Below are positions 1 to 33,290 of a stretch of 33,290 nucleotides of DNA, piece by piece. The stretch spans positions 1-33,290 of the IMG/VR virus record IMGVR_UViG_3300036652_002418; one strand, given 5' to 3'. Below the pieces are notes generated by a model, which searched no databases, had not been told where the DNA came from, and was given only the letters and a program-made list of their open reading frames with translations. Each line of letters starts with the position of its first letter. Positions within the stretch are counted from its first letter, which is position 1. This DNA is from a virus. Both the position numbers and the translations under genes were made by a program.

Positions 1-126
1 TAAGTCGCCAAGGGCACTGCAGCCGAAAAAGTGATTGTTGAATCGCCCGTTCCCGTTGCTTTGGTGAGCGTCCCACTCGATTGGGGGGCACTCGCACCGG
101 AACAAAAAAGCAGCGTTCCGCTACTG
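1..126. repeat. Terminal direct repeat, left copy
   Basis: These 126 bases are identical to 33164-33289. The very last base of the window (33290, T) differs from base 127 (A). The repeat lies inside one reading frame that closes perfectly across it, so it is best read as assembly overlap of a circular or circularly permuted molecule rather than a biological repeat. Confidence 0.9.
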
Positions 127-278
127 ATAGTGCCAAGCACCGTATAGGTGTTGCCATTATTCGTATAGGTCGCGCCCACCGTCGCATTGGCAGAGCTTAC
201 AGTGAATAAATATCCAGTTGTAGTTCCTGTAGAAGGAAATTTCTGAATCGTGGGAGCTTTGTAAGGTGTATAGCTCAT
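1..278 (-). CDS. Glycine-rich tail fibre protein, N-terminal part (gene spans the circular junction)
   Basis: The ATG at 278 has a strong ribosome site (AAGGAGAA, about 6 bases upstream). The frame is open through base 1 and continues in frame at 33163, giving a 282-residue protein whose remainder is at 32593-33163. The N-terminal 90 or so residues are rich in Thr, Ser and Gly and look like a beta-structured adaptor. The C-terminal half is glycine-rich, as in many phage fibre tip proteins. It lies just downstream of the tail-spike-like gene, 13 bases away, in the late operon. The inferred role is host recognition. The exact family was not recognised, and the protein is split only because the circular genome was cut here. 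Confidence 0.85.
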   Translation of the reverse strand, partial: MSYTPYKAPTIQKFPSTGTTTGYLFTVSSANATVGATYTNNGNTYTVLGTISSGTLLFCSGASAPQSSGTLTKATGTGDSTITFSAAVPLAT

Positions 279-291
279 ATATTATTCTCCT

Positions 292-840
292 TTAAAATAC
301 ATCCCAACTTGTTCCATTGTTCATGAACGTGCGTGAATCATACTGAGACAGAACCGTCGCATAGACATTACTTCCATCGACATTGTCCGATCCGCTTCCC
401 TGTATGGTAGTCCCATTTCCGCCCGTACCAACATCTTTCACGGTAATCTCAAGTCCCACCGGACTAGTAGAGCAGAGAGGAAGTGTATGAGTGAGACTTC
501 CGCCCGTGCTATTTGATCTCACCACACCGTCAGTTACGAGTAGAGTTGTATTCGTGGTGACAGTTCTTACTCCTCCACCTTGCACATTATCTACGGTCCA
601 AAGAACGTTGTTATTTGCGTCCTCAAGTACAAACTTGTAGGGCACGGCTGGATTAAGCCAAACGTCCGCATAACCATTGGCATCTAAAATGACGGGATTC
701 GCATTCGTTGTTCCGCTTGGATTTGAGTATGTCGCTTGTGGCGTTGTAGTTCCTGCCACATAGGAGAAAAGTTGACCTCCTGCGAGCGGGACTCCGTTTG
801 CATCAAAAAAGCGCTGCCTAAGAAGGGGTGAAAGATTCAT
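292..840 (-). CDS. Tail-spike/fibre protein with head-binding-like N-terminus and a duplicated tip domain
   Basis: The protein has 182 residues. The N-terminal 85 residues (FFDANGVPLAGGQL, then AGTTTPQATYS, NPVILDANG and LWTVDNV) match the head-binding adaptor found at the start of many P22-like tail spikes. It joins the fibre to the virion. Residues 91-182 are 69/92 identical, without gaps, to the last 92 residues of the fibre encoded at 6176-6760. There is no long beta-helix or depolymerase domain, so it is a short adaptor or fibre rather than a full enzymatic spike. The ATG overlaps the stop of the upstream ejection gene (ATGA), which suggests coupled translation. The adhesion role is inferred. 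Confidence 0.8.
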   Translation of the reverse strand: MNLSPLLRQRFFDANGVPLAGGQLFSYVAGTTTPQATYSNPSGTTNANPVILDANGYADVWLNPAVPYKFVLEDANNNVLWTVDNVQGGGVRTVTTNTTLLVTDGVVRSNSTGGSLTHTLPLCSTSPVGLEITVKDVGTGGNGTTIQGSGSDNVDGSNVYATVLSQYDSRTFMNNGTSWDVF

Positions 841-3140
841 GGCTTGCCCCAGCCTTTCTGAATTTGATTCATAACTTTTTTCATGGCTTGACTCCCAGAC
901 TTGAGATCGGAAGCTTGAATGAGAAGCTGTCTACCTTTGGGATCTTGAAGTAATCGTTGTGTAAGCGCGTTATCTTGAATTCCAAGTTTTTCAATGCCTT
1001 GCGCTACCCAATGGTCTTCGCCGCCCTTTTGCTGAATGATGCCTTTTACAAATTCTTTTGCTCCACTTGCTGGATCATGAGACTCCATCACGCTTCGAGG
1101 TATCACCACTTCACCAGGGCTTAGCTTTGCGGTAACGGAGTCATTCTTCTTATTGTTGCCGTGATACAAAGCTCTGCCAGGGACCATCCCGCCAGCTTGC
1201 ATACCTGGATATCCGATAATGTGACCTAGGGTCTGGCCTTGTTGTTGTTCATTATTTGATGGAGGCTGTGGATGGGGCTTAGGTGCCTTTTTTTCAGGTT
1301 CAGGATCTGAATCCGGATACCCGATCAACTGTCCGAGTGTTTTTTTCTTTGTATCTTCAACTAGACCGCCATCGGCGTAGTTGGTGTTTCCTGATGTGTT
1401 GTCTGGCTGCTGATTAGGCGGACTTGCAACGTTCCGCAAAGAAGCTTTACCTCCGATACTCTCAGCCTTAGCTCCCTGAAGGGCAGCGTTGAATGCACTT
1501 TGACCCTCGGGCGTTTTTAGAATTTGATAGGCCCGCTGAATTGTTGCATCAGTAAGATTTCCGGTAGCCCCTGCGATTTTCTGGATTGCTGCAACAGGAA
1601 TTCGTCCTGCCTGGATTCCAAGCTTAAGAGCCATGGGACTCGTTGCGACCGCTGCGATTCCTCCCGCGATAGGGCCGCCAAAGGCTTGCCCAACGATTCC
1701 GGCCTTCAGTGCGCGTTCTACACCTTTACCGTTTGTGTCAGCGGAGGATAGACCTGGACTTGCGAAGCGCTTCGCGGCTGCATATTGCTGAGCGCCGCTT
1801 AGCATGTCTGCACCGGCTACATCACCTAGTTGCTTAAGATCAGCCGCATTTTTAGCGTTTAGTCCGTTTCCCGCTCCCGCAAGGGCAGCATCAGGATTGC
1901 CAGGCGCAATGAGGTTTTTATTCATTTTGTCTTGGATGTCATGGAGCCTAGAAAGCTCATTATTGGCATCCGCAACCGTGGGGGACATCGTGTTTACGAT
2001 CTGCCTTGCTTGAGCGGCCCCGTTCTTGGCCGCAATTTGGGCGTCCTTTCCGGGAACAAAAATCTGACCATCCTTCATGTAGGAGCCAGTTCCCCTGTCT
2101 TGAAGGAATTGCTTGATGTCGAACATTTCTTTAGGTGTAACGTTCCCGTTGGCATCAGCTAGTTTTCCAATCCGGTCAGCAAGGTCATTCACCTGATTCA
2201 CTTCTTCGAACCGAAGGCTCGAGTTCATGCGATTTTTCACCTGATTAAGTGCATCAACAACCGGTGCAATGGGCACTACTTTCTGATCAGGAAGCTTATT
2301 AAGCGCGTTGCCAACCTGCTGTCCGAGTTGAGCGCGTCGTGCACGAACCGAATCTTGAAACCCTTGCCTAATCTGATTGGCAGCTCCTGAGATATCATCT
2401 CCGTGATCAGCAATGAGCTTTTGAACCTGAGGATATTGCTCGATGTAGGTTTTGATTTCTTGCTCAGGAACGCCGGTCAGGACACTTCCTAACTTTGAAA
2501 CCGCCTTGGTTCCCGCTGTGCTTGCCGTGCGCCCTAAAGCAGTCGCTCCTTCGCCGATAGCATCCGCTGACTTCGCCACCGATCCTACGATCCCCTTTGC
2601 AACATCTCCTACCGGGACATAGGTCATAGGATCAGCTGCCACATTGATTCCAGTTCCAACAATGGCAGCGGGGCTTGCAGATACGGCGTTTTCAACTGAA
2701 CCAGGCATGGCCTTATCGGCGATAAAGCCTAAGGGCCCGCTCTTAATTGCAGCGGAAGCTAACTTCTGTGCATTAGGAGAAAGAAGCGCATCTGTTGAAA
2801 AGCCTGCTTTTGCAGCGATGTCCTTTCCAGTGGGAGCGAGATTTGGATCTGATCCAAATTGATTCTTAAATGCGCTCATCGCGCCCGATGCTCCGCCGCC
2901 ATTCTGAAGGCTTGCGATCGCAGCGCGAGTAGGCGCGCCACCATAGCTATCAATAGTTTGGCCTGCTTGAGTGATGCCGCCTAAGATTGCACGTCCGGAG
3001 TGAGTAAGAAATCCTGGGCCGCTATCCTTTTCACCTTCAGCGGGGAATTGATTCCAATCGAATTTCCCCTTTCCTTGAGCGATAGGTTGCGCGGCGTCTT
3101 CCGTTGGGTATTGACTCCAATCAAATTTAGCGGCGCCCAT
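837..3140 (-). CDS. Large virion ejection protein (P22 gp16-position, internal virion protein)
   Basis: This 767-residue protein is the last of three ejection-type genes, in the place of P22 gp16 (609 residues). It is rich in Ala, Gly and Gln and mostly predicted helical. The N-terminus carries two copies of a short motif, KFDWSQYP and KFDWNQFP. Two related motifs, TLGQLIGYP and TLGHIIGYP, lie near residues 600-645. The segment AGGMVPGRALYHG then KLSPGEVVIPRSV (about 650-690) is common near the C-termini of phage tape-measure and internal virion proteins. It probably enters the cell with the DNA to build the channel through the envelope. The gene starts one base before the preceding stop ends. 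Confidence 0.75.
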   Translation of the reverse strand: MGAAKFDWSQYPTEDAAQPIAQGKGKFDWNQFPAEGEKDSGPGFLTHSGRAILGGITQAGQTIDSYGGAPTRAAIASLQNGGGASGAMSAFKNQFGSDPNLAPTGKDIAAKAGFSTDALLSPNAQKLASAAIKSGPLGFIADKAMPGSVENAVSASPAAIVGTGINVAADPMTYVPVGDVAKGIVGSVAKSADAIGEGATALGRTASTAGTKAVSKLGSVLTGVPEQEIKTYIEQYPQVQKLIADHGDDISGAANQIRQGFQDSVRARRAQLGQQVGNALNKLPDQKVVPIAPVVDALNQVKNRMNSSLRFEEVNQVNDLADRIGKLADANGNVTPKEMFDIKQFLQDRGTGSYMKDGQIFVPGKDAQIAAKNGAAQARQIVNTMSPTVADANNELSRLHDIQDKMNKNLIAPGNPDAALAGAGNGLNAKNAADLKQLGDVAGADMLSGAQQYAAAKRFASPGLSSADTNGKGVERALKAGIVGQAFGGPIAGGIAAVATSPMALKLGIQAGRIPVAAIQKIAGATGNLTDATIQRAYQILKTPEGQSAFNAALQGAKAESIGGKASLRNVASPPNQQPDNTSGNTNYADGGLVEDTKKKTLGQLIGYPDSDPEPEKKAPKPHPQPPSNNEQQQGQTLGHIIGYPGMQAGGMVPGRALYHGNNKKNDSVTAKLSPGEVVIPRSVMESHDPASGAKEFVKGIIQQKGGEDHWVAQGIEKLGIQDNALTQRLLQDPKGRQLLIQASDLKSGSQAMKKVMNQIQKGWGKP

Positions 3141-4409
3141 TTACTTAACCACCTTCCCGCCAGCTGCAATTGCTTCGCCTTTCATCGCAGCAGGAATGAG
3201 TCGACTCTTTCCATCAGGACCCATCATCCTCACCATTCCTTGTGGGGCCGGAGGCGGTGAAGTGCCAGCTTGCGCAGATTCACCGCCCGCTAAGCCTAAA
3301 GCATTTGAAACCATAGTATTGATTCCGCCCATGATTCCTCCGCGTTTAGAGGGCGGGACATACGGTCCGATTTGATCCTGAAGTTGCTGTGACGCTGCGA
3401 AAGTATTGTCGACTGCAGGCTCATAAGTCATGGTCGGATCATTAACATTTGCCTGTTTTTGTCTGGCCTGAAATCGTTGTTGGATTCCGCGCAGAGACTG
3501 TACATTTGCTCGAAAGGTTGAACCGGCATCGCGCATGAGATTGTCTCGAGTAGCTTGATCAACTCCCCCGGAGAGAGCCTTTGATGCCATATTCTTCCAT
3601 GTGTCCGATGCTGATTGAGACTTAGTTAATTCTTCGAGCGAATTCACATCAGGCGCATTCGGGAATTTAATTTTGAATGCATTGAGAACAAGGGATGCAT
3701 CACCTTGAGGGCTCGGATGGTTATAATTATCGATCATCTGTTGCATTGCCATCTGTGATGATCGAATAGGTTTGGCTTGCTGATCATATTGACCTGTGAG
3801 CTCCGCATTGGGTGAGCGCGACCCGTAGAGGGATGCGTTGACTTCCGCTGGCACCTTAGCCAAATTGAGCTGGGCCATTTTTTGAGCAATGCCTGCGCTA
3901 GTATTCATACCGTATTGAACCGATTGCTCCATTGGCCCGCGTTCAAATACAGGGCTAGCATTTGAGGTATCGACTCCCATCGATTTTAGCTGGGCAATAA
4001 CATTTGGATACATTTTGGCAGCTACACTGTCTGGCTTAGATAGCAACAACTGATATGCAGGAAGGGTTAAGCTAAGTTGCTGATGTGCAGCCGCGAGCTG
4101 CGCAGTCTGCGCCTCTGCAGCCTTCTTGTTCTGTTCATCAAATTGACTTTTCATTTGCATGGCTGCCATGGGATTTGTCTTCCCTAGCGTCGACAGCAAT
4201 CCTGCCTGATTTAATTCTCCCGTATTTGGATCGGTATTTTGAGCCACTGCCTGCCTCATCGCAGCCTGTTGCCGCATTTGATAACCCATTTGGGCCTGCT
4301 GCATTCCTAGGGAGCTTAACCGCATTGCGTTTTCGGCAGCCGTAAGTGGCGAAGGTATATTGATCTGAGGTGCTTGAACGTTGGAATAAATGCTTGCGTC
4401 TATTGCCAT
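3141..4409 (-). CDS. Virion ejection protein (P22 gp20-position)
   Basis: The product has 422 residues, close to P22 gp20 (471). It is rich in Ala, Gln and Met, with long amphipathic helices such as the Gln/Met-rich stretch at residues 30-55. The ribosome site AAGGAGGAAAAC lies just before the ATG at 4409. Its position between the gp7-like gene and the large ejection gene, with 10-bp and zero-bp spacing, and its composition support a role as an internal virion protein released into the host during DNA delivery. I recognise no enzymatic motif. The assignment rests mainly on gene order and composition. Confidence 0.7.
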   Translation of the reverse strand: MAIDASIYSNVQAPQINIPSPLTAAENAMRLSSLGMQQAQMGYQMRQQAAMRQAVAQNTDPNTGELNQAGLLSTLGKTNPMAAMQMKSQFDEQNKKAAEAQTAQLAAAHQQLSLTLPAYQLLLSKPDSVAAKMYPNVIAQLKSMGVDTSNASPVFERGPMEQSVQYGMNTSAGIAQKMAQLNLAKVPAEVNASLYGSRSPNAELTGQYDQQAKPIRSSQMAMQQMIDNYNHPSPQGDASLVLNAFKIKFPNAPDVNSLEELTKSQSASDTWKNMASKALSGGVDQATRDNLMRDAGSTFRANVQSLRGIQQRFQARQKQANVNDPTMTYEPAVDNTFAASQQLQDQIGPYVPPSKRGGIMGGINTMVSNALGLAGGESAQAGTSPPPAPQGMVRMMGPDGKSRLIPAAMKGEAIAAGGKVVK

Positions 4410-4419
4410 GTTTTCCTCC

Positions 4420-5286
4420 TTACCCTTCTAGTCCGAAAAATGTACTTGGAGATGAACCGTAGTTATATCCTAAGGTTGCTCCTCCTCCTCCTCCAATTGC
4501 AGCTGGAGCTGCCTGGGCAGTGTTGTTCAAAGCTGATAATGTTTGATAACCCACTGCGGCATTTCCTAGTCCACTGCCTATGCCCGATAGAGCGCTTCCC
4601 CATGCGTTCCCTGAAGCTATTTGAGATGCAGCTTGGGCATTCGCTGATCCAGTCATAAGATTGCCAATGGCTCCAGCAGTCCCTGTGGCGATATTTCCAA
4701 CATTAGTGGCCATATTCATTCCGGCTTGACCTATTTGACCTGCGGCAGTCTGTCCCGTTCCAGCAAGCGAAGCGAGTCGATTATACTGTGTATTTTGATT
4801 GTTCATGAAGCGATTGTAAGCATTCTGATATTCATTTGATGCGGATCCTTGGGCATAATTAGTCAAATCCTTCAAGGTTCCGCCACTCATGAGGGAGCCT
4901 CGGGCAGCCGCTGAACGCTCCAAAGCTTGTTGCCCCTGCTGGAGATCAAACTGATAAGCAGGGTCCATGTTGTTTTGAAAATCCTGCTGCGTGAAACTCA
5001 CTGGCTGTGCTGCCATGGAAGACATCTGGGAAAGAGCACCTTTCCCTGCCTGAAGCCACGGAGCGATGTTTTGTTGTTGCTGATTAAACTCATTCTGCTG
5101 CACAGCGGTCGCATTCTGCGAGGCCTGGTACTGCAGTTGAGCCGCCTGAAGTGCAGCTTGAGATTGTTCGTCTGCTGCTTTACCTGCCGCGTTACTAGAC
5201 ACCGCAGCTCCGGCTAATCCGAGACCACCGCTAATCACCGCGCTGCCAATTAAAGCTCCGCCTATTCCCCCAATGAGAGCTGACAT
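4420..5286 (-). CDS. DNA transfer / ejection protein (P22 gp7-like)
   Basis: The protein has 288 residues. It starts with a glycine/alanine-rich hydrophobic segment (GGIGGALIGSAVISGG). A Gln-rich helical domain follows, then the hallmark stretch of the phage DNA-transfer family: DPAYQFDLQQGQQALERSAA near residue 107, the start of GSLMSGGTLKDL, and NAYNRFMNNQNTQYNRLA. P22 gp7 (229 residues) is ejected into the periplasm and membrane during infection. Here the gene occupies the same position, upstream of the two larger ejection genes, and overlaps the end of the SET-domain gene by 25 bases. The hydrophobic N-terminus probably inserts into the host membrane. Confidence 0.82.
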   Translation of the reverse strand: MSALIGGIGGALIGSAVISGGLGLAGAAVSSNAAGKAADEQSQAALQAAQLQYQASQNATAVQQNEFNQQQQNIAPWLQAGKGALSQMSSMAAQPVSFTQQDFQNNMDPAYQFDLQQGQQALERSAAARGSLMSGGTLKDLTNYAQGSASNEYQNAYNRFMNNQNTQYNRLASLAGTGQTAAGQIGQAGMNMATNVGNIATGTAGAIGNLMTGSANAQAASQIASGNAWGSALSGIGSGLGNAAVGYQTLSALNNTAQAAPAAIGGGGGATLGYNYGSSPSTFFGLEG

Positions 5287-6179
5287 TCTGCTACCCTCCC
5301 TTTTCCGGCTAATAATAATTCCGGACGCGTATTAACAAATGATAAATAGTAATCATTTAAAATTTCATTGCCAGGTTCAATATCTTTCATGGCGATTAGA
5401 TCGACATCGCCGCTTTCCCGCATAATCATTTCCCCATTTGGATTTCCGCTATGATTGCAAAAGCGACCCATTGGTGTTCTTTTTCCTTGAATTCTTGCAC
5501 GGGCAATGAAGCTATCTTTCTCAAATCGTTTAGTCGCGAATACTCCAAGTCCATGGATAACGGATTCCCCAATGCGAATCCCATCAGTATCGGTTGGAAA
5601 GCTAATTTGATCATCGGGATGCTCTGATAGTGCTTTCACTTCTTCTGGAGAAAATCCTAGAAAATGAATCGCATCCTGAAAGTGTCTAGGAGAAGCGAGA
5701 TAAGCTTCATCAAAATTCTCAGCGAAAAGACGCGCTTCAACTTTTTTTAAATCTCGTTCGTCACTAGGATTTTGATGGACAGTAATCCAAATAGAATCTT
5801 CATGGGCATAACCAACTCGTTTAATTCCTGGCAATGATTTGACCACAGTTGAAGCCGTGAGTGTTTTCATTCCGTTTTCAGTCCATACGGTAAGTTTTCC
5901 TTGGCTAAGGATATTGAGATGCGCAGTTTTATGTATCTTTCCTGTGACTATCATTCCTTTTGGAATTAATGCTTCGCGCATATAGATACCGGGTTCAAAA
6001 TGGTGAGTGGTCTTGAATGATTCGCCGGGGATATATCCAGGCATTGCTTGCATCGCGGCCTCTAGTCCTAAGATAAGCTCACGCATCTCGCGGATCGACT
6101 TCTTTTCCTTACCTAGAAGTGAAAGGGCATTTTGGATTTTCTGGCCAGGTGATTCTTGAATAAGCGGAGAAGTATTCAT
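5262..6179 (-). CDS. Cupin-SET domain fusion, putative protein-lysine methyltransferase
   Basis: The protein has 305 residues. The start is the ATG at 6179, which overlaps the upstream fibre stop (ATGA). Residues 60-135 look like a cupin-type beta barrel (VTGKIHKTAHLNILSQGKL). Residues 200-280 carry the signatures of a SET domain: GIRIGESVIHGLGVFATKRF, then FCNHSGNPNG (the NHS..PN substrate/SAM pocket motif) and IEPGNEILNDYY (the catalytic-tyrosine motif). SET enzymes use S-adenosylmethionine to methylate lysines. The gene sits where P22 has small assembly genes, between a fibre and ejection proteins. It may modify virion proteins or be packaged and act on host proteins. Enzymatic activity is inferred from motifs only. 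Confidence 0.75.
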   Translation of the reverse strand: MNTSPLIQESPGQKIQNALSLLGKEKKSIREMRELILGLEAAMQAMPGYIPGESFKTTHHFEPGIYMREALIPKGMIVTGKIHKTAHLNILSQGKLTVWTENGMKTLTASTVVKSLPGIKRVGYAHEDSIWITVHQNPSDERDLKKVEARLFAENFDEAYLASPRHFQDAIHFLGFSPEEVKALSEHPDDQISFPTDTDGIRIGESVIHGLGVFATKRFEKDSFIARARIQGKRTPMGRFCNHSGNPNGEMIMRESGDVDLIAMKDIEPGNEILNDYYLSFVNTRPELLLAGKGRVAECQLSLGE

Positions 6180-6760
6180 ATCACATCCCAACTCGTTCCA
6201 TTGTTCACGAACGTCCTTGAGTCATACTGGACGAGCACTGTTGCATAGGTATTGCTTCCGTCGACATTGTCACTCCCACTGCCTTTGACTGACGTTCCGA
6301 ATCCTGCCGATCCTACGTCTTTCACCGTGATCTCTGTTCCTGTCGAAGTGCTGGCGCAAGCAGGTAGAGTGTGCGTGAGGCTTCCACTTGTACTATCTGA
6401 GCGAACGAGGCCATCGGTTGAAACTAACGAGGTATTGGTTGTAACCGTGCGAACATTGCCTGGTGGAATGTCAGAGAGAGAAAGGACATTCCACGCAGGC
6501 GTCGCACTTTGTGACCCAGTGCCTGTTTGAGAAAGAAACTTCTTAGTTGCCGCGGTATTTCCAACCACGCGAAAAGGGTTCCCATCTATACCCCCATAGA
6601 TTATGTCCCCAACCGTAGTCATCGGATTGATGAGTACCTGGCCACTATTTCCACCGACTCTTGCAAAAAGTTGTCTAAACCAAGCCGTCCAAGGGACTGT
6701 AAGAAGTCCCTTTCCAGTAGTAAGCGGCGTCTGATACGGGACTGGAGGGACGTCAGCCAT
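6176..6760 (-). CDS. Tail fibre / tail-needle-position protein
   Basis: This 194-residue protein follows the gp10-like gene, the place of the P22 tail needle gp26. Its N-terminus contains WTAWFRQLFARV, then the fibre repeat PMTTVGDIIYGG and FLSQTGTGSQSATPAWN, which is typical of phage tail fibres. Residues 103-194 are a fibre-tip domain shared, at 75 percent identity, with the tail-spike-like protein at 292-840. The stop overlaps the start of the SET gene. It is probably a trimeric fibre at the tail tip. Whether it acts as the needle or a receptor-binding fibre cannot be decided from sequence. Confidence 0.75.
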   Translation of the reverse strand: MADVPPVPYQTPLTTGKGLLTVPWTAWFRQLFARVGGNSGQVLINPMTTVGDIIYGGIDGNPFRVVGNTAATKKFLSQTGTGSQSATPAWNVLSLSDIPPGNVRTVTTNTSLVSTDGLVRSDSTSGSLTHTLPACASTSTGTEITVKDVGSAGFGTSVKGSGSDNVDGSNTYATVLVQYDSRTFVNNGTSWDVI

Positions 6761-8196
6761 TAGGATGAACCTCCTTCAACATCAATTTCAGCGCCTAAAA
6801 GTGTCACTTTAATCGGATCAGTAATCTGTACGCGGTAGACACGGTCACGAGCAGCACCTAGCCTTCTCCAAATGACCCTTGTTCTTCTTGCGCCGATTTG
6901 ACCTGCGGATGCCCAGTGTTCGTTAGACCAGGAATGCCCAAAATCATTACTCCAGGCGAGCATGACTTGTGGATCGGTTCCTTGGCCTAATCCGTCTAAT
7001 CCAAGGCCCACTTCCATATCGAGCCAAAAACGGCTGTGAAATATCCTCAGTAAATCGTTAGAAAGATGGGGTGACGTGCGCTCGCGTCGTATCGCTGAAC
7101 CATTATCGGAATAAATAGTAGGGTCTAATGCGTATACATTCCCACTCACATAGTCACCGACCACGTTCGTATTAAAAGCAAACGCATGACAATCCGCAAG
7201 ATGCCGCTGGTAAGAGCCTTGAGAAAGGTAGGTCCTTTCATGCCATAGTCCCGTAGTCGTATCGTAGACCCATGTGGTGTTCGCGCCTGGCAAGTTTAAG
7301 CAATAAAAGTAATGTCCCGACTGTTCATAGGTCCATGCTCGAGCGGAAGAAAGATCTCCTAAGGACTCTATTTGGGTTTCAATTGCATAGGTGCTGATTC
7401 TTTGCGGCTGTAGCCCCTGCGCTTTGTAAACGATTCCCCGTCCATTGTTATCCTGGCCTAACCAATAGACGGCAGTCTGAATAGCTTGAATGGAATAAGA
7501 TGCCGCGCATCCAATTTCAATGACAGCACCTTGGACTCGTGCGATAGGAAAGCTTGAATTTCCGCTATCGTACCAGACTTCCATGTGCTTTTTGCTGAAG
7601 AGATACAGGTTCTCTTGGAGGGCAGTAAGTCCAACCAAATTATCCGGATGAGCTTCCGCTGATCCGGTATCAAGTCCATTGAAGGGAGTAACTGCATTGA
7701 TAGGCGTGATATAAAATTGTGAGGTATTTGGCTTATTGAAAACTAAGTAGCCATCTAAAAAGGAGACTGAATTTGCTCCATAGAAGCTTTCATCCACTAT
7801 CTGGACAAATGTGCTTGGATCGCTCATCGTCCAGAAATAACCATAAGTGCCGTCAACCAGGACGACCTGAAGACCATTGTCGGAAAATGAAACCGGACCT
7901 AAAGATGACTGAAGCGTTCCAACTAAAGTCGCAGCCCAATTGCTTCCAATCTGATAAAGAGCATTTCCGCCCACAGCCCAAAGCTGCCCTGAGGAGTCGC
8001 AGTAAACACCACGTACTGGAGAAGTGGGAAGTGTGACAAGGAGTCTAAGGCCAGGGGTTGAAACTAAGGCCCCGACCTCCCCTTCATTGCCAGTTCCCAG
8101 CTCGTCCATCTCAGGATAAAGATTGATGCATCTTTGGCAATCCACGTTCACACTCTGAAGCGTGTAACTTGGGCCAATGAAGCCTTTAAATCTCAT
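6760..8196 (-). CDS. Packaged DNA stabilization protein, tail hub (P22 gp10-like)
   Basis: The product has 478 residues, against 472 for P22 gp10. The N-terminus (GPSYTLQSVNVDCQRCINLY) and the beta-propeller-like series of WxxGxDNxGRG, LDGYLVFN and YDTTTGLWHE motifs match the family of P22-like head-closure/tail hub proteins. In P22 this protein binds below gp4 and seals packaged DNA in the head, forming the hub that carries needle and spikes. The gene overlaps gp4 by four bases upstream and abuts the fibre gene downstream. Confidence 0.88.
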   Translation of the reverse strand: MRFKGFIGPSYTLQSVNVDCQRCINLYPEMDELGTGNEGEVGALVSTPGLRLLVTLPTSPVRGVYCDSSGQLWAVGGNALYQIGSNWAATLVGTLQSSLGPVSFSDNGLQVVLVDGTYGYFWTMSDPSTFVQIVDESFYGANSVSFLDGYLVFNKPNTSQFYITPINAVTPFNGLDTGSAEAHPDNLVGLTALQENLYLFSKKHMEVWYDSGNSSFPIARVQGAVIEIGCAASYSIQAIQTAVYWLGQDNNGRGIVYKAQGLQPQRISTYAIETQIESLGDLSSARAWTYEQSGHYFYCLNLPGANTTWVYDTTTGLWHERTYLSQGSYQRHLADCHAFAFNTNVVGDYVSGNVYALDPTIYSDNGSAIRRERTSPHLSNDLLRIFHSRFWLDMEVGLGLDGLGQGTDPQVMLAWSNDFGHSWSNEHWASAGQIGARRTRVIWRRLGAARDRVYRVQITDPIKVTLLGAEIDVEGGSS

Positions 8197-8915
8197 GTAG
8201 GCTCCCCGGTCATCCAGTTCCAGACAGCGGGCTTAGCCCTAATCTCTTGATCGACTTGAAGATAGTAAGGCTTAAAATTCATTCGTTTGATATCGGCTTT
8301 GGACTCGACTGCAAGAATTGCAACCGAATCAGGAATTGCTTTTCCGTACTCGGGAGCAAGCTCTACGGCTAACGCAAATTTCAAAGCGCGCTCGTAGCCC
8401 GGCGGAAGTGAAAGAGCTGTATTGATTGTCGAAAGAGTAGAAAGAGGCTTCCAGCTATACAGAACAAGGTTGTTAACTGCAGTGTTCGGAACGGGCCAAA
8501 CATTGATATTCGATAACGGATAGGCCTGATCATTATAAAGATAGAGTGGAAAAGTGGACGTTGTAGTTTTGAGAATAACCGCCTGGTATTGTTCTTTTGT
8601 TAGCACTCCCATCGGGATTTCAAGAACAGGACTATTTTGGGCGAGTTGAATCAGAGCGTTTTCAATCATCTGTGGACGAGACGTATTGAAATTACCTCCC
8701 GTACCCATCGTATAGGTCTGCTGACTTGCAACCAAAGGGAACACTTCTCTTTCCTTATTAGGGATTAAGAGTTGCTGCGTACTCCACGCATCGATGAGAT
8801 CGTTGAATGCTGTCAGAGCATCGTTTTGCTCATTGGCAGTAGGAGTCTCGCCAGATGCAAGTACTCCGATGACTCTGAGACTCGATGCGATGAGTTGGCC
8901 CGCCGTCAGCGACAC
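8193..8915 (-). CDS. Tail accessory factor / head-tail adaptor (P22 gp4-like)
   Basis: The protein has 240 residues and begins LTAGQLIASSLRVIGVLASG, then NDALTAFNDLIDAWSTQ. This is the N-terminal helical signature of the P22 gp4 family, which builds the ring below the portal dodecamer. P22 gp4 itself has 166 residues and lysozyme-like activity. This version is longer, with a C-terminal extension (ELAPEYGKAIP then KADIKRMNF) typical of related phages. It immediately precedes the gp10-like gene with a four-base overlap. Enzymatic activity is not shown by the sequence. Confidence 0.85.
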   Translation of the reverse strand: MSLTAGQLIASSLRVIGVLASGETPTANEQNDALTAFNDLIDAWSTQQLLIPNKEREVFPLVASQQTYTMGTGGNFNTSRPQMIENALIQLAQNSPVLEIPMGVLTKEQYQAVILKTTTSTFPLYLYNDQAYPLSNINVWPVPNTAVNNLVLYSWKPLSTLSTINTALSLPPGYERALKFALAVELAPEYGKAIPDSVAILAVESKADIKRMNFKPYYLQVDQEIRAKPAVWNWMTGEPT

Positions 8916-8918
8916 GCT

Positions 8919-9098
8919 CTATTTCCCCTGCTTTTTCTTTTTTGCGATCTGTGGGTCTGGCTTTTTCCCAGGACAGGTTTCTATTCCATATTCGGCAGGA
9001 CTATCGAACCATCCTATTCCCAGTTCCTTTTCTTCTTCCAGGCACTCAACAATGGTGGCCTCTTTTTCAGGGCTATATTTCCATTTTGGATATTTCAT
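8919..9098 (-). CDS. Small hydrophilic phage protein (59 residues)
   Basis: An ATG at 9098 overlaps the stop of the glycosyltransferase gene (ATGA). It is preceded by a good ribosome site, GGAAGGAAAATT. The frame gives 59 residues, starting MKYPKWKYSPEKEATIVECL, with GWFDSPAEYG in the middle and a Lys-rich tail (KKKKQGK). It ends three bases before the gp4-like gene begins. Coupling on both sides makes it very likely real. Function is unknown. Its place just before the head-tail adaptor suggests an assembly role. Confidence 0.75.
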   Translation of the reverse strand: MKYPKWKYSPEKEATIVECLEEEKELGIGWFDSPAEYGIETCPGKKPDPQIAKKKKQGK

Positions 9099-9781
9099 AA
9101 TTTTCCTTCCGATTGGGTGATCCCATTTTTTGTTTTAAGCCAGTTTCCAATATGTCCTGGATGGGCTGTTGGATTGAAGTCCCAGTGAACTAAAGTGAGC
9201 TCTGGATCAAGATAGATCTTCCCGCCAGATTCCGCCCATTCCTTGCAGAATCCGGCATCATCGCTATAAAGAGCTCCATCCTTGAAGTACATTTGAAAGT
9301 AGGCATATGCCTTAGATCCCCAATGCTCATACTCTCGACCTGGATAATGCTTCCTGAAGGACTCAAACACATTTCGAGAAAGAGAAAGAAATCCTGTCGG
9401 GAGCATTGCCACCTCCAGAAGCCCTAGTTCATTGGCATAAAGTTCGGACTTTGGAAGCCAGTTGATCGGATAACATTCATCCCTACTCTTATAGCGGTAG
9501 CATCCCCCCACAAAATCCACTGGCATGTGAGCAAGCTTGATAATCGATCCAGGCAGGAACGTGAGATCAGCGTCTAGAAAAAAGAGCCTGTCGCAATCAG
9601 ATTCCAGGAACATTTGAACCAGTTGATTTCTACCCTGAGCTGGTACGCTACAAGAAGGCAAGAAGTTCACACGAAGTTCGTCGCCAACCCCATTTGCAAC
9701 AGTAGTCTCTTCACACAGACATTTGACGGTCTGCACTGGGAGCTTTCCATCGTAAACGGGAATGGCGACGAATATCTTCAT
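9095..9781 (-). CDS. Glycosyltransferase-like protein (GT-A fold) inside the structural operon
   Basis: The protein has 228 residues. It begins with a Rossmann-type strand (MKIFVAIPVYDGKLP), has the acceptor-loop pattern PAQGRNQLVQMFLES, and the DxD metal/nucleotide-sugar motif as FFLDADLTF (D70-A-D72). Later come GGCYRYKSRD, ALYSDDAGFCKEWAESGGKI and LVHWDF. All fit family-2-type GT-A glycosyltransferases. No membrane segment is seen, so it should act in the cytoplasm. It lies between the decoration protein and the gp4-like gene, so it may glycosylate a virion protein. The substrate is unknown and this role is inferred from location. Confidence 0.75.
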   Translation of the reverse strand: MKIFVAIPVYDGKLPVQTVKCLCEETTVANGVGDELRVNFLPSCSVPAQGRNQLVQMFLESDCDRLFFLDADLTFLPGSIIKLAHMPVDFVGGCYRYKSRDECYPINWLPKSELYANELGLLEVAMLPTGFLSLSRNVFESFRKHYPGREYEHWGSKAYAYFQMYFKDGALYSDDAGFCKEWAESGGKIYLDPELTLVHWDFNPTAHPGHIGNWLKTKNGITQSEGKL

Positions 9782-9788
9782 ATGAATA

Positions 9789-10100
9789 TTAGCTTCCTTT
9801 AATGAGACCTAAGTTCACGAGAGCGAGCCTCAGAGCATTGCTTTGCTGAGCTAGCGTTGCGACCGCATTGGCTAATATCGTGCTGTTATAGGTTGCGGTA
9901 ATGGTCTGAATGCCATTAGTCGCAGCAGCTGTGCCCCCGGAGGAATCAGTGACTATAGCCTGGCTCGAGCTTGTTGGCTGAACAACGGGAGTTGCACCAT
10001 AGAACCCAACCTTCGATGTTGCAGCTGAACCCACCTGATAACCATCTGGAGTTTCAGGCGTATTGAGTTGATTTGACGTTGTGACAGTATTGACTGACAT
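9789..10100 (-). CDS. Head decoration / head-fibre-like protein
   Basis: The protein has 103 residues and is Thr/Ser/Ala-rich. It contains the pattern SKVGFYGATPVVQPTSSSQA, which recurs in small phage structural proteins annotated as head decoration or head fibre. The last 30 residues are a likely helix (ILANAVATLAQQSNALRLAL), suited to trimerization. It has a strong ribosome site (AAAGGAGAAACGATC before the ATG) and directly follows the coat gene. Abundant expression and a capsid-surface role are inferred from position. Confidence 0.7.
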   Translation of the reverse strand: MSVNTVTTSNQLNTPETPDGYQVGSAATSKVGFYGATPVVQPTSSSQAIVTDSSGGTAAATNGIQTITATYNSTILANAVATLAQQSNALRLALVNLGLIKGS

Positions 10101-10131
10101 GATCGTTTCTCCTTTTTTATTCCTTGAGAAA

Positions 10132-11343
10132 TTAACCCGTGATCCGGCATGCCCATTCAGGCCTTAAAGCCGCCCAGCCGTACAGAACGTCAATACGACA
10201 AGGGAACATGTCGTTATTGATGTCGTAGGCTCGGACAATCCTAAGGGAGAGCCCTGATTCATCATCGGAAGCAACTGATGCGAAATCTACTCCGCCAGGC
10301 ATTTCAAGATCGGCTGAACCCAAAGTGAATGCATTCTTATGGCAAAGAATATTGTTCGCTGTCAGTGTACTTGCGGCGCCTAATATGGTGAGAGCTGCAC
10401 CATCAATAGGGGAAACGTCCACGGTCTGAGTGGGTCCGCTCGTGGTGATGGCAGGGGATATGGAAACGCTTCCATTTCCAGATCCATCGGACGAGAACGC
10501 TGCAGTCACGACGAACTGCTGGAGTACGCCTGTGGATTGTTTCGTGATCGGGTTGACCTTGTTCACATTGGCAATCGTGAAAACGTCACCGACACTTAGT
10601 CTAGAGGCTGCGGCAGAAGTCCAGCCCTTTGTTGAGAGACTGGATCCGGTCTGGCCGCCACCGTTGACGAGTGGTGTTCCGCCCTGTGGCCCGGTAGTAC
10701 TGTTATCAATATTTTGAGCGAGATACCACTTTCCGCCCAAGGCCACCCCCATCATGCCGCTTTCATACTGCTCAGCAATCTGTGTAGATGATTGAAAGAG
10801 TCCCTTCAATGCATCGACCATGTTTGCCTGGCAAGCAGGATTAATGAAGAATGACCGATTGTTATCTTGTGGGCAGGCTAATTCATTCAATTTCTGTTGA
10901 GCCTGAAGGAACAAAAGAGCTGTATTCGGAGTGGTTCCCGGAGTTCCTACTGCGTTATATACGTTTTGTGCAGCGGTTTTAAGACCATCTAGGTCGACTT
11001 GGTTGGCAAGCGCTAGAACTGCCTGATCCAAGTAGCGCTCTTTGAACCGATCAACCGTCAATGTCAGATCCTGAGAGCTAAACTGAAAGTCGACGTGCTT
11101 TTGGTTTGAAAGAGTAAGCGAAGTACTTTCTTCAACCACGTTCTCAATATTGATGGTGGGCCCAGAATTCACTGTGAACCTGGGAGGCTTACGGATCGTA
11201 ATGGTATTACCGATCTTTGCCCCCTTGATTGCGAATTCGCCGCTATACTGACGATCAATACCTTTTGTGAATCCTAGTTTATTTTTGAAAGCCATGAGCG
11301 CTTCTTTTGCGATCATGCTTGGCGTAAGTAAGGTTTGTGACAT
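10132..11343 (-). CDS. Major capsid (coat) protein, P22 gp5-like
   Basis: The product has 403 residues (P22 gp5 has 430). The N-terminus (LTPSMIAKEALMAFKNKLGF, then GDTITIRKPPRF-like IGNTITIRKPPRFTV) and DRFKERYLDQAVLALANQVD match the P22 coat family, which uses the HK97 fold. An inserted Gly/Ser/Thr-rich region at residues 210-330 corresponds to the variable I-domain region. Gene order scaffold-coat-decoration is conserved. A short hairpin precedes the gene and may tune coat against scaffold expression. Confidence 0.9.
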   Translation of the reverse strand: MSQTLLTPSMIAKEALMAFKNKLGFTKGIDRQYSGEFAIKGAKIGNTITIRKPPRFTVNSGPTINIENVVEESTSLTLSNQKHVDFQFSSQDLTLTVDRFKERYLDQAVLALANQVDLDGLKTAAQNVYNAVGTPGTTPNTALLFLQAQQKLNELACPQDNNRSFFINPACQANMVDALKGLFQSSTQIAEQYESGMMGVALGGKWYLAQNIDNSTTGPQGGTPLVNGGGQTGSSLSTKGWTSAAASRLSVGDVFTIANVNKVNPITKQSTGVLQQFVVTAAFSSDGSGNGSVSISPAITTSGPTQTVDVSPIDGAALTILGAASTLTANNILCHKNAFTLGSADLEMPGGVDFASVASDDESGLSLRIVRAYDINNDMFPCRIDVLYGWAALRPEWACRITG

Positions 11344-11355
11344 AGTGTCTTAAAC

Positions 11356-11377
11356 AGGTTGGTTTTTTAACCAGCCT
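11356..11377 (-). other. Hairpin between scaffold and coat genes
   Basis: On the minus strand AGGCTGGTT, loop AAAA, and AACCAACCT form a 9-bp stem including one G-U pair. It covers the scaffold stop codon and lies 13 bases before the coat start. There is no U-run after it, so it is not a convincing terminator. It may limit read-through, protect the coat message or modulate coat translation. Confidence 0.5.
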
Positions 11378-12332
11378 GCCTCCGTTTTTTCAATTGCTCC
11401 CTACGAAGTGCTTCGTATTCCGTTTGGGATAAGCCTTGATCATAGATCGATTTTGCAACCGATCCTTTTCCGCCTGTTCCAACTGGCGCAATCGGAGTGG
11501 GAGCTTGGGTTATTTTCTTTTCTGTCCCAGAACGTTTTGAAGAATTGAGTTTGACCTCGAATCTGCCAACCTCACGAGCGCAAACGGTAGGAGGAAGTTT
11601 TGATATTCTCTCAAATTCCCCTGGATTTTTCGCAAGCTCGTAAGCCAGCTCCGGACCATTTTCAGAATTGAGGATAATGTCCTGAAGTGTCGGCGAAAGT
11701 GGAATGTGGTTCACTTCCTCGATCACTTCTTGGAAATCAGGAGTCTTGGTAGAAAATGCCTTCGCACGTTCACTATAAGAAGTCACAATCTTGGACTGTG
11801 CTTCATCAAAACGCTCTTTTGCAGCCCTTTGATCGCGTTCCCTGAGTTTCTGTTCAGTCTTCCAATCGGTGAGAGCTTCGACGTACTCAGCGTGAGTCTC
11901 GAAGTTTTCAGGCTTTGGCTTACCATCAGAAGTAAGAGATTGAACCAAAGGCTTAACCTCAGGCTCCATTTTGGGAGCGCCAGCGCCCTTAAGCGCCTGC
12001 TGCTTCCAATACTCGAGCTCTTGGTCTTTAGCGGTAATCTTTGCACTCAGTTTGTCGATTCTCCGCTGAAAGCCTCCCTTTTTTTTCCCTGACTCTTTTT
12101 CCTCTAATTCGCTTTCTTCATTTGTTTCTGGTTTCTTTTCTCCTTCGGGGTCCGATTCCGAAGCATTATTTTGCTCAGAAGGCTTTTCAGCCTCCGGCGC
12201 GGATGATGTTGACGACTGTTCCTCGGATTCACCTGATCCTTCTACGGGTGCCGAGATTTCAGCAGCAGGTGCTGGAACTTGACTCGCAGGAGGTGTTTGA
12301 GGTTTCTCGTTAGAACGCACTTGAATGCTCAT
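11367..12332 (-). CDS. Scaffolding protein (P22 gp8-like)
   Basis: The product has 321 residues (P22 gp8 has 303). It is strongly charged and helical. An acidic, Ser/Pro/Glu-rich N-terminal third is followed by coiled-coil segments (RIDKLSAKITAKDQELEYWK and onward). The C-terminus is a Lys/Arg-rich short helix (YEALRREQLKKRRQAG), which in P22-like scaffolds binds coat protein. It overlaps the portal gene by four bases and precedes the coat gene. It should direct procapsid assembly and then leave the head. Confidence 0.85.
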   Translation of the reverse strand: MSIQVRSNEKPQTPPASQVPAPAAEISAPVEGSGESEEQSSTSSAPEAEKPSEQNNASESDPEGEKKPETNEESELEEKESGKKKGGFQRRIDKLSAKITAKDQELEYWKQQALKGAGAPKMEPEVKPLVQSLTSDGKPKPENFETHAEYVEALTDWKTEQKLRERDQRAAKERFDEAQSKIVTSYSERAKAFSTKTPDFQEVIEEVNHIPLSPTLQDIILNSENGPELAYELAKNPGEFERISKLPPTVCAREVGRFEVKLNSSKRSGTEKKITQAPTPIAPVGTGGKGSVAKSIYDQGLSQTEYEALRREQLKKRRQAG

Positions 12333-14527
12333 GGTACTGGTGGCTCCATGGGTGTACCCGGTGCTGGCCCGCCGGTAGGCCCTGAACCCACATGGCCCAT
12401 TCCAGCGTAATTTCCGCCATCGGCTCCTTGTGGATTAAAATCGGGTGGAACATCAATCGGTTGATTCATGTTCACAAGTTTTAAACGTTGGTTGATAGCG
12501 CCCACTTCTTCTTGGAGAAGGGCGATACTGGACTGAGTGCCAAGCTTTGCAAGGCTGATCTCGATTTCTGCTTGAAGCTTTGCAAATTCAATTCGCTCTT
12601 TCGACTCAAGATCAAGTTTCTTTGTTTCAATAATCTTTGTTGTCTCATTCAGTTCTTGGCTCAATTGCTTAACCATCATTTGCATCTGCTGTATCTGAGC
12701 CTGAACCTGAGGAGGAATCTTCATTGCCTTAGGATCATTTTGAAGCTGAGGTGGAAGCGTGAGCCTAAGTCTTTCCGCCATTTCCTGAGCCCCTGGCCAA
12801 TCCATGTTCTTAATCATGAGATCACCGATGATCTGCATGAGCTGCGGATAGGCGCGGACTGCTTCAGTCATGGCGGCTGAAGCTTCTTGCCGCTTAGACG
12901 CGAAACTTGGACCCGTGTCAATGGTCACTCCGTAACGACCGGCATCGAGTGAGTAGATTCGATCTTTGCCGGTTTCGTCTTGGAATTGTTCATTCACTCT
13001 CACCATCTTCTGAGTGCCATCATCGTGAATAATCCGAGCAGTGCGAGGGGTGTCGTAGATCTTTGGGATAATGTCGACTAGTATTCGCCCCGCATGCTTG
13101 ATGGATCGATGCAGGTTGTCGACGAAATGGAAATTAGAATTTTGAGACTGTCCCTGCCTACTTTGAATTGCAACTCCACTTGCATCAGGAGTCTGCTGGC
13201 CTAATGCTGCATCGAAAACACCAGTTGTCGCTTTAAGGTCATCGGCTGCAAGCATCGAGGCTTGCGTGATTGCTTGAGTTGCAGGTTCAAAAGTTTGGCG
13301 TTGAGGAGGCGGCGCTTGTTCTCCTGCAATTGTCGTAGGTTTGTAATAAAGAAAAGCATGGTTCTTTCGGTTTGCACCTGCCCAATCCTTTTCATAACCC
13401 TCAAGTTGTCCTTCAGCTACAATGAATGGAGTTCTAGGAGCAAGCGCAATTGTTTCAGTCTCAGCTGATTTCCAGTAATTGTACATCCGCTGCGCGTCTT
13501 TCGCGTTTCTGATGACACTTTCTAAAATGCGCCTACCGTTCACAAAGATCTCGGCCCCGTAAACAGGGATAATCGGAATGTAAGAACCTGGCCATTCGGT
13601 TTCTTCAAGAATCTCAATGCCGTTAATCTTTCGCCATTTTACGATAGGAATGTGTGCGACTTTAGAACTAACAACACTTGCATCAAGATGTGCAGCCTGC
13701 GCCTGCATTTGCTTTTGGGCTAACTCCCCGTCACGAACCACTTCGCCTGTATTTAAGAGATGAAGAATCTGAGTTTGTTTTTCTATAGAGAAATATTCAG
13801 CAATCCTTGCACTATCGCCTTTGACCCATCCCGGTTGATCATTGCCAATGGCGCTCCAATCGGCCTCGGGAGCTGCAAGCTTCGAATCTGGAAAAGACTC
13901 TTTGTAATCATCTTTTGAAATGTCATCGGTAATGAATGCCCATTTCATGTCAGAGCCATCTGGCTCCTGAGAGTAGGGATCAATGAAGACAGAGAGCGGA
14001 TTTCTGATTCGCTTAATGAAAGCCTCTAGATCAAAGCTTTCAGGCCTTGCAAAGTCAGTCACGATTCTAAAATAGCCAAAGCCATTTGTGACTGCAGATT
14101 CGAATGCAGTATCGTAGGCAGCCTCAGCATTTGAATTGTATTCGATATGGCGAATGAGGCCTTGAATGATTTTTGCGGTGTCGGAATCCGCTCCGTCTGT
14201 AACCGGGTGAACCTTGATTGCAGGACGATTCTGCCTTTGATCATTGGTTATTTGCTGAACGAATTGCGGGAGTCTATTAATCACTAGGCAAGGGCGTCCA
14301 TCGCGTTCGCGCTCTTGTTGGATCGTTTCAGGCCACTGGATTCCTGCGCGGAATTTCAAATCATCGAGTGCTTGCCTTCTGATATCAGATTCAGCTTCTT
14401 CGGCAAGGGTGAGTCTCGTTCGAGCGACTCTTAGAACGTCCTCTTCGGACATAGAAGTATCACCCTCGCTGTCCTCAGAACCCAATGCAGGTCTTGTTAT
14501 CTTTTCTTCGATGACAATGGTGGCCAC
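12329..14527 (-). CDS. Portal protein (P22 gp1-like)
   Basis: The product has 732 residues (P22 gp1 has 725). Family features include WPETIQQERERDGRPCLVIN, the start of RLPQFVQQITNDQRQNRPAI, FIDPYSQEPDGSDMKWAFI, and a C-terminal coiled-coil barrel region (residues 600-700). It forms the dodecameric ring through which DNA is packaged. The start is GTG at 14527 with no clear ribosome site. An 11-base motif shared with the small-terminase upstream region lies 33 bases before it. The Gly/Pro-rich C-terminus is variable in this family. Confidence 0.9.
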   Translation of the reverse strand: MATIVIEEKITRPALGSEDSEGDTSMSEEDVLRVARTRLTLAEEAESDIRRQALDDLKFRAGIQWPETIQQERERDGRPCLVINRLPQFVQQITNDQRQNRPAIKVHPVTDGADSDTAKIIQGLIRHIEYNSNAEAAYDTAFESAVTNGFGYFRIVTDFARPESFDLEAFIKRIRNPLSVFIDPYSQEPDGSDMKWAFITDDISKDDYKESFPDSKLAAPEADWSAIGNDQPGWVKGDSARIAEYFSIEKQTQILHLLNTGEVVRDGELAQKQMQAQAAHLDASVVSSKVAHIPIVKWRKINGIEILEETEWPGSYIPIIPVYGAEIFVNGRRILESVIRNAKDAQRMYNYWKSAETETIALAPRTPFIVAEGQLEGYEKDWAGANRKNHAFLYYKPTTIAGEQAPPPQRQTFEPATQAITQASMLAADDLKATTGVFDAALGQQTPDASGVAIQSRQGQSQNSNFHFVDNLHRSIKHAGRILVDIIPKIYDTPRTARIIHDDGTQKMVRVNEQFQDETGKDRIYSLDAGRYGVTIDTGPSFASKRQEASAAMTEAVRAYPQLMQIIGDLMIKNMDWPGAQEMAERLRLTLPPQLQNDPKAMKIPPQVQAQIQQMQMMVKQLSQELNETTKIIETKKLDLESKERIEFAKLQAEIEISLAKLGTQSSIALLQEEVGAINQRLKLVNMNQPIDVPPDFNPQGADGGNYAGMGHVGSGPTGGPAPGTPMEPPVP

Positions 14528-14559
14528 GGTTTCATGGTGAGGGAGCTAAGATCTTTATG

Positions 14560-14570
14560 ATAGTTAAAGA
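14560..14570 (-). promoter_or_regulatory. Candidate late promoter motif upstream of portal
   Basis: On the minus strand the 11 bases TCTTTAACTAT are followed by CATAAAG, 33 bases before the portal start codon. The same 11 bases occur 35 bases before the small terminase start. The block contains a possible -10 hexamer, TATCAT, but no sigma-70 -35 box at a normal distance. Recognition by the phage sigma-like factor is inferred. Confidence 0.5.
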
Positions 14571-14616
14571 AAAAGTTTTAAAGTTAGTTTTGATGGCGTC
14601 TACGGAGGTACCCCAG

Positions 14617-14781
14617 ATGGAATATGGACCTGGACGTGAACTTGATGCGCTAATGGCTGAGAGCAGATTCTCAGAGGATCCTATGAGGCTTGTCCAATGG
14701 CTACAGGTAAGCCGAACCACAGTCGGAGCGGTTGCGCAGCAGAGCGAGACGTGTTTGAGCGAGCCACGATGGCGAGCGTAG
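14617..14781 (+). CDS. Short protein resembling a truncated phage ABA-sandwich protein
   Basis: The ATG at 14617 has an excellent ribosome site (GGAGG, 8 bases upstream), so this start is preferred over an upstream ATG at 14557. The 54-residue product starts MEYGPGRELDALMAE. This pattern opens a common small phage protein family (ABA sandwich). The rest of that fold is missing and the C-terminal part looks unrelated, so it may be a remnant. It lies 19 bases upstream of the PP-loop gene and probably shares its message. Confidence 0.5.
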   Translation: MEYGPGRELDALMAESRFSEDPMRLVQWLQVSRTTVGAVAQQSETCLSEPRWRA

Positions 14782-14800
14782 TGGGGAGGGGTATGGGTTT

Positions 14801-15562
14801 ATGAAGCGTATCGTAAGCTACTCAGGCGGGTTAGGTAGTTTCATGGCAGCGAGGCTGACAGTGGGCAAATACGGGCCGGTTAATTCCCTGCTCGTATTCA
14901 CTGACACCAAGACAGAGGATGAGGACCTATATCGGTTTTTAGAGGAAACGCGGATCTATTTCCAAACCGAGATGCATAGGTTGGCGGATGGGCGCAATAT
15001 CTGGGAGGTCTTCAACGACGTTAAATTTCAGGGCAATTCACGTATCGACCCTTGTTCGCGAGTGCTCAAGCGTGAGTTGTTCCGTGGATGGGTTGAGGAC
15101 AATTACAAGCCAGGCGAGTGTGATATTGTTTTCGGTATCGGGAAGTCTGAGGCGCATCGAATGAAAGCCATTACAGAGCGTTGGGCACCTTACACGGTGT
15201 CTGCACCGTTAATCGCGAGCGGAACGACTAAAGAGGACATTGAGGACGTGCTCGACAAGGTTGGAATAGCGCCGCCACGGCTGTATGAGATGGGGTTTCC
15301 GCACAACAATTGCGGAGGATTCTGTGTGAAGACAGGGCAAAAGCAGATGGCGCTACTGCTTAAGAAGCTGCCAGAGCGGTATCGTTGGCACGAGGAACAG
15401 CAAGAGAAGCTGTTTAAAATAATTGGCAAGCGACACGGGTTCATTCGCAGAACGGTGGGAGGAGAGATGGTTTACTTAGGGCTGAAAGAATTTCGTGAGT
15501 TACTTGAAAGCGGTGCAGCACCGGATATGTATGACAACGCGGGTTGCGGGTGCTTCGCATGA
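14801..15562 (+). CDS. PP-loop ATPase, PAPS-reductase/DndC-like family
   Basis: The protein has 253 residues. The PP-loop SGGLGS (residues 8-13) binds ATP pyrophosphate. FTDTKTED follows the second strand, and DPCSRVLKRE (C85) is the motif seen in phage PAPS-reductase-like and DndC-like proteins. Cysteines at 171, 175, 249 and 251 could hold an iron-sulfur cluster. Members of this family activate or transfer sulfur or adenylate substrates; the actual substrate is not evident. It is on the plus strand, opposite to all surrounding late genes, with its own ribosome site (GGAGGGG), and looks more GC-rich than they do. Most likely it is an inserted cargo gene. Confidence 0.75.
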   Translation: MKRIVSYSGGLGSFMAARLTVGKYGPVNSLLVFTDTKTEDEDLYRFLEETRIYFQTEMHRLADGRNIWEVFNDVKFQGNSRIDPCSRVLKRELFRGWVEDNYKPGECDIVFGIGKSEAHRMKAITERWAPYTVSAPLIASGTTKEDIEDVLDKVGIAPPRLYEMGFPHNNCGGFCVKTGQKQMALLLKKLPERYRWHEEQQEKLFKIIGKRHGFIRRTVGGEMVYLGLKEFRELLESGAAPDMYDNAGCGCFA

Positions 15563-15586
15563 ACACTTGTAGCTTCATAAACCCAG

Positions 15587-15603
15587 GGGCGCAGGAAGCG
15601 CCC
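15587..15603 (+). terminator. Hairpin between convergent PP-loop and terminase genes
   Basis: GGGCGC, loop AGGAA, GCGCCC forms a perfect 6-bp GC stem 24 bases after the PP-loop stop and 23 bases beyond the terminase stop. It sits exactly between convergent genes. There is no U-run on either side, so a bidirectional terminator is plausible but unproven. Confidence 0.4.
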
Positions 15604-15626
15604 GTTATCCCCGACCCGTCCCTAGC

Positions 15627-17063
15627 TCACCCCATCCACCCGGTAGTAGACCCCAAAGTGTAAGATCTCGCCTGAGAGCGCTCTTTAGGAGATGGTTTTA
15701 CTTTCGCGCGTTCTATTCCAGACACTAATGCATATCGTGTTGCGTCCATTAAGTGATCGTTCTCTTTCACCACGCGACCTTTGTCATCGCGCCTGTAGAG
15801 CCTAAACTCAGAAATCCAATGAGTGAGTGAACGAAAGATCTTGAGCCTTCCAGTTGAAAGTCTCATCCAAACTTCATAAATGCCGCTTTCTATACCGTTT
15901 TGAGCAGTCTCTAGATCAAGGCCTAGATCCTTGTACATCTGAAGCAATTGGCCGCCATCCGTTTGTGTGCGGCCTCGAGATGCAGGGTCAATGACGCCAG
16001 GAATCCATTCGTCCCTGGCACGAATTGCAGCTGCATGAATGGGAGGCTCAGCTTGGCCACGGTAGTGCTCGCGGTAAAGATAGATAACGTCACTCTCTCT
16101 ATTCCATGCGCCCCAAATGGCAGCTGTTCTATTCCATCCGACATCCATGCCGAACACCCTTGGCCAGTGGTCTTCAATTTTCATATCAGGAATAACAATC
16201 TCACTCTCAGGGACCGGGTAAATCGCGCCAGACCCTAACTGCGGAATACCCTTGGAGCGCGCATCCCTTTCATGCGGCGGAAACGATGCCAGAAGCTTTG
16301 CTTTCGATTCTTCGCTTAAGTGGGGAGCGTCATCAAATCCGAGAGTGAGAACAAAGCGATTGGGATTGGGTTCGTTGAGAAAACTTAATACTACCGCACT
16401 CATTCCCTTTAAGGGCGTGAACGTACAAATCATGGTGCCATCTTGCTCGGAAGGGTGAGTGGCCATAAGCCTGGTGAGGCACTCGGTATAAATGCGAATA
16501 TCAGGTTCTTCATCCAAGGAGATCCCGTGCTTTTTGGTTCCTTGGAATTTTTCCCGTCCCTGGTCATAGGACTTGAACGAAAGACTACTTTCACCGCCTG
16601 AAACATGTCTCACATGTACGGTATCGATAGCATCTGCGACCCCACGCCTTCGGGATGGCTCCCCAATGATTGCGTCCTTTGGAATCATGCCGCTTCCCAA
16701 ATGATCAATCTTGCCAACGAATTCTAACTGCAAAATATCTCGCGTCGTTTCGCCGGTATCGGACGCTGCCCACCACTCAACCGGGTGGTCAAACCTCCTA
16801 CCTACCCACCACTCAGGGTATTTCCCTGTGAGATGGAGAGTTGCCTCATAAGCGCTCATTGTAGTTTTTCCGATTCGGTTTGCGGCAATTGCGGCACGCT
16901 CCATGTGGGTTTTACCTGCCTCAAAGAAGCTTAAGTGCTTGGGGTAGATCTCACGTCTCAGAGGGCCAGTGCTTGGGAACAGGCTTTGGATTTTACGCTC
17001 GCGAGATCGGCGCTCGCGTTCTTCGAGAAGGGCGAGGAGTTCGAGTTTGTCAGTACGATTCAT
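15627..17063 (-). CDS. terL: Terminase large subunit
   Basis: The protein has 478 residues. The packaging ATPase domain shows a Walker A-like AANRIGKT near residue 60, followed by aromatic WWAASDTGETTRD. The Walker B/catalytic acid motif is ISLDEEPD near 190, and the coupling motif is CTFTPLKG. The C-terminal nuclease domain shows VFGMDVGWNRTAAIW and HLMDATRYAL, supplying metal-binding aspartates. It pumps DNA into the procapsid through the portal and cuts it. The start ATG at 17063 has a weak ribosome site, so translation may depend on the gene upstream. Confidence 0.92.
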   Translation of the reverse strand: MNRTDKLELLALLEERERRSRERKIQSLFPSTGPLRREIYPKHLSFFEAGKTHMERAAIAANRIGKTTMSAYEATLHLTGKYPEWWVGRRFDHPVEWWAASDTGETTRDILQLEFVGKIDHLGSGMIPKDAIIGEPSRRRGVADAIDTVHVRHVSGGESSLSFKSYDQGREKFQGTKKHGISLDEEPDIRIYTECLTRLMATHPSEQDGTMICTFTPLKGMSAVVLSFLNEPNPNRFVLTLGFDDAPHLSEESKAKLLASFPPHERDARSKGIPQLGSGAIYPVPESEIVIPDMKIEDHWPRVFGMDVGWNRTAAIWGAWNRESDVIYLYREHYRGQAEPPIHAAAIRARDEWIPGVIDPASRGRTQTDGGQLLQMYKDLGLDLETAQNGIESGIYEVWMRLSTGRLKIFRSLTHWISEFRLYRRDDKGRVVKENDHLMDATRYALVSGIERAKVKPSPKERSQARSYTLGSTTGWMG

Positions 17064-17072
17064 TTGGGCAAT

Positions 17073-17286
17073 TCAATAAAGGCCTTTTAATACCTGCTTA
17101 ATCAAGCGCTCTGTCACGTGAATGGAATTCGCGAGCATGTGAGCCTTTTGCCCAGGTTCAGTATGAAGCTTGTTTAGCTCTACAGAGCGACTTCTCAGGA
17201 ATCTTATCACCGGGCTTTATCCCAAGTTCTTTGTGAAGTGCACCGGGTTTCGATATTGCGTTCTGAATAAAGTGTTTTACGCCCAT
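17073..17286 (-). pseudogene. Small phage gene interrupted by a frameshift (about 70 residues if joined)
   Basis: The ATG at 17286 opens 42 codons (GVKHFIQNAISKPGALHKEL, then GIKPGDKIPEKSL) ending in TGA at 17158. From about base 17232, a +1 frame is open (ELNKLHTEPGQKAHMLANSI, then HVTERLIKQVLKGLY) to a TGA at 17073, ten bases before terL. Joining the two frames near 17175-17190 gives one continuous basic protein that resembles small phage proteins of the KGALHRAL type. It could be a true mutation, an assembly error, a programmed shift, or two overlapping genes, the second starting at a GTG near 17226. Confidence 0.5.
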
Positions 17287-17288
17287 GG

Positions 17289-17609
17289 CTACTTGCCTTC
17301 CTTTGGTTTGAATACATCGTCTAGACTCACACCTACTGCCTCTGCAACCTTCTTAAGCATCGCAACTTTTTCGTCCATGTGGCAATCAGGCTGTCCGGTG
17401 CGTTTGTCATATTCCACGGCGCGCTTCAGTAGTTCTTTCATGTCGAGTACTTCTTTTTTGAGCGCATCGAATTCTTCCCGTGAGATTGGAACTGGAGTCG
17501 GGGCCTGAAAGGCCAGGGCGCCCGGAAGACCACCTTGAGCCATTTGGTTATGCATTTGGTTATGCCATTTCTGCCCGTAATAATCGCCGATCATAGAAAC
17601 CGCGCACAT
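17289..17609 (-). CDS. Conserved-looking phage protein between terminase genes (106 residues)
   Basis: The ATG at 17609 has the ribosome site AAAGGAT at good spacing. The N-terminus (MCAVSMIGDYYGQKW) is of a type seen in small phage proteins near packaging genes. A Gly/Pro-rich linker follows, then a charged coiled-coil segment (EEFDALKKEVLDMKELLKRA), and a short helical end (VAMLKKVAEAVGVSLDDVF). No catalytic motif is visible. Its place between small and large terminase suggests a packaging accessory. This is inference. Confidence 0.65.
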   Translation of the reverse strand: MCAVSMIGDYYGQKWHNQMHNQMAQGGLPGALAFQAPTPVPISREEFDALKKEVLDMKELLKRAVEYDKRTGQPDCHMDEKVAMLKKVAEAVGVSLDDVFKPKEGK

Positions 17610-17622
17610 GCTGCAAATCCTT

Positions 17623-17793
17623 TCATTTCTCGACGCTTCCTTTATCTATGAACTTCGCAATTCGCGCATTAAGCTCTTTGCGGCTTAATTGTTTTGATAT
17701 TAAATCAGCATCATCAAAATAAGTTCTAAGTACTGCCGCCCATAGGATACTTTCAGGAGTGCTTAATTCTTGAGCTATTTGAGGCTCAATCAC
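17623..17793 (-). CDS. Small protein overlapping the small-terminase stop (56 residues)
   Basis: A GTG at 17793 overlaps the terS stop codon by one base (TAGTG), with AAAGGAAC about 7 bases upstream. The 56-residue frame reads VIEPQIAQELSTPESILWAA, then TYFDDADLISKQLSRKELNA, and ends just before the next gene's ribosome site. It is helical, acidic to mixed charge and soluble. The coupled start supports it. The function is unknown. Confidence 0.65.
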   Translation of the reverse strand: MIEPQIAQELSTPESILWAAVLRTYFDDADLISKQLSRKELNARIAKFIDKGSVEK

Positions 17794-18254
17794 TATGATT
17801 GTTCCTTTTTCTCAGCTGACAATTTTTCTTTCAATTTTTCAATCTTCGCATTGAGCTCTGCATCGGTCAGATCAGAATGCTTATTCACAGTCTCTATTGG
17901 GTTGCCATCAGGACCTGAGTGCTCATGCGATTGGCGATCATTCCACTTAAACATATTCTTGGTTAACCACACGAACCATCCAAGATCGACCTTTGCAATC
18001 TGCCCATCGATCTTAGCCCGATTCACCATCGCAGCCTGCCCTAGCTCTATGTACCAGGCTTCAGCTAATTCCCGCCCAATTTTTACGGCGGTGCGAAATT
18101 CTGGGTGCTTTTTCTCCCAGCGGAAAAGAGTGCTTCGGTCAATGTTCCATAAAGCTGCGATCTGGGCGAATGTTTTTCCACGGCGTGATTGCGTGATGAA
18201 GTCTTCTGGGTGGTAATCTTTGCGATAGTCTGTCGGGCGTCCTACTTTAGCCAT
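17793..18254 (-). CDS. terS: Terminase small subunit
   Basis: The protein has 153 residues. The N-terminus (MAKVGRPTDYRKDYHPEDFI) leads into a helix-turn-helix (KTFAQIAALWNIDRSTLFRW) for DNA recognition, as in many phage small terminases. A central helical oligomerization region (AEAWYIELGQAAMVNRAKID) follows, then a charged C-terminal coiled coil (LNAKIEKLKEKLSAEKKEQS). It should bind the packaging site and hand DNA to the large subunit. It is the first late gene, directly preceded by the candidate late-promoter motif. Confidence 0.82.
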   Translation of the reverse strand: MAKVGRPTDYRKDYHPEDFITQSRRGKTFAQIAALWNIDRSTLFRWEKKHPEFRTAVKIGRELAEAWYIELGQAAMVNRAKIDGQIAKVDLGWFVWLTKNMFKWNDRQSHEHSGPDGNPIETVNKHSDLTDAELNAKIEKLKEKLSAEKKEQS

Positions 18255-18288
18255 GAGCTTTTAGATTAGAGGCCTCATTCTTATTAGT

Positions 18289-18299
18289 ATAGTTAAAGA
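18289..18299 (-). promoter_or_regulatory. Candidate late promoter motif upstream of the small terminase
   Basis: The minus strand reads TCTTTAACTAT followed by ACTAATAAG, 35 bases before the terS ATG. The 11 bases are identical to the block before the portal gene and at almost the same distance from the start codon. TATACT within it resembles a -10 hexamer. No good -35 box is present. Confidence 0.55.
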
Positions 18300-18345
18300 T
18301 TACTTTTAGATTTATTTTTAACTTTCACTTTCATGAAACTCACCT

Positions 18346-18582
18346 ATGATTTCAAATATGAACAAGTCGCTAGTCGAAGACCTTCTTGGTGATTTCAGTC
18401 CTACTCCTCGTGATGAGTTCAAGACCTTTAAGGAAGGACGCCCTGTCACCATTTGGATCCCCGCAGATTCGAAAGCAAAATATGACAAGCTTCAGGCAAA
18501 GAGTGGACGCCGCTTTGGAAAGAAAGCGCGAGAGATACTGATTGAGCTCATTGGGCTTGCCGAAGAGCGTATTTCATCCTGA
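18346..18582 (+). CDS. Small ribbon-helix-helix-like DNA-binding protein
   Basis: The product is 78 residues from the ATG at 18346, or 74 from the ATG at 18358. The region RPVTIWIPADSKAKYDKLQA, followed by SGRRFGKKAREILIELIGL, fits a beta strand and two helices of the CopG/Arc type. It is on the plus strand, divergent from terS, and neither start has a ribosome site. TATGAT at 18345-18350 could be a -10 box that puts the message start at the second ATG, so translation may be leaderless. It may regulate the adjacent late promoter, or be an antitoxin-like protein without a visible toxin partner. Confidence 0.6.
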   Translation: MISNMNKSLVEDLLGDFSPTPRDEFKTFKEGRPVTIWIPADSKAKYDKLQAKSGRRFGKKAREILIELIGLAEERISS

Positions 18583-18584
18583 CA

Positions 18585-18794
18585 TTACCTGCCAAACTTC
18601 TGTTTCAGCCTCTCAACATCAAGATGTACCCTTAGGAGCTGGGTAATCTGATTTGCGCAGTTGCACGCGGCATTCACTGTTTCAGCCGTGCAGTCCTTTT
18701 CAGTGACGCGGTTCATGAGTTTGTTCAGAGTAGTCACCACTTCTTTTGTGTTGAATACTTCCGAAATCTCTCGTTCTTGAAGTTCTTTCGTCAT
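18585..18794 (-). CDS. Small helical protein of unknown function (69 residues)
   Basis: The ATG at 18794 is preceded by GGGGGAACA, a good ribosome site. The product is helical with a central Cys-containing segment (TAETVNAACNCANQITQLLR) and no membrane segment. It is the last gene of the early minus-strand run, two bases from the convergent RHH gene. The pattern resembles small phage regulatory or recombination accessory proteins, but no family was recognised. Confidence 0.6.
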   Translation of the reverse strand: MTKELQEREISEVFNTKEVVTTLNKLMNRVTEKDCTAETVNAACNCANQITQLLRVHLDVERLKQKFGR

Positions 18795-18838
18795 TGTTCC
18801 CCCACTGGAATATTTTTGCCAAAGCGGCTATACTTCTT

Positions 18839-19666
18839 TCACAGATCTATTCTCCTAATCACCTTTTTCACTTTCGCTTTGACTTGCATGGTCCCGTGAA
18901 GCCAAATTTGAAACTTAGCCATGGCTTCGATACTTTCTTTCAACCAATCAGGCGAATCTGGCTTTAAATGCTTTTGCATTTCGGTCCATAAAACTATTTG
19001 TCGTCCTTCTAGAGTATGGGCGATACCATCCTTTTGCCTCCAAAACTTTGTTCTAATTGGCTTGCAATCTCTCGTGACAAAATGCCTAGCCATATACCAT
19101 GAAAGGCCATTGATGCAGCCGCCGCCCATTTTAAACTTTTTCATCCATGCAGAGATAATGGATCCCCTATTTGCATTAGGTCTTTTGAAATATCTCGCCT
19201 GCGCGTCTATTGAGACAATGCCAGCCATCCTGGCTAGCTCCTTAAGCTGATCATCAGTCCAGCGGATTTGTCTCGGTGGAAAGATTTTGTATCTTTCCAC
19301 AATACTTCTTAGCTTGATTCCAGGAAAACGTTCAAGAGTTTTGGCTTTCCCATGCTTTGCGTAATAATCACAGACCTCTTTCACGAATTTGGGATTAGCT
19401 TTGTATTTATTGCATGCATTAAATGAAAGCTTTAGATATCTTCCAAGACGCGAGATTGAACTTCGACTTGCCCCAATGCGCTTTGCGATCTCTTCCTTGG
19501 TAACTTTACCCCTGAGTCTCAACGCTTCCTTTTTTTGCCATTCAGTCAAGTTAGGCCTTGGTCTCTTGCGAAAAGAGTCCGCACATGGTTTGCACCATTT
19601 TGAATTGAAGTGCTTCTGCTTTGGTCTTTTCTCGCAGTTCGGACATAGACTCACAGGGTGATCCAA
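18839..19666 (-). CDS. Zinc-finger and helix-turn-helix protein, candidate late regulator
   Basis: The protein has 275 residues. The N-terminus has paired cysteines (CPNCEKRPKQKHFNSKWCKPC region, residues 8-28), which suggest a zinc ribbon. Next comes a clear HTH (VTKEEIAKRIGASRSSISRL) around residues 55-75. A second DNA-binding-like segment begins IRWTDDQLKELARMAG near residue 138. The basic C-terminus ends VKAKVKKVIRRIDL. It overlaps the sigma-like gene by 16 bases. Its place as one of the last early genes suggests control of transcription, but an HNH-like or integron-type DNA-binding role is also possible. Confidence 0.6.
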   Translation of the reverse strand: MDHPVSLCPNCEKRPKQKHFNSKWCKPCADSFRKRPRPNLTEWQKKEALRLRGKVTKEEIAKRIGASRSSISRLGRYLKLSFNACNKYKANPKFVKEVCDYYAKHGKAKTLERFPGIKLRSIVERYKIFPPRQIRWTDDQLKELARMAGIVSIDAQARYFKRPNANRGSIISAWMKKFKMGGGCINGLSWYMARHFVTRDCKPIRTKFWRQKDGIAHTLEGRQIVLWTEMQKHLKPDSPDWLKESIEAMAKFQIWLHGTMQVKAKVKKVIRRIDL

Positions 19667-20214
19667 TCGACAAGAAATTCACTGAATCCCGGTTCATCGA
19701 GATATCGTTCCCAGCACTCACTTAAAATTTGTTGATGTTCTAATTCCAGTTTTATGAGTCTAAGGAGTTGCCAAATGCGAGCTTGAGTTATACCACGGTG
19801 ACGTGCGATCTCCGACTGATTGTATCCCTCTATGAAGTAAAGCTCGTAGAGGACGGCTTGTGCAGTTGTAAGAGCGAATGGAATTCTCCGATTGCCTTCG
19901 AGATTTCCTGGCTCTGCATCAGAATATCCGATGAGATCATGGTAATTAGTTCCGTCCTCTTCTTCACCGATTGGTGCATCAAGCGAGATTGTTCTAGCTT
20001 TTGCGCGTCGTCTCTCAGAACCGCAGATAGTCCTTGGATCTCCATGCTCATCGCGTAGATAGCTAGAAAATAGCTGCTCAACTGTCGCATGCCATCCTCG
20101 GGCAAATGCGATAAATATTTCCTGAGCGAAATCATCTGCAAGTTCGGGATACCCTCTTTTTGCTGCGACATAGCGTGCCCTTTTTTGGAATTTTAGAATT
20201 TCTTCGTTCGTCAT
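19651..20214 (-). CDS. Sigma-70/ECF-like sigma factor
   Basis: The protein has 187 residues. Residues 10-40 (RYVAAKRGYPELADDFAQEI) match the sigma region 2 pattern in which an acidic Ala/Gln helix contacts core polymerase. Residues 115-160 (LTTAQAVLYELYFIEGYNQS then EIARHRGITQARIWQLLRLI) form a region 4 HTH of the ECF type. The arrangement and length are those of a compact two-domain sigma factor. It would redirect host RNA polymerase, most plausibly to late genes. It overlaps both neighbours by a few bases (ATGA with the upstream 66-residue gene). Alternatively it is a general phage HTH regulator. Confidence 0.7.
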   Translation of the reverse strand: MTNEEILKFQKRARYVAAKRGYPELADDFAQEIFIAFARGWHATVEQLFSSYLRDEHGDPRTICGSERRRAKARTISLDAPIGEEEDGTNYHDLIGYSDAEPGNLEGNRRIPFALTTAQAVLYELYFIEGYNQSEIARHRGITQARIWQLLRLIKLELEHQQILSECWERYLDEPGFSEFLVDWITL

Positions 20215-20408
20215 TTTGTGATCATGTCGGGAGTAACAACTCCCACTTGAAGATATTGACCTCTGAGTGATGCAAGCTTCAATACAGTTTGCAATTGCGT
20301 TTCAGGAATATCAAACGACACCCTCACGCCTCCATCAACAAGAGTAGTGATTTTGTATAGACATGCACCAAAGGTAATTCCAGTCTCGTCTGCAAAAGGT
20401 TCATCCAT
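20211..20408 (-). CDS. Small acidic protein, unknown function (65 residues)
   Basis: The ATG at 20408 (MDEPFADETGITFGACLYKI) is preferred; a TTG four codons upstream is possible. The sequence then shows TTLVDGGVRVSFDIPETQLQ, an alternating beta pattern resembling a small alpha/beta fold common in phage early operons. The start overlaps the stop of the 51-residue membrane protein gene by 8 bases, and the stop overlaps the sigma gene start. The function is not known. Confidence 0.6.
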   Translation of the reverse strand: MDEPFADETGITFGACLYKITTLVDGGVRVSFDIPETQLQTVLKLASLRGQYLQVGVVTPDMITK

Positions 20409-20556
20409 TGAGTTTTTCAACCAATCCGATCAGAGCGACCGTAACGACAAGTAGCGTAATCGTCGTGCTCGGGTTCATTTCGCGTAAGATATTCCAGATC
20501 GGTCTTCGTTCAAGCGTCCATTTCTCGTCGTCACTTGAAAACTCTCGATAGATCAT
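20401..20556 (-). CDS. Tiny single-span membrane protein (51 residues)
   Basis: The ATG at 20556 overlaps the upstream stop (ATGA) and has a strong ribosome site, GGGAGAAGATGAA. The N-terminal half is charged (IYREFSSDDEKWTLERRPIW). The C-terminal half is a membrane helix (TTITLLVVTVALIGLVEKL). Both the start signal and the coupling support a real gene. It may sit in the inner membrane and act in superinfection exclusion or host takeover, which is a guess. Confidence 0.65.
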   Translation of the reverse strand: MIYREFSSDDEKWTLERRPIWNILREMNPSTTITLLVVTVALIGLVEKLNG

Positions 20557-20768
20557 TTCATCTTCTCCCATGCAGCTTCGACTGCCTTTTCAGAAAACGT
20601 AAGCGTCTTCTTAGAAATGGCCTGAAGTCGTTTTAAGAGTTCGTGTTTCTCTTTCTCAGTTTCATTATTCAAAAGCTGCGCAAGATGAGCTATGTGATCA
20701 TCGGGGATATCGTGATCAACGAGGAGTGCCCAATTGCGAATCAGCTCCATGGCTTTAGGGACGGTCAC
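20553..20768 (-). CDS. Small helical protein (71 residues), GTG start
   Basis: An open frame extends upstream into the DUF3310 gene. The best start is GTG at 20768, with AGGAAAGG 6 bases before it, giving a 13-base overlap with that gene. The product has MELIRNWALLVDHDIPDDHI, then a helical C-terminus (LLKRLQAISKKTLTFSEKAV). It has no membrane segment and no recognised family. An ATG at 20750 is the alternative start. Confidence 0.55.
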   Translation of the reverse strand: MTVPKAMELIRNWALLVDHDIPDDHIAHLAQLLNNETEKEKHELLKRLQAISKKTLTFSEKAVEAAWEKMK

Positions 20769-21084
20769 GAGCAGCCCTTTCCTGAGGCATTTCATTAGAC
20801 GCATCTGGATTTTCCTTATGAGTCTCGATTTCGCGTCGTATGTACCAGATGGCCTTTTCGAGATCCTCGATTGTCTTATCAGGATGCTTCTTTCCAGCAC
20901 GTGCAATATATTTCACAGCATTTCCGAGGTGGAATCCTAATTTCCAATCTTCGATTGCTTCAATTGCTTCGATTTTGCCCGAATTGTAATGGGATGGGTG
21001 ATTGACGTGGTCATTTGACCATTTATCCTCGCATCCTGGTTTTCCACACCATGGTGTTCTTATTTCTGGAGTGCATTTACACAT
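20755..21084 (-). CDS. DUF3310 family protein (nucleotide kinase-related domain of phages)
   Basis: The product has 109 residues from the ATG at 21084 (GAGGCGAAA upstream; overlaps the previous stop by 8). Residues 27-80 carry the DUF3310 signature: VNHPSHYNSGKIEAIEAIED then HLGNAVKYIARAGKK and DLEKAIWYIRREIE. The family is common in phage early regions and is often described as SaV-like or fused to nucleotide-metabolism enzymes. The molecular function is unsettled. Three N-terminal cysteines (MCKC and WCGKPGCEDKW) could bind a metal. Confidence 0.85.
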   Translation of the reverse strand: MCKCTPEIRTPWCGKPGCEDKWSNDHVNHPSHYNSGKIEAIEAIEDWKLGFHLGNAVKYIARAGKKHPDKTIEDLEKAIWYIRREIETHKENPDASNEMPQERAARDRP

Positions 21085-21358
21085 TTTCGCCTCGGATCTT
21101 GGATAGGGCTTCAAAGAGAATATCACGTGCGGCATCTACAATCGGCCCTAAACTTGGACCGTATGGAATGCCTTCAAGGATCTTTGAGTTCGCATTTTTC
21201 ATCGCTTCCTCCGCCACAGCAAGCCTCTCTAAGAGAATATCTCGCTCTTTTGCAATTCGGAATAACTCACGAATAGCAAGAGCCGTGTTTGCTTTAATTT
21301 CTCCAGCTTCGATACAAGCATCGAGATGTCTACAAGCGATTAGTTCAAAGTTTGTCAT
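21077..21358 (-). CDS. Early helical protein, unknown function (93 residues)
   Basis: The ATG at 21358 overlaps the end of the pentapeptide gene by 14 bases. The product is almost fully helical (KANTALAIRELFRIAKERDI then LLERLAVAEEAMKNANSKIL), suggesting a coiled coil. It lies in a chain of overlapping early genes. No family was recognised. Confidence 0.65.
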   Translation of the reverse strand: MTNFELIACRHLDACIEAGEIKANTALAIRELFRIAKERDILLERLAVAEEAMKNANSKILEGIPYGPSLGPIVDAARDILFEALSKIRGENV

Positions 21359-22031
21359 TTTTTATTTCTCCTGACCTACCGTCATACTCTGGTAGTTTTA
21401 TTCCCTCTTTCTCAGCCCATGCTTTCAGCCAGGAAACTGTAATTGCAGATATAGGATTGTTGGAGGGGGTGTCGCCCTTTTTGATAGCTAAGAACCATCT
21501 TTCTATAGGTCTATGTGCATTTGCACGAAGATTAATACCGAGTGATTCAACACTTTCATGTCTTATATTTGCGATCGTTCCCACTAAACAGGCACATTCT
21601 CCCGAATATGTAGACCCGTCTACAAGCCCCTTCATGAGAGCGTCATACAATCCCACGCTTTCAGCTTTCGCTCGAGATAAGACATCATAAAAATCGTCAA
21701 CAATAGGTTTTAAGTCCGCTTTATTCAAGTCCAGCCCGGCGAGGTTGGCCCAACTCAGGTCGGCCTCACTCAGGTTGGCCCCACTCAGGCTGGCATCGGC
21801 GAGGTCGGCCCTATAGACGTTGGCCATATAGAGGTTGGCCCCACTTAGGTTAGACCCCCTGAGGTCGGCATCGGTGAGGTCGGCATCGGTGAGGTCGGTC
21901 CCACTTAGGTCGGCTCCGGCGAGGTTGCCCCCACTCAGGTCGGCCCTTTGTCCTCCTCCCCCTTCGCTTGAAACCCATCTTTTATGGAGTTCTAAAATCT
22001 CCTCTAATTCTTCTTTTGTATACGTTTTCAT
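21345..22031 (-). CDS. Pentapeptide-repeat protein
   Basis: The protein has 228 residues. After an N-terminal helix (YTKEELEEILELHKRWVSSE), residues 27-105 are about fifteen A(D/N)LxG-type pentapeptides, which fold into a right-handed quadrilateral beta helix. The C-terminal half (DDFYDVLSRAKAESVGLYDA onward) is a separate domain seen in phage and bacterial proteins of this group. Some pentapeptide proteins mimic DNA and bind gyrase, but many have unknown roles, so no function is claimed. The DNA shows a matching 15-bp periodic repeat. Confidence 0.85.
   Translation of the reverse strand: MKTYTKEELEEILELHKRWVSSEGGGGQRADLSGGNLAGADLSGTDLTDADLTDADLRGSNLSGANLYMANVYRADLADASLSGANLSEADLSWANLAGLDLNKADLKPIVDDFYDVLSRAKAESVGLYDALMKGLVDGSTYSGECACLVGTIANIRHESVESLGINLRANAHRPIERWFLAIKKGDTPSNNPISAITVSWLKAWAEKEGIKLPEYDGRSGEIKNDKL
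21724..21945 (-). repeat. 15-bp periodic repeats coding for pentapeptides
   Basis: Units of the type CTCAGGTCGGCC, varied by base changes, recur every 15 bases along the pentapeptide gene. The periodicity is explained by the protein repeat. The near-identity of adjacent units (for example two exact copies of ATCGGTGAGGTCGGC) indicates recent unit duplication. Confidence 0.8.
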
Positions 22032-22093
22032 TTCCGATCCCTTATCGCTTTGGCAATAGAGTTACCTGCTTTAAAGAACTTAACATCGCTTGC

Positions 22094-22240
22094 TTAATAA
22101 TAATCCATTTCTTCATTTTCGGGATCTAGCTTCTCGTCGATCCAAAGAATGAGAATTGGAATCGCAATCATTGCAAGGACGATCAAGCAAAGGATTCCGA
22201 GGAATAGATCACGAATTTTCTGATACAGCTTTGTAACCAT
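22094..22240 (-). CDS. Tiny single-span membrane protein (48 residues)
   Basis: The ATG at 22240 has a strong ribosome site (GAGGAGAT, 8 bases before). The start lies 32 bases inside the 3' end of the DUF1064 gene. The product has a basic N-terminus (MVTKLYQKIRDL), a membrane helix (FLGILCLIVLAMIAIPILIL) and an acidic tail (DEKLDPENEEMDYY), consistent with N-in topology. The function is unknown. It parallels the 51-residue membrane protein nearby. Confidence 0.7.
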   Translation of the reverse strand: MVTKLYQKIRDLFLGILCLIVLAMIAIPILILWIDEKLDPENEEMDYY

Positions 22241-22589
22241 CTGGAATGATCTCCTCGTAGCAATATATTCTAGTGCCTCGGCCCTTATATACTTTTAACC
22301 GTCCAGGTCCGTAGCATTTCCAAAGCTTGCGTATGTCGCGCCAACGTTGGTCTTCCATGCCTTTAAACTCAGCCCACACCGTTTCACCGAGCTTGTTGTC
22401 CCAATACTTAAAATCCGTCTTATGCGTAATTCCTGCAGTGAGATGTGTGGTCACTTGGCTTTCGATCGAATCTATTTCACCTGCGCGTTCTAGAAGACGG
22501 AGATATTCGTAACAATCTCTCTCTCCCTTGGAGTGAAAAGATCGCCCATCTGGAGATTCAGATCTTACTGCATTGTACTTATTGTTCAT
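22209..22589 (-). CDS. DUF1064 family putative endonuclease
   Basis: The product has 126 residues. The start (NNKYNAVRSESPDGRSFHSK) and GERDCYEYLRLLERAGEI are the conserved N-terminus of DUF1064 phage proteins, followed by the nuclease-like core DFKYWDNKLGETVWAEFKG (D...E-x-K pattern). The family belongs to the restriction-endonuclease-like fold and may act on branched DNA during replication or recombination. It lies in the replication operon, upstream of the pentapeptide gene. Activity is inferred. Confidence 0.8.
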   Translation of the reverse strand: MNNKYNAVRSESPDGRSFHSKGERDCYEYLRLLERAGEIDSIESQVTTHLTAGITHKTDFKYWDNKLGETVWAEFKGMEDQRWRDIRKLWKCYGPGRLKVYKGRGTRIYCYEEIIPDGYKAVSENS

Positions 22590-22686
22590 GTTGGATCTCT
22601 GGGATTATTATTTCTCCCACATATTTACTTTTTGATCTTGGCCCATGACCTACCGCAATTGTGACCACACTTTCCCCTTTTGTGTC

Positions 22687-22708
22687 GCCCTTGATTACGC
22701 GCAAGGGC
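22687..22708 (-). other. Stem-loop downstream of a tiny lysine-rich gene
   Basis: GCCCTTG, an 8-base loop and CAAGGGC form a 7-bp perfect stem. An alternative outer pairing, GTCGC (22684-22688) with GCGAC (22713-22717), could compete or extend it. There is no U-run. It lies about 25-35 bases after the stop codon of the 21-residue gene on the minus strand. Confidence 0.4.
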
Positions 22709-22741
22709 TCCCGCGACGCATATGAAATTATCTAAATTCTT

Positions 22742-22807
22742 TTAGTACTTAATTTTCTTTTCTGGTTTTTTCGTTGATTTCTTTGTTTCTTTTTCTTTTT
22801 TAGCCAT
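22742..22807 (-). CDS. Tiny lysine-rich peptide (21 residues), with open frame beyond its stop
   Basis: The ATG at 22807 has a very strong ribosome site (AAAGGAGGGACAC). The peptide MAKKEKETKKSTKKPEKKIK, plus Tyr, is more than half lysine and charged, and ends at TAA (22742-22744). The same frame then stays open for 38 sense codons to TAA at 22625. It is either a microprotein, or the first part of a longer protein whose first stop is read through or is a mutation. Confidence 0.45.
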   Translation of the reverse strand: MAKKEKETKKSTKKPEKKIKY

Positions 22808-22819
22808 GTGTCCCTCCTT

Positions 22820-23116
22820 TCAAATTAAATCCAGTTCAACTTGATCTCGATGAAGTTCAGCTAACCTTTTCATTATTGCCGAAGTCTGACTCACCTTACG
22901 GCACTTGTGAATGAGTGCAATTGTACGCTCAGTATATTCCTCAATGGATATTTTACCTTCTCGAAGAAGGAGATTCGGATCAGAGAACTCATCACCAATG
23001 ATTTTGTAAATGTATGGAACTACCATTATTCCCCTATGTACTTCACCGAATCGGTCCTTCACTTCCAAAGCATTGAGCTCCCTATCGATCATTTCGGTTG
23101 CCTTAATAAACGTCAT
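22820..23116 (-). CDS. Early protein of unknown function (98 residues)
   Basis: The ATG at 23116 overlaps the helicase stop. The product is mostly helical with mixed charge (FIKATEMIDRELNALEVKDR, then LLLREGKISIEEYTERTIAL). No membrane segment or known motif is seen. Its place directly after the helicase suggests a replication accessory, but this is only context. Confidence 0.6.
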   Translation of the reverse strand: MTFIKATEMIDRELNALEVKDRFGEVHRGIMVVPYIYKIIGDEFSDPNLLLREGKISIEEYTERTIALIHKCRKVSQTSAIMKRLAELHRDQVELDLI

Positions 23117-24027
23117 GCATACCCTTTTTCAACGTACTGAGTCCCGTGGTTGCTAAATACGATCGTCTTACCCACGTGACTTCCGCGCCTTCTCATCTTT
23201 TTGAGAGTCAGATCACGTTCGGAAGGATTTCTTCCATCAGTGGGCTTGGGGCGATTAAATAAGAAAACATTGTGAGCTTCCTGGACAGCCGTGCTTGAGC
23301 CTTTGATATCAAATTCACTTTCAATCCGAGATCCATCTGTCTTCTTCGGATGCATGACCATGATCACGTGAACATCAACTTGCTTACAAAAAATGATGAG
23401 CTCATGAATCACTCGGTCCATTTCAATCAACTGATCAGAAGCGCGTTTCACTTCCATGAAGAAATTGAGGTTATCGATCATGGCAATTTTGCAGCCCTTT
23501 TCTTTGACCATGTAAAGCAAGTCTTTTTTGAGCTGATGAATCGGCACGCGGTCCTCGTAAAGGCTGAACTCAATCGTGCCAGCAGTGAGAATCTCTTGAT
23601 GGTTATCGCAAATTCGAATCAACTCAGGCGCAGGCACCACTTCGCCAGTGTTCAAGTCTTTTCCGGCAAGCGCGGACAAGATGCGTTTCATGAAATCCGT
23701 GTGGCCCGTTTCAACGGACATCACGAAATGCTTTGTCTTTTGCTTCAGGAGATGAGCGGAAATATTCGCCAAGAATGTAGTTTTGCCAGCTCCAGTTGGA
23801 CCGCAAAAGATTGTAAATTCCCTCATGCGAAACCCTCCAGTCATCGCTGTCCAGATGGGCCATCCGTTTAGGGGAATCGCAGGAAACGGTTTTGCAAGCT
23901 CCGTCACCGCTTGCTCAAAAACCTCGTTCATGTTGAGAGCGAAAGGTGCTTTGGGAGCAGGCTCTTCCTCCTCGAGATAAGCGGGCAATTGGTTCAGATA
24001 TTCAAGAGAAAGAGATTCATGATGCAT
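23113..24027 (-). CDS. DnaB-type replicative helicase, RecA-like domain only
   Basis: The product has 304 residues. The C-terminal domain of DnaB helicases is visible: FTIFCGPTGAGKTTFLANIS (Walker A at residues 76-83), MSVETGHTDFMKRILSALAG (motif H1a), KIAMIDNLNFFM (Walker B), HVIMVMHPKKTDGSR (H3), and GSSTAVQEAHNVFLFNRPKP (H4 region). The DnaB N-terminal domain is missing and replaced by a short acidic leader, as in some phage helicases. It would unwind the fork after loading by the adjacent initiator. It overlaps that gene by 11 bases. Confidence 0.85.
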   Translation of the reverse strand: MHHESLSLEYLNQLPAYLEEEEPAPKAPFALNMNEVFEQAVTELAKPFPAIPLNGWPIWTAMTGGFRMREFTIFCGPTGAGKTTFLANISAHLLKQKTKHFVMSVETGHTDFMKRILSALAGKDLNTGEVVPAPELIRICDNHQEILTAGTIEFSLYEDRVPIHQLKKDLLYMVKEKGCKIAMIDNLNFFMEVKRASDQLIEMDRVIHELIIFCKQVDVHVIMVMHPKKTDGSRIESEFDIKGSSTAVQEAHNVFLFNRPKPTDGRNPSERDLTLKKMRRRGSHVGKTIVFSNHGTQYVEKGYA

Positions 24028-24829
24028 TTGCGTGCTCCTGTTGCAGGTCGTCTACTGTTTTTAGTTTCGCGGAGGGAACAGTCACCGTGCAGGGAATGGT
24101 TTTTCGGTGCTGCTCCCATCCGCGAGAAAGCCAACCCCCAAGAAAGCGCGCCAATTTCTTTTTGGGAGCCCTCTTCGGGTTGACTTCAATCCAATTCATC
24201 GCCTTGAGAAATTCCGATCGAATCCACCCAGGATCAGTGTAGAGCTTGATCCAGCGTCTCTGGGTGGATTGTGAGACGGGCTTCAAGAAAGCTTCGATCT
24301 CAGAATCTCCTGAGAACTCCGGGATTATTCCCTCTTCGCTTGCGTCTTTTTCTTCTTGAGTATCCGAGTCAGGTTCGCCGTCGGCACTGGCGTCGGAAAA
24401 TTCGTCAGAATTTTCGGCGACCGTGCATACATGTATTTCGTTCGTCTCGTCCGTCCGTCCGTCCGTAGCGTGACGTGCACGTAACGTCGGCGTAACGTCC
24501 TCGTTACGTGGTGGTAATGTTACCCGTACGCACTCCAATTCTATGAGTTTCGCAATGGCAGAGTTGACATCCCGCTCATCGAGTCTGCCGATTCTTTCCG
24601 CATGACGCAGGTTCAATCTTACCGCTCCGCATTGCTTCTTGGAACACATCGAAAGCAGATAGATGAAGAACAGGAGTTCCGAATGACTAAAGTCAAAGAA
24701 GTTCGGGTCCTCGAAAAGTGAGTTTTGAAGTCGAAACCAATTCGAAGCCTTGATGTCTTTACGCGGGTTGTATTTCTCCCATTTGATTATCTCAAGCGTT
24801 GCCCCGTCAAAGATGATGTCCTTTGCCAT
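24017..24829 (-). CDS. Replication initiator / helicase-loader-like protein, carrying the candidate origin
   Basis: The product has 270 residues. Residues 10-105 (EIIKWEKYNPRKDIKASNWF, then FFDFSHSELLFFIYLLSMCS, and INSAIAKLIELEC-type NSAIAKLIELECVRV) look like the winged-helix N-terminal domain of phage replisome organizers. An acidic low-complexity linker (residues 110-180) follows, then a C-terminal domain with STQRRWIKLYTDPGWIRSEF and FLGGWLSRGWEQH, similar to DnaT/DnaD-like loader ends. It precedes the helicase gene with overlap. An 11-bp iteron array lies inside its linker-coding DNA, as in lambda O. Confidence 0.72.
   Translation of the reverse strand: MAKDIIFDGATLEIIKWEKYNPRKDIKASNWFRLQNSLFEDPNFFDFSHSELLFFIYLLSMCSKKQCGAVRLNLRHAERIGRLDERDVNSAIAKLIELECVRVTLPPRNEDVTPTLRARHATDGRTDETNEIHVCTVAENSDEFSDASADGEPDSDTQEEKDASEEGIIPEFSGDSEIEAFLKPVSQSTQRRWIKLYTDPGWIRSEFLKAMNWIEVNPKRAPKKKLARFLGGWLSRGWEQHRKTIPCTVTVPSAKLKTVDDLQQEHANAS
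24449..24466 (+). repeat. GTCC tetranucleotide run
   Basis: Four tandem GTCC units plus GT occur directly beside the iteron array. On the coding strand they encode part of a TDGRTDET segment, so codon repetition does not explain a 4-base period. Confidence 0.7.
24469..24519 (+). other. 11-bp iteron array, candidate phage replication origin
   Basis: CGTGACG (24469), CGTAACG (24480), CGTAACG (24491) and CGTTACG (24502) occur exactly every 11 bases, with a degenerate fifth copy GGTAATG at 24513. The palindrome ACGTGCACGT (24473-24482) overlaps the first units. The 11-base spacing is about one helical turn and is not a multiple of three, so it is a DNA-level signal rather than a protein repeat. 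The position inside the initiator gene parallels lambdoid origins. Confidence 0.6.
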
Positions 24830-24946
24830 CCCCGTTGTCCCCCACTCTCATGATGTGAATAGATCCAGCCTTTCGGTCCGCTTCGGAACCGGCCCCTAGG
24901 TGGATCCTGCCTTTGTTGAATTGATTGTGATTTGCGTAAAATCGAC

Positions 24947-24975
24947 TTGTGGAAGTTTTCACAAAATTTCCACAA
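24947..24975. repeat. Inverted repeat TTGTGGAA ... TTCCACAA
   Basis: A perfect 8-bp inverted repeat with a 13-base spacer lies in the non-coding 318-base stretch between the initiator and integrase genes. It overlaps the left candidate integrase arm site. Confidence 0.6.
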
Positions 24976-24976
24976 A
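24956..24976 (+). other. Candidate integrase arm-type site, left
   Basis: The 21 bases TTTTCACAAAATTTCCACAAA match 19 of 21 bases at 25177-25197 in the same orientation. The two copies flank the tRNA-derived attP core at about 105 and 47 bases. Arm-site function is inferred from symmetry around the core. Confidence 0.45.
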
Positions 24977-25081
24977 TTGAGGGTCGGAAATGAACGTATT
25001 TCGACGTATCCGTCCGTGCTAAGCCGTATTCGTTTAATTTGGGTTTTTCTGAATGATTCCGTGTAGATGAGGTCTAGAATT

Positions 25082-25130
25082 TGGTCGGGGCGGCGAGATT
25101 CGAACTCACGACCCCTTGCTCCCAAAGCAA
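25082..25130 (-). other. attP core: 3' part of a tRNA-Pro(TGG) gene
   Basis: On the minus strand the 49 bases give the anticodon loop TTTGGGA, the 3' side of its stem, variable loop GGGTC, T stem-loop GTGAG-TTCGAAT-CTCGC, acceptor strand CGCCCCG, A and CCA. The 5' half of a tRNA is absent, so this is not a functional tRNA gene. It is the identity segment by which the phage integrates into the host tRNA and restores its 3' end. It lies 17 bases beyond the integrase stop. Confidence 0.85.
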
Positions 25131-25147
25131 TCATGCACCCCTGGAAT

Positions 25148-26272
25148 TTACCGGGTATTTTCATGATTTTGCACCTTTTTCACAAATTTTCCACGAAACA
25201 CATTCCTGAACTGATCCCTCATTTCAGTTTCGATATGGGCATATACGCGTCTTATCGTTGGCTCCGATGCGCCTACAATTTTACGAACAGCAACTTCCGG
25301 CATCCCTGCTTTGAGCATATTCGTAATCGCAGTGTGTCTTAGATCGTGGAAGCGCAACTGCAATTTTGCCGCTTCTCTTACTTTCTTCCAATGATGCCGA
25401 TTATCGTCTTGAGGCTCATTAGGATCGATTGGCTGCCCTTGGATATTGGTGTACCAAGCCGGGAATAGGTAATCGCCTGGTGCCTCATCATAGGCGATCT
25501 TTAAAAGCGAGAATACATCTTCTGCTATTGGGATAGGAACTTCTCTAGGGCGTCTAATCTTAAGCCTGTTTGGATCGAGGTTAATCTCGCGCTTACCCAG
25601 GTCAATCTCATCCTTCCGTAGGTGAAGAATTTCTGAGATCCTCATACCCATATAGACAGCCATCATAACCTGCAAATAAAGCCTCGGGTATTTTGACGCG
25701 GCTGTAAGAAGTCTAGCTATCTCTTCGTCTGCCAAATATTTACCGACAGGTTCATATGCTTCATTGAGTTCGAAGTCCTTCTTCGTGAAAATCTTCTTTA
25801 GCCATCCCTTATTCGATGCGCGCTTCAATGTCATGACAAGGTAGCGCCTATCGTGGGCGAGCTTCCGTTCTTTTTTCGATTTTTGATCGAGTTGATACTC
25901 TGCCCACACCTCTTCGTAGTGACGCTCCATCCTGTCTATAAACGGGCAATTCTTTTCGAACCAATGTCTCAAATGGCCATCGATAATGAACTTAGCTTGT
26001 TGATAAGTGCTTTCATGCTTAGTCGATTGAATCTTAAGAACGAGATCGAAGGCTTCGCCGAACCGATATCGCTTCTTCGTGTCCAAGTGAAAGCCATCAA
26101 CGCCCATCGCAGCTGCAATTATTTTCTGCGCACGATCCTTTGCTAGCTTGAAACTCTTGGTCTTCAAACTTCTTTCGTGAAACCGCCCTTGAACCGTTCC
26201 CCTGAAGTAGAAAGTTTTATTGGCGGAATGAAGCTTAATTTGAGGATGTTCAGTCTCTAAGTATCTACTCAT
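25148..26272 (-). CDS. int: Tyrosine-type site-specific integrase
   Basis: The product has 374 residues. An N-terminal arm-binding-like region (FRGTVQGRFHERSLKTKSFK) and SAM-like core-binding domain (residues 70-160) are followed by the catalytic domain. Catalytic residues are R211 (YMGMRISEILHLR), H309 and R312 (FHDLRHTAI), and the nucleophile Y344 (TIRRVYAHIE). It would recombine attP with the host tRNA-Pro gene. The start overlaps the excisionase stop by 4 bases. The gene ends beside the attP core, the usual layout. Confidence 0.93.
   Translation of the reverse strand: MSRYLETEHPQIKLHSANKTFYFRGTVQGRFHERSLKTKSFKLAKDRAQKIIAAAMGVDGFHLDTKKRYRFGEAFDLVLKIQSTKHESTYQQAKFIIDGHLRHWFEKNCPFIDRMERHYEEVWAEYQLDQKSKKERKLAHDRRYLVMTLKRASNKGWLKKIFTKKDFELNEAYEPVGKYLADEEIARLLTAASKYPRLYLQVMMAVYMGMRISEILHLRKDEIDLGKREINLDPNRLKIRRPREVPIPIAEDVFSLLKIAYDEAPGDYLFPAWYTNIQGQPIDPNEPQDDNRHHWKKVREAAKLQLRFHDLRHTAITNMLKAGMPEVAVRKIVGASEPTIRRVYAHIETEMRDQFRNVFRGKFVKKVQNHENTR
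25177..25197 (+). other. Candidate integrase arm-type site, right
   Basis: The 21 bases starting TTTTCACAAATTTTCCACGA are 19/21 identical to 24956-24976. This copy lies inside the 3' end of the integrase gene. Confidence 0.45.
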
Positions 26273-26487
26273 GCGGCAAAATCATCTCCTGGCTCACAAA
26301 TTCTGTCTTCTAGGTATTCATCCAAATCAACGACGCGGTAACCAATCTTGCCATCGAGATCGACCCACCGAGGCCCTTTAGGAGTTGATTGTTTCCGCCA
26401 GTCCTCAAGTGTCCTATGGCTGATAATACCCAAGTATGCCGCAGCCTCTTTTGTATTTAAAACCCGTTTTTTTACTTCTGTACTCAT
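26269..26487 (-). CDS. Excisionase-like HTH protein
   Basis: The ATG at 26487 (MSTEVKKRVLNTKEAAAYLG) has a strong ribosome site, GGGGGGAGAAG, so upstream in-frame codons are not used. The 72-residue product is a MerR-type/helix-turn-helix-17 winged helix: NTKEAAAYLGIISHRTLEDW, then YRVVDLDEYLEDR. It is co-transcribed with and overlaps int by 4 bases, which suggests a recombination directionality factor. A general HTH regulator is the alternative. Confidence 0.8.
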   Translation of the reverse strand: MSTEVKKRVLNTKEAAAYLGIISHRTLEDWRKQSTPKGPRWVDLDGKIGYRVVDLDEYLEDRICEPGDDFAA

Positions 26488-26576
26488 TCTCTTCTCCCCC
26501 CAAGAATAAACTCTCCAGTGTGAGAGGAAGTTCCGATCCGTGGACCATTCCCTATGAAAACTTATCTCTCTAATTA

Positions 26577-26655
26577 GCGCGGGCCGCGGCGGCATCTTTC
26601 GCTCCGGCTGGTATTCACGGACTCACCCGCGCCGCCGCATGGTCAGCCGGAGCGA
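26577..26655. other. GC-rich segment with crossing inverted repeats (possible pseudoknot RNA)
   Basis: TCGCTCCGGCTG (26599-26610) pairs perfectly with CAGCCGGAGCGA (26644-26655). GCGGCGGC (26586-26593) pairs with GCCGCCGC (26631-26638). The two helices interlock. GCGCGGG (26577-26583) can also pair with CCCGCGC (26626-26632). The block is far more GC-rich than its surroundings and lies in the 155-base gap before the excisionase gene. It could be a transcript end structure, structured RNA or DNA site. Confidence 0.5.
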
Positions 26656-26882
26656 TCAGATTCCGGCTTGCCCAAACATTTCCATTCCGATTCTACTTCT
26701 AACGCTGATTTGCTCCATACGTATCCCTCGTGGTCGAGGCCAAAAACATAATTTACATTCGCACAAATAAAGAACATTTTTGATTTTGTTTTTTCCGGAA
26801 CGCTTTGTTGTTGTTCATTCATAGCTGCTGCCTCGTCTTGTTCTTGCTCAGCTCGTGTCATCAATCTTGGAAACCACGTCAT
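26643..26882 (-). CDS. Small protein of unknown function (79 residues)
   Basis: The ATG at 26882, with GAGG upstream, is preferred because an upstream start would overlap the SSB-like gene. The product starts MTWFPRLMTRAEQEQDEAAA, has a Gln-rich linker, and then a beta-rich segment (MFFICANVNYVFGLDHEGYV followed by WSKSALEVESEW). The second half resembles short phage proteins with a Trp/Val-rich beta unit. Its function is unknown. The stop lies inside the GC-rich inverted repeat. Confidence 0.6.
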   Translation of the reverse strand: MTWFPRLMTRAEQEQDEAAAMNEQQQSVPEKTKSKMFFICANVNYVFGLDHEGYVWSKSALEVESEWKCLGKPESDRSG

Positions 26883-26886
26883 AAAC

Positions 26887-27363
26887 TTACGCCTCAACCG
26901 CCTGTTCAACCTTTTCTGCGCAAAGGGCAAGGAGCTCTACTTCATCGATCTTTGCTTTCATCTCCTTAGTCAAAGCTTCATTTGTTCTTGGAAAGAAATG
27001 ATATTTCGTATTTTGCTTAAGACCTTGGCGAGTGATATCGATGAATGTCTTTGCAAGATCTACCTTGCGATCAAGTCCAGTGAGAAGATCATAGGTTTCT
27101 CCGCCGCCTTCAAAAATTTTTGATACCCACTGACCGTTAATTGTGGTTATGAAATTAATTCTAAAACGAAACGAAGGATAATTTTCAGGATCCACTTTGC
27201 AGATTGAGCAATCCTCACCTAGGCACTCAGTGCTTCGATTATTCGTCCAATGTCTTTTGAACGTATAGATCTCGCCGCTAAAGATCCCTGTCGCTTCTTC
27301 TTTGTCTCGCAGCTGCAAGAAATTATCTTTTCCTAATCCTTTTGGTCTTGGCGTAAATAACAT
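26887..27363 (-). CDS. Single-stranded DNA-binding protein, gp32-like (zinc-containing OB fold)
   Basis: The product has 158 residues. The pattern EEATGIFSGEIYTFKRHW, then STECLGEDCSICK (H38, C47, C52, C55) and FRFRINFITTINGQW resembles phage SSB-like proteins with a structural zinc in an OB fold, as in T4 gp32. The C-terminus is acidic/helical (KIDEVELLALCAEKVEQAVE), fitting protein partners. It sits between the PD-(D/E)XK nuclease and other replication genes. Direct evidence is the motif only. Confidence 0.65.
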   Translation of the reverse strand: MLFTPRPKGLGKDNFLQLRDKEEATGIFSGEIYTFKRHWTNNRSTECLGEDCSICKVDPENYPSFRFRINFITTINGQWVSKIFEGGGETYDLLTGLDRKVDLAKTFIDITRQGLKQNTKYHFFPRTNEALTKEMKAKIDEVELLALCAEKVEQAVEA

Positions 27364-27378
27364 ACTCTTTCCCTCTTT

Positions 27379-28269
27379 TTATGCCTCTTCTAATACAACA
27401 GCTTCTTCGCTCGGCACTTTCGAAGAAACCAAACTTGATTGATACTGAGTGCAGAATCTCGAGACCGCACAATATGAATTGCAACGCACATTCATTCCAG
27501 GGCGACGAACCACATAAAGATTCCTATCGAACCCCATATGCGCTCTTGCTTCATTTTCCTTGGAATGGAGTTTGACCGCAGTCTTTCTCCCTATCTTCAT
27601 CACTGCCCACACGTCAGGGCGAGCCCATCGATCATCGGGAGTGCATTCAGGAAGTTCAGAAGAGATCCTTGCTTGCTGATGAAGAATCACTCTCTCACGC
27701 ATGAATTGATCTGCGCGGTCTAGACTCCAAAGTGGAATATTCATATTTACAACTTGAGATTGTGGATAAGTTGGATCGCGCTCGGCTTCCATCTTAGACC
27801 AGTCGCGAAGGATGGCTATCACTTGAAGTTTCTCAACTTTGTGTCCATGGTGTCTCAAGATGACTGAGTAGAGATTCAGTTGTTTTTCCCATTCTTCAAG
27901 GTCACCCTTGATCACCTTCCAGACTGAAGTCACTTTGTAATCAAGTAGAATCCCATCTTCTTCATAAACATCCATACCACCTGAAACGATCCAACCTTCG
28001 ATTGGGATGGAAAGACGCCTTTCGGCGATAGCTATACGATTGGCTCGCTCTAAGATGGTATGGATGGATTGGCCAAGGAGAGACCAAATTCGATCGCTGG
28101 CGTCTTCTTGGATCTCATGCTCGTGTTGTTTTTCTAAAACTGCGATTCGAGGAGGTCTAAGTAGACCAGTGACGCTAATGTCTGCATCACCTTTTGAATA
28201 ACTATCATTCGCCACTGCATCAACGATTGCTTGTGGGAGCTCGGCTCGGTTTGTAAGTGGAGGTCTCAT
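27379..28269 (-). CDS. PD-(D/E)XK nuclease, Cas4/RecB-like
   Basis: The product has 296 residues. The core shows WIVSGGMDVYEEDGILLDYK, i.e. the GGxD and (L)DYK signatures of the PD-(D/E)XK fold, after an N-terminal helical region (LLGQSIHTILERA). QLNLYSVILRHHGHKVEKLQ matches motif IV (QLxLY). The C-terminal cysteines (RCNSYCAVSRFC) could complete an iron-sulfur site as in Cas4/AddB-like nucleases. It would process DNA ends in phage replication or recombination together with the SSB-like protein. The ribosome site is GGGAGGGATAGATA. Confidence 0.8.
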   Translation of the reverse strand: MRPPLTNRAELPQAIVDAVANDSYSKGDADISVTGLLRPPRIAVLEKQHEHEIQEDASDRIWSLLGQSIHTILERANRIAIAERRLSIPIEGWIVSGGMDVYEEDGILLDYKVTSVWKVIKGDLEEWEKQLNLYSVILRHHGHKVEKLQVIAILRDWSKMEAERDPTYPQSQVVNMNIPLWSLDRADQFMRERVILHQQARISSELPECTPDDRWARPDVWAVMKIGRKTAVKLHSKENEARAHMGFDRNLYVVRRPGMNVRCNSYCAVSRFCTQYQSSLVSSKVPSEEAVVLEEA

Positions 28270-28631
28270 TATCTATCCCTCCCGTAATCTTCATCCATGA
28301 AATCAGAAATGTGCCTGCCGCATTCTTGGCATTCACCGCATTCGATATCGTCATGTGGGCAATCGTCATGGCACTCTTCACAGACTTGAGTTCCGTTTGG
28401 TTGGGTAACCGTTGCATCTTGATTACAGTGTTCACATTTGAGTATTGGGCTTTCTTCCATCTTGGCGATTGCAGCTCGTACCGCTTTCAACTGTCCACTA
28501 TCGACAGAAAGCGTGTTCCCACATTGACATTCAAAGAATGCGAGATTCAATTCCTCGCTACTTCGAGTTGTTGGTAAATCGCTAAGCAGATAAGTGCGGC
28601 TACAGCATGGACATGTGCACGTCGGATACAT
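28269..28631 (-). CDS. Multi-cysteine zinc-ribbon protein
   Basis: The product has 120 residues with about sixteen cysteines in paired CxxC-type arrangements: CTCPCC near the start, FFECQCGN, LKCEHCNQ, QVCEECHDDCPHDD, and ECGECQECGRHI. This implies two to four zinc sites. It is the first gene of the recombination operon, with its own strong ribosome site GGGAGGGAAG. It may bind nucleic acid or polymerase, but the sequence alone does not show which. Confidence 0.7.
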   Translation of the reverse strand: MYPTCTCPCCSRTYLLSDLPTTRSSEELNLAFFECQCGNTLSVDSGQLKAVRAAIAKMEESPILKCEHCNQDATVTQPNGTQVCEECHDDCPHDDIECGECQECGRHISDFMDEDYGRDR

Positions 28632-28657
28632 AATTTACTTCCCTCCCAAAAAAACTT

Positions 28658-28759
28658 TTACCTGACGCTTGTGAAATTGACGCACATGTGCCAAATCATT
28701 AAACTTCGAAGGAAGAGTGTGTAGTTTAGGTTGATCGCTTTATTGACGCAATTTTTCAT
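28658..28759 (-). CDS. Very short open frame with strong ribosome site (33 residues)
   Basis: The ATG at 28759 is preceded by GGGAGGGAAGAGAC, nearly the same leader as the zinc-ribbon gene. The product (MKNCVNKAINLNYTLFLRSL, then MIWHMCVNF and SVR) has no recognised family. It may be a leader peptide for the early operon. The 175-base stretch between the HTH and zinc-ribbon genes otherwise holds no gene. Confidence 0.4.
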   Translation of the reverse strand: MKNCVNKAINLNYTLFLRSLMIWHMCVNFTSVR

Positions 28760-28806
28760 GTCTCTTCCCTCCCAAAAGAATGAACACCCTTATTGACTCG
28801 TTGTGA

Positions 28807-29046
28807 TTACGTGCGTAATTTGTTTTGTTTAGAACTTGCTGCTGTTCCTATGATCTCTGCTCGTATTTTTGACTCGAGCCGGTTCAAAGCTTGTTCTAAG
28901 GCAAGCAGAAACGGTCGTCCAGGTGACTTTGTTTTACCGGAAAGGAAACGGGAGATGGTGCTTCGATGCACGCCCATTTCATCAGCTAGCTCAGCATTGC
29001 TAGCACGCAGTCTTTTCATTTTATCTTTAACCAAGCGGCTCATCAT
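28807..29046 (-). CDS. HTH repressor/Cro-like regulator (early-operon side of the switch)
   Basis: The product has 79 residues from the ATG at 29046; a longer in-frame start at 29088 would run through the promoter. The HTH is clear: ASNAELADEMGVHRSTISRF followed by LSGKTKSPGRP. A helical C-terminus (LLALEQALNRLESKIRAEII) could dimerize. TTGCAA-17-TATATT lies just upstream and would start the message almost at this ATG, so it may be leaderless. Divergent from the second HTH gene, it is the Cro or CI partner of the switch. Which one cannot be decided. Confidence 0.72.
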   Translation of the reverse strand: MMSRLVKDKMKRLRASNAELADEMGVHRSTISRFLSGKTKSPGRPFLLALEQALNRLESKIRAEIIGTAASSKQNKLRT

Positions 29047-29053
29047 GTATTTG

Positions 29054-29082
29054 AATATACCCGAATTGGGTGCTATTTGCAA
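29054..29082 (-). promoter_or_regulatory. Promoter and operator of the minus-strand HTH gene
   Basis: The minus strand reads TTGCAA (29082-29077), a 17-base spacer, and TATATT (29059-29054), a good sigma-70 fit. The near-palindrome ACCCAATTCGGGT lies inside the spacer (29059-29071), a natural repressor site. A predicted start near 29047 leaves almost no leader. Confidence 0.6.
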
Positions 29083-29121
29083 CGTCAAAATGCATACACT
29101 TTGTATATTGCAAGGTGCTAG

Positions 29122-29607
29122 ATGAAAACACCCTTACTCGAGGACTTCAAAAAGCTGCTTGAAAGTGTCCTAGAGAAACAAGGACTTACCTACCAGGATT
29201 TGGTCGATAAAATCGGATGGCATAGAAATAGATTAGGAAAGTATTTAAGCGGTGAGAGAGGCATTGGCCTGCCCGAAATCGAAGAGATTGCAAAAGCACT
29301 GGGCGTCAAACCTCATGCATTGATCTCAGATAAGGAAATCGAACCAATTGTGTTGAAGCCATCTCCGGGAGAGGCCTTAGAAATGCTCAAGGACATTCTC
29401 GATAGTTACGAGAAAATCCCGCACTGGCTTAGAAATGACCTTGAGCAAAAGGATAAAAAGTCACTACAAGGACTCTTCGATATTCTAAAGGTCTTTGCCG
29501 CCCTTGATGACTCTCAAAAAGCTGCCGCCATTCAATTTATGGAAGCCCTGGGTAGGGGGCTTTCCGCCTCCTCCGCCATTGATGATGATCAAAAGAAGAG
29601 CAAGTAG
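29122..29607 (+). CDS. HTH repressor (XRE family), candidate lysogeny repressor
   Basis: The product has 161 residues. The HTH is GLTYQDLVDKIGWHRNRLGK, followed by YLSGERGIGLPEIEEIAKAL. A helical C-terminal part (DLEQKDKKSLQGLFDILKVF, then DSQKAAAIQFMEALG) probably dimerizes. It has no LexA-type Ser/Lys protease, so RecA-triggered self-cleavage is not evident. The ribosome site AAGGTGCTAG is next to the ATG. It diverges from the minus-strand HTH gene across about 75 bases with repeated TATTTGCAA/TATATTGCAA boxes. Confidence 0.75.
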   Translation: MKTPLLEDFKKLLESVLEKQGLTYQDLVDKIGWHRNRLGKYLSGERGIGLPEIEEIAKALGVKPHALISDKEIEPIVLKPSPGEALEMLKDILDSYEKIPHWLRNDLEQKDKKSLQGLFDILKVFAALDDSQKAAAIQFMEALGRGLSASSAIDDDQKKSK

Positions 29608-29670
29608 GGATCCCCACCCTGCCGACATTTGATCCATGCGACGCCTCAGCTCAGCTTCATGTTCTAGCAT
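29485..29670 (-). CDS. Possible antisense membrane peptide overlapping the repressor 3' end
   Basis: The ATG at 29670 has a strong ribosome site (AGAGGGGAGAAATAGC). The 61-residue frame starts MLEHEAELRRRMDQMSAGWG, then has a membrane helix (SLLALLLIIING) and a Gly-rich tail. Two thirds of it lies antisense to the repressor gene. The start signal and helix favour a real gene; the opposite-strand overlap argues against it. Confidence 0.35.
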   Translation of the reverse strand: MLEHEAELRRRMDQMSAGWGSLLALLLIIINGGGGGKPPTQGFHKLNGGSFLRVIKGGKDL

Positions 29671-29768
29671 GCTATTTCTCCCCTCTTATTGTTTAGGACT
29701 ATCTATATTTGATGATCATATAATGCAACGCGAAATTGCAGTTTGCATATTTTTTTAAGCATACCCTC

Positions 29769-29786
29769 CATGGCAAAAGTGCCATG
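29769..29786. repeat. Perfect 7-bp palindrome CATGGCA-AAAG-TGCCATG
   Basis: The palindrome lies 37 bases upstream of the third HTH gene in the 128-base gap after the repressor gene. It could be an operator or a small RNA hairpin. Its symmetry is exact. Confidence 0.55.
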
Positions 29787-29822
29787 ATTACGTGTAAGGA
29801 AATTTGCGCATATTTAAGGAGG

Positions 29823-30014
29823 ATGCCCAAATTGTTACTCGCATCCATCCTAAAGAATAAAAAGCTTTCGAAACGGAAGTTTGCAAAGCTCCTCAAGATG
29901 GACTATCCGACAGTATTCCGTTATTTCCGTCCCGGTTACGATCCTAAACTTTCTACGCTTGAGAAATGGGCAAAGGTTCTCAATGTACGAATTCGTGATC
30001 TTTTCAAAGAATGA
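29823..30014 (+). CDS. Third HTH (Cro/C1-type) regulator
   Basis: The product has 63 residues from the ATG at 29823. The ribosome sequence AAGGAGG touches that ATG, so a TTG at 29832 (9 bases away) is a better-spaced start. An upstream ATG at 29784 is also in frame. The HTH is KKLSKRKFAKLLKMDYPTVF, with PKLSTLEKWAKVLNVRIRDL after it. It lies between the repressor and the beta-barrel gene on the plus strand. It may regulate the barrel gene or lysogeny. Confidence 0.65.
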   Translation: MPKLLLASILKNKKLSKRKFAKLLKMDYPTVFRYFRPGYDPKLSTLEKWAKVLNVRIRDLFKE

Positions 30015-30081
30015 ATCTATTCCTTTAAGGATATTAACGATCCGTCCGATAAAAAAGAATATAGGACGAGGGAACAATATC

Positions 30082-30666
30082 ATGGCACATTTGACTTCAC
30101 TTCTTATCTTAATTCTAATGTCGACTACGCTTGCCTTTGCAGACGATCAGCCGGAGCAGACACAAGTTAATGACAAAATCCCAGTATATATTGCACCTTT
30201 AATTGGTCTTTCATTTCCAGTTAACAACGCCACAGGTGGCCCTTATTTTACGTGGGGAGGTGAGATCGGTATCCGTGTTCTGAAGTATTGGAATATAGGA
30301 ATTTTTGCCGACACGGTAAGCAATTCAGCGACGGTAAGTGGAATAGCTGTTTCCGGAAATCTCACTACTCTCATGCTGAGCCTGACTGCTCAATTCGGCA
30401 TCCTTTATTATGGCGGCCGTCTTGGGATAGGTATTAGAAGTCTTTCTGCGACTTCTTCGGGAAGTACTTACTCTTCGTCAGGAAGTGCATTTGCTGTAGC
30501 CCCTGTAGTTGGGGTTAGAATTCCAGTGGCAAATAACGTTTCAATTTCAGCTGAGACTTCTTGGCAGGTAACTGCATCGGGAGATATTTCTGGCACTTTA
30601 GGAACGCTCACCCTGACATCTGTTGGCTATATCGTACCGTTAGTAGGAGCCACAATAACTTTCTAA
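30082..30666 (+). CDS. Outer-membrane beta-barrel protein, candidate lysogenic conversion gene
   Basis: The product has 194 residues from the ATG at 30082, with GAGGGAAC upstream. The signal peptide is MAHLTSLLILILMSTTLAFA, with cleavage before DD. The mature part shows alternating aromatic/small beta strands (PVYIAPLIGLSFPV, FTWGGEIGIRVLKYWNIGIF) and ends in ATITF, the C-terminal phenylalanine signal for outer-membrane barrel assembly. It sits beside the repressor on the plus strand and so is probably expressed in the lysogen. It may change the host surface. Its substrate or receptor role is unknown. Confidence 0.72.
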   Translation: MAHLTSLLILILMSTTLAFADDQPEQTQVNDKIPVYIAPLIGLSFPVNNATGGPYFTWGGEIGIRVLKYWNIGIFADTVSNSATVSGIAVSGNLTTLMLSLTAQFGILYYGGRLGIGIRSLSATSSGSTYSSSGSAFAVAPVVGVRIPVANNVSISAETSWQVTASGDISGTLGTLTLTSVGYIVPLVGATITF

Positions 30667-30670
30667 ATCT

Positions 30671-31108
30671 CTAAGGATTCTCAATCGCCCCTGCGATGCC
30701 ATTCAAAGAGTTGAGCTTCACTTTAAACTTATCCACATCGGAGCTGCAGCCCATTTTCTTGCAAGAGTTGATGATGTAAGTTGCAAGAGGTGCATAGCTT
30801 TCAGCAGCAGGGAGATAGATCGATTGCCGCCTTAACACGGACCAGGGCTTATTGTTGTACCAGTGTCCAGGGTTCTCACCCAAAAACAGTTCTTTACCTG
30901 ACACGATGGAAATTCCGTGGCCGCAGGAAGACTCGCCAATTTCCTTCATGCAAGTTGGACTTGGCGCAAACGTAATGTGCCCGGTAGAACTATCTGTATA
31001 AATTCTTTCTGGCAGATGCTCAAAGACGTAAATATCAGGCGGAGCCGTGCTGCATGCCGAGAAAAGAAGGAAAACTGTTAATAAGGTCTCGTAGAAATAA
31101 CGTTTCAT
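30671..31108 (-). CDS. Putative lipoprotein (spanin/lysis-associated?)
   Basis: The product has 145 residues. A signal sequence ends in the lipobox LFSAC (Cys19), so it is probably lipidated and exported. The mature part has Cys pairs (CMKEIGESSCGHG and SCKKMGCSSD) suggesting disulfides in the periplasm. It is the last gene of the lysis cassette and converges with the barrel gene with four bases between. An outer spanin is possible, but its length and folded appearance do not match typical Rz1 proteins. Confidence 0.6.
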   Translation of the reverse strand: MKRYFYETLLTVFLLFSACSTAPPDIYVFEHLPERIYTDSSTGHITFAPSPTCMKEIGESSCGHGISIVSGKELFLGENPGHWYNNKPWSVLRRQSIYLPAAESYAPLATYIINSCKKMGCSSDVDKFKVKLNSLNGIAGAIENP

Positions 31109-31110
31109 AG

Positions 31111-31521
31111 TTAATTCGTTAATAAGACAAAATTTCTAAACGCCTGCATCTCAGCTTTTTCCGCCTCCTCATATTGCGCATCTGTCGTCCAGGAGGGAAG
31201 TGAGTTCTTCGCATTGACGGCATCGATGTAATCAGCTGCCTGGCTTGCCTTACGGATCGCCGTATTCGTAAAAAACGCCGCCATCTCAGCTGCATTGGCA
31301 ATTGCGCCCACAATCTTTCCAACGATAAATGAAAAGACCGGTCCGAGAACTGGCCACCCAAGTGGAGCAAATGCCCCAACCGCAACCTGCACAACGTAAT
31401 CCGACATCAACTTAACGAAGGTGTTTTTCATGATCTCAACGAGGTTCGTAATATCGATAGTTCCCGTTGATGGAGGATCCGAAGGCAGCGTTGCAGTTTC
31501 GTTTGGATTAGGAGAACTCAT
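31111..31521 (-). CDS. Membrane-active lysis-cassette protein (136 residues)
   Basis: The N-terminal 35 residues are polar (Pro/Thr-rich). Residues 45-95 are hydrophobic or amphipathic (VVQVAVGAFAPLGWPVLGPV, then FSFIVGKIVGAIANAAEM), a pattern that can insert in membranes. The C-terminus is a helical polar segment. It lies between the 91-residue gene and the lipoprotein gene. It could be a holin-like or antiholin protein, or part of virion exit. No family was recognised. Confidence 0.5.
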   Translation of the reverse strand: MSSPNPNETATLPSDPPSTGTIDITNLVEIMKNTFVKLMSDYVVQVAVGAFAPLGWPVLGPVFSFIVGKIVGAIANAAEMAAFFTNTAIRKASQAADYIDAVNAKNSLPSWTTDAQYEEAEKAEMQAFRNFVLLTN

Positions 31522-31524
31522 GAA

Positions 31525-31800
31525 TTAGAGATTTGCAGCTTCAGCGTCAATGATTGCCTTAACGCTTGCTACGATCGGAGCGGCAGCAGGAAACTTTGAT
31601 TCTATAAGCGCCATTCCTGCATCAATCAACTCAATCGCACTTAAATCAATCTCAGCACTGACTTGTCCTTTAATAGCGCCTGCAATGGAGCCCCCGCCTG
31701 CTTGATCAGAAATACCGATCTTAACAGTTGCCACTCCTGCTACTTCACTGATGGTTAACTGGCCAACGCTTCCAATAGCAATTACTTTTTGAAAACCCAT
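31525..31800 (-). CDS. Small protein of unknown function in the lysis region (91 residues)
   Basis: The ATG at 31800 (MGFQKVIAIGSVGQLTISEV) has GGAAGGAT upstream; the longer upstream frame overlaps the previous gene. The product has alternating beta strands and Gly (VATVKIGISDQAGGGSIAGA) followed by a helix (AIELIDAGMALIESKFPAAA). It overlaps the end of the 54-residue gene by 19 bases. A soluble alpha/beta protein is likely. The function is unknown. Confidence 0.55.
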   Translation of the reverse strand: MGFQKVIAIGSVGQLTISEVAGVATVKIGISDQAGGGSIAGAIKGQVSAEIDLSAIELIDAGMALIESKFPAAAPIVASVKAIIDAEAANL

Positions 31801-31946
31801 ATTCTTATCCTTCCCTTTATTTTTTTGAACCCGTAAAAAACCAACTCCCAAGTAGAATTTGCAACGATTCGCTTTGACCTGCCAAGGAAATATTCCAAAA
31901 AGCTATAACCTACCACAAGTAAATAATTACCTATGACGTGCTTCAT
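31782..31946 (-). CDS. Small membrane-associated protein of the lysis cassette (54 residues)
   Basis: The ATG at 31946 overlaps the stop of the 71-residue gene (ATGA). The product MKHVIGNYLLVVGYSFLEYF is followed by a basic segment (LGRSKRIVANSTWELVFYGF, then KKIKGRIRIWVFKK). The hydrophobic N-terminus and basic tail are typical of small phage proteins encoded beside holins. The function is unknown. It may help the holin or membrane disruption. Confidence 0.6.
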   Translation of the reverse strand: MKHVIGNYLLVVGYSFLEYFLGRSKRIVANSTWELVFYGFKKIKGRIRIWVFKK

Positions 31947-32158
31947 CTTTTAACTTTCACCTCGACACGTTGAACTCGTTCGTCCAATCTCTCAATTTCT
32001 TTCGTATGCCACTCCGTGCGCTCTATAATCTTGGCCATACTCTGATTGAGTTCGTCTATGGATCTTTTCATTTGTCCTAAGATATGAACGCCATACGCGC
32101 CTACTGCGCCCATGGATGCCTTCATTGCCCAATCAAAGTAGTTTGACCAATCTTGCAT
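31943..32158 (-). CDS. Membrane-anchored coiled-coil protein, holin-like (71 residues)
   Basis: One membrane helix lies near the N-terminus (AMKASMGAVGAYGVHILGQM). A long charged coiled coil follows to the end (SIDELNQSMAKIIERTEWHT, then EIERLDERVQRVEVKVKR). The pattern resembles small hemolysin/XhlA-like or holin-accessory proteins, here with the helix first. The gene follows the DUF5675 gene with 12 bases between. It probably works with that enzyme in lysis. An inner spanin is a weaker alternative because it is so short. Confidence 0.6.
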   Translation of the reverse strand: MQDWSNYFDWAMKASMGAVGAYGVHILGQMKRSIDELNQSMAKIIERTEWHTKEIERLDERVQRVEVKVKR

Positions 32159-32170
32159 GCCGGTATCATC

Positions 32171-32596
32171 TCAGTAAGCACTCTTTATTTCCAATTTAAA
32201 ACGATCAATTCCTGTCATGTTTTTCATGAACTCTTCGAATATTTGTCTAGAGTCTGTGATCATCCAATTGTTGCTTGAATAGGTAATTGATTTTCCAATC
32301 AGAATGCATCCTTCTGAATCTTTATTCCAATTGCCAGGATGGATCAGGATATTCGTGTGGCCTGGCACATCGAGGCAAAAAGTTTCAAAAGACTCGTGCA
32401 TTCCTTCAAGGCGATGTAACCCGCGCGTGCAGACATATTCGCCATCGGCGAACTTAGGTAAGAGCGAAGATCCGTAAGGATATGCATGCTCAAGGGTCAC
32501 GCCGAAAGTTTGATTATCTGATTCGTCACTTAATGCCCCAAAGATTCCGAAATTACTTTGGAAAGATCGAGTGAGAGCCACGTTTTTCATCATCAT
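32171..32596 (-). CDS. DUF5675 protein, candidate cell-wall lytic enzyme
   Basis: The product has 141 residues. The ATG overlaps the fibre stop. The C-terminal region ILIHPGNWNKDSEGCILIGK (H86 and S95-E-G-C97) is the DUF5675 signature and resembles the H...SxGC active site of L,D-transpeptidase-like proteins. Proteins of this family occur in phage lysis regions. The following genes encode small membrane proteins, and no other muralytic enzyme is visible in the genome, so it is the best endolysin candidate. It has no signal peptide, so it would need a holin. Confidence 0.7.
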   Translation of the reverse strand: MMMKNVALTRSFQSNFGIFGALSDESDNQTFGVTLEHAYPYGSSLLPKFADGEYVCTRGLHRLEGMHESFETFCLDVPGHTNILIHPGNWNKDSEGCILIGKSITYSSNNWMITDSRQIFEEFMKNMTGIDRFKLEIKSAY

Positions 32597-33290
32597 TGAT
32601 AATACTCAGTCACTTCGATAAATCCTGAGCCGCCAGCTCCTCCTGCAGAACCACTTGTTCCTGCCGATCCGCCTGCGCCTCCTGCTCCTATGCAGAAATA
32701 TTGTGACGAAGAGGATGAAACGATCGCGTCAATAAACCCGCCTGCCCCTCCTCCTGCTCCAGTAGCCTCATTGAAGTCTCCCACTGAACCACCGCCGCCG
32801 CCAGAACCGCTGTTTGCAATTGCCGCCGTGCCGCTACCGCCTGCTCCCCCAAAAGGAGTTACACCTCCCATTCCTCCTGCTCTAAAGGCCGAACTGGCAT
32901 CAGTAGTCCCGCCTTGACTACTTCCCCCTTGCATTGCAATTCCAGCTGCACCTACACCTATTGATGCCGTGCCTCCCGAAGAAGAAATTTGGGTGACGCC
33001 ACCACCTCCACTTCCTCCATTTGCTATTAAAAGAAATATTCCGAAAGTTGTAGTACCTCCGGCAGTCCCATTGCCCGCTCCAGCTCCAGATCCTCCGCCT
33101 CCTCCACCTCCTCCGACTATCCTGACTCGGCGATAAAGTGGAGACGGATTAGTTGGCGGCGTATAAGTCGCCAAGGGCACTGCAGCCGAAAAAGTGATTG
33201 TTGAATCGCCCGTTCCCGTTGCTTTGGTGAGCGTCCCACTCGATTGGGGGGCACTCGCACCGGAACAAAAAAGCAGCGTTCCGCTACTGT
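32593..33290 (-). CDS. Glycine-rich tail fibre protein, C-terminal part (continues at 278-1)
   Basis: This is the remainder of the fibre gene that starts at 278 and crosses the junction (33163 joins base 1). A frame start at 33180 (GTG) is only internal. It contains RRVRIVGGGGGGGGSGAGAG, then Gly/Ala/Ser-rich repeats (GGAGGSGTAAIANSGSGGGG) for about 150 residues, and ends SGFIEVTEYYQ. The region 33164-33289 repeats 1-126. Gly-rich tips of this type occur in phage receptor-binding proteins, where they form stacked polyglycine structures. The role is inferred. Confidence 0.8.
   Translation of the reverse strand, partial: SSGTLLFCSGASAPQSSGTLTKATGTGDSTITFSAAVPLATYTPPTNPSPLYRRVRIVGGGGGGGGSGAGAGNGTAGGTTTFGIFLLIANGGSGGGGVTQISSSGGTASIGVGAAGIAMQGGSSQGGTTDASSAFRAGGMGGVTPFGGAGGSGTAAIANSGSGGGGGSVGDFNEATGAGGGAGGFIDAIVSSSSSQYFCIGAGGAGGSAGTSGSAGGAGGSGFIEVTEYYQ
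33164..33289. repeat. Terminal direct repeat, right copy
   Basis: This is an exact copy of bases 1-126. Base 33290 (T) disagrees with base 127 (A), which changes one Ile codon to Asn. This may be a population variant or an assembly-edge error. Confidence 0.9.

Follow-up and report, generated by a model that had tools for sequence, protein, structure and literature searches.

What is a gene for a putative methyltransferase doing in the middle of a phage tail and ejection operon, and which protein would its product modify? This question is raised by the IMG/VR virus record IMGVR_UViG_3300036652_002418, of which positions 1 to 33,290 form the whole stretch of DNA analyzed here, in the following called the window. 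A sequence-only reading of the window had described one of its proteins as a fusion of a cupin-like and a SET domain, encoded between a fibre gene and the ejection genes of a P22-like operon, and had proposed that it modifies virion proteins, or that it is packaged and delivered to methylate host proteins, and that its gene replaces small assembly genes found there in P22. Here, we follow up these proposals with domain and structure searches, a survey of homologues and their neighbors, and the literature.

Genomic Context of the Cupin-SET Gene

The cupin-SET gene is located on the minus strand (5262..6179) and encodes 305 amino acids when counted from its ATG, while the mechanical open reading frame call begins at a TTG at 6191. 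As the stop of the upstream gene overlaps its ATG by 4 bp (ATGA, 6176-6179) and its own 3′ end overlaps the ATG of the downstream gene by 25 bp, it is a coupled operon gene within a tightly packed late operon. Directly upstream, a small fibre-like protein is encoded (6176..6760, minus strand), which matches only families of unknown function (phrog_37034), followed by a head-closure protein Hc3 resembling gp10 of P22 (6760..8196, minus strand; phrog_578, E 5.8e-126) and, further away, by a P22-like portal protein (12329..14527, minus strand; PF16510, E 1.1e-183). Directly downstream lies the gene of a gp7-type DNA-ejection protein (4420..5286, minus strand; phrog_598, E 1.5e-34), the candidate substrate, and next to it the second (3141..4409) and third (837..3140) genes of the ejection module, both on the minus strand and assigned to the gp20 and gp16 positions by position only, with no family match. 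The location between fibre and ejection genes is confirmed, the fibre being the small fibre-like gene, and the replacement of two P22 genes, 26 and 14, which lie between genes 10 and 7, is supported.

The ejection module is flanked by two fibre-like proteins (292-840 and 6176-6760, both minus strand), which have a C-terminal domain of 105 amino acids in common that is 70% identical. Between the portal and terminase genes, a PAPS-reductase-like gene is found on the opposite strand as a moron (14801-15562, plus strand; phrog_424, E 1.6e-38), and between the coat and adaptor genes a phrog_1574 protein is encoded that by eye has the look of a GT-A glycosyltransferase (9095-9781, minus strand). The phage is probably temperate, since it encodes a tyrosine integrase (25148-26272, minus strand) and a Cro/C1-type regulator (29122-29607, plus strand). 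Searches of the window for tRNAs and Rfam families found none, and an NCBIfam search returned no match.

Domain Architecture, Family and Conservation

An AlphaFold model built on a 54-row alignment is confident (mean pLDDT 88.4) and contains both folds: the N-terminal half is modeled as a fold of the cupin superfamily and the C-terminal half as a SET fold. The cupin domain, an RmlC-like jelly roll with an N-terminal helix (residues 33-160; 5700..6083, minus strand), resembles solved RmlC-like cupins including 3fjs, tm1459 and KdgF in Foldseek (E about 1e-6, probability 1.00), and the cupin-only families phrog_12032 and phrog_24280 match residues 33-167, while no cupin family was matched in the Pfam scan. 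A helical linker assigned by DSSP of the model (residues 144-187; 5619..5750, minus strand) leads to a compact SET domain (residues 196-285; 5325..5594, minus strand), which is recognized by PF00856 (E 4.5e-10; 40.3 bits at a cut-off of 22.4) and, in Foldseek, by its similarity to SETD8 and vSET (E 7e-6 to 8e-6). The first reading of the sequence as a cupin-SET fusion was therefore right, including the cupin that Pfam misses here.

By profile match the protein is not peculiar to one phage, and it belongs to the large, uncharacterized phage family phrog_34170 (residues 21-278, E 5.8e-52, profile positions 3-272 of 296), which has the whole cupin-SET architecture without any difference and is without a described function. 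A tblastn search of 50,697 phage records detected the same two-domain protein in five distinct phages, i.e., Pseudoalteromonas phage PH1, Rhodoferax phage P26218, phage zth2-2 and two Manatee Spring genomes, one of the latter bearing the annotation "pbcV-1 histone H3-lys 27 methyltransferase structure." From a profile search of viral contigs, of which the best 80 of at least 576 relatives with cupin and/or SET domain were used, and from 14 added bacterial genome contigs, 93 full-length cupin-SET proteins were extracted, and 51 non-redundant members of these served to assess conservation. In the papers searched, neither a published description of the family nor a report on activity, substrate or proteomics of any member was found; those on P26218, PBR31, X14 and VvAW1 contain nothing on the function of the cupin(-SET) gene, and reviews on crassviruses and on tails, consulted for phage SET or cupin virion proteins, were false leads.

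The SET signatures quoted in the sequence-only reading (G210-F214, N242-N248 and E272-Y278) are present, and they are intact throughout the 51 non-redundant members. This holds for motif I, GxGxF (G210-F214; 5538..5552), motif III, RFCNHSGNPN (R239-N248; 5436..5465), and motif IV, EILNDY (E272-Y277; 5349..5366), all on the minus strand: S206, G210, G212, R234, T235, G238, R239, N242, P247, E272 and Y277 are invariant, H243 and N248 are kept in 98% and D276 in 84% of the members. In SET enzymes these positions are known as SAM-binding and catalytic sites, and the SET domain is therefore presumed to be active. The pooled pN/pS ratios of 0.14 for the SET and 0.17 for the cupin domain, estimated from 18 close pairs, point to strong purifying selection on both. 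One part of the canonical domain is almost gone: the HMM alignment leaves about 10 query positions for the SET-I segment between motifs I and III, compared to about 44 residues in MLL1. In typical SET domains, SET-I contributes to the channel for the lysine. That the domain works like a SET lysine methyltransferase is the favored reading, in view of its sequence motifs and in spite of the nearly missing SET-I. For the cupin domain, the canonical metal-binding motifs, G(X)5HXH(X)3,4E(X)6G and the second motif, were looked for by reading; the HxH...E pattern is absent from the window protein, and only H87 (88%) and E127 (94%) are conserved cupin residues in the 51 members. With these motifs absent, a canonical metal-dependent cupin enzyme was rejected as an explanation, and the protein is probably not a canonical metalloenzyme cupin.

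The Slot Before the First Ejection Gene

The survey of neighbors proposed along with the sequence-only reading places an ejection gene directly after the cupin-SET gene in most homologues. In 78 of the 93 (the viral members coming from the best 80 of at least 576), a gene of the gp7 family, whose HMM also finds gp7 of P22, starts -25 to +2 bp from the cupin-SET end; 13 are without a recognized gp7 and two run into the contig end. Cupin-only relatives occupy the same slot in the P22-like phages BA3, X14 and VvAW1 and in phages of the PH1/VPMS1 type, and in the T7-like phages SnaP-R1 and VAC_51 the cupin gene is flanked by the genes for tail tubular protein B and for the first of the internal virion proteins. 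An exception is the T7-related phage H4/4, in which the cupin gene is upstream of the portal gene.

P22 itself fills this slot with gp26 and then gp14, and T7 with gp13. The genes of P22 gp14 (PF11039) and T7 gp13 (PF11090) resemble the cupin-SET gene in lying directly ahead of the one for the first ejection protein (gp7 and gp14, respectively), but are unrelated to it in sequence. Neither family matched the window protein in the Pfam scan, and none of the 22 cupin-bearing records that were searched contained either of them, a pattern consistent with non-homologous replacement. P22 gp14 is annotated as a head morphogenesis or virion stability factor; its model (pLDDT 43), with a best GNAT match at E about 0.5, is too low in confidence to inform, and hhalign comparisons of gp14 and gp13 with the GNATs of the slot gave no signal with shallow profiles. 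Independently, a paper on a cobavirus described a GNAT encoded next to internal virion proteins, equated it with T7 gp13 and suggested a role in virion morphogenesis (PMC6775973).

Further occupants were revealed by a census of 80 loci selected by gp7, which covered the slot before gp7 only and used a query derived largely from cupin phages without dereplication: 44 cupins, nine cupin-SET proteins, nine GNAT acetyltransferases supported by Pfam or by a GNAT profile seeded from the slot itself, seven short proteins that look like GNATs by eye (those scanned gave no Pfam match above the cut-off), and 11 loci in which the slot held a different gene or none. The nine slot GNATs end at most 10 bp from the gp7 start. 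In three loci, an acyl-carrier-protein-like gene and then a GNAT directly precede the ejection gene (L219:3285-3985, L220:3252-3910 and L296:2967-3868), the assignment being based on a PP-binding match in L219 and L220, one above and one below the Pfam cut-off, and made by eye in L296; such genes are possibly an acyl-ACP-dependent acyltransferase pair. In L259 (2999-3996), an Asp/Arg beta-hydroxylase (PF05118) and then a GNAT come before the ejection gene, and in L295 (2959-4777), a locus beyond the nine, the GNAT, cupin and gp7-type genes overlap consecutively. The presence of GNATs at this position hints at a local target common to the occupants of the slot.

SET and cupin domains are also found apart. 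In a locus from Paraburkholderia ferrariae (L132, 7674-9121), they are encoded by two adjacent overlapping genes, and two further loci (L130 and L131) contain SET without cupin, the SET gene of L130 preceding an ejection-like gene as judged by eye. Conversely, the cupin-only phrog_12032 and phrog_24280 proteins of BA3, VvAW1, VPMS1 and X14 have the same cupin domain in the same slot as the window protein but no SET domain, and no SET gene was found elsewhere in the searched cupin-only records, those of these four phages included, nor in P22 or T7. Since cupin-only, SET-only and split versions exist, the SET domain appears as a module that was repeatedly gained or lost on a cupin platform. In agreement with this, a tree of 99 cupin domains needs 10 changes of the SET label, of which at least five are forced by well supported branches, and the window cupin is nearer to several cupin-only proteins (56-66% identity) than to most cupin-SET proteins.

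Proposed Function and Alternative Explanations

As best explanation, to which we give about an even chance, we propose that the cupin-SET protein is an assembly-time factor of short-tailed phages, the SET domain of which would methylate a protein of the virion, and most likely one of the ejection proteins. The cupin half is the conserved platform of the slot and could bind to ejection proteins or to the portal/tail vertex, and the SET half would act as a SAM-dependent lysine methyltransferase, as its fold and active-site residues suggest, on the ejection protein translated alongside. Methylation would take place before or during entry of the target into the procapsid and might adjust how soluble these proteins are, how they pack or how they insert into membranes, given that they have to unfold, pass the portal and refold; in related phages the same job would be done by the cupin alone or by a GNAT acetyltransferase. 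Modification of a virion protein, as originally suggested, is plausible and now better supported. An alignment of gp7 contains no SET-specific conserved lysine, the best column having lysine in 42% of SET-coupled versus 50% of cupin-only gp7 proteins; gp20, gp16, the portal or yet another protein could be the substrate instead. Against this explanation stand, besides the gp7 result, the dispensability of SET, relatives with cupin domains of 56-66% identity doing without it, and the near absence of SET-I; moreover, the PHROGs labels "short tail fiber" and "adhesin" would make the cupin a part of the virion.

The near loss of SET-I and the sufficiency of the cupin-only form in many phages could also mean that the SET fold serves for binding without being an enzyme and that, with the cupin, it assists tail or ejection proteins as a chaperone or plugs them structurally, in line with the annotation of P22 gp14. 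We consider this unlikely, since GxG, N242, E272 and Y277, i.e., SAM and catalytic residues, are invariant and further occupants of the slot also have transferase or hydroxylase folds. If the domain is an enzyme, it might act in the infected cell on a ribosomal, translational or envelope protein of the host, being made late and merely riding in the operon. Viral SET enzymes can target cellular proteins, as PBCV-1 vSET does, and gain and loss of SET would suit an accessory function, but the fixed adjacency to the ejection gene across divergent phages (the 78 of 93 above, viral members from the best 80 of at least 576), the fusion of SET to a domain that itself occupies the slot in most loci seen, and the common local target suggested by the slot GNATs make a host target a rather improbable reading.

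The proposal that virions contain the protein as a minor component and eject it, so that it modifies host proteins as infection begins, draws on the location of its gene within the ejection operon, the naming of the cupin part as a tail protein by PHROGs and the annotation of the cupin-only X14 protein as structural. An adhesin function, with the cupin as short tail fibre and SET as accessory carbohydrate- or protein-binding tip, would likewise rely on the PHROGs names of phrog_12032 and phrog_24280 and on the adjoining fibre-like gene. This we regard as very improbable, as T7-like and P22-like phages encode the cupin although they possess fibres or spikes besides it, the VvAW1 paper gives it merely as hypothetical PHA00672, and we know of no adhesin with a SET fold. 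For the tail-fibre name, no experimental or mass spectrometric basis was found in the literature searched, which counts against packaging as well. Delivery into the host became less likely because mass spectrometry of virions of the T7-like phage phiPsa17 detected all structural proteins, gp14-16 included, and residual scaffold but not the gp13 homologue that fills the slot (PMC4517105); on this evidence, which applies by analogy only, packaging is a distinctly unlikely explanation.

Returning to methylation during assembly, the range of enzyme folds that occupy the slot is a more interesting result than the single protein. It raises the possibility, which we regard as tentative and with more doubt than confidence, that short-tailed phages reserve the position ahead of their first ejection gene for post-translational modification. 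Unrelated enzymes, namely SET methyltransferases, acyl- or acetyltransferases of the GNAT type, in some cases paired with an acyl carrier protein, and an Asp/Arg hydroxylase, would have been recruited to it repeatedly, in many cases together with a cupin as adaptor, and would modify proteins that have to be threaded out of the capsid and inserted into the host envelope.

Significance and Comparison With Known SET Enzymes

Judged from sequence, this large and undescribed family probably modifies a virion protein during assembly. If so, a function would be provided for an unexplained assembly gene of podoviruses at the position of P22 gene 14 and T7 gene 13, and the old question of how ejection proteins stay soluble yet ready for membrane insertion would become directly testable by mass spectrometry, for which the cultured phages PH1 and P26218 carry cupin-SET genes. 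A phage that uses a SET enzyme to methylate virion or ejection proteins of its own would also be, to our knowledge, the first such case.

Among known enzymes, vSET of PBCV-1 (PDB 3kma/1n3j) is likewise a small viral SET domain with the same fold and motifs; however, this protein of an algal virus stands alone, retains SET-I and has histone H3K27 as substrate, whereas the phage domain is fused to a cupin and has nearly lost SET-I. The SET domains of SETD8/KMT5A and MLL have the GxG, N-H-S and E..DY motifs and the structural match in common with cupin-SET, but these enzymes act on histones and have a complete SET-I as well as complete C-flanking parts.
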